Source of the DNA: a virus | Reading direction: 5' to 3' (one strand) | Length of the DNA: 64,000 nucleotides | IMG/VR virus record: IMGVR_UViG_3300029258_003221 | Location: 1-64,000 of that record | Shown: one piece after another, positions 1 through 64,000 of the stretch | How the letters are laid out: the number at the start of each line of letters is the position of its first letter | Position numbering within the stretch: the stretch's first letter is position 1 | Translations under genes and position numbers: made by a program | Notes under the pieces: generated by a model | What the model was told of the DNA's origin: nothing | Databases searched by the model: none | Seen by the model: the letters and a program-made list of their open reading frames with translations, nothing else

Positions 1-665
1 ATTGCCATGGAAGCATTTTGTCGAGCTGCATTGGCACCAGCAGCTTCATATCCACTAGCGAATATCACGACTTGTGGTTCGAAACCTAAATTGACAGATG
101 TAGTGCTTGTTCCATCTGTAAAAATACCTGCTGCTACATTAAGTCCAGCAGTGCCATCCCCACTGTCTGCTTCAGTGTAGTGAACAGTCATGCTTATGTA
201 ATCAATTCTAGCATCAACCTCTCTATCGTTTTCTTCGGCAGCAATAACAACGCCAAAGTTTGAATTATTGATATCAGAATAAGTCCAAGTTAGTCCCCAT
301 AATTCAGCAACACCACCAACGGTTACTGCTGCTACACTGGTAGGCCAATCACCGGGATCATCAGAAGCTCTATTGTCTCCTGATATAGTTCCACCTTTCA
401 CCAACCTAATAGATTCTGAATGTGCATTTCCCGGACCATCAGCATCTCTTTCGAAAGTTACTTCAATTCCATTAATTGTAGCATCAACAGGAATAGAGAA
501 ACCAAAATTTGTGGCTTTAATGTAATTGGAGATTTCTTCTCCAATGCCAACAACTGCATAAGATCCATTATTTGCTGTAACATTGCTTGTATTTGTCCAA
601 GCCTGTGTACCAATTGATGCATCATTCGCTACTGTGCTGGGGAAATTTGGACCTTCGGATGCCAT
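1..665 (-). CDS. Structural-type beta-sandwich protein, 3' part cut off by window edge
   Basis: An open frame runs without a stop from an ATG at 665 to the window edge, so only the first 221 codons are visible. The start is MASEGPNFPS and the sequence is rich in Gly, Asn, Thr and Asp with alternating hydrophobic residues, the pattern of extracellular beta-sandwich proteins. From memory, the stretch ATINGIEVTFERDADG resembles repeats in phage tail, fibre or virion-surface proteins and in secreted bacterial proteins; no search was run. Together with the next minus-strand gene it suggests a virion-protein neighbourhood. The function is not established; an adhesin or tail-fibre component is the best guess. 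Confidence 0.7.
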   Translation of the reverse strand, partial: MASEGPNFPSTVANDASIGTQAWTNTSNVTANNGSYAVVGIGEEISNYIKATNFGFSIPVDATINGIEVTFERDADGPGNAHSESIRLVKGGTISGDNRASDDPGDWPTSVAAVTVGGVAELWGLTWTYSDINNSNFGVVIAAEENDREVDARIDYISMTVHYTEADSGDGTAGLNVAAGIFTDGTSTTSVNLGFEPQVVIFASGYEAAGANAARQNASMA

Positions 666-711
666 GCTTTTTCCTAATTAAATTCAAGACATGATATTTA
701 CGTCTCATAAT

Positions 712-744
712 AAAAAAAACGCTCCCGGTGGGTGACCGGGAGCG
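712..744 (-). terminator. Rho-independent terminator
   Basis: A perfect 10-bp stem (720-729 with 735-744, CGCTCCCGGT / ACCGGGAGCG) with a 5-nt loop is followed on the minus strand by eight U residues (712-719). It lies directly downstream of the minus-strand gene at 808-1164 and would end that transcript before the next minus-strand gene. Confidence 0.9.
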
Positions 745-807
745 TCGGTAACAGAGAGTCAGGTCTTGTCTAAGACAATTCCCACTCCTAGGGTAATATG
801 CGTGGCA

Positions 808-1164
808 TTAGTTGCCAGTACTAGAGCCAGCACCTGAAACACCGAGCTTGATTACAGCCCATGTAACAGAGTTTGTGCCTGTTCCAGCCAATGTCAGTGT
901 GGTGGCAGTTGAAGTGATTGCCAAAGTTCCGCTGGTTGCAGCAGCAGTGCCACTTGCATCGCCAACGACAACAATGTAGTCACCAGAAACGCCGTCCATT
1001 GCTTCGAGGACAACTGTGGCAGCACCACCCGCAAGGGTAGCAGTACCAGCAGCCATAACTCGTGGACCGATCAAGTGACCAACACCAAGTGTCATGTGTG
1101 AAGAGCCTTTATTTTTTCCGTCAGCAGACCCAAGTCCGACGCCAGTTACAGATGTAGCCGCCAT
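808..1164 (-). CDS. Small Gly/Ala/Thr-rich virion-type protein
   Basis: A 118-residue protein made almost entirely of small residues (Gly, Ala, Thr, Ser, Val), with no charged core and no membrane segment. Such composition is common in phage head-decoration, tail-tube or fibre proteins, but no specific family is recognised. The start ATG at 1164 has a strong Shine-Dalgarno (AAGGAG, 7-8 nt upstream). It is a single-gene unit with its own strong terminator at 712-744, which fits a highly expressed structural protein. The assignment as structural is inference from composition and neighbourhood. Confidence 0.75.
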   Translation of the reverse strand: MAATSVTGVGLGSADGKNKGSSHMTLGVGHLIGPRVMAAGTATLAGGAATVVLEAMDGVSGDYIVVVGDASGTAAATSGTLAITSTATTLTLAGTGTNSVTWAVIKLGVSGAGSSTGN

Positions 1165-1320
1165 AGTGTTAATCTCCTTGGAATTAAAATCCTATGTTTT
1201 TTGTGCTTTGTGATTTCAAAGCCATTTTCACAGGTATCTATGACCTTCACACATATTGTTTTAGTTTTCGGTGCGCCAAAGTATCGTAAAAAAATGCATT
1301 TGGTGAACGTAAATAGAATA

Positions 1321-1893
1321 ATGGATGAAACACAGAAGCAAATTGTCACAGGAACCGTGTTAGGCGGTTCATCATTATACAAGCAGAGCAAAGGTCGAAA
1401 CTACTTTCTTTCAATGCGTAGTAAAGATCCTGTTTGGCTATGGTACAAAATTGCAATTCTGCAATCTTATTTTACTTCTGATAAACTGACTCAGCAAAAT
1501 GTAACTTATCGTTGCTGTTCTATTTGTCATGAAAACTTCACTGATTTATATCATCTACTTTACAAAGATGACAAAAGGCATCTTACAGAAGAGATTCTCA
1601 ATAAAATTACAGCAACAGGTTTAATGACTTGGTGGCTGGAAGGAGGCGGTTGGGCAGGAAGAGGCAAGAAAAATGCTTATCTTAATACAACAATGTTGGG
1701 AGAAGAAGGGACCAATCTTGTTCAGCGGTATTTCAGTGAATATTATGGAATCAAATGTAATGTCAACAAAAACAAGAATCGACGGAAAGTTTTGCTTAGT
1801 GTTCAGGGGACTTTGAAATTTTGGAAAACCGTTGAAGACAAATTTCCAAATTTTTACATTACAAGAATAGAAAAAGCCCTCAAAGCCAATTAA
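1321..1893 (+). CDS. LAGLIDADG-type homing endonuclease (free-standing)
   Basis: A protein of about 190 residues with the layout of single-chain LAGLIDADG_2 endonucleases. TGTVLGGSSL near residues 10-19 sits where the first LAGLIDADG helix is expected, YKIAILQSYF follows, then YHLLYK, and the second helix is represented by LMTWWLEGGG. The acidic residue usual at the end of helix 1 (GDG) reads GGS here and helix 2 ends EGGG, so catalytic competence is uncertain. The start is ambiguous: ATG 1321 gives the family-like N-terminus, while ATG 1294 and TTG 1201 are longer options without better ribosome sites. Its 3' end contains the terminator of the opposing gene. Confidence 0.7.
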   Translation: MDETQKQIVTGTVLGGSSLYKQSKGRNYFLSMRSKDPVWLWYKIAILQSYFTSDKLTQQNVTYRCCSICHENFTDLYHLLYKDDKRHLTEEILNKITATGLMTWWLEGGGWAGRGKKNAYLNTTMLGEEGTNLVQRYFSEYYGIKCNVNKNKNRRKVLLSVQGTLKFWKTVEDKFPNFYITRIEKALKAN

Positions 1894-1907
1894 GACCTTG
1901 AGGGCTT
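1871..1907 (-). terminator. Rho-independent terminator inside the 3' end of the opposing gene
   Basis: A 10-bp stem (1874-1883 with 1898-1907, AAGCCCTCAA / TTGAGGGCTT) is followed on the minus strand by a run of U residues (1871-1875). It lies 20 bases beyond the stop of the minus-strand gene at 1927-2787. It also overlaps the last codons of the endonuclease gene on the other strand and may stop both convergent transcripts. Confidence 0.75.
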
Positions 1908-1926
1908 GATTGTTCAGAAACTGAGA

Positions 1927-2787
1927 TTACTCAGTCATTTTATCTTCTTCGGTCATTTCGTCGGTCATGTCATCAGCGACAACATCTTCAACGATTGGTT
2001 CTTCGATCATTTCATCAGTTGTGTCTTCAACGACTGGCTCTTCAACCATTTCGTCAGTTATGTCTTCAACAACGTCTTCAACGATTGGTTCTTCGACCAT
2101 GTCATCTTCAATGACGATCACATCATCGGTTGTGTCTTCAACAACATCTTCAATGATTGGTTCTTCGACCATGTCATCAGTTGTGTCTTCAACAACGTCT
2201 TCAACGATTGGTTCTTCGACCATGTCATCAGTTGTGTCTTCAACTGGTGCTTCAATGACATCCACAATAACTGGTGCCTCTGGAGCAGAAGGTGGGACAA
2301 CATCGATAACAGTAAACTCATAATGAGTACCGTCTGGAGAGCGGTTTCCAGCATCGTCGATATCAACCAAATAAACCATGCAGTGAGCATCTTCTGGAAG
2401 TGTCAACTTCCATTCCATAATGCTCAAATCCGTAATTTCATGGACTTCCTCTACGCCATCAACGATGACGTGCAGTTCACGACTGACAACGTCGTTAGCT
2501 CCAAGAGCAGGCAGTCCAAGTGTGTAAATATAATTCATGTCAGTTTGATCCTCCATAATTGACAAGATGGTGACTTGCTCAGGTTGTGGTAAAACAACCT
2601 CCGGTTCTGGCTCGGGCGTAGGCTCGGGCTCTGGTTCAGGGATGGGCTCTGGCACAGGAATCGGCTCTGGCGCAGGCACCGGTTCTGGTTCTGTTGTTTC
2701 TGGCTCGATTTTGAACACAGCCCAAATCAAAACGATTTGGATAATCAAGTGCAAAATGCAAGCAATAATGAGCAATAGTATCCACAT
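1927..2787 (-). CDS. Membrane-anchored protein with Pro-Glu stalk and acidic tandem repeats
   Basis: A 286-residue protein in four parts. Residues 1-26 form one strongly hydrophobic membrane segment. Residues about 30-70 are a PEPEP-rich rigid linker. Residues about 70-165 form a compact domain with LHVIVDGVEEV and a YLVDIDDAGN stretch that resembles Ig/FN3-like domains. From about residue 180 to the end, units of the type VEDTTDDMVEEPIVEDV repeat about six times. The protein is probably exported and tethered to the inner membrane with a very acidic free tail. No family is recognised; a role at the envelope, for example superinfection exclusion, would be speculation. The repeats imply copy-number change by slippage. 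Confidence 0.75.
   Translation of the reverse strand: MWILLLIIACILHLIIQIVLIWAVFKIEPETTEPEPVPAPEPIPVPEPIPEPEPEPTPEPEPEVVLPQPEQVTILSIMEDQTDMNYIYTLGLPALGANDVVSRELHVIVDGVEEVHEITDLSIMEWKLTLPEDAHCMVYLVDIDDAGNRSPDGTHYEFTVIDVVPPSAPEAPVIVDVIEAPVEDTTDDMVEEPIVEDVVEDTTDDMVEEPIIEDVVEDTTDDVIVIEDDMVEEPIVEDVVEDITDEMVEEPVVEDTTDEMIEEPIVEDVVADDMTDEMTEEDKMTE
1960..2250 (-). repeat. In-frame DNA repeats encoding the acidic tail
   Basis: Imperfect direct repeats of about 50 bases (each holding a CTTCAACGATTGGTTCTTCG-like core, plus strand) occur at least five times. They encode the VEEPIVEDV units of the overlapping gene. Their spacing is a multiple of three and they have no spacers of uniform length, so they are coding repeats and not a CRISPR array. 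Confidence 0.8.
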
Positions 2788-2840
2788 AACGCATGTATCT
2801 ATGCGTAATAAGTATATCTCTGTATGTTTGAGAAAGTTGC

Positions 2841-2868
2841 TTTACAAGTTCTTTTTTTGTCGTACAAT
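2841..2868 (+). promoter_or_regulatory. Sigma70-type promoter
   Basis: TTTACA (2841-2846) and TACAAT (2863-2868) are separated by 16 bases. The preceding bases extend the match with the second strong promoter of the window at 6966: both read TTGCTTTACA and end in TACAATG or TAAAATG. It is placed about 50 bases before the H1-like gene. Confidence 0.6.
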
Positions 2869-2919
2869 GTTTTCATGAACAAACTCAAATTCCCCGTTAC
2901 TCGTTTCATGAGGTGACAC

Positions 2920-3378
2920 GTGTCTGCACAAAATCTTTCCATTGAACGACTCGAAAGCATTCTACAAAAACGTCGTTCTGATGCTCAGGATCTGGAAAAC
3001 AAAAGGAACAAACTTCTGGCTCAACTTGAAATCATCGACAACAAGTTGACAAAGATCAAAGGTGGGTCAACCACAAAGAAAACAAAAAGCCGATCTGTTG
3101 TTCGTGCAAGCAATGATCGACCGCTTCGTGCTTTTGTTGCTGATGCTCTGAAAAAGGAGCCTGCAAATTTGCAGGAAATCACTGACCGTGTGCTGAAAGC
3201 TGGATATAAATCCAACAGCTCTAAGTTCAAGAACGTTGTGTATCAAAGTCTTTTCCACAATGAAGAATTTGTTCATGACGCCAAAACAGGTCAGTATTCT
3301 TACAAAGCCAAGAAAAAGGCGGTGAAAAAGAAGACCACCAAGCGAACAACCAAGAAGAAGGTGGCGAAAAAGAACTGA
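2920..3378 (+). CDS. Histone-H1-like winged-helix protein with Lys-rich tail
   Basis: A 152-residue basic protein starting at GTG 2920. Residues 1-50 are a coiled coil (LESILQKRRS onward). Residues about 67-128 form a small winged-helix-like domain (LRAFVADALKKEP, then FKNVVYQSLF). The last 25 residues are almost only Lys, Thr and Arg (KKTTKRTTKKK). The architecture is that of bacterial H1/AlgP-like nucleoid proteins; from memory the FKNVVYQSL core is frequent in planctomycete proteins. The likely role is binding phage or host DNA. It has its own promoter (2841) and terminator (3395-3426), so it is a monocistronic unit. Confidence 0.75.
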   Translation: MSAQNLSIERLESILQKRRSDAQDLENKRNKLLAQLEIIDNKLTKIKGGSTTKKTKSRSVVRASNDRPLRAFVADALKKEPANLQEITDRVLKAGYKSNSSKFKNVVYQSLFHNEEFVHDAKTGQYSYKAKKKAVKKKTTKRTTKKKVAKKN

Positions 3379-3394
3379 TTTTTATTCAAGAATC

Positions 3395-3426
3395 AAAAAA
3401 GCCACTCCGAAAGGGGTGGCTTTTTT
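3395..3426. terminator. Bidirectional terminator with GAAA tetraloop
   Basis: A stem of GCCACTCC / GGGGTGGC closed by a GAAA loop is flanked by six A on the left and six T on the right, so it reads as a terminator on both strands. It follows the stop of the H1-like gene by 16 bases. Confidence 0.92.
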
Positions 3427-3451
3427 ATTTGGAATACTCTAATATTCAACT

Positions 3452-3739
3452 ATGATTAAAGTACTTAAACTCACAACTGGCGAAGACATCATTGCAGATG
3501 TCGAAGTTTCCGAAAACACATATACGCTCAAACAATCTATTCGACTTTTGCTGACTCCTGAAGGAGGCGTAGTAATGATGCCATATGCACCGTTTTTGTC
3601 AACTGATACGGTTGACATCAAAGATGAATTGGTTGTTTTTTCAGGTGAACCTGAACCTAAATTGAAAAACTCTTACAATTCAAAGTTTGGCAATGGAATT
3701 GTTACTGCGGGTGCGGCTGATCTTAAGATCGTCACATGA
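3452..3739 (+). CDS. Sm-like (LSm-type) small phage protein
   Basis: A 95-residue protein beginning MIKVLKLTTGEDIIADVE and continuing with a strongly beta-strand pattern (RLLLTPEGGVVMMPYAPF). From memory this matches a family of small proteins in T4-like cyanophages described as Sm-like, which keep the LTTGE-type first strand and turn. LSm proteins form rings that bind single-stranded RNA, so a role in RNA binding is plausible but not shown. The stop overlaps the start of the next gene in an ATGA, which implies translational coupling. Confidence 0.65.
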   Translation: MIKVLKLTTGEDIIADVEVSENTYTLKQSIRLLLTPEGGVVMMPYAPFLSTDTVDIKDELVVFSGEPEPKLKNSYNSKFGNGIVTAGAADLKIVT

Positions 3740-3993
3740 AAAATCTGATCGACATCATTAATCAGATATTTGATGTGATACCAGACAGCTACGAAGATAA
3801 AGAATTTTTGTCTTTGAAGCTTGGGAGCATTAAAGAAAGCAGTAGATTGGCTTCACCAGAAACGCAAAGGCTTTGCTGGAGTAGATTTTTTTATGTCATT
3901 GACGAATGCATTTCGCCAATTGAAGAAGATTGGAAAACGTCAGTGGCTTTAATTATTCAAAGTGAAGCCACTGACTGGAAACAAGGTTTTTAA
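3736..3993 (+). CDS. Small hypothetical protein
   Basis: An 85-residue mixed-charge protein with no membrane segment or cysteine motif. Its ATG overlaps the TGA of the LSm-like gene (ATGA), so both are probably made from one transcript in fixed ratio. The family is not recognised. It converges with a minus-strand gene whose stop overlaps its own stop region at 3990-3993. Confidence 0.65.
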   Translation: MKNLIDIINQIFDVIPDSYEDKEFLSLKLGSIKESSRLASPETQRLCWSRFFYVIDECISPIEEDWKTSVALIIQSEATDWKQGF

Positions 3994-4160
3994 TCAACCA
4001 AACTTCGCATCATTGCCAAAGATTGTTTGAGAGAATCATTGTCAGTATGTTGACCAACTTCTTCATCCAAACGAATAAGTAATTCCTGAAGTTTGTCAAG
4101 TTGAATATATTCTTGACAAATTTGAACAATGTGAGTAGCTTCTGATGTAGTCGTAGGCAT
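3990..4160 (-). CDS. Small helical hypothetical protein
   Basis: A 56-residue, mostly helical protein (IVQICQEYIQLDKLQELLIRL). ATG 4160 is chosen because it has a strong Shine-Dalgarno (GGGAGGG about 8 nt upstream); a longer reading to 4313 would run into the divergent plus-strand gene. The amphipathic helices suggest an oligomer or a partner-binding protein. The family is not recognised. Confidence 0.55.
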   Translation of the reverse strand: MPTTTSEATHIVQICQEYIQLDKLQELLIRLDEEVGQHTDNDSLKQSLAMMRSLVD

Positions 4161-4233
4161 TTTTTGCCCTCCCTTCTCTTCTAAAAGAGTTTCGAATTCA
4201 CAATTTGCAATCCAAAAATTGGGCTGTTTCTCA

Positions 4234-4752
4234 ATGAGCATAAAATGCGTATCTGATATTGATCGCCCGCTTATTGTCGGTGAAAGATACAAAGTAGAAT
4301 GCTTGAAGGCCAAAATAGGAAAACGGTTATTTTGGTTGCCTGTTCTTTGTTCACATGTTGGAGATTTTTCAGAAGAAAATCATTTTCATTTAGACAGTCG
4401 ATTTCTTACTGATTTCTTTTATAAATTGCTTAATTGGAAGCCACATTATGTTTTTGGCGTTCCTGATGATCAGATTTTAGGCAAAAGACTGAAGATCAAA
4501 ACTTGTGTACGCCAATTTGGAATTCCACACACAGATCAAGTTGATACTTTTCGCAAACTTCAAAATCTTTGCAAAAACAGAATTGTCAATTGTTTGACCT
4601 GCCCCCATCAAGGTGTTGATCTTAGCCAAGTGCCTGTCACAAATACTTTAAACGAATCTGTTCGTTATTGCCCGGCACATGGGTTGAAATGGAGTGCAGA
4701 AGATGGAAGAATGATTGAAAGAGACTCATTTTTTGAAATTTCCGGCATATGA
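4234..4752 (+). CDS. Protein with C-terminal Rieske-type [2Fe-2S] motif
   Basis: A 172-residue protein. Its C-terminal third holds C123-P-H125-Q-G and, 20 residues later, C146-P-A-H149-G-L. This is the C-x-H ... C-x2-H ligand set of Rieske clusters and resembles the CPHxG / CPxHG form found in dioxygenase ferredoxin components. The N-terminal 110 residues carry no recognised domain but contain a partly hydrophobic, aromatic-rich segment (FFYKLLNWKPHYVFG). The ligand geometry supports iron-sulfur binding; an electron-transfer role and any partner oxygenase are inference. ATG 4234 is preferred over TTG 4219. The stop overlaps the next small ORF. Confidence 0.7.
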   Translation: MSIKCVSDIDRPLIVGERYKVECLKAKIGKRLFWLPVLCSHVGDFSEENHFHLDSRFLTDFFYKLLNWKPHYVFGVPDDQILGKRLKIKTCVRQFGIPHTDQVDTFRKLQNLCKNRIVNCLTCPHQGVDLSQVPVTNTLNESVRYCPAHGLKWSAEDGRMIERDSFFEISGI

Positions 4753-4753
4753 A

Positions 4754-4933
4754 ATGCTGTGTTTACTAAAGTCTTTATTGGTTATTGTGTCTTTCGTGTT
4801 GTTTGGCACATCGATTCAATTGATGATTTTGGGAAATTTTTTGATTGGGGGCTTGCTTTTGATTCCCGCTACAGATATACTTCGAGACATCTGTGAAACT
4901 CAAAAGAGTTTGGCACACCAGTTGCATAAATAA
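4754..4933 (+). CDS. Small two-helix membrane protein
   Basis: A 59-residue protein (an ATG at 4715 in frame would add 13 residues overlapping the previous gene). It has two hydrophobic segments, LLVIVSFVLFG and MILGNFLIGGLLLIP, then a short polar tail. It begins two bases after the stop of the Rieske-type gene, so it is probably co-transcribed and might anchor that protein or act alone as a membrane factor. The family is not recognised. Confidence 0.55.
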   Translation: MLCLLKSLLVIVSFVLFGTSIQLMILGNFLIGGLLLIPATDILRDICETQKSLAHQLHK

Positions 4934-4978
4934 GCCACAGACATTAATTTCACTGTCATTTTGACACAGGAGAAGATC

Positions 4979-5329
4979 ATGAAACCCGACACGTAGAACG
5001 TCAAACATTACAGCTATATCTTTGTCAGGGAAGACCTGACAACCTCTCAGCAGGCGGTACAATGCTGTCATGCCGCCATCAACGCCACTGCCAAATACGG
5101 TCTAGGCGATTTGCCAGACCATCCTTATCTTGTCATCTTGGCAGTCAAGAATGAATCCAAGTTGCTCCGGGTACAAAAATACCTGTCAGAGCACGGAATT
5201 CAGTTCTCTTCTTTTCACGAGTCTGATCTCGATAATGAGCTTACGGCTATTGCGACCGAGCCCATTAAAGAGCATCAACGTGCAATCTTCCGCAAGTATC
5301 AGTGCCTTAAACCAAGGGAGGCTGCGTGA
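4979..5329 (+). CDS. Peptidyl-tRNA hydrolase 2 (PTH2)-like protein interrupted by in-frame TAG at codon 6
   Basis: An AGGAG Shine-Dalgarno lies seven bases before ATG 4979. The frame reads Met-Lys-Pro-Asp-Thr, then TAG (4994-4996), then a continuous 110-codon reading starting VKHYSYIFVRED and ending in TGA. The conserved body includes SQQAVQCCHAAINA, YLVILAVKNE and NELTAIATEPI, which match from memory the PTH2-like proteins of T4-type phages, whose conserved part begins exactly at KHY. No ATG, GTG or TTG exists between the TAG and the conserved core, and the first downstream start (TTG 5111) would delete a third of the fold. Production of the whole protein therefore needs reading of TAG, and a CUA tRNA lies 350 bases downstream. 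A pseudogene or a base error is the alternative. Confidence 0.7.
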
Positions 5330-5511
5330 TGAGTCAAATCAAAGACCTTATCGAAGAACTAAAATCTCTTACCCGTTATGACATGGAAGTCAGAGAATAT
5401 GGTCGAACCAAATTTCGTGATTCACATGCTGAAGCACGTGAAGTGGTTTCTGGAGATGGAGACTGGGTGGAGTGGGAAGATATTGTTTATTTGATCAAGG
5501 AGTATGAATGA
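5329..5511 (+). CDS. Small acidic hypothetical protein
   Basis: A 60-residue acidic protein starting at ATG 5329, with GGGAGG seven bases upstream; the stop of the PTH2-like gene overlaps this start (TGATG). The C-terminus GDWVEWEDIVYLIKEYE is a short amphipathic helix. It is the last protein gene before the tRNA island, with 10 bases between its stop and the first tRNA-like element. The function is unknown. Confidence 0.6.
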   Translation: MSQIKDLIEELKSLTRYDMEVREYGRTKFRDSHAEAREVVSGDGDWVEWEDIVYLIKEYE

Positions 5512-5521
5512 GTTTGAATGT

Positions 5522-5671
5522 GGGACAGAGGTGGATTGGTTCACACAAACCAACAATTTGTTGTTGGCCTGCATGGGTTCGAGTCCTGACAGGATGCAAT
5601 GAATTGTTGGGGAGGCAGAATTGCCAGCCGTTTTCGGAACGGCCTTGCAGGTTCGATTCCTGCCTGTCCCA
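5522..5671 (+). tRNA. Expanded tRNA-Arg(TCG)-like gene
   Basis: The 3' half is canonical. The anticodon arm is GCCGT-TTTCGGA-ACGGC (anticodon TCG at 5634-5636), the T-arm GCAGG-TTCGATT-CCTGC, and the acceptor strand CTGTCCC-A. The matching 5' acceptor strand GGGACAG is at 5522-5528, followed by a D-arm-like GTG-GATTGGTT-CAC. Between D-arm and anticodon arm lie about 80 extra bases (5545-5626), which themselves contain a second T-arm-like GGGTTCGAGTCC (5575-5586). The total of 150 bases is far above tRNA length. It may be a fusion of two tRNA genes, an interrupted tRNA that needs processing, or a decaying copy. Confidence 0.45.
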
Positions 5672-5676
5672 CTTAT

Positions 5677-5751
5677 GGGTGCGTAGCTCAATTGGCAGAG
5701 CAGCGAGTTCTAGCCTCGTGTTTGTTGCAGGTTCGATCCCTGTCGCACCTT
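5677..5751 (+). tRNA. Amber suppressor tRNA, anticodon CUA
   Basis: The cloverleaf is complete: acceptor GGGTGCG / CGCACCT (G1-U72 wobble), D-arm GCTC-AATTGGCA-GAGC, anticodon arm GCGAG-TTCTAGC-CTCGT, a 7-base variable loop, and T-arm GCAGG-TTCGATC-CCTGT. U33 is present and positions 34-36 (5710-5712) read CUA, which pairs with the stop codon UAG. Position 37 is G rather than the usual A for a tRNA ending in A36, and the discriminator base is U; no CCA is encoded. These features hint that it was derived by anticodon change from another isoacceptor. The amino acid it carries cannot be read. The genes immediately before and after the island contain early in-frame TAG codons. Confidence 0.78.
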
Positions 5752-5756
5752 TTTTA

Positions 5757-5914
5757 CCGCAGGTAGCTCAGTTGGTAGAGCGTTGCTTGTGTTGAAGCTA
5801 AGACAATGGTGTACAACATTGAATTAGTGAATGCACACGTGCTGTCAAAAGTGGCCACTTTTGGCTGTCATGTAAACATAGCAGAGGTCGGAGGTTCGAG
5901 TCCTCAACTGCGGA
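5757..5914 (+). tRNA. tRNA-like gene with an 85-base insertion in the anticodon loop
   Basis: The 5' half is standard (acceptor CCGCAGG, D-arm GCTC-AGTTGGTA-GAGC, then TTGCT at 5783-5787). The 3' half is standard too (AGCAG at 5880-5884, variable AGGTC, T-arm GGAGG-TTCGAGT-CCTC, acceptor CTGCGG). TTGCT pairs with AGCAG, so the expected 7-base anticodon loop is replaced by 92 bases (5788-5879). The insert holds a 16-base palindrome centred on GTGGCCAC. It is much shorter than a group I intron, and no splice choice gives a canonical U33 loop, so the anticodon cannot be assigned. It could be an intron-bearing tRNA, a tRNA-like regulatory RNA or a disrupted gene. Confidence 0.45.
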
Positions 5915-5954
5915 ATATTTTCATTTTTCCCCGGATAGAAAGGAAGAAGTTGTG

Positions 5955-6356
5955 ATGTAGAAATGGCATTGGAATCAAAAACTTGGACCTGAAAACTGTC
6001 CATACATGGTGCGATGGGTGTTTGATTTTTACTTCTTCACCATTCGTATTCATCATTGGCTTCATAGTGACGATTTGCGTCACCCCCATGATCATCCTTG
6101 GTCTTTTTGGGCCATTTGTTTGTGGGGCGGATACACAGATGTTTCACCAGATGGCGAGGACCGAGTGCGACCGGGAAGTGTACGGTTTCGCTCGGCTCTT
6201 CACCAACATTCTGTTAAAGTTGATGAAGGTGGATGTTGGACCATCCTTTTGACAGGACGTGAGCATCGTCGTTGGGGTTTTTGGGTTAATGGTAAGTTTC
6301 GTAAAAGAAACAAGTATTTCTATATGATGGGTCATCACAATCCATGTGATTCATAA
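5955..6356 (+). CDS. Conserved phage protein with in-frame TAG as codon 2
   Basis: AAGGAAG lies eight bases before ATG 5955, and the second codon is TAG (5958-5960). After it a single frame of 131 codons starts KWHWNQKLGPENCPYMVRW and runs to TAA. The body is rich in conserved His and Trp (RIHHWLHSDD, HPHDHPWSF, HQHSVKVDEG) and resembles from memory a cupin-like phage family whose homologues begin with the same KWxWN stretch. The next in-frame start (ATG 6006) would delete that conserved segment. Expression of the complete protein therefore appears to need TAG decoding by the adjacent suppressor tRNA. The His-rich core suggests a metal-binding beta-barrel. Its 3' end overlaps a convergent methyltransferase gene by six bases. 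Confidence 0.68.
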
Positions 6357-6944
6357 AACTTTCAACCAGTCACTCACGAAGTTTTGATCTGGCCAACCCA
6401 ACAATGTTGAATTGTAATTAGACAGTTTTTTAAAGATTGCACATTTTTGATTTCTTTCCATGAGTTTCCAATGCTTGTCTGCCATTAAAAACCTGCATGT
6501 GTAATTAACTGCTTCAAGCAAAACATCATCAAACATCACAAATCCTCCGACTTTGATGTTCCTATGAGTGTAATACCAATCAATCATAGGAATAGGGAAT
6601 TCATGTCCTCCATCTACCAAAACAAAGTCGTATTTTCTTTTCCCCATCACTGGCAGTAATTTGTCAGATGGGCCTTGGGTGTATTTGACGTTGTCCAAAG
6701 AGATATCAATTTCTTTTGCGACATCGTCAAGCTTGTTCATGAAATCATGCTTGAACAAAGAAATTGCTTGGTGGCTTTTAGAACGTTCTGCAAAAAAGAT
6801 GGTTGTCAGCCCGGCTCCTGTTTCAAGTGAAACTCCTTTTTCTGGAGCATATTTGTCTATCATTTGATAAACAAATTCATCCATGCACCCATGAGTGTGT
6901 GGTTTGTGTCTGAAAAAGGAACTCAACGCTTCATGATAATTCAT
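6351..6944 (-). CDS. Class I SAM-dependent methyltransferase
   Basis: A 197-residue protein with a Rossmann-type methyltransferase core. GVSLETGAGLTTIFFAE (about residues 37-53) is motif I, the acidic residue after strand 2 follows the SHQAISLF segment, and YDFVLVDGGHEFP (about 105-117) is the post-motif strand typical of the Methyltransf_24 group. VGGFVMFDDV follows. The substrate cannot be inferred; related proteins in phages sit with glycan genes. It is convergent to the amber-gated gene at 5955 and divergent from the gene at 7049, with a promoter between. Confidence 0.75.
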   Translation of the reverse strand: MNYHEALSSFFRHKPHTHGCMDEFVYQMIDKYAPEKGVSLETGAGLTTIFFAERSKSHQAISLFKHDFMNKLDDVAKEIDISLDNVKYTQGPSDKLLPVMGKRKYDFVLVDGGHEFPIPMIDWYYTHRNIKVGGFVMFDDVLLEAVNYTCRFLMADKHWKLMERNQKCAIFKKLSNYNSTLLGWPDQNFVSDWLKVL

Positions 6945-6965
6945 TTTCTTATCTAGGTGTTTTGC

Positions 6966-6994
6966 TTTACACTTCGGAATTTTTGACGTAAAAT
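6966..6994 (+). promoter_or_regulatory. Sigma70-type promoter
   Basis: TTTACA (6966-6971) and TAAAAT (6989-6994) are 17 bases apart in the divergent region between 6944 and 7049. The preceding TTGC and the following G match the promoter at 2841, so the phage seems to reuse one early promoter type. It drives the gene at 7049. Confidence 0.65.
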
Positions 6995-7048
6995 GATCTT
7001 GTCAAGAAGATTGATGACAGAGTATCATGGCAGGAAAAGGAAAACATC

Positions 7049-7726
7049 ATGTGTGAACCGCATCACAGCATTGTGCAATATCCAGACAATGACGATCATG
7101 GCCCTACCAAATCCCGGTTGGACGCTGCTGTGAAAGGTCTGCTGGATCAGGGGAAGAGAATTCTCCGTTGGTTTCATTTTTCTAAAATGGGTTCTGGCCA
7201 CGCCGGTGCTACTGGATTTGGTCGCACTCAAATGAGACACTTGCCAAATCCGACTTCCTATGAAGCCATGTGGTGGAACAGGACAGTCAAGCGTGATGGC
7301 GAGTTTCGTGGAGAGTCATTCGACATAGCGGATGCTCTGGAATGTGCTGAGGAATATGCCAATAGGACTTCGATTGGTGACCTTACTCAGCTTCGACGTT
7401 TCCTAGAGGTTTCAATGCAACAAACAAACCAACATCAAGGCTATGTCCGACAGTTTGTTGATGGAATGCTCAACAAAGAAGGGAGGGATAGTTTCCGAAA
7501 GCGTGCGAAAAAAGCATTGGGTTTGGATTTGGCAAACTATTACGGCATGTCAAATACTGGCTTTTTCAGATCGCTTACAAATGATGCTCGTAAACGAAAC
7601 AGCCTAACGAAGTTCATGCTGGGCTACACTCGCAAACGTGGGTTGCTGGTCCCGGAATGGGCTGACGATGCATCACTTTGGACCCCACCCGGCCAGAAGG
7701 GTTTGGAGGCGGCTCCAGTCCAGTAA
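7049..7726 (+). CDS. Hypothetical protein, basic C-terminal half
   Basis: A 225-residue soluble protein. ATG 7049 has AGGAAA upstream and lies about 55 bases after a clear promoter. The N-terminal part has RLDAAVKGLLDQGKRILRWF, an amphipathic helix. The middle has a cluster of basic helices (KRAKKALGLD, ARKRNSLTKF). The end is Pro/Gly-rich. No catalytic motif is recognised. The strong promoter and monocistronic setting suggest early expression. Nucleic-acid binding is possible from the charge pattern but not shown. Confidence 0.7.
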   Translation: MCEPHHSIVQYPDNDDHGPTKSRLDAAVKGLLDQGKRILRWFHFSKMGSGHAGATGFGRTQMRHLPNPTSYEAMWWNRTVKRDGEFRGESFDIADALECAEEYANRTSIGDLTQLRRFLEVSMQQTNQHQGYVRQFVDGMLNKEGRDSFRKRAKKALGLDLANYYGMSNTGFFRSLTNDARKRNSLTKFMLGYTRKRGLLVPEWADDASLWTPPGQKGLEAAPVQ

Positions 7727-8071
7727 GCTTGTTTTGCACAAGTGAATTCCAGTCATGTGTGTAAGATGAGACTTAGGACAATCTGGTTACCCAAAATTAT
7801 ACTTAAAAATTAACATTTAGATTTTAGATTATGCAGAGGGCTATCAAATCGTCAAACGATTATGACCCGGCCAGAGAAAGGGTTCGAGGACCAACCTCGG
7901 TTTCAATTTGAAAACACTTACAGCGTAGACAAAAAACAAGATTTGATCACCTTCTGGAATAAGGTTTGATGATCTTCTTTTGTTAAATCTGATTTGTTTT
8001 CGCCGAAACAATCTGGTAAGCCCGTCCCAGAATTAAAAAAATAAAAAGTACAAAAAATCCAAAAGGAAAAG
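7727..8071 (+). other. Transcribed stretch without a clear gene
   Basis: No convincing gene is seen between the stop at 7726 and the terminator at 8072. A 35-codon ORF (7862-7969, MTRPEKGFEDQ...) has no ribosome site and may be chance. A short hairpin AATCGT-CAA-ACGATT lies near 7847-7861. Because a strong terminator closes the stretch, a long 3' untranslated region or a small RNA is possible. Confidence 0.3.
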
Positions 8072-8105
8072 AAGAAGGGGGCACTTTGCTCCCTTCTTTT
8101 TTTGG
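8072..8105 (+). terminator. Strong Rho-independent terminator
   Basis: A 12-bp stem (AAGAAGGGGGCA with TGCTCCCTTCTT, one G-U pair) with a 3-base loop is followed by seven T residues. It ends the transcript that starts at the promoter at 6966. Confidence 0.9.
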
Positions 8106-8156
8106 ATTTCACTCAAGTTTCAACAACCCCGTATCGATAATGAAAGGACAATTACC

Positions 8157-8624
8157 ATGACAGATACAGAGGTTACAATGAAAACTATTGACACAACAAA
8201 AATTGAAAAAGGTCACCTGATGGCCTTTGTTTACTACACCAAAGTGACAGATGTCAAAGATAATGGCTCCAGACTTGAAGTTGCTGATCTTGACAATAAC
8301 GAAGAGCCAATGTACGTGACAGGGCAACATCTTGTTGAACGTTCGTATTCAGCAGATTTGTATCAAGAAGAAGTCAAAGAAAACAAAACAAAGGTTGCTG
8401 AGATTTTAACCAAATCTGCGGGAAAACCATTTACTGTTTGTTTTGACAAACAAGATGGCGAAGAAAGAGTCCTTAGAGGCCGCATTATTACACCCGAGCC
8501 TTTTCTGGGTCGATCTAAGGTTGAAGATCTTGATGTTGACCCAAGCCAGCACCGATTTCGTCAAGTTGACCACAGAACACTTCATTGGTTGATCTTGGAT
8601 GGCATCAAATACGTCGTGAAATAA
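8157..8624 (+). CDS. Conserved phage hypothetical protein
   Basis: A 155-residue acidic protein with an all-beta N-terminal part (HLMAFVYYTKV, GSRLEVADLDNNEEP) and a conserved-looking C-terminus (VEDLDVDPSQHRFRQVDHRT). From memory, near-identical domain arrangements occur as unnamed proteins in other large T4-like phages. ATG 8157 is used; a second ATG at 8178 (MKTIDTTKIEKG) is the family-typical start and may be the true one. There is no catalytic signature. It stands alone between a terminator and an IS remnant. Confidence 0.7.
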   Translation: MTDTEVTMKTIDTTKIEKGHLMAFVYYTKVTDVKDNGSRLEVADLDNNEEPMYVTGQHLVERSYSADLYQEEVKENKTKVAEILTKSAGKPFTVCFDKQDGEERVLRGRIITPEPFLGRSKVEDLDVDPSQHRFRQVDHRTLHWLILDGIKYVVK

Positions 8625-8659
8625 TCCATGTTTTTGTCCACATTTACAGATGGACATTT

Positions 8660-8776
8660 GTGAACTACCCCGCCGCTAAAGACGGCGGGGCTTCTGACCC
8701 AGACAGTTGCCCACTCAATGCAGGTCTTGCACCATGACGATCAGCTATCTCCGTAGTTCCTACGGTTCTGTTTTTC
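8660..8776 (-). ncRNA. TnpB guide-RNA (omega-RNA) and right-end remnant
   Basis: Read on the minus strand, the region after the TnpB fragment ends in GAAGCCCCGCCG-TCTTTA-GCGGCGGGGTAGTTC. This is the typical 3' hairpin and AGTTC end of IS605-type elements, where the right end doubles as the scaffold of the TnpB guide RNA. Sequence beyond 8660 in the minus direction would be the guide. With TnpB truncated, the RNA could only work with a TnpB supplied in trans. Confidence 0.5.
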
Positions 8777-8962
8777 TCATGTAGTCCTTGTCGCAAAATG
8801 CAAATGGTCATTACGAATGTTTGCAATTCTTAGGTCAAATTTGGCTAATGCTCGGCGAGCTTTTTCTCTTCCGTTGCTTCCCTTTTGTCTTCTGGAAAGA
8901 GCTTTCGCTAACACTCGCCGTTTCTTTTCACTATTCCTATAAGGTCTGATATTGGGAAACAC
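8777..8962 (-). pseudogene. tnpB: TnpB fragment
   Basis: Only about 50 codons of TnpB remain. The helical segment KRRVLAKALSRRQKGSNGRE, then KARRALAKFDLRIANIRNDH, is the arginine-rich linker region that in intact TnpB follows the first RuvC aspartate. The N-terminal RuvC-I part, the zinc finger and the remaining catalytic residues are missing. The full-length TnpB at 31337-32443 has the homologous segment LSRKQKGSQNR. The fragment cannot be an active nuclease. Confidence 0.75.
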
Positions 8963-9028
8963 CTTGCCATCACTACAGGGGATGTTAGCACTGAGATCAT
9001 TAAGCGATACATTGAAGAACAGGGGTGA
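8951..9028 (+). pseudogene. tnpA: C-terminal remnant of Y1 transposase TnpA
   Basis: The plus-strand frame reads AITTGDVSTEIIKRYIEEQG then TGA. This matches the C-terminal helix of IS200/IS605 TnpA, where GDVS-x-E-x-(V/I)-K-x-YIE-x-Q is typical. The upstream catalytic HUH and Tyr parts are absent, and the fragment abuts the TnpB fragment on the other strand. This is a divergent IS605 layout reduced by deletion. Confidence 0.6.
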
Positions 9029-9131
9029 GTATTATTTTGAGCATTGCTTATAGGGCGGCTCTCATCCCGCTACCCTAAAGAGGCAAGCGGCGTTGCCGTA
9101 GGGGTTTTCCCGCCGCCAATGGATAAATCCC

Positions 9132-9170
9132 AAAAAATGTGAGCGTTTTCGAACGCTCACATTTTTTTTT
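9132..9170. terminator. Bidirectional terminator with UUCG tetraloop
   Basis: A 12-bp perfect stem (9136-9147 with 9152-9163) closed by TTCG is flanked by A residues on the left and nine T residues on the right. It shields the following gene from the IS remnant. Confidence 0.93.
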
Positions 9171-9175
9171 GTAGC

Positions 9176-9421
9176 ATGTTCATATCTAGGGTAATGACAA
9201 ACCATTGGGTCAACATAGGAAGGTTCATTTCCATCATCAATAAAATCCATGTTCTTGACTACAAAGTATCAAGAAAAGGGATGATGTATTTGTACGAAGA
9301 ATACACAAGATGGAACAGGGGTGATAATTTAGATAAAGTTGATCATTGGTATGGAAGTTTGTTGAAAATCAACGATGGAGAAAAGCTCAAAAGAAATTTG
9401 CGACGAGTTTTAACCATGTAA
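9176..9421 (+). CDS. Small basic hypothetical protein
   Basis: An 81-residue basic protein with MMYLYEEYTRWNRGDN and a C-terminal KLKRNLRRVL helix. The start is uncertain. ATG 9176 is only six bases after the terminator T-run and lacks a ribosome site, and ATG 9194 (MTNHWVN) is equally weak. The only good Shine-Dalgarno (GGAAGG at about 9219) has no standard start after it. It may be a real gene with an unusual start or a decayed one. Confidence 0.45.
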   Translation: MFISRVMTNHWVNIGRFISIINKIHVLDYKVSRKGMMYLYEEYTRWNRGDNLDKVDHWYGSLLKINDGEKLKRNLRRVLTM

Positions 9422-9520
9422 AATTCCAGTCAACTTTATTTTAACCTTCTGGCAAAGGAGTCAGATTGGTAAGGATTTCAATACCTCAAACAAAAACACA
9501 AAGTGTTTTAAGTAGGAAAA

Positions 9521-9868
9521 ATGGCATATAGACGATCAAGAAAAAAGGTCATCATTAGAGAAGTGCCTGAGAAAATCATCGTTAAAGAAGTTCCTATCCT
9601 TGGAAGACATCGTCAAACAGGCGTGTTGCATCTCAATAAAGGAACACATTCAATTAACGTAGAAACAAAACATAAGCCGGAAAAAGTCTGGGTTTCTTTC
9701 AAAGAAGCAGAAGGCATTCCTGTTTGTCATGGTGACATTGATCGAGTAGGTGTAACTATTACGCCTGATGGATTCATTGTCGATGCTCACATTAACTCAG
9801 ATACACGATCAATAGAATGGCTATCATCACATCAACCTCCAAGACGCCGAAGACGACGACGCAGATAA
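9521..9868 (+). CDS. Basic-ended hypothetical protein
   Basis: A 115-residue protein with a repeated IIREVPEKIIVKEVPI N-terminus, a beta-rich middle (GVTITPDGFIVDAHINSD), and a C-terminus of eight consecutive Arg after PP. The tail suggests nucleic-acid or phosphate-surface binding. The middle resembles Ig-like or jelly-roll phage proteins only in composition. The stop lies inside the next gene, which starts 52 bases earlier in another frame. This is the first gene of the glycan cluster transcript. Confidence 0.65.
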   Translation: MAYRRSRKKVIIREVPEKIIVKEVPILGRHRQTGVLHLNKGTHSINVETKHKPEKVWVSFKEAEGIPVCHGDIDRVGVTITPDGFIVDAHINSDTRSIEWLSSHQPPRRRRRRRR

Positions 9869-10821
9869 TTGGATGGTATGGAAGAAAGAATATTGGAGAT
9901 GAGAGTTACAAGCTCTCATTTCCAATATGCTTTCCCAATTCAAACATTATCTTTGGTGGTGAATTTGAAAGCACCGATGCTTGCATCCTTGGTGGCGGGG
10001 ATATTTTGAATGATCATTATATTCAAAAATTATTAGACCACCCAGCTCCCAAGAAATACACGATTTCTACAGCAGTAAACGCCAACACGCCTTTTTCCAA
10101 GCTTAAACAACTTGATGGTGTTTATGTAAGGGATCTTCGCTCTATCGATCTCTTAAATTCACATTCTGTACCTTGCAGGTACATTCCCGATGTCTCTTTG
10201 ACATTAGAACCAAATAGAAAAAAGGGCCGTGAATATATTGAAAAAACATTTCACGGACATGATTTGTATGATCGAGTCATAGGCGTTGTATTGAATTGTC
10301 ACTTGTTTCAATCAAAGCCTCCTGATTTACTGACAAGGGATTTCATTACTTTTTGGAAAGTGATTTATGACCTTGTTTCAGTCATAGATAATACATCAGC
10401 AAGTTTTGTCTTTTTTCCAATGTGCACTGGCCTTCCTTATGATGATCGAGTCACAAATTCTATTTTGGCTAGTCGTTGCAAATTCTGGAAGAAAAATGCT
10501 GTTGTGTATGATGAACTCGATGTTCAGGATACCTTGAATCTAATTTCAGCTTGTGATGCTGTAATTAGTACGAGATTGCATTCAAGTATTTTTTGCTTGG
10601 CGTCTTCAGTGCCAAGTGTTGATTTGATTCATCACGATAAAAGCAAATGTTTCTTAGAGTCAGTAGGTCTTATTGAAAATTCAGTTTCTTATTGGAACAT
10701 GGACGTTTCAGTTGTAAAAAACATGTTAAACAACCTTCCTGACAAAGGTTCGCTTGACGAAAAACGGTATGAACAACTTTGTATTTTAGGCGAGGAAATT
10801 AAACATGTATCTCTCAGTTGA
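9817..10821 (+). CDS. Polysaccharide pyruvyltransferase-like protein
   Basis: A 334-residue protein of the PS_pyruv_trans (CsaB/WcaK-like) group. It has the N-terminal GWYGRKNIGDE loop (residues 20-30), ACILGGGDIL (about 56-65), YVRDLRSIDLL with a conserved Arg, and the C-terminal ISTRLHSSIFCLASSVP motif in which R-LH-S is a family hallmark. These enzymes add ketal pyruvate to, or otherwise modify, cell-surface sugars. Its stop overlaps the next glycosyltransferase start by 17 bases, so they are coupled. In a phage the likely purpose is altering host surface glycan or decorating the virion; this is inference. Confidence 0.8.
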   Translation: MAIITSTSKTPKTTTQIIGWYGRKNIGDESYKLSFPICFPNSNIIFGGEFESTDACILGGGDILNDHYIQKLLDHPAPKKYTISTAVNANTPFSKLKQLDGVYVRDLRSIDLLNSHSVPCRYIPDVSLTLEPNRKKGREYIEKTFHGHDLYDRVIGVVLNCHLFQSKPPDLLTRDFITFWKVIYDLVSVIDNTSASFVFFPMCTGLPYDDRVTNSILASRCKFWKKNAVVYDELDVQDTLNLISACDAVISTRLHSSIFCLASSVPSVDLIHHDKSKCFLESVGLIENSVSYWNMDVSVVKNMLNNLPDKGSLDEKRYEQLCILGEEIKHVSLS

Positions 10822-12085
10822 CAAACACAATTTCATTAGATTGGTATCAGAAACTCCAATTCGATCTAAAGATACGACAATTATTCAAACAGATGAAGTT
10901 GATCACAGTGTGCTCGGCAACAAAATTACATTTGATAAAAAGCCTGATTTGAGCAATTTGAAATTGGCAATTATTTGTAATTGGGGAGACCAATGTGGAA
11001 TTGCCACTTATACTAAACTTTTAGTTGATTCAATTCGCCCGAAAGTTAAAGAAGTTAGAATATTTGCAGAATATGTTGATGGTGCAGAGGAAGAAGAAGG
11101 CGTTGTTAGATGTTGGAGACGTGGCGAAAGTATGGCATCTGCGATAGAGCAAATAAAACACTGGAAGCCAGATATTATTCACATTCAACATGAATATGGA
11201 ATTTTCCCTAAAGCTACACATATGTTGAAAATGCTGGAAATGCTGGACGACATTCCCTACGTGCTTACAGCTCATGCTGTTTACCAACATTTAGATAAAA
11301 CGGTCTGCACAGCTTATGTGAAAAATATGATTGTTCATTCAAATGAAGCTAATGAAGTTTTGAATGATTTAGGTCATAGAAATAAAGTTTATGTGATTCA
11401 TCATGGATGTGTGGAATACCCAGACAGTTCTGAACTTTGGAACATTTTTCACAATGATCACACTGTGATTCAATTCGGATTTGGATTTGGCTACAAAGGT
11501 GTGGATCAGGCAATTGAAGCAGTTAAACATATTGTTGATACAAAAGCTCATCTTAAAGACGTTTTTTATTGTTATTTATGCAGTGAAAACACTCACACTA
11601 AAGCAACTCATCAAGAGTATTTGAACTATTTAAAAGACAAAATAGAAGCAGAAAAATTAAACGAAAACATCGTTATTTTGCGAGGCTTCCAGTCAGAGGA
11701 AATACTTGGAAATTTCCTGAGAACAGCCAAGTTGGCTATTTTTCCTTACAAAACAGATGAAAACAACATTGTTTATGGGGCATCAGGGGCTGTCCGTAAC
11801 GCTATGGCAAATGGAATTCCTGTTATTGCCAGTGATTCTCATTTGTTTGATGACCTTGATGGCATTGTGCCAAGAGTGCACAATGCTAAAGATCTAGCCG
11901 ATGAAATATCTAAGGTTTTTGAAAATGATGATTATCGAATGTCACTGAAGGCTAAGAATTTACAGTACGTTAAAGACAATAATTGGGAAATGACTGCCGA
12001 TAAACACATATCTGTTTATGACGATGTTTTAAGTCAATTTGAAACAGGAATTGTCAGGCTTAATCGCTATCAGGTGGTAGACTAA
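10805..12085 (+). CDS. GT4-family glycosyltransferase (GT-B fold)
   Basis: A 426-residue two-domain glycosyltransferase. The N-terminal domain contains NWGDQCGIATYTKLL (about residues 59-73) and HIQHEYGIFP. The C-terminal domain holds the nucleotide-sugar motif: IFPYKTDENNIVYGASGAVR followed by NAMANGIPVIASD, equivalent to the E-x7-E region of GT4 enzymes (the first Glu is replaced in this copy). VYVIHHG and LRGFQSEEILGNFL fit the second Rossmann domain. It transfers a sugar from an activated donor; donor and acceptor are unknown. It is part of the 9.5-14 kb glycan cluster. Confidence 0.8.
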   Translation: MYLSVDKHNFIRLVSETPIRSKDTTIIQTDEVDHSVLGNKITFDKKPDLSNLKLAIICNWGDQCGIATYTKLLVDSIRPKVKEVRIFAEYVDGAEEEEGVVRCWRRGESMASAIEQIKHWKPDIIHIQHEYGIFPKATHMLKMLEMLDDIPYVLTAHAVYQHLDKTVCTAYVKNMIVHSNEANEVLNDLGHRNKVYVIHHGCVEYPDSSELWNIFHNDHTVIQFGFGFGYKGVDQAIEAVKHIVDTKAHLKDVFYCYLCSENTHTKATHQEYLNYLKDKIEAEKLNENIVILRGFQSEEILGNFLRTAKLAIFPYKTDENNIVYGASGAVRNAMANGIPVIASDSHLFDDLDGIVPRVHNAKDLADEISKVFENDDYRMSLKAKNLQYVKDNNWEMTADKHISVYDDVLSQFETGIVRLNRYQVVD

Positions 12086-12248
12086 TCCCGCCCCAGTTTT
12101 CCGGGTCGTGTTTTTTCATGAAATCTTTGATGTCTTGAGACACATCAAAACACACCATATCATCCCAGCTTTGTGGTAAAAATGAAATTCCATCAATCAA
12201 ATTGTTGATGATTTTTATTGCCTTTTTCAATTCTTGTTCGTTGTCCAT
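12060..12248 (-). CDS. Small hypothetical protein
   Basis: A 62-residue protein with a helical N-terminus (LKKAIKIINNLIDG) and an acidic, Pro-rich tail. AAAGGAG lies 7-8 bases before ATG 12248, which supports expression. It is an opposite-strand insert between the GT4 gene and the tandem GT-A pair and its stop region overlaps the GT4 3' end. The family is not recognised. Confidence 0.6.
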   Translation of the reverse strand: MDNEQELKKAIKIINNLIDGISFLPQSWDDMVCFDVSQDIKDFMKKHDPENWGGISLPPDSD

Positions 12249-12298
12249 CCTTGGCTCCTTTTGAGCAAAGTATACTAGATACCAAAAAGGTGGTCAAT

Positions 12299-13183
12299 GT
12301 GAAATCTCTATGCTTTACAACTTATGTTTTTGGATGGTATCAAGATTACATTCCAACTTACATCTATTCAATTTTGTTGGCTTTTCCGCAACACTTTGTC
12401 AAAATCTTCGTCAAAGAAAAGTTGACTGAAAACAACAAACGAGCCTTGGATTTAGTGAAAAGACACGTTTCTGATTCATTTGAAATCATAGAAGAATTTG
12501 ATGACTTAGATCATTGCAAAATACAACATTTGCCTTCTTTGAGATTTCTCATGACACGTGATTATTTTGAGGGTTTTGATTATGTGTATTTCGGAGATGT
12601 TGATTTCATTATCTACAATGAAAATGATGACAATTTCTATGACCATTATGTTGAACACATGAAGCAAACCGGTCTCCCATTTTCTAATGAATGGAATTAT
12701 GACCGAGGCAAATTTCGAATGACAGGGCTGCACTTTATTGAAAAAGATTCCTATTTTGATGCAATGGACTCGATTATTGAAGAGACAAAAAACCCAAAAG
12801 GAAACCTTTTCAGGAAAGAATGTAGTTATGATTCGAGAACATCTCCTTCTTACGATGAAGAGATGCTTTACTATATGACAACTCGCATTTTTGATCTTAG
12901 ACCACTTGATGGATATCTTAGACCATTTCATGGCTTGCATTTTGGCACTTTTAGGTCCGGTCTATACTCATGGTTTTCTGCAAATCAATTCAGTCGAAGA
13001 ACAGGCTTAAAATCTGAAATGCTACTTAAGGATTGTTTGCCTTTGTGGTGGAGAGACAAAGAAAAAATAGACGCTGTTATGAAAAGTGAACTCTTTCAGA
13101 AATTAAATAAACTCATGTGCGAAAAAGCACAAATTACAGTAACTAAAGCGAAAAATCATGTTTTTGCTAAATTGTTTGGATGA
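12299..13183 (+). CDS. GT-A type glycosyltransferase, first of a tandem pair
   Basis: A 294-residue protein. GTG 12299 is chosen because it aligns exactly with the ATG of the next paralogue and has AAGGTGG upstream. The motif FDYVYFGDVDFIIY near residues 94-107 carries D-x-D, the metal-nucleotide ligand of GT-A enzymes, followed by NEWNYD and MTGLHFI. The last 70 residues differ from the paralogue. It resembles from memory poorly named glycosyltransferases of surface-glycan clusters (ABO/GT6-like fold). The sugar is unknown. Confidence 0.72.
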   Translation: MKSLCFTTYVFGWYQDYIPTYIYSILLAFPQHFVKIFVKEKLTENNKRALDLVKRHVSDSFEIIEEFDDLDHCKIQHLPSLRFLMTRDYFEGFDYVYFGDVDFIIYNENDDNFYDHYVEHMKQTGLPFSNEWNYDRGKFRMTGLHFIEKDSYFDAMDSIIEETKNPKGNLFRKECSYDSRTSPSYDEEMLYYMTTRIFDLRPLDGYLRPFHGLHFGTFRSGLYSWFSANQFSRRTGLKSEMLLKDCLPLWWRDKEKIDAVMKSELFQKLNKLMCEKAQITVTKAKNHVFAKLFG

Positions 13184-13186
13184 TCA

Positions 13187-14044
13187 ATGAAACTTTGTTT
13201 TACAACTTATGTTTTTGGATGGTATCAAGATTACATTCCAACTTACATCTATTCAATTCTTCATGCTTTTCCACAACACTTTGTCAAAATATTTGTTAAA
13301 GAAAAACTCACTGAAAACAACAAACAAGCATTGGATTTGGTCAAAAAACAAATCTCTAATTCATTTGAAATCATAGAGGAATTTGATGATTTAGATCATT
13401 GCGGAATCCCCCATTTACCAGCAATCAGATTCCTGCTGACACGTGATTATTTTGAAGAGTTTGATTATGTGTATTTCGGAGATGTTGATTTTGTCATTTA
13501 CAATCAATGGAATGATTCATTTGCAGATCGTTATGTTGAACACATGAAGCACACTGGCCTCCCGTTTTCTAATGAATGGAATTACGATTATGGGAAGTAT
13601 CGAATGACAGGACTGCATTTTATTCAAAAAGATTTTTACTTTGATGTCATGGACCCATTCATCGAAGAAATGAAAATTCCAAATGGAAACTTCTTCAGGA
13701 AACAATGTCGCCACAACCCCAAATGGCCATCATATGATGAAGAAATGCTTTTCAATATGGCCGTGCGTGCTTTTGATATTAGACCTCTTGATGGTTATCG
13801 AAGACCATTCCATGGCCTGCATTTTGGCACCTTGAGAATTCTTGATGTTGGTGATTCCTTTGTTGAAAATAAAGCACAGGAATCAGATGGCAGAAATTAC
13901 TTACAAGAGTGGCGAAATGAACCTAAAATACACAACATACTTCTAAGTCCTCTTTTTAAAGACTTAAATAAGCTCATGGGCAAAAAAGCACACGAAACAA
14001 TTTTTAAGACACAAACTGCTCTCTACAGAAAGATGTTTGCTTAG
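13187..14044 (+). CDS. GT-A type glycosyltransferase, tandem paralogue
   Basis: A 285-residue protein that begins three bases after the previous stop. Its first 60 residues are nearly identical to the preceding gene, and about 60 bases at the 5' end are identical at DNA level. After that the two drift, and the C-terminal 70 residues are unrelated. The D-x-D motif is kept (YFGDVDF). This suggests recent duplication or gene conversion of the donor-binding half with a swapped acceptor half, so the two enzymes may use the same donor on different acceptors. It ends in TAG, 17 codons before the next in-frame stop. Confidence 0.72.
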   Translation: MKLCFTTYVFGWYQDYIPTYIYSILHAFPQHFVKIFVKEKLTENNKQALDLVKKQISNSFEIIEEFDDLDHCGIPHLPAIRFLLTRDYFEEFDYVYFGDVDFVIYNQWNDSFADRYVEHMKHTGLPFSNEWNYDYGKYRMTGLHFIQKDFYFDVMDPFIEEMKIPNGNFFRKQCRHNPKWPSYDEEMLFNMAVRAFDIRPLDGYRRPFHGLHFGTLRILDVGDSFVENKAQESDGRNYLQEWRNEPKIHNILLSPLFKDLNKLMGKKAHETIFKTQTALYRKMFA

Positions 14045-14589
14045 AGCAATTTCATGTTAATGTTTCCTCTAATTACCATTTCTCCACGAACATTCTGAAT
14101 ATGTTCATCACAAATTTCTTTTTGGCTTTCGTAAATGTCCACTAAAGCTACTTTTTCCTTCCAAACATCTTCTGGTAAATCCGGGCCATCAAAACAAAAT
14201 GTCCAAAGTTTATCCGAAGGTACAAGTTCACGCATTAGTTCGTTGATTTGCTTGTGATGGAGATGTCCGTATTCTCCATCTTCGTTGTGAGTGACGATTT
14301 TTGACCAATTTCTTTCATTGATGACACGTCTCAAATCTTCTCTTAATACATTGAAATCTAAAGGCGTAAAACGTTCATCGTGATAATCCCAAACTTCAAA
14401 TCTTGAATTGGTCACAAACATTACTTGCTGAAATTCGCCTTTGCGAATGGGATTTCGACCATTGGTAACACACACAACTTTCCAACCCGGTTCTGTTATT
14501 AACTGTGCTCCACCAAATAAAGATTCATCATCTGGGTGGGCTACGACCATAAGTTTATCAGGATCAGTGTTGACAGAAATTTCGCTCAT
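14041..14589 (-). CDS. PIG-L/LmbE-family deacetylase
   Basis: A 182-residue protein with the zinc motif AHPDDE at residues 17-22 and the second His-containing segment HNEDGEYGHLHHKQI near 92-106. Both are hallmarks of LmbE-type N-acetylglucosaminyl deacetylases. The strand VVCVTNGRN after the first motif fits the family fold. It probably deacetylates an N-acetyl sugar of a surface glycan, consistent with the neighbouring glycosyltransferases. No clear ribosome site precedes ATG 14589. It is divergent from the Hsp20 gene and convergent to the GT-A pair, overlapping its stop by four bases. Confidence 0.83.
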   Translation of the reverse strand: MSEISVNTDPDKLMVVAHPDDESLFGGAQLITEPGWKVVCVTNGRNPIRKGEFQQVMFVTNSRFEVWDYHDERFTPLDFNVLREDLRRVINERNWSKIVTHNEDGEYGHLHHKQINELMRELVPSDKLWTFCFDGPDLPEDVWKEKVALVDIYESQKEICDEHIQNVRGEMVIRGNINMKLL

Positions 14590-14674
14590 AGACTAATATA
14601 GTAGTGACCGGATTCAAGTGAAACGGTCATTCAACTGGATGCTAAACAACAGTTTCAAAAAAAGGAGGATTCAA

Positions 14675-15166
14675 ATGAACCTTATGCGTAGACGATCCAG
14701 CTTTCCACGTGACGATTTTTTCTTCCCCATTCAACAACACTTTGACAAAGTCTTCGAGGATTTTCTTAAAGATTTCAGCGTAGACAGCATCAAAGCAACA
14801 GGCAATTATCCTAAGATGGATATTTTGACTGAGGAAAATGATTGGGTGATTAAGGCCGCTATTCCGGGGACAAAATCCGAAGACATAGAAGTGGAATTTA
14901 TCCCTAACCCTGTCCATCATGGGCCTTCAAGTCTTGTAATTAGCGGAAAAATGTCAGAAGAACATCGATCCCCTGAAGATGCAGATTACTTCCTGCGAGA
15001 GTTGAAGAAATCCTCTTTCCGAAGAGAGATTGTTCTTCCTAAATGGATTAAAACCGATCCTAATGCGTCTTTTAAAGATGGGATTCTAAGGCTATCTTGG
15101 CCACTTCCAGAAGAAGTGACAGTAGAAGAACCAAAGGCAAGACGCATTGAAGTAAAAGATCAATAA
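14675..15166 (+). CDS. Small heat-shock protein (Hsp20/alpha-crystallin)
   Basis: A 163-residue chaperone. ATG 14675 follows AAAGGAGG by six bases. The alpha-crystallin domain spans about residues 45-150. It starts PKMDILTEENDWVIKAAIPG and includes FRREIVLPKWI and the SFKDGILRLSWPLP strand, close to the A-x-x-x-n-GvL motif that ends the domain. Hsp20 proteins occur in many T4-like cyanophages and hold unfolding proteins in solution, perhaps assisting capsid or host-protein folding. The unit ends at a hairpin terminator (15198). Confidence 0.88.
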   Translation: MNLMRRRSSFPRDDFFFPIQQHFDKVFEDFLKDFSVDSIKATGNYPKMDILTEENDWVIKAAIPGTKSEDIEVEFIPNPVHHGPSSLVISGKMSEEHRSPEDADYFLRELKKSSFRREIVLPKWIKTDPNASFKDGILRLSWPLPEEVTVEEPKARRIEVKDQ

Positions 15167-15197
15167 GATCAATAAGATTGATTTTGATGTTAAAAAT

Positions 15198-15227
15198 AAC
15201 TGGGAGATCATTGGTCTCCCAGTTTTC
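15198..15227 (+). terminator. Hairpin terminator after the Hsp20 gene
   Basis: A 10-bp perfect stem (15198-15207 with 15215-15224, AACTGGGAGA / TCTCCCAGTT) with a 7-base loop is followed by only a short T tract. On the minus strand it is followed by ATTTTTA, so it may act in both directions. Confidence 0.7.
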
Positions 15228-15245
15228 AATTTGAAAGGAACACGG

Positions 15246-15740
15246 ATGTTTGATGAAAAATGGGACATGAGATTCATGCGGATGGCTAAGATGGTCTCTG
15301 AGTGGTCCAAAGACCCCTCGACGCAATGCGGTGCTGTCTTGGTAGATTCCAACAAAAGGCTTATCAGCGTTGGTTACAATGGGTTTGCACAAAACGTTGA
15401 AGACACCTCTGAAAGGTATGCTGATCGTTATGGCACCAAATACAAGATTGTCATTCATGCTGAGGTGAACGCTGTTCTTTTTGCAGACAGCTATCGTTTG
15501 CAGGGTAGCTGCCTTTACACATGGCCCTTCCAGTCATGTGCAGCATGTGCTGGCAAAATGATCCAAGTTGGTGTGAAAAGAGTTGTTTCAAAAGAGCCAG
15601 AGCATATTGACCTCACAAACGCCAATGATCCCAATCGATGGGAACGTGATTTTGTTCTATCTAAAGAGCAATTTACCGAATCAGGCGTTGAGATGAAATT
15701 CTACCCCAAAGAAATGTTTGAAGGCCAATTCTGGTGTTGA
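15246..15740 (+). CDS. dCMP/cytidine deaminase-family protein
   Basis: A 164-residue zinc deaminase. HAEVNAVLFA (His71, Glu73) is the first motif and PFQSCAACAG (Cys98, Cys101) the second, with the Pro-Cys spacing of the family. The N-terminal RMAKMVSEWSKDPSTQCGAV is typical of phage and bacterial dCMP deaminases. It converts dCMP to dUMP for dTTP synthesis, a standard T4-like nucleotide-pool function. ATG 15246 (AAGGAA upstream) is preferred over TTG 15231. The stop overlaps the next start. Confidence 0.87.
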   Translation: MFDEKWDMRFMRMAKMVSEWSKDPSTQCGAVLVDSNKRLISVGYNGFAQNVEDTSERYADRYGTKYKIVIHAEVNAVLFADSYRLQGSCLYTWPFQSCAACAGKMIQVGVKRVVSKEPEHIDLTNANDPNRWERDFVLSKEQFTESGVEMKFYPKEMFEGQFWC

Positions 15741-16525
15741 AAATCGGTGTTTTCTCAGGGTCATTTGATCCACCGACAAAAGGACATGAGTGGATCATTG
15801 AAACAGCTCATGGTTTGTTTGATGAATTTTATGTTCTTGTTGGATATCATCCGAGAAAAACGCATCGACATGACACAGAAACTCGTTTAATGATGCTCAG
15901 AGACATTGCTCCTGAAGGAGTCTTTGTTGATTCATTGGGTAAGCAAAGTATTCGGAAGTACTTGAAAGATTTATCCGACAGAAAAAATGCTGAAATCACT
16001 TTGGTGAGAGGGATTCGAAATAAGACAGATTTTGAATACGAAAAAAACATCAATCATTATCATTCCAGTAAACCAGATTTGTTCCTGAAACAAATTTACC
16101 TGATTCCACCACCTCATTTGGAGAACATCAGTTCATCTCAAATTCGAGAGAAGGAAGTTGTTTACAAAGACACACTTCAAATGAAAAAGGCAAGGAAATA
16201 CTACAAATTGTGCCTTGATGCAGGTATAATTCAACACCCAACCACAATCACAGGTGATCAGGTCAGAAAAACACTTGATCCATACCCTTTCGATGTTGTT
16301 TCCTCTGAAATTTTCACTTTGATGAGGGTTGATCTTTACAAACTGCAAGTAAATGGAGATCGTTACCAGCCTTGTAGTGCCTCAACAGGCCCAGTTATGG
16401 TGGATTTGTTCCCAAATGGACCCACAGCTATTGAAGGCAAACATCGTGTTCTTGATGCACGAAAAAGAGGGGAAAAGGATATCCTGTGTTATGTGGGCGA
16501 TTTGGTGATTGAAAAATTGTCTTAA
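15734..16525 (+). CDS. Phosphopantetheine adenylyltransferase-like protein with ParB-like C-terminal extension
   Basis: A 263-residue fusion. Residues 1-150 match the PPAT (CoaD) nucleotidylyltransferase fold: VFSGSFDPPTKGHEWII with the T/H-x-G-H motif, VLVGYHPRK, VRGIRNKTDFEYE and ENISSSQIRE. Residues about 165-263 add a module ending GPTAIEGKHRVLDARKRGEK, which resembles the GxHR box of ParB/Srx-like domains. PPAT makes dephospho-CoA from phosphopantetheine and ATP; here the substrate could differ. The start is GTG 15734 or TTG 15737. It is coupled to the deaminase gene. Confidence 0.75.
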   Translation: MLKIGVFSGSFDPPTKGHEWIIETAHGLFDEFYVLVGYHPRKTHRHDTETRLMMLRDIAPEGVFVDSLGKQSIRKYLKDLSDRKNAEITLVRGIRNKTDFEYEKNINHYHSSKPDLFLKQIYLIPPPHLENISSSQIREKEVVYKDTLQMKKARKYYKLCLDAGIIQHPTTITGDQVRKTLDPYPFDVVSSEIFTLMRVDLYKLQVNGDRYQPCSASTGPVMVDLFPNGPTAIEGKHRVLDARKRGEKDILCYVGDLVIEKLS

Positions 16526-16537
16526 GGAGCTTCAGGC

Positions 16538-16777
16538 GTGAATCCTTGGTTAAAAAGATCAGTTACTACACCACACAAATTACCGATTCGTATAAAAAAA
16601 GGATATGGAAGTTCTTGTCCACATTGTGGAGAAGAAGAAATAACAAATTCAATCCACAAAAGATTGACTTACAAATGCGGTTATTCCTCTGATGGCAATA
16701 AAGTTGTAATGACTCATTGTTTGGGTGATCATTTCACAAAACATTACGAAGTTGAAGAAGTCGAAACTTTCACATGA
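16538..16777 (+). CDS. Small zinc-ribbon-like protein
   Basis: A 79-residue protein starting at GTG 16538 with AAGGAG eight bases before. CPHCGEEE (Cys pair 1), then single Cys residues in YKCGYSSDG and MTHCLGDH, could complete a zinc site together with His. The fold is probably a small zinc ribbon, and the partner is unknown. The stop overlaps the ATG of the next gene (ATGA), another Cys-pair protein. Confidence 0.6.
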   Translation: MNPWLKRSVTTPHKLPIRIKKGYGSSCPHCGEEEITNSIHKRLTYKCGYSSDGNKVVMTHCLGDHFTKHYEVEEVETFT

Positions 16778-17151
16778 AACACGCATGCGTCCTCTGTGAC
16801 AAAGATTTAGAGCCTGTCAACCCAGACAAACCTGAAGCTCTCCAGCCATATGAAGGTGGAGAAATCAGGTTTGTGTTTGCTTATGGCAGTACCAAATTTG
16901 ACCACTTTCCCGGAAGCACTCACTTCAAGGGGCTTATCTGTGATGATTGTGGTGAACCACTCGTTAAGAAAATGAAGAGAACTGGCTATGACATGGATGG
17001 TGAGCTTCTGAAAGCGCCCGATGGGGAAAGATGGAAACCCACTGAAATGTCTGAAGAGGTGTTTAACGCTCTCAAAAAAGAATTAGAAGATATGGACAAG
17101 GAGGCTTCAGCAGCCCTCGATCAACTTATTGATGAATCAGAGATCGAGTAA
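16774..17151 (+). CDS. Hypothetical protein with two Cys pairs
   Basis: A 125-residue acidic protein with C5-VL-C8 at the N-terminus and C51-DD-C54 in the middle, spaced as a two-knuckle zinc site, then a Lys/Glu-rich helical tail. FVFAYGSTKFDHFPG lies between the knuckles. No enzyme motif is seen. It is coupled by an ATGA overlap to the preceding zinc-ribbon gene and overlaps the Acb1-like gene on the other strand by 15 bases. Confidence 0.65.
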   Translation: MKHACVLCDKDLEPVNPDKPEALQPYEGGEIRFVFAYGSTKFDHFPGSTHFKGLICDDCGEPLVKKMKRTGYDMDGELLKAPDGERWKPTEMSEEVFNALKKELEDMDKEASAALDQLIDESEIE

Positions 17152-17550
17152 GTGCTTCCTGTTGGCAACTGTCATGTGATAGGTTTTGCCAAACCCTTCT
17201 GGTGTATTCTCTTTAGAATCTACTGCCAAGCCCAAGTCTCTACGCAATTCATCCAGTCGATTTGAAAAGCAGTTAAGCCAATAATACATCTTGCTTTCGC
17301 CAAATCGCACACACGGCTCATAATAGAATTCAATATTCTCGCCTTCAAATGCTCTCCAAAATACAAGATTATTTGGCATTTCAACCTCTGGCCTTGAGAT
17401 CGTAATGTGGGCTCCGTACCGAGGGCGTCTCACATCCATGTATTTGGGCGTAAGTGCTCGATAGTAATCTGCGATTTGCTGATTGCAATCTAAGATCAAC
17501 CAATATCTGCTTGTGTATCTTAGACTGCCTGTTGCTTTAAATAAATTCAT
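17137..17550 (-). CDS. acb1: Acb1-type 2H phosphoesterase (anti-CBASS candidate)
   Basis: A 137-residue protein with both 2H motifs: H48-I-T50 in GAHITISRP and H125-M-T127 in TYHMTVANR. Length, the opening YWLILDCNQQIADYYRAL, the RYGAHI context and the terminal GFGKTYHMTV closely follow, from memory, T4 gp57B. That protein is Acb1, which cleaves 3'3'-cGAMP and related messengers and blocks CBASS immunity. All four catalytic residues are present. It lies alone on the minus strand among plus-strand accessory genes, as counter-defence genes often do. Substrate range is inference. Confidence 0.82.
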   Translation of the reverse strand: MNLFKATGSLRYTSRYWLILDCNQQIADYYRALTPKYMDVRRPRYGAHITISRPEVEMPNNLVFWRAFEGENIEFYYEPCVRFGESKMYYWLNCFSNRLDELRRDLGLAVDSKENTPEGFGKTYHMTVANRKHLLDL

Positions 17551-17621
17551 CTGAAGTGATCTTGTGGTTACATTGGCTTAATGTTAAACTCAGTTTTTCA
17601 AGCTAAAAATCGGAGTTTAGC

Positions 17622-18254
17622 ATGCATATTGATTGCTTAATAGAAGTCACTGGTCACAAATTTTCAAAAGATGATCTTGAATGTTTTGAATATTTGGAAT
17701 CGGATCTTGTTTTCGATGAAGAACTTGATGGCGTTTTAACCAAAGAATGGAAACCGCCTGAAGAAGATACGAAAAAGAAAAAAAGTTCCCGAAGAGTGTT
17801 TACTATGACGGAACAAATTCGAATGGATCATTTGGATGCAATTTTCCTTAAAGACTGTTGGGGAATGGAATTCAAGTTAATTCGTGAACTCCATGATGAC
17901 AACAATCAAATGAGCGGAATTGAACATGAAGTAGAATATTGTGGCTGGCAAGATGTTGCAGAACACTATTTTGATGATCTTGTAAAATTGCTTGAAGCTG
18001 AAATCAGTCAACCAAAGATTCGCCTAATAAAAGGGGGGTCTCTGAAAGACACATATCGCTCTTTGAGAAAGAAAGAAAGTCCACCATCGAAGACCCCAGT
18101 AATTATCACAGCATGGACATACGATGCTGGATATTGCAGTTGGGATGGAGAATATGATCCATCTTGGACTATGTTGGGTCGAGTAGATATGAACAAAATA
18201 CAAATAGTGAAGGAGAAAGATGTTTCGGATACCAGCGATAACGAGTCTGTGTGA
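17622..18254 (+). CDS. Acidic hypothetical protein
   Basis: A 210-residue acidic protein with a Lys-rich loop (KKKKSSRR) near residue 52 and a C-terminal ITAWTYDAGYCSWDGEYDPS segment. No domain is recognised. Its 3' end overlaps the next gene by 35 bases in another frame, and the Shine-Dalgarno of that gene lies inside this one, so the two are translationally linked. Confidence 0.65.
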   Translation: MHIDCLIEVTGHKFSKDDLECFEYLESDLVFDEELDGVLTKEWKPPEEDTKKKKSSRRVFTMTEQIRMDHLDAIFLKDCWGMEFKLIRELHDDNNQMSGIEHEVEYCGWQDVAEHYFDDLVKLLEAEISQPKIRLIKGGSLKDTYRSLRKKESPPSKTPVIITAWTYDAGYCSWDGEYDPSWTMLGRVDMNKIQIVKEKDVSDTSDNESV

Positions 18255-18960
18255 TCAGGCCAAAGAACGTGCACGTCAAATTGGAAGGCTCCATGGCTCC
18301 ATCCGTGGAGGTGAAGGAAACTATACCGGATGTCTTCTCGAAGTGGCACACAAACTTTTGTTTGGTGGAAAGTTTTCATCTGGTGATGACATCTACGACT
18401 ATGATGTCCTCATGCCCGAGGATTGGTTCTATGCAGAACATGGACGTAGAGTAGACTGCAAAGCCAAAGAACGCACAGTTCCTCAAATGGACCCGGAATG
18501 GGATGCATCCATTGCTGATCACGCTGGCAAAGGCGTCACACAGAATTGTGACATTTATGCCTTTGGCAGCGTCTATGTGAATCGCTCACGGCAACCAACT
18601 TGGATATGGTTCATGGGTCTTATGTCCAAGAAAATCTATCTGGAAGGTCGTTCTCAAAACCCACAAGGGGAAGAAATTGATTCCAGAGGCAGACCCGTCA
18701 AACGGTGGAAAGACCTTGAAGACGGAGCCGAGTTCAGAAAGAAAGGTCTGCCCTATGATGACAATGGCTTCACCTGCCGAGAAGATTGCTGGAACCGAAC
18801 TTACAGTTACCTTGATCCATACAATGTCGATAAGCTTCCGCTGGAAGCTAAGAAAAAGGTGGCAACCGTGCTGGCTCAAGCCAAAAGGGAAAGATGGGAG
18901 AAAGCATCCATGTATCACATGTTAGGAATACCAAATGCAAAGCCCGTTAATCAATTATAG
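18220..18960 (+). CDS. Predicted PD-(D/E)XK-type nuclease-like protein
   Basis: A 246-residue protein. The N-terminal GNYTGCLLEVAHKLLFGGK supplies a helix with the leading Glu. YDYDVLMPE follows, and RRVDCKAKERTV has the D-x-K core (VDCKAK), the order seen in restriction-like folds. QNCDIYAFGSVYVN is the next strand. Residues 130-246 are basic and aromatic. A DNA nuclease or repair role is inferred from motif order only. It ends in TAG, six codons before the next stop, and its start is buried in the preceding gene. Confidence 0.55.
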   Translation: MFRIPAITSLCDQAKERARQIGRLHGSIRGGEGNYTGCLLEVAHKLLFGGKFSSGDDIYDYDVLMPEDWFYAEHGRRVDCKAKERTVPQMDPEWDASIADHAGKGVTQNCDIYAFGSVYVNRSRQPTWIWFMGLMSKKIYLEGRSQNPQGEEIDSRGRPVKRWKDLEDGAEFRKKGLPYDDNGFTCREDCWNRTYSYLDPYNVDKLPLEAKKKVATVLAQAKRERWEKASMYHMLGIPNAKPVNQL

Positions 18961-19552
18961 TCTTATCCAAAAGGCTGTTGAATACTACGAATCCTGTGGC
19001 TATCAATACATAGAAGTTCCATGGGTTGTCTCACCCGAAGCACTGAACATTACTCGTCCAGCAAATCTTCCACCCATTGACAGCCCTCGCCTTGTTGCTT
19101 CAGGGGAACAATCCTTTTTGGAAATGATCCTTAAAGGAGAATTAGGAAAAGGGAAGTTTTGTTGTGCTACACCTTGTTATCGCCCCGGAGATCAAGGCAA
19201 AGACCCATATCACTTCGATCAATTCTTCAAAGTGGAATTGATCTCCAACAAAAGTGATGATACTGAAAGTGACAGAGGCAAATTTATCATTGATGCAATG
19301 GGGTTCTTTCAACGTCGGGGAGTCAGAATTCTGATCACAATGCCCGAAGATGAAGAAAGGGCAGAGTGCACAGAGAGATATTCTCCTATGGACCTTGTTG
19401 CCCCACTCGGCGATGAAGAAATCGAACTGGGTTCTTACGGAGTCAGGTGGAACAAAAACACAGGGTATTGGGTCTACGGAACAGGATTGGCTCTCCCCAG
19501 ATTTCAGCAGGTGCTCGATGGGATATCACAGAACAAAAATCAAGAAGGGTAA
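18935..19552 (+). CDS. Class II aminoacyl-tRNA synthetase-like catalytic core
   Basis: A 205-residue protein matching only the catalytic core of class II synthetases. SCGYQYIEVPWVVSPEAL (about residues 16-33) fits motif 1. KFCCATPCYRPGD, then HFDQFFKVELI, fits motif 2 with its Arg and the following loop. ELGSYGVRW and VYGTGLALPRFQQ (motif 3, with the invariant Arg) bind ATP. There is no anticodon-binding domain, as in HisZ, PoxA/EpmA or AsnA. From memory other phages encode similar proteins with no known function. It could activate an amino acid for tRNA or another acceptor. The first 26 bases overlap the nuclease-like gene. Confidence 0.72.
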   Translation: MQSPLINYSLIQKAVEYYESCGYQYIEVPWVVSPEALNITRPANLPPIDSPRLVASGEQSFLEMILKGELGKGKFCCATPCYRPGDQGKDPYHFDQFFKVELISNKSDDTESDRGKFIIDAMGFFQRRGVRILITMPEDEERAECTERYSPMDLVAPLGDEEIELGSYGVRWNKNTGYWVYGTGLALPRFQQVLDGISQNKNQEG

Positions 19553-19766
19553 GTTGGGCGAGGTCTCAAAGATCGAAGAAGAACTCGCTGAACTCAGAGA
19601 CGCTATCGCACAAGATAACAAAGTAATGGCTTTGGTTGAATTGTCTGACATGTGTGGAGCAATTAAACTCTATCTGGAAAAACACCACCCCTCAATTACA
19701 ATTCACGACTTGCTCAAAATGGCTGATGCCACAGCCTCTGCATTTCAGGATGGGACTCGATCATGA
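19518..19766 (+). CDS. MazG-like all-alpha NTP pyrophosphatase-related protein
   Basis: An 82-residue helical protein. KIEEELAELRDAI supplies the ExxEE pattern and VELSDMCGAIKLYLEKH the ExxD pattern that bind Mg2+ in MazG and dUTPase-like all-alpha NTP pyrophosphatases. Phage members of this size are common. Such enzymes hydrolyse (d)NTPs or alarmones; the substrate here is not known. ATG 19518 lies inside the end of the aaRS-like gene, and the stop overlaps the next start (ATGA). Confidence 0.68.
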   Translation: MGYHRTKIKKGKLGEVSKIEEELAELRDAIAQDNKVMALVELSDMCGAIKLYLEKHHPSITIHDLLKMADATASAFQDGTRS

Positions 19767-20044
19767 CGACAAGAACGATAGCTGAAACAACAGTCCATGT
19801 TCACCTTGATGGGACTCACAGGCTTATTGAGAGAAGCTTGGATCGTGCCTACAAAGATGCACTTTATGAGTTTGGGATCGATGAATACGCTCACTCAGAC
19901 AAAGTCGAAGAGTGGGAGCGTTCAAGTTGTTGTATCGAAGTTGAATTCGAGAAGCTGATTTTTAGTGGGGGTTATGTTGGCGGCGGAACCACTGTTGTCT
20001 ACAAAGCCCGATGTGAAAAAACCGAGGATGAAGAATATGACTGA
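19763..20044 (+). CDS. Hypothetical protein
   Basis: A 93-residue mixed protein with a beta-rich start (TIAETTVHVHLDG), an acidic middle, and SSCCIEVEFEKLIFSGG. No motif is recognised. It is coupled upstream to the MazG-like gene (ATGA) and overlaps the next gene by eight bases, so it belongs to one tightly packed operon from about 17.6 to 20.6 kb. Confidence 0.6.
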   Translation: MTTRTIAETTVHVHLDGTHRLIERSLDRAYKDALYEFGIDEYAHSDKVEEWERSSCCIEVEFEKLIFSGGYVGGGTTVVYKARCEKTEDEEYD

Positions 20045-20444
20045 TTGGAAAAAGTGGGCAAGGGATAATTTGGAACCTGAGAGACAGGAGGAATTCTTCG
20101 CAGAACTTGAGGAGATCAAGAAAGACTGTGAAAGAACTGAGCAGTGGTTAAATAACACAGAAGAGGCTCTTGGGCTGACAACCGAACACAAAGATTTCCT
20201 GCATAAGCACGACATCTACATTTCTACAGCCTACATTGGCATGGTGAGATTCTACAAAGACAATAGAACGATCTTCCAAACAACCATGTTCAATTTGTAT
20301 GAAAACAAGTCTGGTGGACTATCGCAAGACTACGATAACATGACCATAGAGGTTCATGATTATCTCAACTCAATCATGTCAGCTACTCCTGAATTACAGG
20401 AACAATTGCTGATGACAAATCTTCCTTTGTTTGGGGCCGACTGA
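20037..20444 (+). CDS. Helical hypothetical protein
   Basis: A 135-residue acidic helical protein (FFAELEEIKKDCERTEQWL, then a second helical half). ATG 20037 with GAGGA upstream is preferred over ATG 20028. The C-terminus is mostly polar. The family is not recognised. Its TGA overlaps the ATG of the next small ORF (TGATG), which continues the coupled operon. Confidence 0.6.
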   Translation: MTDWKKWARDNLEPERQEEFFAELEEIKKDCERTEQWLNNTEEALGLTTEHKDFLHKHDIYISTAYIGMVRFYKDNRTIFQTTMFNLYENKSGGLSQDYDNMTIEVHDYLNSIMSATPELQEQLLMTNLPLFGAD

Positions 20445-20602
20445 TGTCTGTTGAAGAAAACCCATTTGATGACATGTCACGTGAAGACATGATTTCTTTG
20501 TTGACGAAACTTCATGAGCTTATCGCTCAAACAGATGAAAGTGATGAAGACGCTTACAGTGATGCTGTTTGGAATGCGAGACAGTTGCTGCGGAAATTTT
20601 AG
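20444..20602 (+). CDS. Very small acidic protein
   Basis: A 52-residue acidic ORF (MSVEENPFDDMSREDMISL...) directly coupled to the previous gene by TGATG. Two helices are likely (DMISLLTKLHELIAQ and a C-terminal ARQLLRKF). It ends in TAG with a TGA two codons later, so readthrough would add only one residue plus the inserted amino acid. The function is unknown. Confidence 0.55.
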   Translation: MSVEENPFDDMSREDMISLLTKLHELIAQTDESDEDAYSDAVWNARQLLRKF

Positions 20603-20604
20603 CC

Positions 20605-20633
20605 TTGAATTCATTCTTAGATTTTTCTAACAT
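20605..20633 (+). promoter_or_regulatory. Sigma70-type promoter
   Basis: TTGAAT (20605-20610) and TAACAT (20628-20633) are exactly 17 bases apart, just after the end of the 17.6-20.6 kb operon. A 7-bp hairpin CCTAAGA-CAA-TCTTAGG (20648-20664) lies in the leader. It drives the basic protein at 20685. Confidence 0.5.
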
Positions 20634-20684
20634 GCGTCGAATTCGATCCTAAGACAATCTTAGGGCAAGACAAAAGGAATTACC

Positions 20685-21131
20685 ATGTTAGAAACAATCA
20701 AGAAGAAATACCTGAATCGAATGAGACAGGAGATGAAACAGGAGTTTCTCAAAGAAGCTGAAAGGGAGTTTGACCGAGAATTCTCTCAGCAGTTTGAGAA
20801 ACCTACTCGTGCCAAGAAGAAGCCGTCTAAGAAAAAGACACGAGCCAAAAAGGTAATGAAGGGTCACACGAAGGCTGAAGATTTCATCCCTGCTGTCACT
20901 GCTTTTCTCAAGAGAAACAACGGCAGAGCTTCTAAGAAGGACATCGCTCAACACATCCTCCTGTCAGGCACTCTGACAGATGTGGATGTCCAGACTCACT
21001 CAGACGGCAAGTATCGGTTCTACAAAACGCTTGACAGAACCCGAAAGATCATGGTTGAGGCAGACGATCTTTCCACAAACAACCGATCTGGTATCTGGGA
21101 ACTCCAACAGAAGCAAACTGTGTTGTTCTAG
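20685..21131 (+). CDS. Basic coiled-coil and winged-helix-like protein
   Basis: A 148-residue protein built like the H1-like gene at 2920 but in different order. Residues 1-40 are a charged coiled coil (MRQEMKQEFLKEAEREF), 41-62 a Lys-rich linker (KKKPSKKKTRAKK), and 65-148 a small winged-helix-like domain (FIPAVTAFLKRNNG, ASKKDIAQHILLSG). DNA or RNA binding is likely. AAAGGAATT precedes the ATG. It ends in TAG and is convergent to the next gene with a four-base overlap. Confidence 0.65.
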   Translation: MLETIKKKYLNRMRQEMKQEFLKEAEREFDREFSQQFEKPTRAKKKPSKKKTRAKKVMKGHTKAEDFIPAVTAFLKRNNGRASKKDIAQHILLSGTLTDVDVQTHSDGKYRFYKTLDRTRKIMVEADDLSTNNRSGIWELQQKQTVLF

Positions 21132-21502
21132 TTCCCAAACAACCAATCCAAGAAGGGACGCCTTCTCTTTCGTTCTTTTGGCTGTTCCTCTTCGGTTGCA
21201 ATCATAGCCTCATCTTCATTGACATCTGCGGTGATTGTCGGTGGATTTGAGGCTTTTGGTTTACCCACATCCACAATAGCTGGTGATTGATTGTTGGAAA
21301 CCTGATAGGTGATTGCCCCACCCACTCCAACGGTCATGAGCAACAAAGTTGCAATCATTGCATGTTTCCAGTAGGATTTCTTTTGTGGCGGCGGCGTAAT
21401 TTGCCCCATTCCCACAAGCATTCCTCCCCCTGTATCCCCCTTTTCCTGAAGGGATTTCAGGTATTCTGGCAAATCTCCGAGCGGCATAGGTTCTTGACTC
21501 AT
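21128..21502 (-). CDS. Single-pass membrane protein
   Basis: A 124-residue protein. Residues 1-42 are polar, with Gly/Met/Pro-rich sequence. Residues 47-68 form one membrane helix (AMIATLLLMTVGVGGAITY). The outside part is acidic and Pro-rich and ends in a basic patch and an aromatic tip (RKRRRPFLDWLFGN). An AAGGAGGAG ribosome site precedes ATG 21502. It ends in TAG. The topology suggests an inner-membrane anchor; its role is unknown. Confidence 0.65.
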   Translation of the reverse strand: MSQEPMPLGDLPEYLKSLQEKGDTGGGMLVGMGQITPPPQKKSYWKHAMIATLLLMTVGVGGAITYQVSNNQSPAIVDVGKPKASNPPTITADVNEDEAMIATEEEQPKERKRRRPFLDWLFGN

Positions 21503-21534
21503 TTTTGACTCCTCCTTTCTTATGTATGTTGGTC

Positions 21535-21563
21535 TTGAGATAGTTTCAAGAATGATCTATGAT
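21535..21563 (+). promoter_or_regulatory. Sigma70-type promoter
   Basis: TTGAGA (21535-21540) and TATGAT (21558-21563) with a 17-base spacer lie 23 bases before the start of the operon at 21586. The Shine-Dalgarno AGGGAGG follows. Confidence 0.62.
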
Positions 21564-21585
21564 CAGATTTCATAGGGAGGATAAC

Positions 21586-22077
21586 ATGACATCAATAGGT
21601 GGATGGGGTGGCGAACACGCTAGTAACGAAGTGCTTGGTTTTCCAAGGAGAATCGACACTGAACAAATGACAGAAGCAGAATTGGCTATCACCAAAGCCA
21701 TGGAAGAAGTTGAGAAAGCCGGATGTCACCCGTTTTTGACTGATGCTGTTGTTCTACTCAGTGAAGCAAGAGAAAAAGTCGCTGATTTCGTAGACAAGAA
21801 AGAACTGAAGATGTCAAAGCTAACACTGAATAAAACCTGTGGTGCATGCCCTGAGCAATATGACGTTTTCTTGGAAGGGGAAAACGTAGGTTACATGAGA
21901 TTACGCCATGGTTACTTCACAGCAGAATGCCAAGGTAAGATAGTCTATGAAGGCACCCCAAAGGGTGATGGCATTTTTGAGCCAGAAGAAAGAGATAGGT
22001 ATTTGCATGAAGCTTGCCAAGCCATTCTGAAAGATTTGAATAGTCGCCAAGAAAACCTCTATGAAATAGAGGAATGA
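21586..22077 (+). CDS. Two-module hypothetical protein
   Basis: A 163-residue protein. The first half (MTSIGGWGGEHASNEVLGFP, then LAITKAMEEVEKAGCHPFLT) is helical and often appears alone as a small phage protein. The second half (LTLNKTCGACPEQYDVFLEG onward) has a Cys-x2-Cys and a beta-rich pattern also seen as a separate phage protein, judged from memory. It may thus be a fusion. Strong promoter and ribosome site. First gene of an operon running to about 24.99 kb. Confidence 0.65.
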   Translation: MTSIGGWGGEHASNEVLGFPRRIDTEQMTEAELAITKAMEEVEKAGCHPFLTDAVVLLSEAREKVADFVDKKELKMSKLTLNKTCGACPEQYDVFLEGENVGYMRLRHGYFTAECQGKIVYEGTPKGDGIFEPEERDRYLHEACQAILKDLNSRQENLYEIEE

Positions 22078-22078
22078 C

Positions 22079-22432
22079 ATGGAAGTCATACTGTCATGGT
22101 TTACATTCAGGTGTTTGGATCAATTGTTCGATTGGTCCATTCCTGTTGTTTCGACGATTTGGAAACACTTTCGACAAGCTTGGAAACAAAGTGAGTTTGG
22201 TGATCACTTCATCTTTGTTTGGATCAAATCTTCTCTGTTTCTTTGTATTCCGCCAATGTGTCTAGGGCAAATGTTGATTGTGTTATTTTCATTACTTGTA
22301 GGACAGTATTTCTTGCCTGAAGAAGATGCTTTGATCTACGCTTTTTCAACCTTCCCTTTTTCTACGGTTGTCTTAGGGTTTTTTATGGCTAGATTTTACG
22401 GAAACCCTTGGAACCCAAAGGTGGATCATTAA
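22079..22432 (+). CDS. Small integral membrane protein
   Basis: A 117-residue protein with an amphipathic N-terminal half (WSIPVVSTIWKHFRQAWKQ) and two membrane helices, FVWIKSSLFLCIPPMCLG with MLIVLFSLLVG, and FSTFPFSTVVLGFFMARF. It begins two bases after the previous stop. It is not a recognisable holin, since no coding context of lysis genes is seen, but a holin-like role cannot be excluded. Confidence 0.6.
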   Translation: MEVILSWFTFRCLDQLFDWSIPVVSTIWKHFRQAWKQSEFGDHFIFVWIKSSLFLCIPPMCLGQMLIVLFSLLVGQYFLPEEDALIYAFSTFPFSTVVLGFFMARFYGNPWNPKVDH

Positions 22433-22612
22433 ATGTGCACACTAACAAACCTCGGCAATATGGGTGGCGAGCTACCCAATCTTGAATGCGACAATTGCGA
22501 CACGATATTCTCTGTAGTTTGGCACCGAACACCTGACTACGATGATATTCAATACTGCCCCTTCTGTGGAGAAGGCGTTGAAGAAATAGTTTGGGAAACA
22601 GAGGAGGAATAA
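22433..22612 (+). CDS. Small zinc-ribbon protein
   Basis: A 59-residue protein with C-DN-C (residues 19-22) and, 22 residues later, C-PF-C-G, a classic four-Cys zinc ribbon, then an acidic tail. Its ATG starts directly after the previous TAA, and its own TAA overlaps the next ATG (TAATG). Such mini-ribbons are usually nucleic-acid or protein adaptors. Confidence 0.65.
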   Translation: MCTLTNLGNMGGELPNLECDNCDTIFSVVWHRTPDYDDIQYCPFCGEGVEEIVWETEEE

Positions 22613-22908
22613 TGAAAAACCACTGGCTAAGCACAAGCCTTCATCTTTGGTATATTGATGATGGCGAACAACATTGGTATGCTGCATCCTCGGCAGATCG
22701 TGCCGTCGAATTGCACACAGAACCACTTCGTGACCCCAAAACAGGTAAAGTAGACCTCAGCGACCTTGAGGAAATTGAGGTTGAACAGGTTCCTGATGAC
22801 TCTGTTTTGCCTGTAAGACACGAAGATTACGACAACCAAGTGATCAGAAAGACTGCCAAAGAATGGTGCGAAGGCGGTGAAGGATTCATAGCTTCTACCG
22901 TCTACTGA
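22612..22908 (+). CDS. Acidic hypothetical protein
   Basis: A 98-residue protein with GAGGAGG immediately upstream, coupled by TAATG to the zinc-ribbon gene. It has beta-rich aromatic N-terminal sequence (SLHLWYIDDGEQHWYAAS) and an acidic C-terminal half. The family is not recognised. Confidence 0.65.
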   Translation: MKNHWLSTSLHLWYIDDGEQHWYAASSADRAVELHTEPLRDPKTGKVDLSDLEEIEVEQVPDDSVLPVRHEDYDNQVIRKTAKEWCEGGEGFIASTVY

Positions 22909-22921
22909 CATACATACTCTC

Positions 22922-23236
22922 ATGAAATTCAAGGACTTCATGGAAAACAGGCAGCTTGGCAGATCATTGCCCGAAACAGGCTACACAAGCCCACATGCCA
23001 TCATTTATCGAGCCTCACTGGAACCCGATCTCTTGGGAAACCGTGAATATGTGACCATGAGCCGTAAATTCGCAGTCGAACACGCAGAACACCAAGCGGC
23101 TGTGGAAGAAGAGCCATGTAGTGTTTACCGCTATCTGGTGAAGTCCTCGAATGTCTATGAGGCATACAATCCCGGAGAGTATTTCTATGCTGGACCACCG
23201 GTTCAGGGAAGGATCATACATGTTGCAGAAGTTTAA
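22922..23236 (+). CDS. Possible ADP-ribosyltransferase-fold protein
   Basis: A 104-residue protein. HAIIYRASLEPDL near residues 25-37 resembles the Arg-containing first strand of ADP-ribosyltransferase-type folds, YVTMSRKFAVEHA has the S-x-x-x-x-A arrangement after it, and PGEYFYAGPPVQGRIIHV closes the fold. T4 encodes ADP-ribosyltransferases (Alt, ModA), but this protein is shorter and the C-terminal catalytic Glu is not obvious. The call is a structural guess. The gene overlaps the next start by 17 bases. Confidence 0.45.
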   Translation: MKFKDFMENRQLGRSLPETGYTSPHAIIYRASLEPDLLGNREYVTMSRKFAVEHAEHQAAVEEEPCSVYRYLVKSSNVYEAYNPGEYFYAGPPVQGRIIHVAEV

Positions 23237-23768
23237 GACATTCCAAAGGTTTCTGACGGAGAAGAAGGATGCTGATTACAGCTACTCCTGCGTCATGTTG
23301 ATGTTCCCCTCCGAAGATGCCAAAAATGTCCTAGACTGGTCCAAGCAACACATCCCGGACGACAAAATCTTTGAGGATGATGACAAAGGCCGAGAAGACG
23401 AAATTCATGTTACAGTCCTGTATGGCCTACATACAAATGAATCTGGTCCCGTGGAAGAGATCATGGAGTCTCATGAGGGTTTTGAGATTGAGCTAGGAGA
23501 AATCTCAAAGTTCGAAAGCAAGGATTATGATGTCATCAAAATCGGAATCTCTGGAGAAGCTTTACATAAAGCCAACAAGACGCTCAGAGAGCTTGATTTC
23601 ACATCGAATTACGATGAATACAAGCCACACTGCACGATTGCCTATGTGAAAAAGGGATCGTGTGACGACCTGCTCGGAAACAAAGACTTCACAGGGCAGA
23701 AGGTTCCCGTCAAGGAATTGGTCTTTAGTCCCGCTGAGGGTGATCGGACAAAGATCGCTCTGACTTGA
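23220..23768 (+). CDS. 2H phosphoesterase
   Basis: A 182-residue protein with H63-V-T65 in EIHVTVLYG and H137-C-T139 in KPHCTIAYV, the paired HxT motifs of the 2H phosphoesterase (LigT/2'-5' RNA ligase-like) superfamily. It shares the sequence frame HVT-LYG ... H-TIAYVKK with the gene at 50163, so the two are paralogues. Possible substrates are cyclic (oligo)nucleotides of host immune signalling, 2',3'-cyclic phosphate ends of RNA, or ADP-ribose-1'',2''-cyclic phosphate. It is distinct in length and sequence from the Acb1-like protein at 17137. Confidence 0.8.
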   Translation: MLQKFKTFQRFLTEKKDADYSYSCVMLMFPSEDAKNVLDWSKQHIPDDKIFEDDDKGREDEIHVTVLYGLHTNESGPVEEIMESHEGFEIELGEISKFESKDYDVIKIGISGEALHKANKTLRELDFTSNYDEYKPHCTIAYVKKGSCDDLLGNKDFTGQKVPVKELVFSPAEGDRTKIALT

Positions 23769-23818
23769 TTTTGCCACGAGATTTGGTAACATTCTCCTTT
23801 TGCACAAAGGAGATAATG

Positions 23819-24694
23819 ATGCAAACCCTATCCAAGTTAATGGTTGAAGAATACGACGCTGATCTAGGCCAAGAATGGAATCAAGATACACTCGATCTGA
23901 AGACCATGGTTACGGCCTTGTCGTTCCAAAGACACATCTACCTGAACCCGGAAGAGAACGTAAAAGCACGGAAAATCATTGAGAATGTGTTTCGATCACA
24001 TTGTGATTTTGTCGAAGTTCAAGGCGATTATGGCAATGTCATCGGTGGCTGGGATGCCGATCTGTCAGGCAAACACGTGATCGGAGGTCATTACGATGGT
24101 CCTCCGGGCAGCCCCGGAGCCGACGACAACGCCTCGGCAATCTCTTCTCTTTGCCTGCTGGCAAAGAAACTTTCGGACATAAAACCGAAAGATGTTGTCC
24201 TTGTGGCCTTCAATGGAGAAGAAGAAGGTCTTCTAGGTAGCTTTGACTTTGTTGAAAAGATGTCACCAAAGTCAGGCGTGATCCTTGAGATGGTTGGGTA
24301 TTTCGTGGAAGACGAAGATTCTCAGCAGATGCCTCAAGGTTTGCCAGAATACTCCGTAGGAGATTTCTTAGGCATTGTAGGCAATCGCTACACAGGTAGT
24401 TTGGGGAAAGAGCTAACAGACATTGCACGATCCATGAAGCTGAACCTTCCCATCAAAAACCTGAAGATACCTCTCGGCCTTGAAGAAAGATTGCCGGGCC
24501 TGAGTAACACCAGACGCAGTGACCACTACCCGTTCTGGAAAAAGAAGCTCCCGGCTGTCATGCTCACTGATACTGCCGAATTCAGAAATGCCAACTACCA
24601 CAGACGAACAGATACGCCCGATACCCTGAATTACAGTGGAATGGCACAGGTCGTCAGAATGCTTGAGCAGTATTGTCAGAAGTTACTCTCTTAG
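23819..24694 (+). CDS. M28-family zinc metallopeptidase
   Basis: A 291-residue cytosolic peptidase. The binuclear zinc set is complete: IGGHYDGP (His91, Asp93), GADDNASA (bridging Asp102), EEEGLLGS (general base and zinc Glu near 135-136), RSDHYPF (Asp) and NYHRRTDTPD (His). M28 enzymes are aminopeptidases or glutaminyl cyclases. No signal peptide is present, unlike the second M28 gene at 54110. AAGGAG lies before an ATG-ATG pair at 23816/23819. It ends in TAG. Confidence 0.87.
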   Translation: MQTLSKLMVEEYDADLGQEWNQDTLDLKTMVTALSFQRHIYLNPEENVKARKIIENVFRSHCDFVEVQGDYGNVIGGWDADLSGKHVIGGHYDGPPGSPGADDNASAISSLCLLAKKLSDIKPKDVVLVAFNGEEEGLLGSFDFVEKMSPKSGVILEMVGYFVEDEDSQQMPQGLPEYSVGDFLGIVGNRYTGSLGKELTDIARSMKLNLPIKNLKIPLGLEERLPGLSNTRRSDHYPFWKKKLPAVMLTDTAEFRNANYHRRTDTPDTLNYSGMAQVVRMLEQYCQKLLS

Positions 24695-24710
24695 GCAAAG
24701 GAGAAACACT

Positions 24711-24998
24711 ATGCCCAAAGCAGCAGCTAGACACATTTTGGTCGCCGATGAAGCGACATGCAGCCTTATCAAACAACAAATCGAAAGCGGAGAAGCCACT
24801 TTCGAAGAACTCGCCAGACAACACTCCAAATGCCCTTCAGGTAAGGCCGCAGGTGGAAGCCTCGGAACGTTTGAACCGGGACGTATGGTTCCTGAATTTG
24901 ATCAAGTTTGCTTCAATAGCATGGTTGGCGAAGTGCACGGTCCTGTGAAAACTCAATTTGGTTACCACTTGATTGAGATTACAAATCGAATCGACTAA
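24711..24998 (+). CDS. Parvulin-type peptidyl-prolyl isomerase
   Basis: A 95-residue single-domain parvulin (PpiC type). ARHILVADEA (residues 6-15), FEELARQHSKCPSGKAAGGS with the G-G-x-L-G turn, MVPEFDQVCF and FGYHLIEI follow the family consensus in order. It speeds cis-trans proline isomerisation, likely in the cytoplasm since no signal peptide exists. With Hsp20 at 14675 it forms a small folding set. GGAGAAA precedes ATG 24711, 16 bases after the M28 stop. Confidence 0.9.
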   Translation: MPKAAARHILVADEATCSLIKQQIESGEATFEELARQHSKCPSGKAAGGSLGTFEPGRMVPEFDQVCFNSMVGEVHGPVKTQFGYHLIEITNRID

Positions 24999-25216
24999 CC
25001 CTCGACCTTTATATCTTTGATGTAATCTCCACCGTCACCATCCCAGTGGAACCTCTTTTCTCTCTCGTCATCTGGATCAACGATGATTGAGAACGAATGA
25101 CCCGTGTTCCCATTGGATTTGATGTGTTTGATCAAGTCCTCAAGCTCATTGTCCTGATCATGACACGTGATTGTTATGGTTTTGGGGTTCTCACGCCATT
25201 CGTTTAAGCTTTTCAT
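24995..25216 (-). CDS. Conserved small phage protein
   Basis: A 73-residue protein with GNTGHSFSIIVDPDDE and a terminal WDGDGGDYIKDIKVEG. From memory the HSF-V-DPDD ... DGDG-D-I--I pattern recurs in small unnamed proteins of T4-like phages. It is Asp/Gly-rich and may bind metal. It is convergent to the parvulin gene with a four-base overlap. The function is unknown. Confidence 0.65.
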   Translation of the reverse strand: MKSLNEWRENPKTITITCHDQDNELEDLIKHIKSNGNTGHSFSIIVDPDDEREKRFHWDGDGGDYIKDIKVEG

Positions 25217-25293
25217 ACAAACATACCTTCAAAGGTTTATGAAGCCTCTTGATACGCTTCGGGGGTCTTCTGACTGGTTTATATAGGTTTGTT

Positions 25294-25689
25294 TCACAAA
25301 ATAATCCGAGTTTCATAGGTCCAACTCCTGAAATGCCCTGAGCAATTCGCTATGGCAATTTGATGGAAAAGTGCACCGCCGCACACACTCACAGTCTCCA
25401 AGCTTTGGCCATAACTGTAATAAAATGACACGTGAGGATTCTCAGGAAACCAAGGCTGAACCGGGCTCACATGGTAATACAAGGCACTGAAATCCTCTCC
25501 GTATTCCGCTATTGGAGAGCCTTGTAAATTCAGGTAAACTGAGTTGAAATCACCTGATAGAAATGATTCAACTTCCTCTTTCTCTAAGAAAGAGTTGAGA
25601 GTCAGGTGAATTGGAAATCCATTCGTTAGGGAATTCCATGAATGCCTTTCGCTGGGCATCAACCAAACACACCATTTGAAGCTTTTCAT
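25294..25689 (-). CDS. 2H phosphoesterase-like protein
   Basis: A 131-residue protein with H28-L-T30 in FPIHLTLNSF and H86-V-S88 in NPHVSFYYSYG. Two Hx(T/S) motifs at about 58-residue distance with an intervening beta-rich segment (NSVYLNLQGSP) fit the 2H fold, although similarity to the other 2H genes here is low. The second motif has Ser in place of Thr, which occurs in active members. ATG 25689 is used; the extension to 25716 overlaps the divergent cobalamin gene. No clear ribosome site. Confidence 0.55.
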   Translation of the reverse strand: MKSFKWCVWLMPSERHSWNSLTNGFPIHLTLNSFLEKEEVESFLSGDFNSVYLNLQGSPIAEYGEDFSALYYHVSPVQPWFPENPHVSFYYSYGQSLETVSVCGGALFHQIAIANCSGHFRSWTYETRIIL

Positions 25690-25700
25690 AAAGGTTAGGT

Positions 25701-26222
25701 ATGAAGATTTACACAAAAGCAGGAGACAAAGGTAAGACGTTTATGCCGGGAGAAGGTAAAGTAGATAAATACGATTGCTCCGTAGACGCTCAGGGAGAAA
25801 TCGATGAACTCAATGCGTGGCTCGCTCACCTCCTACAGGAACACCCGGAATCCCCCGAAGAACAAATCATAGTAAACGCTCAAAACGTCCTGATGCACAT
25901 CGGAGCACAACTTGCAACCAGAGAACAAAGACTCAGAGAATCAGATATCACTGAGTTGGAAATTTCCATTGATCGTATGGAAGGCGGTTTACCAGAACTG
26001 ACCAACTTCATTCTTCCTTGCTACCCAACAGAAGGACATATTGCCCGAACAGTTTGCCGACGTGCCGAAAGGCAAATGGCCGCTTGGGAAGCAAATGCAG
26101 ATGATAAAGAGAAATTCAATCTCATCCTGCCTTATCTGAACAGACTCAGTGACTTCCTCTTTGTCTGGTGCCGAACTCTCTGTGGTAACCTCGAAGAAGT
26201 TTGGTATGGAAACGATAGATAA
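25701..26222 (+). CDS. ATP:cob(I)alamin adenosyltransferase, PduO type
   Basis: A 173-residue protein with all PduO signatures: the N-terminal IYTKAGDKGKTFMPG loop that binds ATP, GEIDELNAWLAH, ARTVCRRAERQMA (the Arg/Glu helix) and YLNRLSDFLFVWCR. It transfers the adenosyl group of ATP to cob(I)alamin, making coenzyme B12. In a phage this could feed a B12-dependent ribonucleotide reductase, which is not in this window. The divergent gene on the left starts 12 bases away. Confidence 0.88.
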   Translation: MKIYTKAGDKGKTFMPGEGKVDKYDCSVDAQGEIDELNAWLAHLLQEHPESPEEQIIVNAQNVLMHIGAQLATREQRLRESDITELEISIDRMEGGLPELTNFILPCYPTEGHIARTVCRRAERQMAAWEANADDKEKFNLILPYLNRLSDFLFVWCRTLCGNLEEVWYGNDR

Positions 26223-26225
26223 TCT

Positions 26226-26918
26226 ATGTTTTCTTTGGATGGACTAAGTGAAAATTTGGGTTATGTTGGTGAATCATTGATTGATTCATTGACAGATGCT
26301 GTTGATTTAACATATGCAATAATTAACGGTCTAATAACCCAGCAATTTGCTATCGATCACTTCCCAACTAATTCAATTCTCGTAAAAAACTTTGGCTTAT
26401 CACTTAGGTTGCGTAAAGTTGGTTTATCGCCGCCAGACCTAACAATTCGAATTGTCAAAAATGATGATGTTACCTTGTTGGCATCATCGGAAACCCTAGT
26501 TGACTTTGATTCAAATTTCACTACCACCGAATTGGACTTCACCGTTTTGGATAATAGTCCTTCTAGTTGGATTGGATCAAAAATTGAAATGGTTTCTGGA
26601 GTTGCCGCCGCAGGTCTAATTCAAATGTCAGAAATGGATTTGAATTACGAATTGTCTTTCCTCAATACTGAAATCGCCAGTGGAGGATGTGTTGTAAGTG
26701 GGAACTCAAATCAAAATTCGGTCAAAAACCTGTTTGTAACAGGTGGGGCTCTGTGTGGTGGGCAAGACTCATATGTTTCTGGCAGAAGAAATAACACCCC
26801 AACAGTTGCTACACTCAGTCAGTTCAGGAATGCCTTCAAAGGAACAATTCGTGGTTCTATAAATGTTCCAATTTGGCCAGATAGAACAAATCCTCTGATG
26901 AGACTTTGGATCAATTGA
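26226..26918 (+). CDS. Hypothetical beta-rich protein, possibly virion-associated
   Basis: A 230-residue protein with an amphipathic start (NLGYVGESLIDSLTDAVDL), a beta-sandwich-like middle (LSLRLRKVGLSPPDLTIRIV) and a Gly/Asn/Ser-rich C-terminal half ending in RTNPLMRLWIN. Composition resembles fibre- or baseplate-associated proteins and the edge gene at 1-665. It has no enzyme motif. It starts three bases after the stop of the cobalamin gene. Confidence 0.6.
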   Translation: MFSLDGLSENLGYVGESLIDSLTDAVDLTYAIINGLITQQFAIDHFPTNSILVKNFGLSLRLRKVGLSPPDLTIRIVKNDDVTLLASSETLVDFDSNFTTTELDFTVLDNSPSSWIGSKIEMVSGVAAAGLIQMSEMDLNYELSFLNTEIASGGCVVSGNSNQNSVKNLFVTGGALCGGQDSYVSGRRNNTPTVATLSQFRNAFKGTIRGSINVPIWPDRTNPLMRLWIN

Positions 26919-26927
26919 AATAGACTT

Positions 26928-26956
26928 GATCTCTATGATCAATTGAGCTAATCTTA
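26928..26956 (+). promoter_or_regulatory. Sigma70-type promoter
   Basis: TTGATC (26928-26933) and TAATCT (26951-26956) with a 17-base spacer precede the operon that starts at 26986. Its AGGAGG ribosome site lies between. The -10 box is imperfect. Confidence 0.45.
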
Positions 26957-26985
26957 CACTTTCAAACATAAAACAGGAGGTTCTT

Positions 26986-27186
26986 ATGCTGAGCCCTACT
27001 TCTTATCTGTTCAACAAAATCTGTGAATACTCAATGAACCAATTTTCAGAAGGAAATATCACCGAAGAAGAATCTGAACAGATCATGGACAAAGCAGAGC
27101 TTTGTGATCTGGAAGGTATGGTTGACATGTGCGTCGAACATAACATCATTATCCCCAAGGAAATTCAAAAAGGATTGTCATGCTAG
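26986..27186 (+). CDS. Small acidic helical protein
   Basis: A 66-residue acidic protein (SQMNQF-type helices, EEESEQIMDKAELCDLEGM). AGGAGG six to seven bases before the ATG supports strong expression. It ends in TAG, with TAA three codons later, and overlaps the MazG gene start by seven bases. The family is not recognised. Confidence 0.6.
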   Translation: MLSPTSYLFNKICEYSMNQFSEGNITEEESEQIMDKAELCDLEGMVDMCVEHNIIIPKEIQKGLSC

Positions 27187-27500
27187 AAAACCTAAGAGCC
27201 GCAAACAAACAACGACACAAAGAATGGGGCGAAGGAGCAGACCTCACACTCTCTTTCCGAGGACTGGAATTGGGTGGCGAAGCCGGTGAAGTCTGCAACG
27301 AACTGAAAAAACTGGAACGGACCCGATTCGGTATCGCTGGTGGAAAAGAAGATACTCAGGGTCTTCGTGAAGAACTTGCCGATGTCATCATCTGTGTTGA
27401 TTTGATCGCCATGGATATGGGCATCGATCTCGGAGACGCCATCAGAGAAAAGTTCAATATGACCTCCGAAAAATACGGTCTGGAAACAAGGATCGCCTGA
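27180..27500 (+). CDS. MazG-type nucleotide pyrophosphohydrolase
   Basis: A 106-residue protein with the complete MazG metal site: LELGGEAGEVCNELKKLE (ExxE) and LREELADVIICVDLIAMDMG (ExxD). Single-domain phage MazG proteins hydrolyse dNTPs, with dGTP often preferred, and have been proposed to lower host (p)ppGpp. It is longer and more canonical than the protein at 19518, so the two probably differ in substrate. Coupled to the preceding small gene. Confidence 0.83.
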   Translation: MLENLRAANKQRHKEWGEGADLTLSFRGLELGGEAGEVCNELKKLERTRFGIAGGKEDTQGLREELADVIICVDLIAMDMGIDLGDAIREKFNMTSEKYGLETRIA

Positions 27501-27518
27501 TCCAAACTATGATATGAC

Positions 27519-27677
27519 ATGCAAACTCAGACCATAATGCCACCACCAAAACCGCCCGAGGACAACATTGTTGCCTCGGGCTTTCCTGATGACATTCGAG
27601 ATATCGGTGACCGAATCGCCGCACTCTCCTCTGATCAAGCATCAAAGCTGTCCCAATACCTCGACGGAAAACAATGA
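27519..27677 (+). CDS. Mini-protein resembling the L7/L12 N-terminal dimerisation domain
   Basis: A 52-residue ORF: a Pro-rich leader (MPPPKPPEDN), then IRDIGDRIAALSSDQASKLSQYLDG. The second part resembles the helical N-terminal domain of ribosomal protein L7/L12, in which I-x-x-L-x-x-x-(Q/E)-A-x-x-L-x-x-(Y/F)-L is typical. The C-terminal factor-binding domain is absent. It overlaps the next gene by ATGA. A strong hairpin lies inside the ORF. Either it is a real stalk-mimic or adaptor, or a chance resemblance in a hairpin-bearing leader. Confidence 0.5.
   Translation: MQTQTIMPPPKPPEDNIVASGFPDDIRDIGDRIAALSSDQASKLSQYLDGKQ
27555..27585 (+). terminator. Strong hairpin, possible terminator or attenuator
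   Basis: GCCCGAGG (27555-27562) pairs with CCTCGGGC (27575-27582), with an inner CAAC/GTTG, and TTT follows. It lies 55 bases after the MazG stop but inside the 52-codon ORF. The T tract is short, so termination would be weak. Confidence 0.4.
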
Positions 27678-28489
27678 AGCACGACAGAGTTATGATCCTT
27701 GGCTCCAATGGATACCTTGGAAAAAAGTTCCATGAAGCCTACCCAGAAGCCATCACCACAAACATCGATATCATGGACCAAAGAGAACTCCTCAGTGCCA
27801 TCGATGTCAATTCACCCAATGTTATCATAAATGCCGCAGGAAAAACCGGTAGACCAAATGTGGATTGGTGTGAGGATCACAAAAAAGAAACTCTTAGATC
27901 AAATGTTACAGCCCCTCTGATGATCTGTGATGAAGCCCTCAAACGAAATATCTACTTCGTCCACATTAGCTCAGGATGCATATATCAAAATGGGGAATTT
28001 GGAGAAGATGATGAGCCTAACTTCAAAGGGAGCTATTACTCTAAGACGAAGGCGTTTGCTGATCAACTTCTGGCTGACTTTCCTGCTTTGGTCCTTCGCC
28101 TGAGAATGCCATTCGATGATTCCCTCGGCGAACGAACTCTTATCGGCAAAATCTTAAAGTACAAGCGTGTAATCGATGTCAAGAACTCCCTGACCTACAC
28201 GCCAGACTTTGTTGAGACTGCTCAAAAGCTCATAGATCGCCGCAAAACAGGCATCTACAATGTCGTGAATACAGGGTCCATCTCCCCATTCGAAATCATG
28301 GAGATGTACAAAGAACACGTCGATCCCAATCATGAGTTCGAAAAACTCCCTCTCGAAGAACTGGGAGACTACTGCAATACAGGTAGAAGCAACTGCCGAC
28401 TGTCAACAAAAAAACTGGCAGAAGAAGGATTGGAACTGCCTCCAATCCACACTCGGCTCAAAGAAGCTATGCAAAAGATCGCATCATAG
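27674..28489 (+). CDS. NAD(P)-dependent sugar-nucleotide reductase/epimerase (RmlD-like SDR)
   Basis: A 271-residue extended short-chain dehydrogenase. The nucleotide loop is ILGSNGYLG (G-x-N-G-x-x-G, residues 9-17). DIMDQRELLSAI and INAAGKTG follow, as in dTDP-4-dehydrorhamnose reductases. HISSGCIYQNG with YYSKTK supplies the S ... Y-x-x-x-K catalytic set. It likely makes a deoxy-sugar nucleotide for glycan synthesis, linking it to the 9.5-14.6 kb cluster. It ends in TAG. Confidence 0.82.
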   Translation: MKHDRVMILGSNGYLGKKFHEAYPEAITTNIDIMDQRELLSAIDVNSPNVIINAAGKTGRPNVDWCEDHKKETLRSNVTAPLMICDEALKRNIYFVHISSGCIYQNGEFGEDDEPNFKGSYYSKTKAFADQLLADFPALVLRLRMPFDDSLGERTLIGKILKYKRVIDVKNSLTYTPDFVETAQKLIDRRKTGIYNVVNTGSISPFEIMEMYKEHVDPNHEFEKLPLEELGDYCNTGRSNCRLSTKKLAEEGLELPPIHTRLKEAMQKIAS

Positions 28490-28765
28490 CTCGATCTCTT
28501 CGTCGTCCCAGATGATAGCTTTCTGATCAAACCGCTTGCCGAGTTCCGTGAGGTCTTCTAAAGAGATGTCGCTGATCTCAAACGCATCTTCCTCGTGCCC
28601 ATTGTAGCTGCCTCGAACCGGAACAGGATCGTATCCACGATCTCTCAGAAACTGAAGAAGCTCTCTATTGGCGTCTTCGTTCTCCTTGTCCGGGAGCTTG
28701 TTACCCATTGGGTTGTGTGCAGTGATAACACCACGCTTTCTGACGAACTCTCGAAATGTGCCCAT
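28484..28765 (-). CDS. DUF3293-like small protein
   Basis: A 93-residue protein: an N-terminal ITAHNPMGN, a helix LLQFLRDRGYDPVPVRGSY, GHEEDAFEI, and the terminal LGKRFDQKAIIW. This order (N-T-A---P-x---N, then RGY-PV-G, EEDSF, FGQ-AII) fits from memory the DUF3293 family, which has no known function. It overlaps the end of the reductase gene by six bases. Confidence 0.6.
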   Translation of the reverse strand: MGTFREFVRKRGVITAHNPMGNKLPDKENEDANRELLQFLRDRGYDPVPVRGSYNGHEEDAFEISDISLEDLTELGKRFDQKAIIWDDEEIEL

Positions 28766-28781
28766 GCTGTATATATGAGAC

Positions 28782-29837
28782 TTACTTGATATACCTGTAA
28801 TCCTCGCCAGCCTTCAAGCTTTTTACAGTATTATACATCAATTTAATTGTGCTCTTCACATCCTTCTTGTGAACCATTTCAACAGATGTATGCATGTACT
28901 TCAATGGCAAACTAATCAAACAGGAAGGAATTCCACCAGCAGCTTTGTAAAAAGCTCCTGTGTCCGTTCCACTGTTGCCATTGTATGTGCCGATCTGAAC
29001 TTTGACCTTACTCTTCTTGGCAACCTTCAAAACCTTCTTCAAAAGATTTCTCTGAACATCAGGACCATAATACAAAGCAGGCCCATTCCCGCATGACACA
29101 TCACCACACAATCGTGTATTATACATCGGTGAATGTGAATCATGTGTTACGTCTGTAATGATGGCCACATCCGGCTTGATACTGTGAGCAATCATGTGAG
29201 CGCCACACAAGCCTATCTCTTCCTGAACTGCATTTACTACATGCAAACCAAATGGAAGCTCGTCTTTCTTTTCCTTCAACATTCGAGCAACCTGAGCAAT
29301 CATATAACCGCCCATTCGATTGTCTAAAGCACGACACAAATAGTAATCACCCATGACCTCAAACGGAGCATCATAAGTCATCACACAACCAACATGAATT
29401 CCCATCTCCTCAACTTGCTTTTTGTTCTCAGCTCCAACATCAACATAAAGATTCTTAACCTTTGGTGTTTCTGAGTCACGCTCGTGAATAGCAAGCCAGC
29501 CAAATACGCCACGAACAGTTCCCTTTTGGCCAATTATGTTCACCCGTTGACCCGGAGCAACCATCTCATCTGATCCACCTCGGCGAACAACACTGATATA
29601 ACCCTTTTCATCAATGTGCGAGACTGTCCAACCAATTTCATCGGCATGAGCTTCAATCACCACTTTGTATTTGGCATCAGGGTTTACTACGGCAACTGCT
29701 GTCCCATAAGAATCACAGTATGTTTCATCAACATACTGTGAGATGTAGTCCAGCCAGATCTTCTGACCTTCGGTTTCCCAACCAGTGGGCGACTGAGCAT
29801 TCAAATAACTTTGTAGAAACTTCTCTCGCTTATTCAT
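28782..29837 (-). CDS. M42-family aminopeptidase (FrvX/endoglucanase-type)
   Basis: A 351-residue protein with the M42 binuclear zinc set: IEAHADEIGW (His64, Asp66), the inserted dodecamer-type domain with GWLAIHERDSE, CRALDNRMGG (bridging Asp), VQEEIGLCGAH (catalytic Glu pair) and TDVTHDS. These cytosolic tetrahedral aminopeptidases trim peptides to amino acids. Together with M28 enzymes this would help recycle host protein. It is unusual in a phage. It overlaps the upstream gene by four bases. Confidence 0.88.
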   Translation of the reverse strand: MNKREKFLQSYLNAQSPTGWETEGQKIWLDYISQYVDETYCDSYGTAVAVVNPDAKYKVVIEAHADEIGWTVSHIDEKGYISVVRRGGSDEMVAPGQRVNIIGQKGTVRGVFGWLAIHERDSETPKVKNLYVDVGAENKKQVEEMGIHVGCVMTYDAPFEVMGDYYLCRALDNRMGGYMIAQVARMLKEKKDELPFGLHVVNAVQEEIGLCGAHMIAHSIKPDVAIITDVTHDSHSPMYNTRLCGDVSCGNGPALYYGPDVQRNLLKKVLKVAKKSKVKVQIGTYNGNSGTDTGAFYKAAGGIPSCLISLPLKYMHTSVEMVHKKDVKSTIKLMYNTVKSLKAGEDYRYIK

Positions 29838-30376
29838 CTTTCAAAATCCTTTTCGGTTAATGTCTTGTAATTCCGTCGCCATCTCCACGCATACTGCTCT
29901 TTCCAAATGTCAAATTTCTCTTCACCAAGATTTCTTTCAATCCATTTGCACAAATCATTTTTGCTGTAACCCAATGAATCGCCAAGTAAGATGTCTGTTG
30001 TAAGAACAGAAGCACCTGTGTTCATTCTAGTTGGGTCTTCTAAAAGTAAAAATGCGTACTCCGCTTGATGAATTCTCCAAATATTATCTGGAGAACAAAT
30101 ACCACCTTTATACATGTCGTCATGTCTGCTTTTAAGACACTCTATCGGATAATATTTAAAATCTTTTTGTCCAAAATATCGTTCAAATTGATTTGCCATT
30201 CGAGGGCTTGTAAGAGCCATTGGTTTTTTGCGGGTTATCAATAAAGCAAATTCCACATCATTGTGCGGGCCGATACTTCCATGTTCAGAAAGTAATTTAA
30301 TCTCAGTCCAATCAAAAGATAGAAACGAAGAAATCAACTCATCACAATCTGTTATCCAATCTTTTTTACTCATCAT
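29834..30376 (-). CDS. Hypothetical protein
   Basis: A 180-residue protein, aromatic and charged (WIKLLSEHG-type strands, IWKEQYAWRWRRNYKTL). LISSFLSFDWTEIKLLSEHG and NDVEFALLITRKKP could form a small alpha/beta fold related to nucleotidyltransferase-like proteins, but no G-S-x-D signature is present. It overlaps neighbours on both sides by one to four bases (ATGA with the M42 gene), so it is in one minus-strand operon from 31.1 to 28.8 kb. Confidence 0.6.
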   Translation of the reverse strand: MMSKKDWITDCDELISSFLSFDWTEIKLLSEHGSIGPHNDVEFALLITRKKPMALTSPRMANQFERYFGQKDFKYYPIECLKSRHDDMYKGGICSPDNIWRIHQAEYAFLLLEDPTRMNTGASVLTTDILLGDSLGYSKNDLCKWIERNLGEEKFDIWKEQYAWRWRRNYKTLTEKDFER

Positions 30377-30591
30377 TAATGTATCATGACCACTCGATTA
30401 GTTTTCTCTTTTAATTCTTCTGAATCAAAAATACTGACAGACCAACAATCCACTTCGTCATCAGACAATACCGACAAGTCTACAAAATTAGCCAATTCTA
30501 TGTAAGCCAAGTTAACACAACCAACAGAAACATAAACATCTAATTCCGGGTCAAACTCTGACAACTTTTCAATTAAATCTTTAACCTTCAT
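30376..30591 (-). CDS. Small conserved hypothetical protein
   Basis: A 71-residue protein starting MKVKDLIEKLSEFDPELDV, a widespread opening in small phage and bacterial proteins of unknown function, followed by a beta-rich acidic part. ATG 30591 matches the family start; ATG 30600 adds three residues. It overlaps both neighbouring genes. Confidence 0.62.
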   Translation of the reverse strand: MKVKDLIEKLSEFDPELDVYVSVGCVNLAYIELANFVDLSVLSDDEVDCWSVSIFDSEELKEKTNRVVMIH

Positions 30592-30715
30592 CGAAACCAT
30601 ATTTCTCTAATAATTCACTACATTGTGATTCACCATAGCCTTCTTCAAAGCAACCATTTTCATTAAGCTTAAGCAATACTTCATCTGATTGTTCTTCTAA
30701 GACAATGATGTGCAT
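30581..30715 (-). CDS. Very small acidic ORF
   Basis: A 44-residue ORF (MHIIVLEEQSDEVLLKLNEN...CSELLEKYGFDEG) whose stop overlaps the start of the next gene by 11 bases. The codon content is gene-like (Glu-rich, few rare codons). The ribosome site is weak. The function is unknown. Confidence 0.45.
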   Translation of the reverse strand: MHIIVLEEQSDEVLLKLNENGCFEEGYGESQCSELLEKYGFDEG

Positions 30716-30726
30716 TTTCAATCTAT

Positions 30727-30840
30727 TTACATCATCTTCAGCAGAAGTCGGTTTAAATCATCATCTCTTTGATTAAATGAAAATCCTACAATAGGAATTG
30801 CTCCTATCATCTTCAACACACTTCTTCTATCTACTTTCAT
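30727..30840 (-). CDS. Tiny ORF resembling a twin-arginine (Tat) signal peptide
   Basis: A 37-residue ORF with GAGGAG six to nine bases before its ATG. It begins MKVDRRSVLKMIGAIPIVGF, which has the Tat pattern R-R-x-(V/F)-L-K followed by a weakly hydrophobic segment, then a polar end. Only the leader exists; no mature domain follows in frame. It may be a remnant of a Tat-exported protein or a stand-alone small membrane peptide. Confidence 0.45.
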   Translation of the reverse strand: MKVDRRSVLKMIGAIPIVGFSFNQRDDDLNRLLLKMM

Positions 30841-30868
30841 TTTTAAACTCCTCTTTTCATCGTAAATT

Positions 30869-31075
30869 TTAGTCCTCAAATTTCACTTCTAACAAGTCTT
30901 CTGGGAGACCGCCTGTTATCATCAAAAATTCTCCAGCATCTTTCTTCTCAAAAGATAACCCTAAAGCCTCCAAAACATCATCAGCTTCAATTCTGTGATT
31001 CTGGAATTTTAGCTTACCGTCCACATAAAGACCAGACCAATCGTCGCCGTACACTAATGTAATTTGATTAGTCAT
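30869..31075 (-). CDS. Small acidic hypothetical protein
   Basis: A 68-residue protein (MTNQITLVYGDDWSGLYVDG, later FLMITGGLPEDLLEVKFED) with a beta-alpha pattern. ATG 31075 is chosen for GGAAAG seven bases upstream. It begins seven bases inside the 3' end of a truncated reading frame that abuts the IS607-type element. The family is not recognised. Confidence 0.6.
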   Translation of the reverse strand: MTNQITLVYGDDWSGLYVDGKLKFQNHRIEADDVLEALGLSFEKKDAGEFLMITGGLPEDLLEVKFED

Positions 31076-31226
31076 TTTCAATTCTTTCCAATAGAAAAAA
31101 ACCATCGTTTTCCAATTGAATTGCGTAAGGCACATCTTCAAAAAGGTAAGCGTAGATTTCTGTTTTCACATCATTTACCAAAGCTTCTTTATGCTCACAA
31201 TACCGTTCCTGAAAACCTACGGAAAT
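31068..31226 (-). pseudogene. 3' fragment of a phage gene next to the IS607-type element
   Basis: A 52-codon open frame (FQERYCEHKEALVNDVKTEI, then YAYLFEDVPYAIQLENDGFF) ends in TAA just before the next gene but has no start codon or ribosome site. Upstream it runs into the TnpB right-end region and an in-frame TAG (31227-31229). The codons look coding, so this is probably the tail of a gene that was cut by insertion of the element. Confidence 0.4.
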
Positions 31227-31236
31227 CTAGGATACG

Positions 31237-31336
31237 CAAAAATGCCCTAAATTCCTTGTTCCATTCCTGCTTCATTGAGGCTGGTTTCACTCAAAACTAC
31301 AAGTTTCAAGCCAGAGCCTTCCTCTCCACAAGCGTT
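31237..31336 (-). ncRNA. TnpB guide-RNA (omega-RNA) scaffold region
   Basis: Directly after the tnpB stop, on the minus strand, GAGAGGAAGGCTCTGGCTTG, then GTGAAACCAGCC, then CAATGAAGCAGGAA form the conserved order seen at the 3' ends of TnpB elements, where the RNA scaffold is encoded. The usual terminal GC-rich hairpin is not obvious after it, so the right end may be altered. The guide would read into 31240-31220. Confidence 0.5.
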
Positions 31337-32443
31337 TCATATCTCCGTCGAACTGGCGGCGATGTATTCTAAATTACAACTGGCATTGAAGTCTCGGTCG
31401 TGGTGAGTTCCACATCCATCGCAATCCCATTCTCGGTCTGCCAAGGTCAAGTTTTGATTGATCTGACCGCAAATCGAACATGCTTTGCTGGATGGGAAGA
31501 AACGATCCACAGGGACGATCCTGCATCCATACCAAGTTCCTTTATATTCCAGTTGTCTTCTACACTCGAAAAATCCAATATCTGCGATTGATCGAGATAA
31601 TCTTCTGTTCTTCAACATTCCAGACACATTCAAGTCTTCAATTCCAATCGCACGCTTGGTTTTCGCTAATGCTGTTGTCATCTTGTGTAATGTATCTTTA
31701 CGAATGTTGCTGATCTTGAAGTAGAGCCGAGCAAGACGGTTCGCCGCTTTCTTTCGGTTCTGACTTCCTTTTTGTTTGCGACTCAAACTTCTGTTGAGCC
31801 GCTTGAGTTTCCTTAGTTTTTTCTTGAGCGGTTTCGGGTTCTCAAAGGTTGTCCCATCGCTCACGGTTGCCAGTGTTTTGATCCCCAAATCCATACCAAC
31901 CACATCATGTTCGTCCTTCTGGATATTGGGTTCTAACATATCTTCTTCAACTTGAATGCTGACAAACCACCTACCTGCTCTTTCACTTACAGTTGCCGAC
32001 AATATCTTGGCATCGGTTGGCAGGTATCCACTTTCTTTGAGTTTTAGTTTTCCAAGTCTCGGAAGTTGGATTGTTTTCTCTGTTACTTTGATCGTTCCCG
32101 TCAGTCGAAACCCGCCGATGCCTTTTCTCTTACTCTTGAATTTCGGGAACTTTCCTCGCTTCTTGAAGAAATTGTCAAAAGCACGATCTAGGTTTCTAAG
32201 GGCTTCCTGTGGGCTACATTTGCTGACTTCATACATCCAAGGGAATGTATCTTTCTTGAGGTCGTTGAGGCGACGGTGAAGTTCAATGGCGTTGGGAATC
32301 TTATCTTTGACTTCCATCGCTTGCTTCTTCTGGTTCATGCCCCAATTATATGTGAACCTAGCAGCACCAGCATGTTTTAGACATGCGGTTCGCTGCTTGT
32401 TGTTCAACCTCAATTCGGTCTTATAGCCCCTCTGTATCTTCAC
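31337..32443 (-). CDS. tnpB: TnpB RNA-guided nuclease, full length
   Basis: A 368-residue TnpB with every expected part: N-terminal HTH_OrfB-like region (MKIQRGYKTELRLNNKQ), RuvC-I Asp185 in GMDLGIKT, the arginine-rich linker (LSRKQKGSQNR), RuvC-II Glu269 in IGIEDLNV, the zinc finger C322-x2-C325 ... C341-x2-C344 and RuvC-III Asp351 in DRDFNAS. TnpB uses an RNA from the element end to cut DNA next to a short motif, which maintains the element at its site. All catalytic residues are present, so it is probably active. It starts at GTG 32443 inside the preceding gene. Confidence 0.92.
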   Translation of the reverse strand: MKIQRGYKTELRLNNKQRTACLKHAGAARFTYNWGMNQKKQAMEVKDKIPNAIELHRRLNDLKKDTFPWMYEVSKCSPQEALRNLDRAFDNFFKKRGKFPKFKSKRKGIGGFRLTGTIKVTEKTIQLPRLGKLKLKESGYLPTDAKILSATVSERAGRWFVSIQVEEDMLEPNIQKDEHDVVGMDLGIKTLATVSDGTTFENPKPLKKKLRKLKRLNRSLSRKQKGSQNRKKAANRLARLYFKISNIRKDTLHKMTTALAKTKRAIGIEDLNVSGMLKNRRLSRSIADIGFFECRRQLEYKGTWYGCRIVPVDRFFPSSKACSICGQINQNLTLADREWDCDGCGTHHDRDFNASCNLEYIAASSTEI

Positions 32444-32861
32444 ACTCCTCCTCTGCTATGAACTTGCCGAAATCATGTTCATTGAACTCAGCAGTTTCAT
32501 AGACATCCCATCCAAGAACAACAGGGTCTTCGCCAACAGGCAAAGGCTGTCCATGTCCATCTAACAATGTGCCATCACGTTTTACATCAATGTGTTTAGC
32601 TCGCCAGCCATCGTACCAAAAGCCACCACGATTGAATGTGATGCAACCTTTGGGTTTGTATTCAACAACAATGTCAAATGTTGCTTCCTGCCCCATACTA
32701 ACAGGCTTGCGTTGCTTGAATTCTTTGATCTTGCAACTTTTGGGTTCTTTGCTCATCCACTCTGTTTCATTCAACTTATTCATTAGACCAAACATCAACT
32801 TTGTTGGGTCTTTCGTAACCAACTCGAACTTCAAGTAAGTTGGATTCACATTATCGGTCAT
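32421..32861 (-). CDS. Hypothetical protein within the IS607-type operon
   Basis: A 146-residue soluble protein with beta-strand-rich sequence (ATFDIVVEYKPKGCITFNRG) and an acidic C-terminus. AAGGAGG lies inside the end of the preceding gene, and the start overlaps its stop in ATGA. The stop overlaps the tnpB start by 23 bases. It is not a known transposon gene; it may be cargo or a captured phage gene. The function is unknown. Confidence 0.68.
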   Translation of the reverse strand: MTDNVNPTYLKFELVTKDPTKLMFGLMNKLNETEWMSKEPKSCKIKEFKQRKPVSMGQEATFDIVVEYKPKGCITFNRGGFWYDGWRAKHIDVKRDGTLLDGHGQPLPVGEDPVVLGWDVYETAEFNEHDFGKFIAEEECEDTEGL

Positions 32862-34849
32862 GCAACCTCCTTCAAATAATGTTCTCTCGCCGCCGCAGCT
32901 TCCTCTATGGTGTCATAAGTCCCGACACTTTGACGACCAACTCTTGCTGACCATCTCCCATTGGCTTGTTTGTAAACACCCTTATGTCCAGAGCCAGCCA
33001 ATTTTTGGCAATCGCATTTTGAGTTTGCCTTCATATTGCCGGGCAATCGTTGAAACTCTTTGCCATGCTCGCACCTGACTGTCACATACTCAAAAAATCC
33101 AGCATATTCTGACGCCAACTCCCACCCTTTATCCTCAAGAAACTGCAACAATTTTTGCTTTCCGTAATCCAAGCAGTTAGTTCTTACACAATCGCATTGG
33201 GCGTGTGGCCGCACGGCAGATCGACGCTTCATAGTGAAAACTTCACCATGTTCGCACCTAATTTGGATTTCACCCTCGCCACTATATTCAGATAGCAACT
33301 CCCACCCACGATTGGCAAAGATTTCAGTCAAGTTATCCTTACCCATCTCAGTCATTCTTTCGCCAGAGGCGATGTCGCAACAACGTGGACAACCACACTC
33401 GTTCTTGAAGTTCTGCACCAGCGTCGTCCAGACATGACCCTTATCGCACTGGATGGTCATATCTCCGTAGTATCCTTTATACTCCGAGAGACGCTTCCAG
33501 CCCCTCCGCTCCATCTCAGTGTCAATAATTTGAGTTTGGTGTTCTTTATCTTGCGGACGTTTAGATGAATAATCCCAAGAGTAGAATTTCTCTTTCTTGC
33601 AATCCATCGAAACAGACGAATCTTCGTAAAGCCAATCTCTAATTCGGAGTGCTGGCGTTCCACTGTAGCTGAACAATGACGCTGTGGAGTTCTTTAGTTC
33701 TCGATCATACTCCTCTTTGCTTCGGTCTATCACAGTATTCTTCGAGACATTGGCTTCTTCAACAATGACATCCACCACATCCTCAAGGAATTTAGGAACA
33801 GCCCCGCAAATGCTGAATGTTGGAGTTTTGTAAACCTTATGCCTGTATTTCGTAGTGCCAACGCTCACTGACCCGTCGCCATCGAAAAGTCCTCGGATGA
33901 AGTGTCTTCTCAACTCTTTAGGAATATCAGGAAAAGAAACAAGAAAGGTTTTGTTCGGAATAACGCCATGTTTCATCAAGGCTTCTACGAAACCAGTGTG
34001 ACAACATTCAAGAGTGTATTTGGTTTTCTTTCCGCCCTTATTTTTGCTGCTCACATGATATGGACCAAGAACCTTGCCTGTATATCCGATTGCATCCTTG
34101 AACTTCTCTAAATGTCTCTTCCCTTCTACAACCAACGAAATACGAAGCCGGTGTGGATTGAGTGCAACTGATCCGTCTGCATAGATGAACCCAAGCCAAT
34201 ATGCCTTTTCTTCTGTGTCTATCTCATCAAAGAAGTTGAAATCAAATGTGTATTTTCTAATCAAACCAGCAGAGCGGCGACTGCCAACTTTCAGTGTTAC
34301 TGCACGCCCGATGATGGCATTCCAAGTTCTATTGGGCAAGCCAGCTTGGATGAACTCTTGACTTTCCTTGGTGTAACTTGAGCGAAGAAAATCATCTTCC
34401 TCAGATGACCACGAAAAATCAGGCTTACTCAAGCCCAGTTTGACCGCCTTGTTCCTAATCTCGGATTCAGTCTTGTCTGAAAGCAATTCAAGCAATTCCG
34501 AATTGCTCATGGTGGCATAATTGGATTTCAACAAATCTAACTCTTTAGAAGTCCATTTCTTTCGCTTTCTGGTAAGCCCCAATCGGCAGGCTCTATCTTT
34601 GATTGCCTTGTATTTGCGGTTCGGAAGCAAATTCGACCATTGATCGGCTGCGATCTTGCCATAATACTGCCTGACAACATCATCTTCCGCCAACTGCCAT
34701 TTAGTATCTTGCGTCAAGCCAAGCCGAGATAATTTGTGTCTTATAGAAGTGTCACTCTTATCCAACTCGTTACTCAACCAATCAGTCGGTTTATCCGCAT
34801 TTTCTACAAGAAATGCCTCTTCTTTCTTAGTCCAATGCTTTCCGCTCAT
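32858..34849 (-). CDS. Chimeric LAGLIDADG endonuclease with Myb-like, zinc-knuckle and AP2-like modules
   Basis: A 663-residue protein in four blocks. Residues 5-187 hold four SANT/Myb-like helix-turn-helix repeats (each starts W-T/S-x-x-E, ends in a recognition helix such as IRHKLSRLGL). Residues 213-410 form a LAGLIDADG endonuclease with WLGFIYADG (218-226) and FIRGLFDGDGS (317-327), both with intact acidic residues. Residues 440-615 hold three related zinc-knuckle repeats (SEYxG ... C-x-x-G-(H) ... C-x-C). Residues 622-663 look like an AP2-type domain (HKGVYKQANGRWSARVG). It probably binds a long target and cuts it. The start overlaps the recombinase stop (ATGA). Confidence 0.82.
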   Translation of the reverse strand: MSGKHWTKKEEAFLVENADKPTDWLSNELDKSDTSIRHKLSRLGLTQDTKWQLAEDDVVRQYYGKIAADQWSNLLPNRKYKAIKDRACRLGLTRKRKKWTSKELDLLKSNYATMSNSELLELLSDKTESEIRNKAVKLGLSKPDFSWSSEEDDFLRSSYTKESQEFIQAGLPNRTWNAIIGRAVTLKVGSRRSAGLIRKYTFDFNFFDEIDTEEKAYWLGFIYADGSVALNPHRLRISLVVEGKRHLEKFKDAIGYTGKVLGPYHVSSKNKGGKKTKYTLECCHTGFVEALMKHGVIPNKTFLVSFPDIPKELRRHFIRGLFDGDGSVSVGTTKYRHKVYKTPTFSICGAVPKFLEDVVDVIVEEANVSKNTVIDRSKEEYDRELKNSTASLFSYSGTPALRIRDWLYEDSSVSMDCKKEKFYSWDYSSKRPQDKEHQTQIIDTEMERRGWKRLSEYKGYYGDMTIQCDKGHVWTTLVQNFKNECGCPRCCDIASGERMTEMGKDNLTEIFANRGWELLSEYSGEGEIQIRCEHGEVFTMKRRSAVRPHAQCDCVRTNCLDYGKQKLLQFLEDKGWELASEYAGFFEYVTVRCEHGKEFQRLPGNMKANSKCDCQKLAGSGHKGVYKQANGRWSARVGRQSVGTYDTIEEAAAAREHYLKEVA

Positions 34850-35532
34850 ACCTCCACAACCTCTTTCTGTTCCGCAGGCACAAGACCATCTTGTGCTACC
34901 GCCGCCAACTTCTCTTCTTTCTTTTTCCTGCGATTTTCAGCACTACGCTTGCCGTAAATCTTATTGCTGAACGAGGACATCAATGTGAGCATATCTTCTA
35001 CAAGTTCTTGCTCGTAGGACTTGCCCAACACATTCTCCATCCACTCGATCTGAACACCATGACTGGCGAAGAAGTCGTCCAAGAATTGAAAGTTGAAGCG
35101 AGTCAAACGATCTTTGTGTTCGACCACAACCTTGCTGATCTTCTTGTCCTTGACCAACTCAAACAGGTTTCTCAACTTCGGTCTGGTGTCCGACATGCCT
35201 GATCCTACTTCTTCGTAGGATTTGACAATCTTGTACTGCTTCTTGACGCAGTAGGACAAGAGCCGCCCGTTCTGTCGTTCTAGGTCGCCCTTTTTCTTCT
35301 GTTCGTGGGAACTTACTCTTGCGTAAGTTGCGACCTTGACTTCACTTTCTTTCTTGTGTTCCACGATCTCGCCGCAGAAGGCTTTGATGTCTGATAATCT
35401 GTACCTTCTGTGATTTCCCGGCGTTTTGACTGGAACTAGCTTTCCTTCTTTATCCCATTCTCTGAGCGTATCGAGGCAGACACCGAGGATGTCGGCTGTT
35501 TTACCGATGCTCAACAACTTCTGTTCGTTCAT
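34846..35532 (-). CDS. tnpA: IS607-type serine recombinase TnpA
   Basis: A 228-residue protein. Residues 6-55 are a MerR-like helix-turn-helix (LLSIGKTADILGVCLDTLRE, then GNHRRYRLSDI). Residues 65-200 are the serine-recombinase catalytic domain with YARVSSHEQ (nucleophile Ser74) and VVVEHKDRLTRF containing the conserved Arg pair. The DNA-binding domain in front of the catalytic domain is diagnostic for IS607 TnpA. It performs excision and integration with little target specificity. ATG 35532 is chosen over the longer 35574 reading, which lies inside the preceding gene. Confidence 0.9.
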   Translation of the reverse strand: MNEQKLLSIGKTADILGVCLDTLREWDKEGKLVPVKTPGNHRRYRLSDIKAFCGEIVEHKKESEVKVATYARVSSHEQKKKGDLERQNGRLLSYCVKKQYKIVKSYEEVGSGMSDTRPKLRNLFELVKDKKISKVVVEHKDRLTRFNFQFLDDFFASHGVQIEWMENVLGKSYEQELVEDMLTLMSSFSNKIYGKRSAENRRKKKEEKLAAVAQDGLVPAEQKEVVEV

Positions 35533-35698
35533 TCTCAATGAGTCCTTTTTCAAGGAACGCATCGAGCCATTCATCGTATTGTTCCTGAAACTCCTCTACT
35601 GTCGGTGTTTCCTCCAAATCAAAGAGAATCGGATGGATCGTACCATCCTCCATCTCAAACTCGGTTTTGGTTACTCTAACGATTTTTCGACTCAACAT
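35501..35698 (-). CDS. Small acidic phage protein upstream of tnpA
   Basis: A 65-residue acidic protein (VRVTKTEFEMEDGTIHPILF, then VEEFQEQYDEWLDAFLEKG). From memory similar small proteins with an EFE-EDG ... EEFQ-YD-W pattern are common in T4-like phages, so this is probably a resident phage gene whose 3' end now overlaps tnpA by 32 bases. AGGAGAGA is eight bases before ATG 35698. The element may have entered at its 3' end. Confidence 0.6.
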   Translation of the reverse strand: MLSRKIVRVTKTEFEMEDGTIHPILFDLEETPTVEEFQEQYDEWLDAFLEKGLIENERTEVVEHR

Positions 35699-35783
35699 GT
35701 TCATTCTCTCTCCTATAATAGTCGTCTCAACTTCATTTTTTCTTTAGCAATCCGTAGATTTTCCGAGATTTTTCTTCAACTGC

Positions 35784-35891
35784 TTAGAACCCTCCACTCA
35801 AAGTTTGATATTCGATGAACTGACTTCTTAAAGCTTCACTTGAGAGGCCAACCATTTCGATCTTTGGTCCTATTACTTTGTAACTTTCCAT
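35784..35891 (-). CDS. Very small ORF, second of an overlapping pair
   Basis: A 35-residue ORF (MESYKVIGPKIEMVGLSSEA...) preceded by AGGAAAGG and starting inside the end of the 36-residue ORF at 35873-35983. Read together the two ORFs look like halves of one short protein joined by a +1 or -1 shift. It fills most of the 35.7-36.05 kb gap. Low confidence as a separate gene. Confidence 0.4.
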   Translation of the reverse strand: MESYKVIGPKIEMVGLSSEALRSQFIEYQTLSGGF

Positions 35892-35983
35892 TCAATCGCC
35901 TTTCCTTTGTAAATTTCGAATGAATTTTTCAACGCTGAAGGATATGGACGCTTAGGGTCTTGTAAAATTCTTAAACGTATCAT
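35873..35983 (-). CDS. Very small basic ORF, first of an overlapping pair
   Basis: A 36-residue basic ORF (MIRLRILQDPKRPYPSALKN...) with gene-like codon use and no clear Shine-Dalgarno. It ends in TAA-TAG within the start region of the next small ORF. The pair may be a frameshifted or decayed gene, or two coupled small genes. Confidence 0.4.
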   Translation of the reverse strand: MIRLRILQDPKRPYPSALKNSFEIYKGKAIEWKVTK

Positions 35984-36051
35984 TAAAATCAAAAATCCAT
36001 TTTTTAGCTCATCTTTGTTGATGTCCATTTATCCTTTTAACCTCTTTAAAT

Positions 36052-36240
36052 TTATGAGCCTCTTGAGTTACGGGCGATCAAGTTATCGACCAAAAATTCA
36101 GCGATCTGACCGTTGTCCAACATCACTTTGTAATGTTCTTTGTCATCTATCCAACGGTCTAATACAATTGCATCATGTCGTTCTCTTGGTTCACTATGAG
36201 AGAATGCCACAACATGAGATTTGTCAGCAAATTTGAACAT
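36052..36240 (-). CDS. Small hypothetical protein
   Basis: A 62-residue mixed protein (MFKFADKSHVVAF, then HYKVMLDNGQIAEFLVDNL) with a likely SH3-like or small beta-barrel pattern. Its start shares one base with the stop of the upstream gene, so the two are coupled. The family is not recognised. Confidence 0.6.
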   Translation of the reverse strand: MFKFADKSHVVAFSHSEPRERHDAIVLDRWIDDKEHYKVMLDNGQIAEFLVDNLIARNSRGS

Positions 36241-36656
36241 TATTCAGCCATTTCTTGAATTTTAAAATTCAACACGTTTTTTCTTTTATACTCCTGAACG
36301 TCCTCGAATGTCATTCCTATGAATTTACCTAAAGGTATGTCGGTCTCCGTCTCAGGATCATCATACTGTAAAATCGATAACTCTAAGTCATCATAGGAAT
36401 ACGTTTCATTAGCTTCGTGATTGAGATTCTTGAATTCGTAAATCATGTTACGCTTCCATTCATCTCTGTTTGTGTTCCCATTCGTGTATGTTAAGATTAA
36501 ATCTGGAGCAGAATAAACATCGATTCTTGCCTTGTCATAGTGGCTTTCAGGCTCTTCATCAAAGAACTTAAGCAACACACGTTTGTTTGGATTGTCAACT
36601 TCCAATTTAGTGACAATCAACTGATTGTTTAGAATGTGTCTAACTGGATTACCCAT
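36240..36656 (-). CDS. Hypothetical protein
   Basis: A 138-residue acidic protein with beta-rich N-terminal sequence (NNQLIVTKLEVDNPNKRVLL) and a C-terminal GKFIGMTFEDVQEYKRKN. ATG 36656 (MGNPVRHI) is chosen because the longer reading to 36722 lies inside the preceding gene. The first eight bases overlap that gene. The family is not recognised. Confidence 0.6.
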   Translation of the reverse strand: MGNPVRHILNNQLIVTKLEVDNPNKRVLLKFFDEEPESHYDKARIDVYSAPDLILTYTNGNTNRDEWKRNMIYEFKNLNHEANETYSYDDLELSILQYDDPETETDIPLGKFIGMTFEDVQEYKRKNVLNFKIQEMAE

Positions 36657-36999
36657 TTTTCTCGGCCTCTTCAACGGCCATATGATACAAGCCTTCAAAC
36701 CAATTTGTGATCCCGTCGCCATTCACGACTTCACACAGATAAGTTTCCAGCTTTCCCGCTCGTCTCATCTTGTCTATCACATCATCACACCAAACATCGT
36801 GGTCATCATTTGCCTTTTCAAAAAGGTCAAGGTTGTCAGATGTATGATCCTCCGAGTATTGACATAGTTCTAGTAAGTCCAGCGTGTCTTCATGAACACT
36901 GAATTCTCTTAGGTCTTCACGCTCTTTGGTGGGATAAAGGATTACGTCAGCTTCTCCATCTTTGACCACAAATTCCCAGTATACTGTTACCTTAGACAT
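36649..36999 (-). CDS. Acidic hypothetical protein
   Basis: A 116-residue, strongly acidic protein (VHEDTLDLLELCQYSEDHTS, then DDHDVWCDDVIDKMR). ATG 36999 (MSKVTVYWEF) is chosen over 37035. It overlaps neighbours by eight bases at both ends, so it belongs to the chain of coupled small genes from 37.5 down to 36.05 kb. Acidic small phage proteins of this kind may mimic DNA; this is speculation. Confidence 0.6.
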   Translation of the reverse strand: MSKVTVYWEFVVKDGEADVILYPTKEREDLREFSVHEDTLDLLELCQYSEDHTSDNLDLFEKANDDHDVWCDDVIDKMRRAGKLETYLCEVVNGDGITNWFEGLYHMAVEEAEKNG

Positions 37000-37150
37000 C
37001 TTTGTTTTCCTTGTTTTGTTCTTTTTTGCTGTCATCTAACAAGATCAACAAATCTCTGATTGACACAACTGCTGAAGCGTTCATCTTCTTAGCCAATTCG
37101 GGGTGATTCATGTCATCAGGGATATTTTCTAGTTTGTCTTTGATATCCAC
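36992..37150 (-). CDS. Small helical hypothetical protein
   Basis: A 52-residue protein starting at GTG 37150, eight bases after AAGGAG. A TTG at 37174 would lengthen it without a ribosome site. The core VVSIRDLLILLDDSKKEQN is one amphipathic helix, followed by a Lys/Glu tail. Its stop overlaps the next start by eight bases. Confidence 0.5.
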   Translation of the reverse strand: MDIKDKLENIPDDMNHPELAKKMNASAVVSIRDLLILLDDSKKEQNKENKDV

Positions 37151-37219
37151 TCCTTGAACTCCTTTTCGTCGCAAACATCGGCCTTAGACAAGTTCTCAGG
37201 GCCGGGCATTGGACGCAGG

Positions 37220-37513
37220 TTAAAAAAGATAAGAGATGTACTTGAAAAGCACAATGATGGCAGAGGGAAGACCTACGAAAAGACAAATGTTTTTTGTCAA
37301 TTCTATGAGGCTTATTTTTTTCAATCCCTTTTCTTGAATTTGAAACTCATAGACCCCATGATCTCGGCGTAATGAATGAAACCATCCTTCTCCTGTACCA
37401 CTCCATTGTTCATGTTGTTGCCGGGTGATTCCTAGTTCTTCTAACGTTGTAATCAACCGATTATTGCCTTGATTTTTTCTCATCTTCCACAAAGCTCTAT
37501 GTAAATCAAACAC
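37220..37513 (-). CDS. Small protein with C-terminal membrane helix
   Basis: A 97-residue protein starting at GTG 37513 with AAGGTG eight bases upstream, directly after the stop of the homing endonuclease gene. The first 70 residues are basic (LWKMRKNQGNNRLITTLEEL). The end is hydrophobic (ICLFVGLPSAIIVLFKYISYLF), giving one tail-anchor helix. It may be a passenger of the endonuclease gene. The function is unknown. Confidence 0.5.
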   Translation of the reverse strand: MFDLHRALWKMRKNQGNNRLITTLEELGITRQQHEQWSGTGEGWFHSLRRDHGVYEFQIQEKGLKKISLIELTKNICLFVGLPSAIIVLFKYISYLF

Positions 37514-38623
37514 TTATTTCACCTTTGCCGCCTTTCTACGGCACTCTTTGCACCGGGTAGCATAGCCATCGCTCTTAGAACTGTCTACCCCAAACTCTTC
37601 GAACAACTTCACGTCCTTGCATCCATTGCACAACTTCTTACCCTCGGCAGCATAGGGATTTACCTTCTTCCTCTTAGACCTCTTTCCAGCAATGGAGCCT
37701 CCCTCACGCTCACAGATGTAACGACCATTTCGGGCAATGTTCTTCTCGTGGGTCTTCCTGAGAACCGTGTGAGTCTCATTACAAAAATTGCATTCGACTT
37801 CGACAGTGTCTTTGGCAATCTTCTCGTCGTAATGCTTCTTGGCTTTCTTACGATTTAGCTCTTTTCTGTGCTCCACATAATCTACTCCATGGAGTTTACT
37901 CATTTCCTCATCAGCCCATTTGGTTGCTTCTCTGTCATTTTCAAAGCCAAGTTCGGCCTCAGACCATATCTCAAAATCGTAACCATTTCGATCAGCATAA
38001 GTCATGTTATCCATGATTTGAATTTGAACTTTGTGTGACTGAAGCATTCGTTTGGGTTTTACTTCTACCAACTTTGACTCATTGATCAAGAAGTCAGCAC
38101 TTCGATCACGTCCGTCAATTTTGAATCCAATTTGAACTTCGTATGTTTTCACACTGTCGTCTGCTTCTAGCAACAATATGGCCTTGAGTTCATAGGATGA
38201 TTGGAACGGGAAGGTTTTTCCCATTTTCTTTGATTGGTAAACACCTCTTCTGCGGGTGGGCTCAAAGTCATTGTTCCTATGACGTTTTGTTGTCAATCCT
38301 GCAAGGTATTTCTTCAAACGCTTGCCTTCAGGCGTGGCCCACTTTTTGTTAGCTGAATCACGCATTTTCTGTTTTGTTGCTTTGGACCTTTTGTAGCTGG
38401 TCGCTTCGGCAATGCGTTGGCGTCCCTCTTCAGTGTACACACGAGTGGGGATAGCATTTGCTGTGGCACACTTCTGGCAGATGTATTTGCCGTTCTTTTG
38501 GATGTTCTCTTTGGCCTTGAATTTACCGGGATGCTTTGTTGTGCCACATTGTTCGCAATCTATGGAAATGTGATCTTTGGCTCGAACCCCTGCATAGATT
38601 TGCTCAAACTCTTTTACATTCAT
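37514..38623 (-). CDS. Homing endonuclease with Cys-rich modules and TnsA/PD-(D/E)XK-like core
   Basis: A 369-residue protein. Two related Cys modules (DCEQCGTTKHPGKFKAKENI near the N-terminus and ECNFCNETHTV later) share a K-x-N-I-x-(K/R)-NG(K/R)YIC pattern. A NUMOD3-like basic segment follows (SKATKQKMRDSANKKWATPE). The core SSYELKAILLLEADDSVKTY, then SADFLINESKLVEVKPKRM, has the E ... D ... E-x-K order of TnsA-like and EDxHD-type nucleases. A last C-NGCKDVK ... C-KEC finger ends the protein. It sits next to the capsid gene, a typical homing site. AAGGAG precedes ATG 38623. Confidence 0.72.
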   Translation of the reverse strand: MNVKEFEQIYAGVRAKDHISIDCEQCGTTKHPGKFKAKENIQKNGKYICQKCATANAIPTRVYTEEGRQRIAEATSYKRSKATKQKMRDSANKKWATPEGKRLKKYLAGLTTKRHRNNDFEPTRRRGVYQSKKMGKTFPFQSSYELKAILLLEADDSVKTYEVQIGFKIDGRDRSADFLINESKLVEVKPKRMLQSHKVQIQIMDNMTYADRNGYDFEIWSEAELGFENDREATKWADEEMSKLHGVDYVEHRKELNRKKAKKHYDEKIAKDTVEVECNFCNETHTVLRKTHEKNIARNGRYICEREGGSIAGKRSKRKKVNPYAAEGKKLCNGCKDVKLFEEFGVDSSKSDGYATRCKECRRKAAKVK

Positions 38624-38703
38624 AGCTTTCTCCTTAATCTCTAACATCGGAGAATAGCAGAAATACTTGAGTGAATCAAGTCCCTTTACAAGTTTTTTGC
38701 CAA

Positions 38704-38734
38704 AACAAAAAGCCTCACCATTTCTGGTGAGGCT
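38704..38734 (-). terminator. Rho-independent terminator of the capsid gene
   Basis: A 10-bp perfect stem (38711-38720 with 38725-38734, AGCCTCACCA / TGGTGAGGCT) with loop TTTC is followed on the minus strand by a U run. It lies 31 bases after the stop of the major capsid gene and separates it from the homing endonuclease gene. Confidence 0.88.
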
Positions 38735-38765
38735 CTTGTTCGTTTCAGTTGCTAAGCAGCTAAGC

Positions 38766-40205
38766 TTAGATGATGAAATTCGCCACGCTCATGCGGGCAT
38801 AGAACTTCGATCCTTCCCTTAACAACTTTTTTCCATACCGAGTCAAGATTCCCTTACGAGGGCAGAAGCTCTCAGGATCAAGCACTACGGGTGTTTGTGT
38901 CAGTGGCACGTAGGGACAGTAGAAATATCCCGAGTCCATGTAAGAATCACCTTTGTATCCCATGAGGATTTGACCTTGTGGGAACAGAGGGTCTTTGTAG
39001 AGACGCCATCTGTTGTTGATCGTACCAACATACTGAATACCAAGACTTGAAGTGAAGGTTTCAGAAGGTGCAGGTGCGAAACCAGCAGTAGCAGTTTCGA
39101 AGATAGAAGCAACTTCAGGGCTTGTGACAAGCCAGTTACATCCGCCTCTGAGCGTCTTACGGTGAACGACGTTAGAGACTTCGACAACCTTGATGTACAG
39201 GGCTTCGTACTTCTCTTTGATAGTGTCACCGAGTGCTGTATTGAAGTCCCAAACAGCGACAGTACCGGCGTTGTTACGCAGGTCAGTCAGAACCTCACGG
39301 TCGATCTCAAGATTGATTTCCTGAGCGAGGACAGCAGTCAATTCTGCCTCTGCATCAAGGTTGTGCTGAGATCGGAGGTCTTGCTGAGCTTCATAAGACC
39401 AGACAGCTTTGAGCTTACGGGTCTTAGCAGCAATTTCTTCAGATTCGACAACCAGATTAACTTCTGGGAGGTCTTGGTTGCATTCCATGTTGTATTCGTA
39501 AGAAACAACAGCGTGGTTTTCACCGGGATCACCGTCCCAAGTGAAGGTCATTTCGCCCGTGGTCAGGTCAATCGATCCGCTTGTAACAGCAGGAGAAGGA
39601 GCAGATCCAACGTTGGAGAAAGTGAAGGTTCCAGCTTCAGACACAACAAATGTCTGGATAGCGGTTGATCCATCATAGATGGTACCAGTGAGAGTACCAG
39701 CAAGGATAGGAGTGTGCTCAAGAGCACCGAAGGTGGAGGTTGTATCGCCACCGGCATCCGTTGTGGTAGTTTCATTCTGCACGAACTGATGCGTGTAGTA
39801 GATTTCCAAGTTTCCATCACCGGAAGCCAACTGCTGGAGTGATGTGCTGTCATCCGATGGGAATCCAGCGTTCAGATCAGCACCTCTCATGGCACCTTTG
39901 TTGCTGGAGTAGCGGAATCGCAGGTAGTACACCAAACCAGTTGGGCCGAGCAATGGTTGCACGGAAACAACTTTGTTTGCGATCAGTTGTGGGTAAATTC
40001 TTCGCACAAGCGGAATAGAAATTCGCTTGAACTGAGCGATGTCACCTGTGTCGGTCATGGTCTCATTGATGAGACGCTGGTTTTCCAGAAGCACAGCGGC
40101 TGTGGAACGTTCAAACCGATCAGAAATGCCATCCAGCATCTGAGTTCGACCCCATTTGGCTTCGATCTTAGCTGCTTCGTTTAGATATTGAGCATTTGCA
40201 TTCAT
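38766..40205 (-). CDS. Major capsid protein, T4 gp23-like
   Basis: A 479-residue protein that aligns from memory with T4 gp23 at several blocks: LVRRIYPQLIANKVVSVQPL with LGPTG (residues 67-90), and TRKLKAVWSYEAQQDLRSQH followed by DAEAEL (262-289), which is one of the most conserved gp23 segments. YFYCPYVPLTQTPV near the end is also gp23-like. Between them, residues about 166-242 form a beta-rich segment (TFVVSEAGTFTFSNVGSAP) not present in T4 gp23 at this place, probably a surface-exposed Ig-like insertion. It has its own terminator (38704), fitting very high late expression. It follows scaffold and protease genes in T4 order. Confidence 0.9.
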   Translation of the reverse strand: MNANAQYLNEAAKIEAKWGRTQMLDGISDRFERSTAAVLLENQRLINETMTDTGDIAQFKRISIPLVRRIYPQLIANKVVSVQPLLGPTGLVYYLRFRYSSNKGAMRGADLNAGFPSDDSTSLQQLASGDGNLEIYYTHQFVQNETTTTDAGGDTTSTFGALEHTPILAGTLTGTIYDGSTAIQTFVVSEAGTFTFSNVGSAPSPAVTSGSIDLTTGEMTFTWDGDPGENHAVVSYEYNMECNQDLPEVNLVVESEEIAAKTRKLKAVWSYEAQQDLRSQHNLDAEAELTAVLAQEINLEIDREVLTDLRNNAGTVAVWDFNTALGDTIKEKYEALYIKVVEVSNVVHRKTLRGGCNWLVTSPEVASIFETATAGFAPAPSETFTSSLGIQYVGTINNRWRLYKDPLFPQGQILMGYKGDSYMDSGYFYCPYVPLTQTPVVLDPESFCPRKGILTRYGKKLLREGSKFYARMSVANFII

Positions 40206-40239
40206 TATTGAATCCTCTTTCGTTATTGTTTGTTAGAGT

Positions 40240-41148
40240 TTATTTCTCTTCAGGGGTTACACCTGAGAGGAAAAGAAGGTCGTTCATTTGATCATTTTCC
40301 ATGAGAACGTCTTCTTTCGGTTGTTTGTTATCAGCTTGTGGATTGTTGAATTCAGAAATAATCTGATCGCCATCCGCCACTCTATGTCCACGCCCGCTTG
40401 CTTTCTTTGCACTTTCCGCTCTTTCTTTTCTTTCGGTTTTCACTGATTCAGTGATCATATTTTGCTGTTCTTTAACAGCTTCGTTCAACTTGTTGTTATG
40501 CATAGTCAAACGAGTGTTCTTAGACTCAAGAACTCTCAGGTTAGCTTTAAGGTCATCGATTTGACGCTGTGACTCTTCCAGCTTAGCTGAGGTGACAGAA
40601 GAGTAATCTTCGTCAGAGAGTCGATCAGCGACGATATCGGTGATCTTGTCAAAAGCGACCTTATGTTCAAGAGTGCGAGGATCGTTGAGAACGTCACGCT
40701 TAGCGTGTTCATAGATTTCAGCGTTCTGCAACTGAAGGAACTGATCGACTTTATCGACCATGAAGTCCTTCATATCCTTGAGTTTATTATCAAATTCTTT
40801 GTAGAGTTCGACTTCGATGTTTTCTTTGTCGCCCTTAGCTTCTTCGATCATTTTGTAAGCTTCTTCGAACTGTTCTTCCATGTGGTTTTCAAATTCCTCA
40901 CGTTGCAGTTCCAGACGCTTCTGGAGATCGTCGATGATGGCAAAGGCTTGCTGATAACCGGCTTCACGAGATTCTTCAATCTCCTTCTTTTCGGTTTCGA
41001 GCTGCTCATAGGCTTCGTTCAACTTTGCGTTGTACTCTTCTTCGAGCTTAGCATTGGACTCTGTCATCATGTCTGCGACAGCCTTGGCAACATCTTCCAC
41101 CTGATCTTCTGGGATCAGTTTATTGAGTGCTTCTGTTAATTTATCCAT
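40240..41148 (-). CDS. Prohead scaffolding core protein, T4 gp22-like
   Basis: A 302-residue, highly charged protein that is almost entirely coiled coil (KLEEEYNAKLNEAYEQLETE onward) with an acidic, disordered C-terminal region. Position between the prohead protease and the major capsid protein, length and composition match gp22, the scaffold that is later digested by the protease. Many Glu-rich sites suitable for the protease are visible. Sequence identity to T4 cannot be judged here. Confidence 0.85.
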   Translation of the reverse strand: MDKLTEALNKLIPEDQVEDVAKAVADMMTESNAKLEEEYNAKLNEAYEQLETEKKEIEESREAGYQQAFAIIDDLQKRLELQREEFENHMEEQFEEAYKMIEEAKGDKENIEVELYKEFDNKLKDMKDFMVDKVDQFLQLQNAEIYEHAKRDVLNDPRTLEHKVAFDKITDIVADRLSDEDYSSVTSAKLEESQRQIDDLKANLRVLESKNTRLTMHNNKLNEAVKEQQNMITESVKTERKERAESAKKASGRGHRVADGDQIISEFNNPQADNKQPKEDVLMENDQMNDLLFLSGVTPEEK

Positions 41149-41149
41149 G

Positions 41150-41875
41150 TTAGATTAACCCCGACTTTATGGTTTCTGTTTGAGACTTCACAATACCGCC
41201 CAAGCAAGCTATGAGTGCCTCTTTGCTCACATTATTGGTATGTATGTTTGAGTCCTCATTTTTGAGATGAGAATTATTAGATTCCGATTCTTTTTCGATA
41301 ACAATTCCCCGAGAATTGTCTTCGTGTGCTTCATTCCTTGACTTTCGTGTAGTAGTATGTGGTCCAACAACTTTTTGCTGGAAGGCAGCAAAAGTAGAAG
41401 GGTCAGCAACAGCGTCGAAGGTGATAAGTTTATAGCTTTCACCAATAACGAGGATGCCATCTTCGTTTGTTGATCCATTACCAACTCCTCTTGAGGAGAT
41501 GCCGACCTTAACACCATCATTAATGAGTGCTTGAAGCACTCTTCCATTAGGTGTACTTAGGATTTCGCCTTCTCCCATGAGTACATTTCCTTCCCACCAT
41601 AATCTTGTGATAACGTGGGAAGCATCAGCAAAGTGAATAATACTATCTGAAGGGTGATCAAGTTCACCCAGCAGGCGTCGTTCAGCAATTGCTTCCTGTA
41701 AACGTTGCATGTTTTCATCCAAGACGTTGTATGGATACATGCGTTTGTTTTTGTTAACTGCTTCGGCTTCTTGAAATTTACCTCGGAACCTTACTCGTCC
41801 TGAATCACCAGCACTTTCGCAAAGTTCCAAGTTAAATCCTGAATCGTTACAGCTATCAATGAACATAGATTCCAT
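41150..41875 (-). CDS. Prohead maturation protease, T4 gp21-like (peptidase U9)
   Basis: A 241-residue serine protease of the herpes-protease-like prohead group. The family marks NKRMYPYNVL (substrate-binding start), GELDHP (catalytic His74) and VGISSRGVG (catalytic Ser127 or 128) are in order with usual spacing. It cleaves scaffold and capsid precursors during head maturation. The C-terminal 60 residues are polar and probably a self-cleaved tail. It lies one base beyond the scaffold gene start and 13 bases after the preceding gene stop. Confidence 0.92.
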   Translation of the reverse strand: MESMFIDSCNDSGFNLELCESAGDSGRVRFRGKFQEAEAVNKNKRMYPYNVLDENMQRLQEAIAERRLLGELDHPSDSIIHFADASHVITRLWWEGNVLMGEGEILSTPNGRVLQALINDGVKVGISSRGVGNGSTNEDGILVIGESYKLITFDAVADPSTFAAFQQKVVGPHTTTRKSRNEAHEDNSRGIVIEKESESNNSHLKNEDSNIHTNNVSKEALIACLGGIVKSQTETIKSGLI

Positions 41876-41888
41876 TATTTGCTGCTCC

Positions 41889-43745
41889 TTACTTGTTGAC
41901 TACGAGGTCTTTGTTGTCGATGGTTGCCTTGTGGCCCTTGCCACCGACGCCACCTGCTTCTTTAGGAACATATGGGTTTTGCAGTGCTGGCCATGTGTCA
42001 GAAGACTGCCATGATCCGTGGTGCTGTCCAAATGTGTCCTTATCAACGCCCTTTTCTCCCTTCATGGTGTAATCACCGAATGGAGAAGGAACGTAAGGGT
42101 TTTTCAAGCTTGGGAACGTTTCTTTAGAAGTGTTACCCCAGCTTCTGCCTCTCATTTCATCAGCGTGGCTACCTTTGTAGTTCATGCTGTCCTGTCCGAT
42201 GGCTGGTGCAGCGTCACCCCAGTTTCCTGAGAAGTCACTCGAAGGTTTGTAAGAGTGCTTAGCTTTCTTAGCCATATCTGGGTGATCTCCACTCACGGTA
42301 ACGTGAGCATTGTTAGAGACGCTCCAGACGCCTGTTTCCAGATTGGTTTCTACAAGGCTCTTAGACCAAGAAGCAACCTCTTCAGCCAATTCAAGTTCTG
42401 GCTTAGCTTGGTTATTGAGAACAGCAGCGAGATCATTAAGATAGCTTGCCGTTTCGTTCTTGAGAGCGGTATCGCCACGTCGGTCAGCTTTCTTGTAAAT
42501 CTTCTCAAGAGACTCATAGAGATCAGAGAAGACTTTTCTTTCCAGACCGAATCTTTCATCGATAGCTGGGTAGAAGCTTTCAACAACGTGCTGGAAGTAC
42601 AGGTAGTGATCAGCATTATCTTCTTCCAACTTAGGAGCAGAAGCCAAATGCAGAATTTGTTGTACTCGTTCTGTGTGAGCATCATGTGCGGTTCTCAGAA
42701 TGCCTTCGGCCATGAAGGCACATGTGTTATCGTCATAGTTCTTTTCACCAGCGATTCTAAGAGATTCGCCAATAATTTTTGCCAGTTCAGTTTGAGTGAC
42801 ATAAAGAACATTTGGAAATGCTCCGACAATATTTTCGAGGACTTCTTGCAGTGCCTCATTATCAGAAACATTATTTTGTCGTTTGAGATCAACACAAGCT
42901 CGACAGAAGTTTTGGTTCTCACAGAGCGAAGAAGCACCATCACGCAGAACTTTGACGTTATGGTTCAGGGTCTTCCAGTTGAAGTTCAGGACTTTGCCTT
43001 CGTTTCGAACTTTTCTTGTAGGAACTTTAAGTTGTGTAACATTTCCATTTTCATCAGTTTTGGAAACTGATTCAGCCAGAGCTGGTCCAAGTCTCATGTA
43101 CTGAACGTAATCGAGAACATTTTCAGCTACTGTGTAGCATTCAGCGATTTCATTGCCAGCAGCTTTTTCACGACGGATAAGAGCATCTTTCTTATCATCG
43201 TCTTGTTTTTCCTGACTTGGTGATTTTTTATCTTTGTTATGTTCTTCTTCAGATTTCTCTGAGAAGGTTTTGTGATCATGACTGAATGTGTCATCATCTT
43301 TTTTGGGCTCATGATCGATAGCTTTGTATCCGCCCTTTTTGCTATCGGGAACAATTCGCTTTGTTGCTTCCTGCCAATTGAACAGCCCCATGTAGTTTTC
43401 GAGCAGGGATGTTGCTTTGGTGGTATTGTCAACAAGCAAAGCGTCGATCATTTCCGACAGAGTTGACTTCATTTTGTTCTTCTTAGAATCATGATCGACG
43501 ATCAGTTCTTCAATTCCTGAAAAAGTGATATCGTCGTCTTTGACTTCGTATCCTGCGTGAACGTAGGTGCCATCGAGTGTTTCGAACAGTGCCGTTGATT
43601 CATTGAAGCAACGAAGCTTGAGATGGTCTTTTTGTAATGCTTTTGACAGAAGTTCTTCTGCTTCTCGAAGTTCAACTTCAGAGTTCGTAATAGAACCTTT
43701 AGTGATCGAGTCGAAGTCTTCCTGCTTGATGAGATGTCGCCTCAT
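41889..43745 (-). CDS. Large head-module protein of unknown function
   Basis: A 618-residue charged protein encoded between the portal-side genes and the prohead protease, first in the capsid transcript. The N-terminal 110 residues are helical and acidic, residues 130-190 very charged and likely disordered (DDDTFSHDHKTFSEKSEEEH), the middle helical, and the last 110 residues repeat a Trp/Pro pattern (WPALQNPYVPKEAGG versus FPSLKNPYVPSPFGD). It occupies the place of T4 gp67/gp68 and may be an internal head protein or part of the prohead core; this rests on position only. A T4-type late promoter lies 89 bases upstream. Confidence 0.72.
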   Translation of the reverse strand: MRRHLIKQEDFDSITKGSITNSEVELREAEELLSKALQKDHLKLRCFNESTALFETLDGTYVHAGYEVKDDDITFSGIEELIVDHDSKKNKMKSTLSEMIDALLVDNTTKATSLLENYMGLFNWQEATKRIVPDSKKGGYKAIDHEPKKDDDTFSHDHKTFSEKSEEEHNKDKKSPSQEKQDDDKKDALIRREKAAGNEIAECYTVAENVLDYVQYMRLGPALAESVSKTDENGNVTQLKVPTRKVRNEGKVLNFNWKTLNHNVKVLRDGASSLCENQNFCRACVDLKRQNNVSDNEALQEVLENIVGAFPNVLYVTQTELAKIIGESLRIAGEKNYDDNTCAFMAEGILRTAHDAHTERVQQILHLASAPKLEEDNADHYLYFQHVVESFYPAIDERFGLERKVFSDLYESLEKIYKKADRRGDTALKNETASYLNDLAAVLNNQAKPELELAEEVASWSKSLVETNLETGVWSVSNNAHVTVSGDHPDMAKKAKHSYKPSSDFSGNWGDAAPAIGQDSMNYKGSHADEMRGRSWGNTSKETFPSLKNPYVPSPFGDYTMKGEKGVDKDTFGQHHGSWQSSDTWPALQNPYVPKEAGGVGGKGHKATIDNKDLVVNK

Positions 43746-43833
43746 ATTTATAAACTCCTCAACTTAGATTGGTCGCTTCCAAAGTGTTAGGCACGTTTTT
43801 GTTCCAACTTAGCATAAATAGCCAGTGCCTACT

Positions 43834-43841
43834 TATTTATA
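43834..43841 (-). promoter_or_regulatory. T4-type late promoter box TATAAATA
   Basis: The minus strand reads TATAAATA exactly, the T4 late -10 consensus recognised by a gp55-like sigma factor. It is located 89-96 bases upstream of the first gene of the capsid operon (start 43745). No -35 element is expected for this class. A near match CATAAATA lies nearby on the plus strand (43813-43820) and could serve the divergent gene at 43887. Confidence 0.65.
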
Positions 43842-43886
43842 TGGTATGCACCAAGCTCTAATTTTTGATAAGGAAACAGGTTTATA

Positions 43887-44240
43887 ATGCGGACATTTGC
43901 AGCTTACGCCCAAGAACGAGGTCTTAGAGAAGACATTGACGACATCCAAAACCCTGCTGATGGCTTCAAGCTTAATAGGGATGAAGACATGGGACAGGAT
44001 TATGACCATACTTTGACCGAGCTTATCAAAGCGGTTATGACTAAGTATGAACAGGAAACTATGCAGTTTTTACACGGTATTGCAGACCGTGGAGATCAGG
44101 AGGTTGCTGATCTTCTTAGAAAGCTTGACAAAGAGCACAAGCCATCTGAGCTTGAAGAGCCTCGGCACCCCACAGATATAGACAATGAGGTTATTCCACC
44201 TATTGCTGACACGGGTCATTCTGAAACAGGCGGGGACTAA
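43887..44240 (+). CDS. Acidic hypothetical protein
   Basis: A 117-residue acidic protein with a helical first half (DHTLTELIKAVMTKYEQETM) and a Pro/Glu/Asp-rich, probably disordered tail. GATAAGGAAA lies upstream of ATG 43887. It is divergent from the capsid operon and convergent to the gene ending at 44241, with no gap between them. The family is not recognised. Confidence 0.65.
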   Translation: MRTFAAYAQERGLREDIDDIQNPADGFKLNRDEDMGQDYDHTLTELIKAVMTKYEQETMQFLHGIADRGDQEVADLLRKLDKEHKPSELEEPRHPTDIDNEVIPPIADTGHSETGGD

Positions 44241-44903
44241 TTAGAAAATTTTAGGGCTTGGTGGCGAAAGAATGTGTTTTGCATTCAAATTCAGAGTTTG
44301 AATTAGAAATTCTTGGTTTTGCATAATGAGTTCTGGCTGATAAATCATTGATCCACCAATACGTGGATCGTGTCCAAAGCCCAATTGAGCAATTTTTGGA
44401 TCACATCCTATGAACAGGCAATTTTGGCATCCTGTGAACCACAACATGTAAATTGTGGTTGTTATTGTCCCAAAGCCAGTTGCTATTCGATTACGCTTAA
44501 TGACTTCATCTTTGTCTAACAACCAGTCATATTTTTCGAAGAACCATGGTTCCAGCTTATTGTGAACCTGTGCATCTACTGTGACAGCCTTACCTTTGGG
44601 TCTATGTTTGGCTATCATAATATCTTGGTAATCAGGTCCGGTATCATCCAAAAATTGTGCTTGAACATAGATTGTTACAGGATCAACCTCTTGAAATTGA
44701 GGTCTCATGCCCAAATGATGTGAAAAGAAGAGCTTATGGGGACTTGGGCAAAGATGTTCATATTGAACGGTATCGTTAATGAAAAAGATTGGATCATTGA
44801 TATCTTTGATGTCTTTTTCGTAATCAAACAGGGTTGGTCCGCTTCCTAAGACGTAAACTGTATCTGATGTGAATTTGTTTTTGAGATCATTTAATGTCAG
44901 CAC
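44241..44903 (-). CDS. DUF115-like/sialyltransferase-fold protein
   Basis: A 220-residue alpha/beta protein with VYVLGSGPTLFDYE at residues 17-30, a loop typical of DUF115/MptE-like and Campylobacter-type glycan-transferase folds. CLFIGCDPKIAQLGFGHDPR near residues 163-182 resembles their second conserved block. It is encoded right after the CMP-sugar synthetase gene with a seven-base overlap, so it may be the transferase that uses the CMP-activated sugar. Donor and acceptor are inferred, not shown. Confidence 0.65.
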   Translation of the reverse strand: MLTLNDLKNKFTSDTVYVLGSGPTLFDYEKDIKDINDPIFFINDTVQYEHLCPSPHKLFFSHHLGMRPQFQEVDPVTIYVQAQFLDDTGPDYQDIMIAKHRPKGKAVTVDAQVHNKLEPWFFEKYDWLLDKDEVIKRNRIATGFGTITTTIYMLWFTGCQNCLFIGCDPKIAQLGFGHDPRIGGSMIYQPELIMQNQEFLIQTLNLNAKHILSPPSPKIF

Positions 44904-45628
44904 GGCAATTCTGGTATCATTGACGATACAAATTCCTCATAGTCATCTGGGGTGTCAACGCCTTTTGTTGCATTTTTGGTTTCAACCATTGTGATTTGAA
45001 ATCCCTGATCCAAAAATTGGAGTTGTTCGAGATCTTCACTTTTCATAGGAGAATTCCATTCTTGATCTCTCATTTGAAGATAGAATCGAATCATAGTCAG
45101 ACTTAGGCTGTACACGCCAATGTGATATAACAATTCTTCTGAGTTGTGAGGAATTGGTTGGCGGCTAAAGTAAAGAGCATGCCCAAGACTATTCACGACA
45201 ACTTTAACGAGGCTTTCATTTGATTTTTCTGCTGAACCTCGATAATAGAGAGATGCCATTAAAGGTTCATCGGGCATGAATGATGCAGTGTTGATGATGT
45301 TATGGATATCAACTGGGTTTACGCAGGGCCATTCTCCTTGAACATTTGTAACAGTGTCACAATCATCCAGTTTGGATGCCGCTAAGACAACACGGTCAGT
45401 GCCGGATTTGGTAGGCCGTTCATCATAATCTACCTTTGCCCCAAAGTTTTCGCAGGCTTCTTTAATTTTTTTATTATTGGTAGCGATGATAATTTCTTCG
45501 ACGTGTGGAATCTTTTTGCAATTTTCCCACGTGTGTTGAATCAATGGTTTCCCGGTTTCATCCAAAAGCAGTTTACCCGGAAGTCGAGTGCTTTCCATAA
45601 TAGCTGGAATCACAACGTAATTAGCCAT
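44897..45628 (-). CDS. kdsB: CMP-KDO synthetase-like cytidylyltransferase (KdsB family)
   Basis: A 243-residue protein. VIPAIMESTRLPGKLLLDETG has the nucleotide-binding R-x-x-S-x-R-(L/F)-P-G-K pattern (Ala-Ile replaces the more common Ala-Arg). HTWENCKKI, TKSGTDRVV, NVQGEWPCV (Q-G-D/E) and FSRQPIPH follow the KdsB order. It makes CMP-Kdo or another CMP-ulosonate from CTP. The replaced residue in the first loop and E instead of D in NVQGE are unusual. In a phage it would support surface-sugar or virion-glycan synthesis. Confidence 0.82.
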   Translation of the reverse strand: MANYVVIPAIMESTRLPGKLLLDETGKPLIQHTWENCKKIPHVEEIIIATNNKKIKEACENFGAKVDYDERPTKSGTDRVVLAASKLDDCDTVTNVQGEWPCVNPVDIHNIINTASFMPDEPLMASLYYRGSAEKSNESLVKVVVNSLGHALYFSRQPIPHNSEELLYHIGVYSLSLTMIRFYLQMRDQEWNSPMKSEDLEQLQFLDQGFQITMVETKNATKGVDTPDDYEEFVSSMIPELPC

Positions 45629-45629
45629 T

Positions 45630-45890
45630 TCAATCTCTTTCAGCTAAGCGATTTATTTTGAGGTCATGATATAAATCAGTTCCTCCAGACACAACACTTT
45701 TTACTTGAAGAGCTTCTTTTTGTCCACCCAAACCTAATTCTTCTAAGATAGCTGCAATGTCTCTGGCTTTCATTTGAGCAAGAGTTTCATTATCCAGACC
45801 TTTCCCATAATTCAAATGGTTAAGGATTCTTCTTAGTTCATCAAATTCACGCTGTCTATTTTCGCAGTATTCCTGAAAAGATTGCATCAT
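45630..45890 (-). CDS. Small charged hypothetical protein
   Basis: An 86-residue helical protein (FQEYCENRQREFDELRRILN, then LAQMKARDIAAILEELGLGG) starting at ATG 45890 or 45887. It overlaps the end of the GIY-YIG-like gene by four bases and is one base before the KdsB start. The sequence FQEYCENR resembles openings of other small proteins encoded in phage head regions, but no family is recognised. Confidence 0.6.
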   Translation of the reverse strand: MMQSFQEYCENRQREFDELRRILNHLNYGKGLDNETLAQMKARDIAAILEELGLGGQKEALQVKSVVSGGTDLYHDLKINRLAERD

Positions 45891-46750
45891 ATCTCCGTCT
45901 TTGAGAAAATCTCGTCAAGCTTATTTAGAAGTGCTTTGTAATCTTCACAATCAAAAACTTCAGTCGCACAATTTCCTATACCATCTTCCGTGTAAAGTTG
46001 AGTGCATCCAACCTTAGTTGCTTTGGAGATTACCTTTTGTTCGTCTTCCTTTTTGCACTTCCATTTTTTGACAACAGATGCATTCGGGCAAATACATCTA
46101 TGTTGCTTCATTCTGTTTTCTACATTTCTTGCGAACCCTAACTTAACACGATTTTTATTGAATTCAGGAATTGGATGTACCATGTAGAAAAATCCATCAG
46201 ACTGTTCACACATAAGATATTTCTTTAATTTCTTGGCATCTTTTATAACCAACGCCTTTTTGTTTCGTCCACCAACCTCTGATCTTGTTTCTACAAATTC
46301 ACATTTGTTTCTTTTGGCCCATCGTTTAACCAAATTCCAGTTGGTATTGTATTGATCGATTATCTCGGTTACAGGGACGCAATTCTTTTGCAACAAACTA
46401 TCGCTGAATTTTTTAGCATCTTTGATAGACATTGCTTGGGTAGGTGGGTGTTTAGAGTTACGAATTGTTTTTGTTTTTATGTCGTTTTTATCAATCCATA
46501 ATCTAACAGTTTTTCTGTCTACATTATTTGTTTTAGCTATGTCTGGAACAGTTACCATATTTTTTGGTAAAGATGTCACATCTTTCCAATGATACTCAAA
46601 TTTGCAGGATTCATCAATAGACATAGCTTGCACTAATTTTCCATTGCCTGCTTTAACTTTTTGAGTTTGGATTTTGTGTTTTTTAACCCATCTTCTTACA
46701 GTTAATGGATCGCAGTTGCATTTTCTTGCTAAGTCGAGTATTGTTATCAT
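45887..46750 (-). CDS. GIY-YIG-like protein with three DNA-binding HTH repeats
   Basis: A 287-residue protein. Residues 1-180 hold three similar helix-turn-helix units (ILDLARKCNCDPLTVRRWVK; VPDIAKTNNVDRKTVRLWID; VTEIIDQYNTNWNLVKRWAK), each followed by a short A-M-S-I-(D/K) stretch. Residues 187-270 resemble a T5orf172/MUG113-type GIY-YIG nuclease: FFYMVHPIPEFNKNRVKLGF, then ENRMKQHRC and a late Glu. It sits next to the intein-bearing portal gene, a typical homing context. The Tyr motif reads F-Y-M-V and V-K-L-G, a usual variant. Activity is plausible but untested. Confidence 0.68.
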   Translation of the reverse strand: MITILDLARKCNCDPLTVRRWVKKHKIQTQKVKAGNGKLVQAMSIDESCKFEYHWKDVTSLPKNMVTVPDIAKTNNVDRKTVRLWIDKNDIKTKTIRNSKHPPTQAMSIKDAKKFSDSLLQKNCVPVTEIIDQYNTNWNLVKRWAKRNKCEFVETRSEVGGRNKKALVIKDAKKLKKYLMCEQSDGFFYMVHPIPEFNKNRVKLGFARNVENRMKQHRCICPNASVVKKWKCKKEDEQKVISKATKVGCTQLYTEDGIGNCATEVFDCEDYKALLNKLDEIFSKTEI

Positions 46751-46803
46751 AGGTTCTCCTTAACTTATGATAGCGTGCTGTGTATATTTTTTCCTACTCG
46801 TCT

Positions 46804-49329
46804 TTACATTTCTGAAAAATCTATCTCTTCTTCATCCTGCTCTTTAGCGTAATCCTTGATATCCAGATTGTATTTCTGAATATCTTCTTCTGTTGGATCA
46901 GGTAAAGGCGTGGCTCCTGTTGGTCCTTCCATTCCGCCTGATGGGCCTTGATCATCTCCTGTTGGAGCAGGTGCTCCACCCATTCCCATATCATCTTCAC
47001 CGCCTTCTTCACCTTCTGGCGGTTGATCTCCCAACATAGGACTTGGTCCACCAGCTTCTCCACCAATTTCGGTTTCGTCTGGTCCGGGAAGTCCAACGCC
47101 CAAAAGCATTGGGTTTTGAGCAATGATTTGGAGTTTGAGTTCTTCCATCTTTTGGATTTTAAGACGAGCAAGCATCTTCAGAGCTTCTTCTTCATCGTAT
47201 TTCATCCACTTGGTAAGAATATCAAAGTCCGACATGAGTTGTGCTCCTTTCAAAGCACCGGCGTTTTGAATTCTACCAGCTACAACTTCTGATCTTGTTA
47301 GCTCACGCCAATCAGAAGGTGGAGTTAACTTAATTTCCAAATCCTCATAGGCTTCTTTTGGGAAACCAAGCAGCGTTAAGTGACGGTTGCAAATTTCCCA
47401 AAAAGCGTTCTGAATGTGAGATTGAAGTCGTTCGATCATGCGAGCGAACTTCACATCCTGTGCAGACAGGGTGATTCTTGTACTTTGAACATCTTCGTTA
47501 TTGAAATAGTTCTTAGGGAAATTCAGAGCTGTAAACAGTTTATTTCTGAAGTAGACTGTATCATCGATTTCACCAAGATTCTGAGCACCCGGTAAAGTTT
47601 CAACTCTTGTGTTGGAGTTGGGCCTAACAGGAATCCAGTAATCTTCATCGGCTGCTGGTGCGTGCCAACGTTCTTCAACACTGGAGGCACCCGGCAATCC
47701 AGATTTTCCGGTAGCAACCTTTTTCTTTTTGAACTGATCTTTCATTCGTTCAACAAAGGCTTCCGCCCTGTAAGGCGGAAGCTGGAACGTGTCAATATAG
47801 AACACTCTACGTTCTGGTGCTCTTGTCAATCGATAAACCACCATGGCATCTTCCATCAATCTCAATTGATGAGCAGGTCCACGTGCTGCTTCAATAAGAC
47901 TTACACCATATGGATAGAATGTTTGTCTATCATCCCCGACACGAATATGCACAACCTGATCTGCTGCGAATCTAATAGCTGTAGCTTGTTGTAAATCTGC
48001 TTCTGTTGCCTGTGTGACTTCCACACGGGAAAGGCTTTGGTAGTCAGGCCCTTCTTTAGACTGTTGGAATTCAACCAATTTTCCTTTGGTTGTTTCAATT
48101 CGATACATGCTGTCAGGAGGCAATGGAACAAGACCTACGATACCATGTTTAGGGTTTTCCAAATCAATAATGACTTCATAAAAGAAGTCGCCCATGATGA
48201 ATAATCTTTTGGCCATGTCCCAACATGTATTTTGGTCCATATTAAGCATGTCACGATGAAACAATAGATATTCACATTCTTCTTTGACTGATTCATTGCC
48301 GCAAACAACCTGCATTACTCTGCCATCTTCATTTTTCTGGCAATTGTGAACAACTCCCCAGTTTGTACAGAAGTTATGATGTTTCTCAACAGTTAGGTCA
48401 TAGACATCAATCTCTTCCCAAGGTTGTATTCCGACAACTCTTCTTCGATCTTCTTTGCGACCGAGCCATTTCATCTCTTTGTTTGAGAATCCAGCTTTTT
48501 CGATTCGGCTTTTAATTGTCTTGAAGTCATGACCTGTCATGTCAACAATCTGCTGAGTCGTCAATCCTTCAGAGATGTATCGACAAAGTTTGTTAACGCT
48601 TTCAAGTTCAGGATTGTCTTTGCCCGTAGCCCATTCGTCGGCAAACTGTCGTTCGTGAATCCAGCCTTTGCGATGAGTATAAATTCTAGGGAACTGATTG
48701 ACTTTGATTTCGGTAATATCCGGGTTTGGCGAAATGCGATAGAAAGGCATGAGTTCATCACCGGAATTTAGTTCACCTGCTTCTCTCCATGTACCTTTTC
48801 TGGTCATAATTCGGTGATCAGGTGTGCAGATCACATAATTGCCATCATCAAAAATGATTTTGATTGTTTTGGCTTTTTTGGTTTTACGTGCATCAAATGC
48901 CCAGCCAAGCGTATAATCGCCTTTATCCTGATCATAGCAATAGACTAAGAATCGCTCGTTTTCATTGACGAGATCTTCGATCTTTTTATATCCATGTGGT
49001 GTGGCGATAAGAGTATCGCCAGCCAAACAGGTCTCATCTGCGAAAACGGTCATTGCCATTTCGATTTCCGGCATATTTCGCAGTCGTTCGTATTCTTTGT
49101 AGCGATGAACTCTATTAGTGACGGTACTTAAATCTACGAAATCATTAGTGTCTCGAAGGCGAATGGCCCCTCGTCCACCACCTGTAGTTCCGTCATTGCC
49201 ACCCCTGATGTCAGGAATAGCTCCATCAACTGGATATCCCGCTCCACTGGCATCTCGGTCTCTGCGTCTTGCGAGTGGATCATCAGTGAAAGCGTAAGTG
49301 AAAGTTTTGAAATAATCCCACCAAGCCAT
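46804..49329 (-). CDS. Portal protein (T4 gp20-like) containing an intein
   Basis: The 841-codon gene encodes a portal of about 612 residues after removal of a 229-residue intein (residues 101-329). The extein parts read ...TVFADET joined to CQKNEDGR. The C-terminal extein contains the core portal sequence: NMDQNTCWDMAKRLFIMGDF, PDSMYRIETTKGKLVEF, PYGVSLIEAARGPAHQLRL, APERRVFYIDTFQLPPYRAE, and YFNNEDVQSTRITLSAQDVK, all typical of gp20. It ends in a Gly/Pro/Glu-rich tail. The portal is the DNA gate and packaging motor dock at one capsid vertex. An AGGTAACAG motif precedes the start. Confidence 0.92.
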   Translation of the reverse strand: MAWWDYFKTFTYAFTDDPLARRRDRDASGAGYPVDGAIPDIRGGNDGTTGGGRGAIRLRDTNDFVDLSTVTNRVHRYKEYERLRNMPEIEMAMTVFADETCLAGDTLIATPHGYKKIEDLVNENERFLVYCYDQDKGDYTLGWAFDARKTKKAKTIKIIFDDGNYVICTPDHRIMTRKGTWREAGELNSGDELMPFYRISPNPDITEIKVNQFPRIYTHRKGWIHERQFADEWATGKDNPELESVNKLCRYISEGLTTQQIVDMTGHDFKTIKSRIEKAGFSNKEMKWLGRKEDRRRVVGIQPWEEIDVYDLTVEKHHNFCTNWGVVHNCQKNEDGRVMQVVCGNESVKEECEYLLFHRDMLNMDQNTCWDMAKRLFIMGDFFYEVIIDLENPKHGIVGLVPLPPDSMYRIETTKGKLVEFQQSKEGPDYQSLSRVEVTQATEADLQQATAIRFAADQVVHIRVGDDRQTFYPYGVSLIEAARGPAHQLRLMEDAMVVYRLTRAPERRVFYIDTFQLPPYRAEAFVERMKDQFKKKKVATGKSGLPGASSVEERWHAPAADEDYWIPVRPNSNTRVETLPGAQNLGEIDDTVYFRNKLFTALNFPKNYFNNEDVQSTRITLSAQDVKFARMIERLQSHIQNAFWEICNRHLTLLGFPKEAYEDLEIKLTPPSDWRELTRSEVVAGRIQNAGALKGAQLMSDFDILTKWMKYDEEEALKMLARLKIQKMEELKLQIIAQNPMLLGVGLPGPDETEIGGEAGGPSPMLGDQPPEGEEGGEDDMGMGGAPAPTGDDQGPSGGMEGPTGATPLPDPTEEDIQKYNLDIKDYAKEQDEEEIDFSEM
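48343..49029 (-). mobile_element. Mini-intein in the portal gene
   Basis: Block A is CLAGDTLIATPHG (Cys1), block B GNYVICTPDHRIMTRKGTW with TPDH, block F VYDLTVEKHHNFCTNWG, and block G VVHN followed by Cys+1. All splicing residues (Cys1, TxxH, HN, Cys+1) are present, so it should splice by the standard pathway. Where an endonuclease would sit there are only about 90 residues with a helix-turn-helix-like RYISEGLTTQQIVDMTGHDF, so it is a mini-intein with a remnant DNA-binding insert. The insertion is N-terminal in the portal, after the conserved FADET. Confidence 0.92.
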
Positions 49330-49386
49330 AAATTGTACCTCGTTTTCCTGTTACCTATTCATTAGTTAGTAGAGGATTTAGTAATT

Positions 49387-50184
49387 TTGAAAGTTTTGAC
49401 GTGTTCAGATAACGCTCTTGGAAATGCAATTTCTGATTTGTTGCCTTTGCTTTCGATCTGGAAAAGGCGTAATGCGACAATTCATGGCATTTTGAGAAAC
49501 AAACATGCTTATCGTCTATTCAGAGAAACTCCTTATTTTGATAGAATTTTACCACTCTATGACAAAGATGATTTGTGGCATGATTTAATCAAAGATGTAC
49601 CTCAATGGTTTGAAGATTACGATAAGGTCTATGTTGTCAATAACAGGCAAATGCCGGGGGTGGAAAAAAGCGAAAAGGTACCTGTTGATTACCGTCCAGC
49701 AATGAGGGTGGCAGAATATGGAGAGCTTTTTTCGCCAGAAGATATATTGCTGGATATCAATTGGTATCAAAAGTACTACAAAGACTTCAAATGTCACAGC
49801 AAAACAGTGTTATTGAACACCCAATCAACCAGTTTTCATCGATGTTATACGAGGCCATTAAAGGAAGAATTGGCTAAATTAGGATTTGATGTTCGTGAAT
49901 TTAATTACAGAAGAGATATTCGAGAGAATTTACATTTAGTTCATCAGGCAGCTCATATTTTAACTGTTGACACATCAACCATGTGGTTGGCTAGAACATT
50001 AGGGAAGGTTCCTTATGTTTTTATGGCACGTGAATCAGGGACTCTTCCTGCTTTTGGCCCAAACACAGAAAAGAGGCATGGGCTTAAAAACTTGATACCA
50101 TGGAAGGAAAATCTAAACGATACAGCTCCTGACTTTATTGCCAGTCAATTTTCAGGAGCTATTCAAACCATTCCGGTTATTTGA
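49387..50184 (+). CDS. GT9-like glycosyltransferase
   Basis: A 265-residue GT-B-like protein. MKVLTCSDNALGNAISDLLP is the N-terminal G-x-G-N-x-(I/V) loop with the D-L-L-P-x-x helix of heptosyltransferases (GT9). HILTVDTSTMWLARTLGKVP resembles the ...D(S/T)GxxHLAAALGxP motif. The start is TTG 49387 after an AGAGGA site. It lies between the portal and other packaging genes on the opposite strand, a likely accessory insertion. It may add heptose-like sugars to host LPS or a phage glycan; this is inference. Confidence 0.68.
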   Translation: MKVLTCSDNALGNAISDLLPLLSIWKRRNATIHGILRNKHAYRLFRETPYFDRILPLYDKDDLWHDLIKDVPQWFEDYDKVYVVNNRQMPGVEKSEKVPVDYRPAMRVAEYGELFSPEDILLDINWYQKYYKDFKCHSKTVLLNTQSTSFHRCYTRPLKEELAKLGFDVREFNYRRDIRENLHLVHQAAHILTVDTSTMWLARTLGKVPYVFMARESGTLPAFGPNTEKRHGLKNLIPWKENLNDTAPDFIASQFSGAIQTIPVI

Positions 50185-50702
50185 TGGAAGTCTTTGCTGT
50201 GTCTTTTTCCATTTCTGGAAGAGAACACGTAGCTATTAGCCGTAAAACTTCTTCCAACAAACTCTTTATCGCCTTTGAGCCCCCATGCTTTATCTTTTTT
50301 GACATAAGCGATGGTTACATGTGGGACATAGCTTTCGTAGCGATTGGAATAGACAACATTTGATTTCAACTTTTCATTAAGTGCACAAATTTGTTGACTG
50401 TGCACTTTAACGAATACGACATCGAACAGATTTGATCTTGTAAAAAGGTCAATTTCACCAAGTTGTATATCAACACTGGATTCGTTTCTGAATGTCTCGA
50501 ATGTCCTACGAGGTTTATCTGAATGGATTCCATAGAGAATCGTGACATGCATTTCATTTTCACGTCCGAAAAAGGGGTCTTTCGGGTCTCGAAAAAGAAT
50601 ATGATCAGGGATACTCTCATTACCCCATTGCATAATCTCTTCTGCTAAATAATGGGGCACATCGACGTGGACAGACGAGAAATCATAACGAATATTCTGC
50701 AT
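50163..50702 (-). CDS. 2H phosphoesterase
   Basis: A 179-residue protein with H52-V-T54 in EMHVTILYG and H128-V-T130 in VPHVTIAYV, followed by KKDKAWGLKGDKEFVG. It aligns throughout with the 2H gene at 23220, which has the same HVT-LYG and H-TIAYVKK blocks plus the LLGNKDFTGQ-type tail, so both descend from a common ancestor. All four catalytic residues are intact. It lies between packaging genes on a late-type strand; a near late box AATAAATA occurs upstream (about 50708-50715). Substrate unknown; cyclic nucleotides or RNA ends are likely. Confidence 0.8.
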   Translation of the reverse strand: MQNIRYDFSSVHVDVPHYLAEEIMQWGNESIPDHILFRDPKDPFFGRENEMHVTILYGIHSDKPRRTFETFRNESSVDIQLGEIDLFTRSNLFDVVFVKVHSQQICALNEKLKSNVVYSNRYESYVPHVTIAYVKKDKAWGLKGDKEFVGRSFTANSYVFSSRNGKRHSKDFHQITGMV

Positions 50703-50737
50703 GTCGCTATTTATTGCTAAGCTTTAATATTCTGAGA

Positions 50738-51448
50738 TTATTGTGGCGACATTGCAGCTTGTTGCACCGGTGCATTACCTTGGTTAATCTCCGGGTGTCT
50801 TCTACGAATAGCTTGCTGACGCTGTCTTTGCAGCCCTTCACGACCTTTTTGGAATTGAGCGTCATCTCGTTTGCCGAATTTAGCCTTCATGGCAAAATTA
50901 TCAATCATAGGCTGAGACGCTTTCATAAGACGATCATAGAATGCTTTAGCAATTTTCCATCCAATGTAATCGTTTTCCTGTGTAGCGTTACTTTGCATCG
51001 CACTCAGGAAATCACGCATTTGTTTAATGAATTCGTTTTTGACATTCTGCACACTTTGATCAATTGTCTGTTGATATTGCTTGAGTTTGGCCTGACGACG
51101 CATTTCTCTTTCTTCGTCGCTATTTTGCATGCTTTGCGTATTTTGCATGTTTTGATTTACACGAACTCTTTGATTGTATTTATCTGTTTGAGGATCTCCA
51201 CCACCAAGATTTCTGATAGCTGATCCCCAGTTAGATGGATTCATCATTGATCCACCCAAATTGAATTCACTCAGGAGGTCTTTTTCATTTTCAAATCCGC
51301 AATTAAGAAGAACGGGAAGTGCATGATTTTCCCAATATTTTTCAAAAGAGATATCTGACAGAACAATATTTGCACACAGTTCATCGAACTGTTCCTGAAA
51401 TTCACGATCTTGACGCTCTTCAGAATACAGATTGAAAGTCTTATACAT
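50738..51448 (-). CDS. Hypothetical head/packaging-region protein
   Basis: A 236-residue Gln/Asn/Arg-rich helical protein. The N-terminal YSEERQDREFQEQFDELCAN is acidic, while the middle and end are basic and Gln-rich (RRQAKLKQYQQTIDQSVQNV, then GREGLQRQRQQAIRRRHP). It has no membrane segment. It may bind DNA inside the head or act in assembly, judged from charge and position only. It lies upstream of a 2H gene on the same strand. Confidence 0.62.
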   Translation of the reverse strand: MYKTFNLYSEERQDREFQEQFDELCANIVLSDISFEKYWENHALPVLLNCGFENEKDLLSEFNLGGSMMNPSNWGSAIRNLGGGDPQTDKYNQRVRVNQNMQNTQSMQNSDEEREMRRQAKLKQYQQTIDQSVQNVKNEFIKQMRDFLSAMQSNATQENDYIGWKIAKAFYDRLMKASQPMIDNFAMKAKFGKRDDAQFQKGREGLQRQRQQAIRRRHPEINQGNAPVQQAAMSPQ

Positions 51449-51498
51449 TGGTGGTCTCCATAAGCTGTTTGAGTTATTTAGAGACCTAGATTAGATTT

Positions 51499-51915
51499 TT
51501 AATCCATAAACAATTTGCTATCATCTTCATCGTCTTTAGTGGTTCCGCTGGCTTTCTCCAGATCATCCAATTTTTGTTTCTCTTCATCGATCATAGAATT
51601 AAGTTGATCTAAAGACACGTTATTACTGACAGCAGAAGCGGTTGTGGGGCTTGAAGAAACTCCTGCCAGAACATTTTGCCATTGTTCAAACGCTGTTTGG
51701 TTGTTCTTTTTGCGTTTTATTTGTGTTTTTTGAACCGATTCCAGTTTATTGATGGCTTGTTTAATGTGGCCTCTGGCTTCTGAAACATTTCGATTATCGC
51801 TCATGGAATTGAGAGCAGTTCCAAGAACTGAGGAAAGTATACTTTTAGCTCTGGCAAGTTCGTTGATTTGTTCTTTCAAGGTTTTTCTCCCATTTTTCAA
51901 ATTCAGTGTGTGCAT
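51499..51915 (-). CDS. Coiled-coil hypothetical protein
   Basis: A 138-residue protein with a basic helical first half (LNLKNGRKTLKEQINELARA, then IKQAINKLESVQKTQIKRKK), a Ser/Val-rich linker, and an acidic coiled coil (SMIDEEKQKLDDLEKASG). Its 5' end overlaps the next upstream gene by 71 bases in another frame. It sits just downstream of the terminase block, so it may be a packaging accessory or small terminase, but the helical pattern alone does not prove this. Confidence 0.6.
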   Translation of the reverse strand: MHTLNLKNGRKTLKEQINELARAKSILSSVLGTALNSMSDNRNVSEARGHIKQAINKLESVQKTQIKRKKNNQTAFEQWQNVLAGVSSSPTTASAVSNNVSLDQLNSMIDEEKQKLDDLEKASGTTKDDEDDSKLFMD

Positions 51916-52177
51916 CTAATATTTCCCCTACATCATCATTTGTTGGAAAAGGGTATAGTTTTTTAAGATGCAGCATTTGACAGAATAATAGAGTGCCTTT
52001 TTTCCACTCTGCGATATTGAATTTATCACAACTGTCTTTGACTCTCTTACGAATGTAAGAAGCAGCAAATTCAATTTGTTCATTATCCAGTGGTGTTTCA
52101 CCAACTGGTGTTTTCAGCATGAGCTTGACATAATCACAAATGCCGCTTTGGCATCGATCTAACCAAAAGTTTCTCAT
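51845..52177 (-). CDS. Hypothetical protein next to the large terminase
   Basis: A 110-residue helical protein (DYVKLMLKTPVGETPLDNEQ, then WKKGTLLFCQMLHLKKLYPF) starting 40 bases after the terminase stop. Small helical proteins at this place are sometimes small terminase subunits or neck proteins, but no diagnostic motif is visible. The leader contains CTATATAAAAG, a possible late-promoter variant. Confidence 0.62.
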   Translation of the reverse strand: MRNFWLDRCQSGICDYVKLMLKTPVGETPLDNEQIEFAASYIRKRVKDSCDKFNIAEWKKGTLLFCQMLHLKKLYPFPTNDDVGEILDAHTEFEKWEKNLERTNQRTCQS

Positions 52178-52217
52178 ATCGCTTTTATATAGTGACGTAA
52201 ATGAGGACTCTGATTTT

Positions 52218-54020
52218 TTACCAGCCGAATTCTTTTAACAATTTGTTGTGTTTTCTTTTGAAATGACTAGGCACAGCAAACTCATCTTTATCAATCGCAT
52301 TCATATTTAAATCTTCTTCTTCAAACCAATTGTCTGGAGCATCTTTAGTCAATTCAGCTTTGATATCTTCATAGATTTTGATTTTGAATGCTTCTTTTTC
52401 TTCTTCAGGAACATCATAACCAACAGGTACAAATCGGGCACGAGCATCACGTGCGTGCAAAGCCAGACACATTGCCATAATAGCATCATCATGGTGACCT
52501 TTTTCAGCTTCAGCTCGTTTGGTTTGTTTGTTGTAAACGAATGTTCCCAGTTCTTTAACGAATCTTCGACTACGAATTGCCATGCTTTTGTTGATCAAAC
52601 GTGTGTGTAGTGTTTCAAGATACAATGGTCTGTTGCTTCTTGTTGTTTTAACGCCTGCTTGTTCTTTTTTACCCTGCACAGTGTGAAAAATGTTTCCGTA
52701 ATGAAAATCGTGCTGTAGTTTATTGAGAACCGTTAATCCGCAACTTTGACTTTCAACAACAATGCATGCATCATTGTAGGTATGTCCAACCATGGCGAGG
52801 ATTTGAGCAAATGAATGCGGAGGGCAAGTATTACTGTAAAACTCTGCAACTTGTTCACATGTGCTTTGGTCTATGACTTGAAAACAAGTATTGTCTGCCT
52901 CTTCGCCTTGTCCTTCGGCAGGGTCTACACCGATGATATACTCTCTGCCATCAACAGGTTCTTTCCACACATGAAGAGCACCACGTTCCCACAAATCTTC
53001 GTCTTCAACTTTAAGTTCACGAGCTTCTGCACTATTGTTCCATTCCGGGAATAACATTCTCAAAGGTTCGATGTCTTTAATTTTTGCACGAAGTTCTTCA
53101 ATGATGTGTGGCGGAATGTAAGAATCACCAGCACCAAGAAAGTCACGAAGCACTTCCTGTTTCCAGCCTTTTTCACCAAGCTGAGCTTTTGTTTGTTTAA
53201 CCCATTTTTCATCGTGGTAATCGGGGTGTTCCCAATAGTCCAAGTCGATGATGTGAAAAAAGTTATCACCTTTTTCTGCATTGTGATATGTTTCTTCATA
53301 CCAGTTGCCTACACCGTTAACCGTAGAAATTGCGATACATCGACCACCAGTTGAAATAGTCGGATACATAGCTTTCCAAAACTTTTCCATGTTTGGAATA
53401 AACGCTGCTTCGTCAAGAATCAAATATGTAATAGCACGACCACGGGCAGCTTCTGGTGTATAGAAGAACAGTTTGCAGCCTGTATCGGAGAAAATCTTTT
53501 GGTGGTCGTTATTTTTGTCCATTTGAGGAGTCATCCAAGATGGAAGTTCCTCTAAGGCTCTTTTAGCGACTTCACCAGCAGCAATAGCTTCACGGTCAGA
53601 TTTAGATAAGACCATCATAGTCTCATCGAGCTTGAATAAACTTCTCCATAAACACCAGTTTACGGTCACGGTTGTCAATCCACCTTGCCTAAACTTAGAA
53701 ATTATGTTAAATCTGTAATCAGCGTATTCTTCAATTACCCTTCTTTGGTAATTGTACAGTACAAATGGAAGTAAACCGTGAATAGGATGAGTAATCTTAA
53801 CGTACTTGTGAGAAAAGTATGGAAATGACAAAGCACATTTGTACATCTCCAATTCTTGCTTCTCTACGCTGTAATTCTCAATATCTTCGATGGTTTCCAT
53901 TGGATCAATTTCCAATTCAAACTTATCGAATTTGTAATATTCACTGTCATATGTGGCATCATAGTACTCTTTCAATGAAGCGTATTTGCCACGCCAATTT
54001 GTATCAACAATGTAAGACAT
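52218..54020 (-). CDS. Terminase large subunit, T4 gp17-like
   Basis: A 600-residue packaging ATPase-nuclease. The ATPase half has a Walker-A-like ISKFRQGGLTT (about residues 107-117), Walker B YLILDEAAF with Asp203-Glu204, and the coupling segment AISTVNGVGNWYEE. The nuclease half has IIGVDPAEG (first Asp), VVESQSCG and the late acidic GHHDDAIMAMCLA. It cuts concatemers and pumps DNA into the prohead through the portal. ATG 54020 (MSYIVDTNW, with GGGGG upstream) is preferred over ATG 54086. No intein is seen in it. Confidence 0.92.
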   Translation of the reverse strand: MSYIVDTNWRGKYASLKEYYDATYDSEYYKFDKFELEIDPMETIEDIENYSVEKQELEMYKCALSFPYFSHKYVKITHPIHGLLPFVLYNYQRRVIEEYADYRFNIISKFRQGGLTTVTVNWCLWRSLFKLDETMMVLSKSDREAIAAGEVAKRALEELPSWMTPQMDKNNDHQKIFSDTGCKLFFYTPEAARGRAITYLILDEAAFIPNMEKFWKAMYPTISTGGRCIAISTVNGVGNWYEETYHNAEKGDNFFHIIDLDYWEHPDYHDEKWVKQTKAQLGEKGWKQEVLRDFLGAGDSYIPPHIIEELRAKIKDIEPLRMLFPEWNNSAEARELKVEDEDLWERGALHVWKEPVDGREYIIGVDPAEGQGEEADNTCFQVIDQSTCEQVAEFYSNTCPPHSFAQILAMVGHTYNDACIVVESQSCGLTVLNKLQHDFHYGNIFHTVQGKKEQAGVKTTRSNRPLYLETLHTRLINKSMAIRSRRFVKELGTFVYNKQTKRAEAEKGHHDDAIMAMCLALHARDARARFVPVGYDVPEEEKEAFKIKIYEDIKAELTKDAPDNWFEEEDLNMNAIDKDEFAVPSHFKRKHNKLLKEFGW

Positions 54021-54109
54021 AAAATCCCCCAACTCTCTGTTACCTAGAAAGTAGTTATTAACTAAAAGGCGATTTTTGTTGCACATTCCAGAAAAAAATG
54101 AGGTAACAA

Positions 54110-55282
54110 ATGAAAACTGAATGGAAGTGGATAGCGATACTAGCTTTGATGTTCACTCTAAGCATGAGTGTATTATTGTTGTTTTCCAAGCATAGAAGTG
54201 CTCCCAAGTTTACCCCACCCAGTTACATACAAAGACCACCACAATGGGTAGAGCCGGAGCCTGAACCTGAACCAGAACCTGATCCATATACATTTGAAGA
54301 TGCTGTCACTTCAATTACCGAAGAGTCTCTTAAGAAAGATCTCTATTATCTTGCTTCAGATGAGCTTGAAGGAAGAATGTCAGGGAAAAGAGGAAATGTA
54401 ATTGCTGCAAAATTCATCAAAGACAAATTTGAAAGTTTTGGTCTTAAAACGATGTATCATAGATTCAGAATTCGAAGAATGAATTCAGGGCCTAAGAATG
54501 AACGAGGTGATGATTTTACTCAAAACATTTATGGTTGGATCGAAGGTAATGATCCAGAATTGAAAGATGAAATTGTTGTAATTGGTGCTCATATGGACCA
54601 CATTGGTTACGGTCCTTCAATGTCTCGTTGGGGAGGTGGAAGGATTCATCCGGGTGCGGATGACAATGCTTCAGGGACTGTTGCTCTCTTAGAAATTGCT
54701 GAAGCTTTTTCAATGATGAAAGACCGGATAAAGAGAACAATTGTTTTTCAGGCTTACTCTGCTGAGGAAATGGGGTTGATTGGAAGTCGATATTATTGCA
54801 ATAATCCTGAATTCCCAATTCACAACCCTTCTATGAAAAAGCACGTTTTCATGCTCAACATGGATATGATTGGGCATTTGGGACAAGGCAGGTTTGCTAC
54901 GTCGTTTTTTGATGGAAACAGTTCCATTGACATTGATCGATACATTAGAGAATTGAATGAAAAGTACTCTTTTGCCAGATCAATTACTGGTCGGCGAGGT
55001 GGAGGAAGTGACCATGCCTGTTTTTACAACAAGCGTGTTCCTGTTGCTTTCTTGCACACGGGAGGCCATTCACATTATCACAAGCCAAGTGACACACCGG
55101 ATAGAATCAACTATTCGGGGATGGAGAAAGTTGCACGTTATGGATTTGAGCTGGCTTGGAAGGTTGTTCAATCAGAAGCGAGTCCAACATTTAATCATGG
55201 CGGCTTTAAAGAATTGCCATACATTCATGATCACGGACACGGTGTTCCGTTCATACACAATCACACACACGGAGAGAATTAA
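54110..55282 (+). CDS. Membrane-anchored M28 zinc metallopeptidase
   Basis: A 390-residue protein. Residues 6-26 are one membrane or signal-anchor helix, 46-60 a PEPEPEP stalk, and 65-365 the M28 domain: IGAHMDHIG (His161, Asp163), GADDNASGT (bridging Asp184), SAEEMGLIGS (Glu219-220), SDHACFY (Asp) and SHYHKPSDTPD (His). A His-rich end (HDHGHG, HNHTHG) may store metal. The zinc site is complete, so it is likely an active periplasmic or envelope-facing aminopeptidase. GAGGT precedes ATG 54110. Its stop is two bases before the ferritin-like gene. Confidence 0.86.
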   Translation: MKTEWKWIAILALMFTLSMSVLLLFSKHRSAPKFTPPSYIQRPPQWVEPEPEPEPEPDPYTFEDAVTSITEESLKKDLYYLASDELEGRMSGKRGNVIAAKFIKDKFESFGLKTMYHRFRIRRMNSGPKNERGDDFTQNIYGWIEGNDPELKDEIVVIGAHMDHIGYGPSMSRWGGGRIHPGADDNASGTVALLEIAEAFSMMKDRIKRTIVFQAYSAEEMGLIGSRYYCNNPEFPIHNPSMKKHVFMLNMDMIGHLGQGRFATSFFDGNSSIDIDRYIRELNEKYSFARSITGRRGGGSDHACFYNKRVPVAFLHTGGHSHYHKPSDTPDRINYSGMEKVARYGFELAWKVVQSEASPTFNHGGFKELPYIHDHGHGVPFIHNHTHGEN

Positions 55283-55284
55283 AT

Positions 55285-55713
55285 ATGACAGATGAAGAAT
55301 TAATTAACATGCTTCAAAATGATTTGAAGAACGAACGGAAGCATCTTGCTTTCTACACACAAGCTGCTGTTAGAATCAGAGGGCCTCATCGTGAAGAGCT
55401 TCGGGAGTTTTGCGAAACAGAGGCTAAAGGTGAACTACAGCATGTGACGGAGTTTTCAGAGCTTATTGTTCATTTGGGCGGCGATCCGGGAACTGATGTG
55501 AATCATTTTCCTAGTTTGAAAACTCCACGTGATATTCTGAATTACATTGTCAAGATGGAAGAAGAGGTTGCTGAAAATTACGCTCAGCGACTTAAACAAA
55601 CAGAAGATATGGAGAATGCCAACACGGCGTATGTTCATCTCTTCTATGAAGATCAACTTCAGGATTCTTGGAAGACTGCAAAAGAAGTCAAAGAAATGAC
55701 TTGGATTGTTTAA
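55285..55713 (+). CDS. Ferritin-like diiron protein
   Basis: A 142-residue four-helix protein of the ferritin/bacterioferritin-like superfamily. NERKHLAFYTQAA carries the first Glu, ETEAKGELQHV has the E-x-x-H, EEEVAENYAQRL the second-half Glu, and YEDQLQDSW the last Glu ligand helix. It may oxidise and store iron or scavenge peroxide. It is followed after 16 bases by a 7Fe ferredoxin gene, forming a small iron-related operon with the upstream metallopeptidase. Confidence 0.8.
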   Translation: MTDEELINMLQNDLKNERKHLAFYTQAAVRIRGPHREELREFCETEAKGELQHVTEFSELIVHLGGDPGTDVNHFPSLKTPRDILNYIVKMEEEVAENYAQRLKQTEDMENANTAYVHLFYEDQLQDSWKTAKEVKEMTWIV

Positions 55714-55729
55714 TCAAAGAGAGTGAAAG

Positions 55730-56002
55730 ATGGCTTTTGTTGTTACTGAACCTTGCTTCAACTGCAAGTACACGGATTGCGTTACGGTTTGCCCTGTAGA
55801 TTGTTTCTATGAGGGAGAAAGTATTCTGTTCATCAACCCGAATGAATGCATTGATTGTCACAATTGCGTTCCCGAATGTCCGGTCGAGGCGATCTTCCCA
55901 GAAGATGAAGTGCCTGATGAATGGAAAGATTACATTCAGTTAAATGCTGAGATGGCACCTAAGTGCCCAAACATCACTGAGAAAAAAGACCCACTTTGTT
56001 GA
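55730..56002 (+). CDS. fdxA: 7Fe ferredoxin ([3Fe-4S][4Fe-4S], FdxA type)
   Basis: A 90-residue ferredoxin. C9, C17, C21 and C25 ([10 protein letters not shown], then [10 protein letters not shown]) and C40, C43, C46, C50 (ECIDCHNC, then ECPVEAIF) match the FdxA pattern of Azotobacter ferredoxin I, where the first set holds a [3Fe-4S] or [4Fe-4S] cluster and the second a [4Fe-4S] cluster. It transfers single electrons; the partner is unknown. GAGAGTGAAAG precedes the ATG. Bacterial-type ferredoxins of this class are rare in phages apart from cyanophages (plant-type). Confidence 0.9.
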
Positions 56003-56573
56003 AGGGAGCAAAGTCATTCCTACCGAGCACGAATACAAATATGTGGTCTCACTGGACATTGCTGAAAAGTATGACCACAAATCGCTAAAGTCTATGAGCG
56101 ATGCTGTTCAAAATATCAAACAGGGTTATCTTGCTTTCTCAAAGGGCATGACACTTCGTGTTCGTTCTATCTCAGATGTCAAACGACAGAAGTGGTATAT
56201 GACTTTCAAGCAAAAAGTCAACAATCGGGTCATAGAGATTGAGAAGAAACTTGATGCCCGTGATGGCGTTGATCTTTGGGAGGTTTGTGTAGGTCGTTTG
56301 ACTAAGAATCGTTACATCATAGATGTGGATGGTTTGACATGGGAACTGGATTACTTCTGGAAAGGCCATCATTTGTATTTCATACAAGCTGAGGTCGAAC
56401 TGGATGAGGGTGCTCCTCGTCCTAAGAAGTTGCCAGATTTTCTTAATGACTACATTCTTTATGAAGTGCCCTTGACAGATGATAGGTTTTCTAATAAAAG
56501 ATTAGGAGACGCTGAATACGCCAATCGGCTTTACAAAAAACTTGAGGAGAAAAAGAAAAATGGCAAAGCGTAA
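55944..56573 (+). CDS. CYTH-domain triphosphatase-like protein
   Basis: The CYTH fold runs from [16 protein letters not shown], with the E-x-K signature, through [25 protein letters not shown] and [10 protein letters not shown] to [10 protein letters not shown]. These alternating E/K/R-rich strands make up a triphosphate tunnel. It likely hydrolyses inorganic triphosphate or a nucleoside triphosphate. The start is puzzling: ATG 55944 lies 59 bases inside the ferredoxin gene without a ribosome site, while the best Shine-Dalgarno (AAGGGAG at 56002) points to ATT 56016, a rare start codon that would give an N-terminus of family-like length. Confidence 0.78.
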
Positions 56574-56883
56574 AAGGAATTACGATATTATTTACAGAAA
56601 ACCGGCTGCTAAGTTTTTCTACAAAGGAACACACAGTCATCCCGTTCGACGAACCGTATTGATTGTTGAAGACAATCCAGAATTTATTGTTGGCTATGAA
56701 CTGCGTGCTGGGAACACAGTGCGTTCAATGAAGGATGCTCCTGTTCACACTTATCGCAAGGACAGAATTGCACGTTATGGTGATTACTCAAGGCTGGAGC
56801 AACATATGCCAGCCGGGAAAACAGAACGAAGCACGACGCTCCGTCGAATGGATTTGCTGGAGTACGTCAAAGAAGGAACATAA
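56560..56883 (+). CDS. Basic hypothetical protein
   Basis: A 107-residue basic protein ([20 protein letters not shown], then KGTHSHPVRRTVLIVEDNPE). ATG 56560 is chosen because GAGGAG lies 8-12 bases upstream inside the CYTH gene end. It overlaps that gene by 14 bases. The basic N-terminus and small beta-rich core suggest a nucleic-acid-binding role; no family is recognised. A bidirectional terminator follows. Confidence 0.62.
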   Translation: MAKRKRNYDIIYRKPAAKFFYKGTHSHPVRRTVLIVEDNPEFIVGYELRAGNTVRSMKDAPVHTYRKDRIARYGDYSRLEQHMPAGKTERSTTLRRMDLLEYVKEGT

Positions 56884-56909
56884 TTGTTCTTTTGAGCTTT
56901 GCTAAAAGA

Positions 56910-56945
56910 AAAAAAAACCGTAAGATTTCTTACGGTTCTTTTTTT
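56910..56945. terminator. Bidirectional terminator
   Basis: AACCGTAAG (56916-56924) pairs with CTTACGGTT (56929-56937) across an ATTT loop. A-rich sequence is on the left and TCTTTTTTT on the right, so it works for the plus-strand operon ending at 56883 and for the minus-strand gene whose stop lies inside the stem. Confidence 0.9.
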
Positions 56946-57124
56946 GTACTCATTTGATCAAATAGAGTTTCCAGATCGTTTCTTTCTCGTGCTGACAATT
57001 TGCTGTATGTTATTTTAACAACAGGCTTAGGTTTATCGCATTGGTCACTGTGATGTTTTATCACAGTGACCGTGTACGAAGGGATATTGTGAAAAACGCA
57101 TTTTTCCCAATTCCAAATATCCAT
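56930..57124 (-). CDS. Small hypothetical protein
   Basis: A 64-residue protein (MDIWNWEKCVFHNIPSYTVT, later KLSARERNDLETLFDQMSTK) with a beta-rich start and one C-terminal helix. ATG 57124 is chosen because the longer frame to 57151 lies inside the preceding gene. It starts one base after that gene ends, and its stop is inside the terminator hairpin. Confidence 0.6.
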   Translation of the reverse strand: MDIWNWEKCVFHNIPSYTVTVIKHHSDQCDKPKPVVKITYSKLSARERNDLETLFDQMSTKKEP

Positions 57125-57125
57125 C

Positions 57126-57773
57126 TTACATAAAGAATACCCAGAAACCAAATGCCAACTGAAGCATAATCAGAACAGCCAATACCATGTTGACAACTGA
57201 GTCCGTGCCTCCAGATTTAGTTTCGCCTTCTTTAACTCTTTGTTGAACCTGAGCAGCCGCAGACATGATTGGCTGATGCATGTGCATGGCGTGATCATCT
57301 TCTTCGCTGAAATCGATATTTTCCATCATGGTTTGAATACCGGTAACAACAGCTTCAGAGATAGCTGGGCCAAGTTCAGGGCAGAGTTCTTGTTTTGTAA
57401 CATACTGCTTGTTGTCAGTAGCATAGTGTTCTGCAATGCCAAGGTGCTCTCGCATCTGGAGACGTGTTTCTGGCTCAAGTGATCTCACTTCAACTTCAAC
57501 GATCTCCCCATCCCTGACATGTTCCACTCGCTCTTCAGCAAGCACATTCTTGTGTTTTTGAACGATTCTTTTTTCAAGATGGAGTGGTCTTTTTTCTTCA
57601 GCAAAAATCTCAACAACTTTATCACCATCATCGTTAAATGACGTGTGACGTTCAGCCATACGACCATCAAATGTAGTTTGTTCGATATCTACAGAATTTG
57701 AGTAATCTTCGCAGCAGCAACAGTGCCTGTTGCCATGACCATCCGACATCGTTCTTTTATCAACGTTAGCCAA
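57126..57773 (-). CDS. Acidic protein with C-terminal membrane helix
   Basis: A 215-residue protein. The N-terminus holds four consecutive Cys after a His (HCCCCEDY), a possible metal or acylation site. The middle is acidic with strand-like sequence (VAEERVEHVRDGEIVEVEVR). Residues 192-213 form one membrane helix (VVNMVLAVLIMLQLAFGFW). AAGGAGG precedes ATG 57773. It is probably a tail-anchored protein facing the cytoplasm. The family is not recognised. Confidence 0.65.
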   Translation of the reverse strand: MANVDKRTMSDGHGNRHCCCCEDYSNSVDIEQTTFDGRMAERHTSFNDDGDKVVEIFAEEKRPLHLEKRIVQKHKNVLAEERVEHVRDGEIVEVEVRSLEPETRLQMREHLGIAEHYATDNKQYVTKQELCPELGPAISEAVVTGIQTMMENIDFSEEDDHAMHMHQPIMSAAAQVQQRVKEGETKSGGTDSVVNMVLAVLIMLQLAFGFWVFFM

Positions 57774-57856
57774 AATGACCTCCTTAACTTAAGCGTCCTT
57801 GAATAGACAAGCAATCGTAAAAATATGTAGTCATCATAATAAAGATTTTTGGAACT

Positions 57857-58399
57857 TCAGATGCCCCACTTATCTCTAAGACGCTCTAAATATTCTCCTA
57901 CTTTTTTCATCTTTTGCTCTTTGCGAGCTTCTTTTTCAGCTTTCTTGTGAGCTTTTCTTATTTGAACAGCCTCTTCGTGAAGTTTTTCAATTCTGTCTTC
58001 CCATTCCGGGAATGGATTATATCTTTCTAAATCCCCAGCAATTTCCACAAAAACTTCATATCCTTTGAAAGTAACTGTCAGACGTTTTTCGTGATCAATG
58101 TACTTAATTTCCAAATGAATGCCTCTATTTAAGCCATCGAACATCCAGCCAACTTCATAAAGCCCACCACTTTCTGCATCAAATACAGGAATTTCATTCA
58201 TGATTTGTTCATTGCCGAAAGAGTCCATTGGCACTTCATAGGGATCTTCCCACAGAGGTTCTGATTCAGAACTGTGAAAAGTTATTGGGCTTCCTAAAAA
58301 TTTACAGATAACTCCGAGTTTCCCACCCGGACCCATTAAATTTTTTCTTGTTGCTTCTATGGTCCTTCTTTCTTTGACCATAGATTCCTTGGAATCCAT
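57857..58399 (-). CDS. Hypothetical protein with basic helical tail
   Basis: A 180-residue protein starting at ATG 58399 behind AGGAGGG. The first 130 residues are mixed alpha/beta (GGLYEVGWMFDGLNRGIHLE, LTVTFKGYEVFVEIAGD). The end is a charged helix (AHKKAEKEARKEQKMKK). It is divergent from the thermolysin-like gene with only 46 bases between the starts. No family is recognised. Confidence 0.65.
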   Translation of the reverse strand: MDSKESMVKERRTIEATRKNLMGPGGKLGVICKFLGSPITFHSSESEPLWEDPYEVPMDSFGNEQIMNEIPVFDAESGGLYEVGWMFDGLNRGIHLEIKYIDHEKRLTVTFKGYEVFVEIAGDLERYNPFPEWEDRIEKLHEEAVQIRKAHKKAEKEARKEQKMKKVGEYLERLRDKWGI

Positions 58400-58445
58400 T
58401 TTCCCTCCTGAATTGTTACTCCTATATATTAGTGAAGGAGGGGCT

Positions 58446-59927
58446 ATGTTCAAAAAACTCAAATCAATGTTTTCAAGTTGTTTTAACTTCTACGAAACAG
58501 GCACAGAAATGGAAACCAGTGCCAGACGACGTTGGAGAATTAAAAAGAAACAAGTTAAATCTGGACCTGTTACAAAAGATAAAGAAATAGAATATCTGAT
58601 CAATGATCGTTCAACGCCTGATTTGGTTAAGATGGTTATGCCACCTGAGCCTTACAATCTTTTGAATTATTCAGTTCATCAATACAAAGGTGGTGGTTTC
58701 CCATCTGATTCAGATGAAGGGCGTGCTGCAAATGTGTATGTGACGGTTACAAACTGTTTGAACATGATGCGTAAGTATTCTAACAAACCTTTAGTGCGAT
58801 GGGCTGGCACAAAAGACCTTGCTGTTCTTCCTATGGCGGGAACTGATTTCAATGCATTTTACAATCGTAAATCAATGCAGTTTTTCTTTTCTTATGACCC
58901 TGTTGCAAAGGTGCCAATTTTCACATCAGAATCTGCTGACATTGTTGCTCACGAATTGGGCCATGCTATTCTTGATTCATTCCGACCTGACACATGGGGA
59001 GTTGCATCTCTTGAAGTTTGGTCTTTCCACGAAGCTTTTGCAGATCTAACAGCATTACTGTCAATCATGCAACACGATGAAATTCTCAAATATGTTCTTG
59101 CTGAAACCAAAGGCAACATAAGAATGGAAAGTGTTATGACTCGTTTAGCGGAAAGTATGGGACGAGCAATTTACAACATTACAGGTGGTCAGGGCGGTCG
59201 TCCAAAGAATCATCTTCGATCAACAATCAACAACTTTAAATACGTCAATCCGGGAACGCTCCCAAAACAAGCTCCTCACAACAAACTTGCCGCAGAATGT
59301 CACAGCTTTGGTCGTGTTTTTCTAGGTGCTTTTTATGATATTATGGAAATGATGTATCATGAAAATGTCGCACAGGGCAAAAGTCAGTTGAAGGCTCTTA
59401 AAGAAGCAAGAGATACTTTGGGCAAATATGTCTTCAAGGCAATTATGCATGTTCCAGTGAATGTCAAATTCTATGAATCATTTGCTAAAACAATGTTGTG
59501 GGTTGATCACAATCAACCAAACCGACCTTATTTTGAAAAGATGCGAGAAATTTTCCTTGATCGAAATTTGATGAAGCCTCAAATTCGCATGTTGAGTGCT
59601 CCTCCTGTTGATGAAGATGGAGACGGCATTGTGGCTTTGGGAAGTCAAGTTCCAATGACTTTGTCTCATCACATCATTCGAGCACAGGGACAAGATGAAA
59701 ACCCACTTTATGACGTAGAACTCGTTGCTGCCAAAGAAGGTGCATTTTTCTATGATCAAAATACTGGAAGTGCAATTGATCACGTCAGTGTTTCTGACGA
59801 AGATGTTCTTAGTGCTCTTCAGGATATGATTGTTTTTCTGCACGAAACTGGTGCAGTAAGTGATGATGAGTCTACGCCTTTTGAGATTAAAGATGGAAAA
59901 TTAGAGAGGACTCATTTTTCATGGTAG
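58446..59927 (+). CDS. Thermolysin-like zinc metalloprotease (gluzincin)
   Basis: A 493-residue protein starting at ATG 58446 behind GAAGGAGG. HELGH at residues 169-173 is the HExxH zinc helix, and HEAFAD (Glu196, Asp200) 23 residues later is the third ligand helix, both in the arrangement of M4-like gluzincins. A later HSFGRVFLGAFYDIMEM is typical of the C-terminal helical domain. There is no signal peptide, unlike secreted thermolysins. The acidic DEDGDGIV near residue 385 resembles a calcium loop. It may digest host proteins or act in the virion or lysis; the target is unknown. It ends in TAG. Confidence 0.8.
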   Translation: MFKKLKSMFSSCFNFYETGTEMETSARRRWRIKKKQVKSGPVTKDKEIEYLINDRSTPDLVKMVMPPEPYNLLNYSVHQYKGGGFPSDSDEGRAANVYVTVTNCLNMMRKYSNKPLVRWAGTKDLAVLPMAGTDFNAFYNRKSMQFFFSYDPVAKVPIFTSESADIVAHELGHAILDSFRPDTWGVASLEVWSFHEAFADLTALLSIMQHDEILKYVLAETKGNIRMESVMTRLAESMGRAIYNITGGQGGRPKNHLRSTINNFKYVNPGTLPKQAPHNKLAAECHSFGRVFLGAFYDIMEMMYHENVAQGKSQLKALKEARDTLGKYVFKAIMHVPVNVKFYESFAKTMLWVDHNQPNRPYFEKMREIFLDRNLMKPQIRMLSAPPVDEDGDGIVALGSQVPMTLSHHIIRAQGQDENPLYDVELVAAKEGAFFYDQNTGSAIDHVSVSDEDVLSALQDMIVFLHETGAVSDDESTPFEIKDGKLERTHFSW

Positions 59928-60106
59928 ATTTGTCTAAGATATCCAATGTCATGGCTTACAGCCTGCCTTTGAAACCCAAAGGCTCGCCTGAGTATCAAAA
60001 AGACTACAAACCGGAGAATCATGCGGGTTGTGGCTGTAAGCCCAAAACTGTGACTACTCCTAAGAACGTTTGTCGATGTGCAGCAATTCGGTACAAAATT
60101 ATCTAA
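59921..60106 (+). CDS. Small Cys-containing protein
   Basis: A 61-residue protein overlapping the protease gene by seven bases. It is basic and Pro-rich, with HAGCGCKPK and VCRCAAIRY, four Cys in two C-x-C pairs that could bind one zinc. The tight overlap suggests it is made with the protease. The function is unknown. Confidence 0.58.
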   Translation: MVDLSKISNVMAYSLPLKPKGSPEYQKDYKPENHAGCGCKPKTVTTPKNVCRCAAIRYKII

Positions 60107-60162
60107 TTTGCTCTGGACATTAAAAATTGTTTTTTGTAAGAAACTCTCAATGGATTATTCAG

Positions 60163-60194
60163 GGCAAGAGCTAATATACTCTTGCCTCTTTTTT
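60163..60194 (+). terminator. Rho-independent terminator
   Basis: GGCAAGAG (60163-60170) pairs with CTCTTGCC (60179-60186) around an 8-base AU-rich loop and is followed by TCTTTTTTC. It ends the protease transcript 57 bases after the last stop; the next gene starts 14 bases later. Confidence 0.85.
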
Positions 60195-60207
60195 CAAGGA
60201 GAGAATC

Positions 60208-60489
60208 ATGGTTGAGCGTTATGGGGAAGATTTTTTCCCGGAAGATATTCTTAGTGTTTATGACTCGGTTGACGAGGAAAATCCATATTACGACGACGAC
60301 GACGATGACGATGATTACCAATCAAATAATGATTGGTATGATGACGATGATGAAATTTACGATGACATCGATGAAGAAGACGAATGGTACAATGAAGACG
60401 ATGATGAATGGGATGACGATGATGACGACGAATGGTACGATGACGATGATGATTTAGACGATGACTTGTATGATGAGGACTATGAATGA
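60208..60489 (+). CDS. Extremely acidic Asp-rich protein
   Basis: A 93-residue protein that from residue 20 on is almost only Asp, Glu, Tyr and Trp (NPYYDDDDDDDD, NEDDDEWDDDDD). AAGGAGAG precedes ATG 60208. Runs of D with regularly placed W/Y recall DNA-mimic or charged-tail proteins and also regions able to bind Ca2+. It overlaps the next membrane-protein gene by four bases (ATGA). It could be a DNA mimic that blocks DNA-binding host proteins, but a simple low-complexity origin is possible. Confidence 0.68.
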   Translation: MVERYGEDFFPEDILSVYDSVDEENPYYDDDDDDDDYQSNNDWYDDDDEIYDDIDEEDEWYNEDDDEWDDDDDDEWYDDDDDLDDDLYDEDYE

Positions 60490-60851
60490 CAGCAATATTT
60501 TTGTTTCGATTCGTGGTGGTAATCCACATGTTAGTTTGCATAGGAAACGTAACTTGTTTCTTTTTGCTTCCTTTTGTTGAGCCCCCATGGATAGCATTGC
60601 CTTGTTGCACGTTGATATTCTTTCTTACTTTTCAAAAAGAGGTGACATGTCCTATGACTCGTTTTGAAAATAAGTTGAGACGCCAACTGGGAATGCGGGA
60701 AATTCGTGGCTTTATAGGCCACTACATGATTTGGCCGATTAAAAGAAGAATTCGGGATCGAAAAAGAGCGAAACTATATCCGCCAATTAAGGCAACAATG
60801 TTTCAGGGTTTGCAACTCAACTCTTCTTCATCTTCTTCTTCATCCCTTTAG
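60486..60851 (+). CDS. Small membrane protein with Ser-rich end
   Basis: A 121-residue protein: two hydrophobic segments (IFLFRFVVVIHMLVCIG and CFFLLPFVEPPWIALP with CCTLIFFLTF), then a basic stretch, then eight consecutive Ser at the C-terminus. The N-terminal pattern resembles DUF2784-like small membrane proteins. It is coupled to the acidic protein gene by ATGA, ends in TAG, and overlaps an opposing gene by 35 bases; the Ser run is the antisense of a Lys/Met-rich end there. Confidence 0.6.
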   Translation: MTAIFLFRFVVVIHMLVCIGNVTCFFLLPFVEPPWIALPCCTLIFFLTFQKEVTCPMTRFENKLRRQLGMREIRGFIGHYMIWPIKRRIRDRKRAKLYPPIKATMFQGLQLNSSSSSSSSL

Positions 60852-61065
60852 ACATGTGCCTTCGCTGGTAATATTTGGCATCAGGGCTTTTTCGACCATA
60901 GACAGGTGGATTCTCATTATTATTGTGATGAGGAAACGCTCCAGCTCCTTTTTTAGCTATTTCTTTACTGTCACGTTCGACACTTCCCACGGATGAATCC
61001 ATGGTGCCACCACCACCCGGACCAGCAAGACTCTCTATCATCTGAAACCACTTTTTGAATGTCAT
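60817..61065 (-). CDS. Small basic-ended hypothetical protein
   Basis: An 82-residue protein (MTFKKWFQMIESLAGPGGGG start) with a Gly/Asn-rich middle (HHNNNENPPVYGRKSPDAKY) and a Lys/Met-rich end (KGMKKKMKKS). No Shine-Dalgarno is seen, but the leader on the minus strand reads TATATATTAGTG, shared with the divergent region at 58425-58440 and possibly a promoter element. The family is not recognised. Confidence 0.55.
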   Translation of the reverse strand: MTFKKWFQMIESLAGPGGGGTMDSSVGSVERDSKEIAKKGAGAFPHHNNNENPPVYGRKSPDAKYYQRRHMSKGMKKKMKKS

Positions 61066-61105
61066 AACACTAATATATACCAAACCAGCTTTGGAAAAGG
61101 TAAAC

Positions 61106-61624
61106 ATGAGCGATAATAATTGGAATGGCATCATGAAGGTGCTCTGGATCAAGCAGGAAAGAGATGGCGAAGTCATCTATGAACAAAATAACATTCGCAA
61201 TCTTTTACACACAGATGGTGAATCTTTCATTTTGAGAGCAGTTTTTACTGGTGGTCAGGTCAGTTCTGTGATTCCCACGAACTATTATCTGGGATTAGAT
61301 AACAGATCAGAAATTGTAGCAGCAAACACTTTAAGTAGTCTTGTTGCTGAACCAACTGGTGATGGCTATGTTCGACAAGCTGTAGCTTCTGCTGGGGATT
61401 TTGTGGTGACTCTTGAAGGTGTAAATTACCGAGCAACAAGTCCAATTGTTGCATTTCGTGCAGAAGGTGGTAGCTGGGGACCAGTCCAGAATATTTTTCT
61501 AACAGATAGTGCCACCACATCAGGCACATTAATATCTTCTGCTCAATTAGATACAGCAGTGACTGTTGCCGATGGGGATCAAGTTACCATGAGAATTGGC
61601 TTGGTGTTGAAAGATTGTCCATAA
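61106..61624 (+). CDS. Beta-rich protein, probably virion-associated
   Basis: A 172-residue protein: QNNIRNLLHTDGESFILRAVF, VIPTNYYLGLDNRSEIVAAN and the Thr/Ser/Gly-rich C-terminal third (TDSATTSGTLISSA). The pattern (conserved N-terminal LLHxxGExxIL, then YYLGLD) matches from memory small proteins encoded near tail-fibre or adhesin genes in many phages. No enzyme motif. It is divergent from the 82-residue gene and convergent to the next one, a single plus-strand gene. Confidence 0.62.
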   Translation: MSDNNWNGIMKVLWIKQERDGEVIYEQNNIRNLLHTDGESFILRAVFTGGQVSSVIPTNYYLGLDNRSEIVAANTLSSLVAEPTGDGYVRQAVASAGDFVVTLEGVNYRATSPIVAFRAEGGSWGPVQNIFLTDSATTSGTLISSAQLDTAVTVADGDQVTMRIGLVLKDCP

Positions 61625-61625
61625 A

Positions 61626-62114
61626 TCATCTTTCAGATTCAGATATTTCACCAATGTCAATATAATGCATGATTCTTAAGAAATCATCATTTTGTTTAAC
61701 TTTATTTTGCTCTCTATAATTCAAACGCTTAGAGCCTCCGTCCTCAATGTCCAAAAGAGATTTTGAGGAAATTTCAGATACAAATAAAGAATAATAATCA
61801 TCTCTTTGAGATTGATCCATATCTCTCCATTCTTTGTCGCTGATTCTTTTTGGCTCACTGCCTGCCCTGTTTGGCAGCGTAATTTCATATCCGTCTGCTA
61901 ATATCTTGACGGGATGCATTTTTTGATTGTTTTTGAGGTGATATTTGCAAAATATTTCCTTTGCTGGTTCGGATGTTGCTTTTCCCATGAACCATACTGG
62001 CACAGACACTCCTACAACTTCTACGGACTTTCCGTTGTGAAGATCATATCTTTGATCACGTGTCAGACGAATGTTGTGATGAATTGTTAGTGAAAGCATT
62101 TGTTTTGTGTTCAT
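61626..62114 (-). CDS. Hypothetical protein
   Basis: A 162-residue basic-to-neutral protein with a beta-rich first half (VEVVGVSVPVWFMGKATSEP, then PVKILADGYEITLPNRAG) and a polar helical end. It is convergent to the structural-type gene with a one-base gap and divergent from the serine protease gene at 62147. The family is not recognised. Confidence 0.62.
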   Translation of the reverse strand: MNTKQMLSLTIHHNIRLTRDQRYDLHNGKSVEVVGVSVPVWFMGKATSEPAKEIFCKYHLKNNQKMHPVKILADGYEITLPNRAGSEPKRISDKEWRDMDQSQRDDYYSLFVSEISSKSLLDIEDGGSKRLNYREQNKVKQNDDFLRIMHYIDIGEISESER

Positions 62115-62146
62115 ACATACCTTTAGGTCTTAACTGGAGTGTAACC

Positions 62147-63106
62147 ATGCAAGGAATTCGTGTAAAGTACATTTTGTATCCGATGTCAATCATAATGAGC
62201 ATAGTCATGTTAATTGGCATCAGTATAAGAGTGCAAAGAGCAAACGTTCTGGAAATATCTGTTGATAACTCTAATCCAGAATTGACGATGCCTATCGTTG
62301 AAAATGACCCTTATGCACACTTGGCTGCAAATGTAGCTCCTGTTCCCAAAAGAGGAATTGAGTATCGAAAATGGTTGCAGGCTTCTGTTAGAATTCGAGT
62401 ATCTTATGCATCAGGTTCAGGCACTATTGTCTATTACGATGATAAAACAGGTTGGGCATACATTCAGACATGTGGCCATCTTTGGGGTGGCATGAAAAGC
62501 AACATGTCAGCCGAAGAAGGTAAACGAAGAAAAGAAAAATGTCGTATCAATGTTTTTTATCACAACGAAAAGAAACTTGATCAACCAAAAACATACAGTG
62601 CAGATGTGTTGTATTACAATAACAGAGGTGGTCCCGGTGGTGGACACGATTGTGCGTTAATTCGATTTAAGCCCGATTGGAAACCAAATTATTTTCCTAT
62701 TGCACCTTCAGATTATCGATATAAACCGGGCTCAATGTTACATTCAACTGGATGCGATGGCGCAACAGAAGCTGCACATTATGATGTGCGTGTCATTGGG
62801 TTTTCTAATTCTTCTCAGTTTCCAAGTTTGGTCACTACAGAAAACAGTCCAAGACCCGGACGTTCGGGTGGAGGATTGATGAATGACAGTTATTTTGTGG
62901 CTATTTGCTGGGGCACTTCAGATCGTTCTGGTAATGGTAACGGGTTCTTTACACCATTGAGTACAGTACGATATTACAACGAAAAAAATGGATTTGGTTG
63001 GCTTAATGATGTTGGAAGTAGTTTGGCAAGACAAATCCCAATTAAAGACAGAAACAACCCTCAAAGAAGGTATGAACCAGATTACATTCCATTGCCGGGA
63101 CGTTAA
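62147..63106 (+). CDS. Membrane-anchored trypsin-like serine protease
   Basis: A 319-residue protein starting at ATG 62147 behind GGAGTG. Residues 8-28 are one membrane anchor, followed by an acidic stalk. The chymotrypsin-fold triad is visible: His111 in QTCGHLWGG, Asp168 in GHDCALIRF and Ser240 in RPGRSGGGLM, in the usual order. Two additional Cys (C110, C203) may pair. It would act outside the cytoplasm. Together with two M28, one M42 and one M4-like enzyme it makes five peptidases in this window. Confidence 0.83.
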   Translation: MQGIRVKYILYPMSIIMSIVMLIGISIRVQRANVLEISVDNSNPELTMPIVENDPYAHLAANVAPVPKRGIEYRKWLQASVRIRVSYASGSGTIVYYDDKTGWAYIQTCGHLWGGMKSNMSAEEGKRRKEKCRINVFYHNEKKLDQPKTYSADVLYYNNRGGPGGGHDCALIRFKPDWKPNYFPIAPSDYRYKPGSMLHSTGCDGATEAAHYDVRVIGFSNSSQFPSLVTTENSPRPGRSGGGLMNDSYFVAICWGTSDRSGNGNGFFTPLSTVRYYNEKNGFGWLNDVGSSLARQIPIKDRNNPQRRYEPDYIPLPGR

Positions 63107-63468
63107 ACGTTGTCTCTCCAAGCTTTACCGAGTTCGCCGATGTGATCAGAATGTACAACAGTATCAAAATCCTGTTGTGCTAGTTGGAGCAATTGTCTCG
63201 CATATCCTTGTCGCCTAACATCTGGCATTGTGTAAACATTGGCAATTTGGGCATTAGTTCCATCTCTTGATACAACCTGAAGGGCACTAACAGCCTGCCC
63301 ATCAACCATGTAAATGTATCGATAAGAACCATGCGGTGAGACATACTTCACCGCACCATTCTTAGTGTCACCGCCCAAATTTTCTTCTGGGCCAATCTGA
63401 CTGGTTTGACCTGCTGGACTCAGAAGGTATTGCAGCATTTCATTTTCTAACCAAAGTTTAAACTTCAT
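63103..63468 (-). CDS. GNAT-family N-acetyltransferase
   Basis: A 121-residue protein. The core strand-turn-helix IANVYTMPDVRRQGYARQLL (motif A with R-R-x-G-x-A) binds acetyl-CoA. YIYMVDGQAVSALQVVS precedes it, and VVHSDHIGELGKAWRDN ends the fold. The N-terminal 40 residues are Gly/Gln-rich. The substrate is unknown; phage GNATs can modify host proteins or small molecules. It is convergent to the serine protease with a four-base overlap. Confidence 0.75.
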   Translation of the reverse strand: MKFKLWLENEMLQYLLSPAGQTSQIGPEENLGGDTKNGAVKYVSPHGSYRYIYMVDGQAVSALQVVSRDGTNAQIANVYTMPDVRRQGYARQLLQLAQQDFDTVVHSDHIGELGKAWRDNV

Positions 63469-63480
63469 GCCTTATGTATG

Positions 63481-64000
63481 TCACAAGTTACTCATATCTC
63501 CATCCCATCCAGATTGCTGCGTGGAAAGAGGTTTGTAAAAAGGGCATTTGACACGAAAATCACATCTTTTACAGTGATGACCAACATTTCCCCAAACTTT
63601 ATCCGGGTCAGATTGTTCAATTCTTTTGAATGTCTTCAAAAGCTCTTGTTCAACTTTTATTAATGTTGATTCTGTGAAAGTCGCCGCTACTAAACTTCCA
63701 CCATCCACGTAATACAAACCTGCTTTAATGTTTTCAGGTTCAATTTCAAACTCTCGTTGTACCGCTCTTGCATAAACACACAATTGAAGATCCTGTGTGA
63801 TGGTTTTTCTTGTTTTTCTCCATCGACCTTTCTTGGTTGTTTTGTAATCTATGATCCAAGCTTTGTTGCCTTTAATGATCAAGCGGTCGATAAATCCTTT
63901 GACAAAACGTCCGTGAGGAGGATCAAGATCGTAGTAAATCTCATGTTCAACAATCCCATCTGTCCCCATGCTATCCATCAGTTTTTGAATGGATCTCAAA
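63481..64000 (-). CDS. RecB/Cas4-type PD-(D/E)XK nuclease, 5' part beyond window
   Basis: At least 172 residues, open at the right edge. FVKGFIDRLIIKGNKAWIID (Asp in the first strand pair), then YKTTKK (D-x-K), then LQLCVYARAV with the Gln-Tyr helix match the RecB-like exonuclease core. Near the end C-KRCDFRVKC-PF supplies Cys residues of a Cas4/AddB-type iron-sulfur cluster, whose first Cys would lie upstream. It probably degrades or processes DNA ends in recombination or replication. Only the C-terminal part can be judged. Confidence 0.78.
   Translation of the reverse strand, partial: LRSIQKLMDSMGTDGIVEHEIYYDLDPPHGRFVKGFIDRLIIKGNKAWIIDYKTTKKGRWRKTRKTITQDLQLCVYARAVQREFEIEPENIKAGLYYVDGGSLVAATFTESTLIKVEQELLKTFKRIEQSDPDKVWGNVGHHCKRCDFRVKCPFYKPLSTQQSGWDGDMSNL

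Follow-up and report, generated by a model that had tools for sequence, protein, structure and literature searches.

Organization of the locus

The window analysed here comprises 64,000 nt, positions 1-64000 of a virus record of 234,631 bases that carries head genes of the T4-like type, encoding portal, major head protein, and terminase. The following features, all on the plus strand, are situated at the locus under study.

4968..4972, plus strand: Shine-Dalgarno sequence (AGGAG) belonging to gene 1, 6 nt 5' of the ATG, read in the sequence
4979..5329, plus strand: gene 1, PTH2-fold (peptidyl-tRNA hydrolase type 2-like) protein; the full product would need TAG decoded at codon 6
4994..4996, plus strand: TAG with A as the next base, the putative amber gate of gene 1; gate position conserved among PTH2 clusters
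5329..5511, plus strand: ORF of 60 aa that overlaps gene 1 at its 3' end (TGATG), read in the sequence; no Pfam match above the cut-off
5522..5671, plus strand: tRNA-like element, either degenerate or carrying an insert, with a long additional arm; partial Rfam tRNA match of 24.9 bits
5677..5751, plus strand: amber suppressor tRNA, anticodon CUA, between gene 1 and gene 2; ARAGORN, Rfam tRNA 52.2 bits
5757..5914, plus strand: tRNA-like element interrupted by an insert of 83 nt close to the anticodon loop; called as Asn GTT by ARAGORN when introns are allowed
5940..5944, plus strand: Shine-Dalgarno-like AAGGA of gene 2, read in the sequence
5955..6356, plus strand: gene 2, cysteine-dioxygenase-like cupin (phrog_4786); the full product would need TAG decoded at codon 2
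5958..5960, plus strand: TAG with A as the next base, the putative amber gate of gene 2, read in the sequence; a gated homologue is located on contig L288 at 4977

The initial annotation had described two genes, each with a Shine-Dalgarno sequence, an ATG, and an early in-frame TAG, on either side of a CUA tRNA. The sequence confirms this arrangement, and the tRNA is recovered by both ARAGORN and Rfam. In gene 1 the ATG at 4979 is followed by four codons, the TAG, and a frame that remains open to the TGA at 5327-5329 (M K P D T (TAG) N V K H Y S Y I F V R E D L), and in gene 2 the TAG directly follows the ATG and the frame is open to the TAA at 6354-6356 (M (TAG) K W H W N Q K L G). As had been proposed, both proteins would lose their N-termini unless TAG is read; no ATG, GTG, or TTG occurs between the TAG and the conserved N-terminus of either gene. 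In gene 2, the residues encoded directly 3' of the TAG match homologue N-termini in the alignment, and in Brevundimonas phage Bajun the start codon immediately precedes the aligned K; thus, the TAG is placed between start codon and conserved N-terminus in both genes. Elsewhere TAG behaves as an ordinary stop, terminating 38 of the 282 ORFs of at least 100 aa genome-wide. A codon-usage score did not set gene 1 and gene 2 apart.

According to ARAGORN, the CUA tRNA is the sole ordinary tRNA of the whole genome. Its label "tRNA-Pyl" is merely the name that this program gives to the CTA anticodon, and no match to PylS was found in the source genome (one control genome passes the cut-off). The tRNA carries G37 where A37 is usual, U73, and a G1-U72 pair, so that its charging and efficiency are uncertain. 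Both neighbouring tRNA-like elements bear inserts of about 80 nt; the upstream element folds with a z-score of -4.8, its acceptor, D, T, and anticodon-like arms being closed and accompanied by an additional arm of 15 bp. Introns are known from jumbo-phage tRNAs (PMC13037316). Outside the window, a very short tmRNA of 140 nt (Rfam tmRNA, 53.7 bits) was found on the minus strand at 134421-134560 of the source genome.

Gene 1 encodes a PTH2-like protein

Gene 1 matched the Pfam family PTH2 (PF01981) with 32.2 bits, above the curated cut-off of 23. Its AlphaFold model (pLDDT 94) gave 13 significant PDB matches with Pth2 structures on top, the closest being 2zv3, 3erj, 1q7s, and 1xty (E <= 1e-4, TM about 0.7-0.8), and the predicted three-dimensional fold is that of Pth2. 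The lysine beside the VQ..HA motif is presumably the catalytic residue of Pth2. None of the 23 aligned phage sequences has this lysine, which is expected beside the "GK" of archaeal and eukaryal Pth2; its absence counts against a simple enzyme reading, and hydrolase activity is not assured. Acidic and threonine residues of the second motif (E75, D77, and T83) are retained.

Close relatives were found neither with gene 1 alone as query nor by megablast of the first 12 kb of the window against phages, and for cellular relatives a single 17-residue match was obtained. Most of the relatives of the source phage that were identified via the portal protein lack both genes, with the exception of G008/L183 for PTH2.

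The gate is conserved among phage PTH2 genes

A profile search of IMG/VR yielded 80 further PTH2 loci. These were grouped with the named phages and the window at 90% identity into 66 clusters, a few ambiguous loci (fusions, L188, and inner ATGs) being assigned by hand. A start-proximal TAG was observed in 48 clusters and a TGA in two, TAA was found in none, and 16 clusters are ungated. Gated isolates are ME3, CBB, GAP32, BF, XbC2, Kaldavass, XacN1, RAS14, Arash, and pT24, and in most of them the PTH2 gene is misannotated, i.e., begun too late or omitted. Among the named relatives identified first, the in-frame TAG was located one or two codons after the ATG in ME3, CBB, GAP32, BF, Kaldavass, XbC2, Arash, LR756511, LR756500, and LR756501. 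In detail, the starts read ATG ACT TAG in ME3, ATG CTG TAG in Salmonella phage Arash, ATG AAA TAG in Tenacibaculum phage pT24, ATG GCA CAA TAG in CBB and GAP32, ATG ACG CAC TAG in BF, and ATG GCT CAC TAG in Kaldavass and XbC2. In case of XacN1, RAS14, CM1, L196, and L236, the PTH2 domain forms the end of a longer protein and the gate is situated at the start of that protein, in fusions 183 codons ahead of the PTH2 domain.

Codon 3 is the gate position in 28 of the 50 gated clusters, and where counted the stop never lies beyond codon 13. A Shine-Dalgarno sequence precedes the ATG by 4-12 nt in 35 of them, the spacing in the family being mostly 5-9 nt. The base following the gate stop is a purine without exception (50/50 clusters; A in 34, G in 16), whereas the two codons that follow begin with a purine in 54% (p 6e-14, an optimistic value since the clusters are related). 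The stop context thus looks selected for readthrough.

The gate is almost entirely a peculiarity of PTH2. In 1.89 Mb of related phage DNA, the combination of Shine-Dalgarno sequence, ATG, early stop, and long open frame occurred outside PTH2 nine times each with TAG, TAA, and TGA, so that no excess of other amber-gated genes over the TAA and TGA controls was observed; within PTH2 the same structure was counted 24 times with TAG and once with TGA. Ungated PTH2 genes occur, e.g., in K64-1, Hallingskeid, and Lak-B5. For K64-1 no CUA tRNA was found within the tRNA region read, and its ungated PTH2 is consistent with the gate model. Mycobacterium phages Alice and Myrna show NTG-TAG-GTG at the PTH2 start and were left unclassified. 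A second in-frame TAG is present in the PTH2 genes of L200, L201, L240, and L106 (LR756501). L237:2098 and L241:7234 each show an amber-gated PTH2 N-terminus whose frame continues into a homing-endonuclease-like ORF, with a full gated PTH2 gene located downstream.

The stop type matches the phage tRNA

In case of the gated phages ME3, Arash, CBB, BF, XbC2, and the metagenomic LR756500, LR756501, and LR756511, the presence of a CUA tRNA was checked and confirmed, and likewise for GAP32, Kaldavass, RAS14, XacN1, and pT24, where in pT24 it is located 2.6 kb from PTH2. At the IMG/VR loci the median distance between CUA tRNA and PTH2 is 0.7 kb. Considering loci with two or more tRNAs of which one is CUA, this tRNA was the one nearest to PTH2 at 21 of the 30, against 6.2 expected. 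Proximity extends to ungated PTH2 genes, 11 of 15 of which have a CUA tRNA near them, and to Alice and Myrna, where it is a close neighbour of PTH2. A lasting partnership of PTH2 and suppressor tRNA is therefore indicated at least as much as timing.

The two TGA-gated loci carry the other suppressor. For L214 (ATG AAG TGA) a UCA tRNA is situated about 0.3 kb upstream and for L225 (in-frame TGA) 4.6 kb upstream, and the flanks of both are devoid of a CUA tRNA. On the PTH2 tree, which is based on a short alignment and has many weak forks, they represent two separate switches among mostly amber-gated relatives. Hence the stop type matches the anticodon of the phage tRNA, TAG occurring with CUA and TGA with UCA in both TGA cases, a pattern that is difficult to account for unless the phage tRNA decodes the stop. 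Agrobacterium phage Atu_ph07 also carries a UCA suppressor tRNA (PMC6102473); its only match to the PTH2 profile is weak and no PTH2 frame was readable there.

Gated L182, L190, and L205 lack a CUA tRNA in the flank and carry one elsewhere on the contig. For about 10 gated loci no CUA tRNA was recognised on the sequence examined, some of these being short fragments and two being long contigs, L183 (527-kb) and L219 (358-kb); the search pattern misses some anticodon loops. The CUA tRNAs are diverse, with a median pairwise identity of 68% and CTCTAAA or TTCTAAA as loop in most. Some are recorded under other identities, namely as tRNA-Phe at L103:2507-2581 (Arash) and as tRNA-Ser at L283:6463-6534 (Myrna). 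Candidate ochre (TTA) tRNAs were observed in addition to a CUA tRNA at L264:2428-2502 (RAS14) and L242:13135-13213.

The cupin gene is a probable second, rarer target

Gene 2 belongs to the phage cysteine dioxygenase family phrog_4786 of PHROG (E 1.5e-32). One further gated case was found on the unrelated 176-kb contig L288, where both genes are gated in the order CUA tRNAs, PTH2, tRNA, and cupin, with ATG AGT CAC TAG at 3935 for PTH2, and AAGGAGG followed by ATG AAA GCA TGG TTC ACA TAG at 4977 for the cupin. The order PTH2, tRNA, and cupin is common to L288 and the window, but unlike in the window the two CUA tRNAs of L288 precede PTH2. L290, L292, and L304 have a CUA tRNA together with an ungated cupin; their PTH2 genes are gated, as read in L290 and L292. 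The gate on gene 2 is thus supported but rarer, and the assumption that the cupin of the source phage is gated like PTH2 is moderately supported.

A probable suppressor-tRNA-dependent gate and alternative explanations

The initial annotation had proposed a local, tRNA-dependent gate rather than a global change of the code, and the comparative evidence is in good agreement with this proposal. Relatives keep the TAG, or have TGA together with a UCA tRNA, which excludes a sequencing error. A conserved and selected translation gate on PTH2 that depends on a suppressor tRNA is strongly supported by comparison of the sequences. Presumably, ribosomes start at the normal Shine-Dalgarno sequence and ATG and reach UAG within a few codons, where RF1 would end the peptide unless the charged CUA tRNA of the phage reads the codon and allows full-length PTH2 to be made. 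The output of PTH2 would then be proportional to the amount of working suppressor tRNA. Early codons are the sites where peptidyl-tRNAs leave the ribosome, more so with a slow A site, and PTH recycles them (PMC10192219). Suppression combined with slow decoding at early codons may therefore lead to drop-off of peptidyl-tRNAs, including suppressor tRNA trapped as peptidyl-tRNA, and PTH2 made through the gate could clear these and keep the suppressor tRNA in use, which would result in a self-adjusting loop. The likely purpose of the gate is to couple a peptidyl-tRNA-clearing protein to active stop-codon suppression. Taken as a whole, the explanation of a PTH2 gate opened by the phage CUA tRNA, with the cupin gated likewise and the logic of a loop, appears highly probable to us. 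Whether this amounts to an undescribed natural circuit is a question on which we stay slightly short of an even judgement. In such a circuit a start-proximal stop and a linked cognate suppressor tRNA would serve as codon-specific lock and key, PTH2 would act back on the suppressor or on peptidyl-tRNA, and an old module would have spread through the jumbo phages of Proteobacteria and Bacteroidota, with the partnership kept in mycobacteriophages.

The gate might serve timing only, PTH2 (and here the cupin) being delayed until the phage tRNA is transcribed and charged, with no special tie between PTH2 and the suppressor. The joint occurrence of gate and cognate tRNA is compatible with this, and the gated cupins of the window and L288 suggest that a gate can be attached to other genes; however, timing alone does not predict a gate almost wholly confined to PTH2, nor CUA tRNAs beside ungated PTH2 genes (the 11 of 15 loci, Alice, and Myrna), and we consider this explanation rather unlikely. 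Reinitiation near a stop occurs in bacteria. A short leader peptide followed by reinitiation at an unusual start codon just past the TAG would dispense with readthrough, and the codon after the stop is ATT, ATC, or ATA in 15 of the 50 gated clusters and GTG in Alice and Myrna. Yet these 15 are the only clusters with a possible start of any kind at this position, the codon being no known start in the other 35, which argues against reinitiation. Most PTH2 genes also lack a start codon ahead of the conserved core, fusions place the gate far upstream of the domain, and the pairing of TGA with UCA tRNAs as well as the linkage to CUA tRNAs would be left unexplained, which makes such a leader improbable.

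Genome-wide reassignment of TAG (code 15), with both TAGs as mere examples, would account for the CUA tRNA and for the second in-frame TAG in a few PTH2 genes (LR756501, L200, L201, and L240). It is opposed by the 38 ORFs ending in TAG and by the lack of any phage release factor of the RF1/RF2 family found in the source genome. Furthermore, reading TAG as sense in the source genome and the loci of relatives increases coding coverage about as much as reading TAA or TGA as sense, and usually less, and on this comparison global reassignment was rejected as very improbable. Pseudogenes or sequencing errors might be suspected from the fact that annotators skip or truncate these genes, but gate position, stop type, and cognate tRNA are shared by a large number of independent isolates and contigs in which the conserved core is intact, and the probability of this explanation is negligible. 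The suppressor-dependent gate is the preferred explanation.

Comparison with known systems

Similar to pyrrolysine decoding, specific UAG genes would be read by a dedicated CUA tRNA; in contrast, the tRNA has a canonical shape and the TAG is situated in a variable leader and not in the active site. A very short frame of the type ATG-X-stop and a peptidyl-tRNA hydrolase also meet in the bar minigenes of phage lambda and the Pth of the host. The PTH2 gate resembles this combination, a leader of that type (gate at codon 3) being followed by a hydrolase-like protein, but in the PTH2 gate the hydrolase-like gene itself begins with the minigene-like leader. The bar minigenes and host Pth are discussed in PMC12487901. 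Code 15 recoding with suppressor tRNAs is known from crAss-like and Lak phages (PMC9523058, PMC13037316). As in these phages, a phage-encoded CUA tRNA would decode UAG, a codon at which the host normally terminates; unlike in these phages, TAG remains the genome-wide stop and a single start-proximal codon is recoded in one gene (two in the window).

The putative loop is comparable in its logic to the autoregulation of RF2, where the translation-factor gene prfB has an in-frame stop close to its N-terminus that serves as sensor (PMC12421855). The differences are that the stop would be bypassed in the same frame by a dedicated tRNA with no +1 frame change, as the downstream frame is unchanged, and that the product is PTH2-like and not a release factor; TAG, a stop of RF1, is reported never to occur in prfB (PMC12421855). 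Control of one gene by a suppressor tRNA and an amber codon is also the principle of a synthetic feed-forward gate (PMC7969014), which is engineered, whereas the PTH2 gate is natural and conserved.

Jumbo-phage PTH2 genes have been listed with no word of an in-frame stop (PMC7824862), and for XacN1, which has two CUA tRNAs, a suppressor target was sought and none was found (PMC5852040). No description of the gate was found in the literature joining phage suppressor tRNAs and peptidyl-tRNA hydrolase, a search largely outside subscription papers and preprints, so that an earlier description is possible. Apparently the gate was overlooked because annotation treats the PTH2 gene as broken. In many giant phages a stop is located at the start of a PTH2-like gene together with a matching tRNA, usually nearby, and the protein should be made only when this tRNA works. 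The gate supplies a target for the suppressor tRNAs that many jumbo phages bear with no known target, explains a widely misannotated gene, and may show why phages carry peptidyl-tRNA hydrolases. It would represent a natural case of a single gene under a dedicated suppressor tRNA, i.e., a gene-specific translation switch.

Irregular PTH2 starts in other phages

In Myxococcus phage Mx1 (L280, approximately 5973-6000), the Shine-Dalgarno sequence and ATG of PTH2 are followed by a TGA at codon 7 whose bypass would need a +1 frame change; this start, near a TROVE-domain gene, is possibly a prfB-like frameshift gate. A frame break was observed at the PTH2 start of Prevotella phage Lak-A2 (L282, approximately 5980-6010), and the copy of Lak-B5 has an open frame and no gate. 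Both Lak phages carry a tRNA with an ochre anticodon (TTA) near PTH2.
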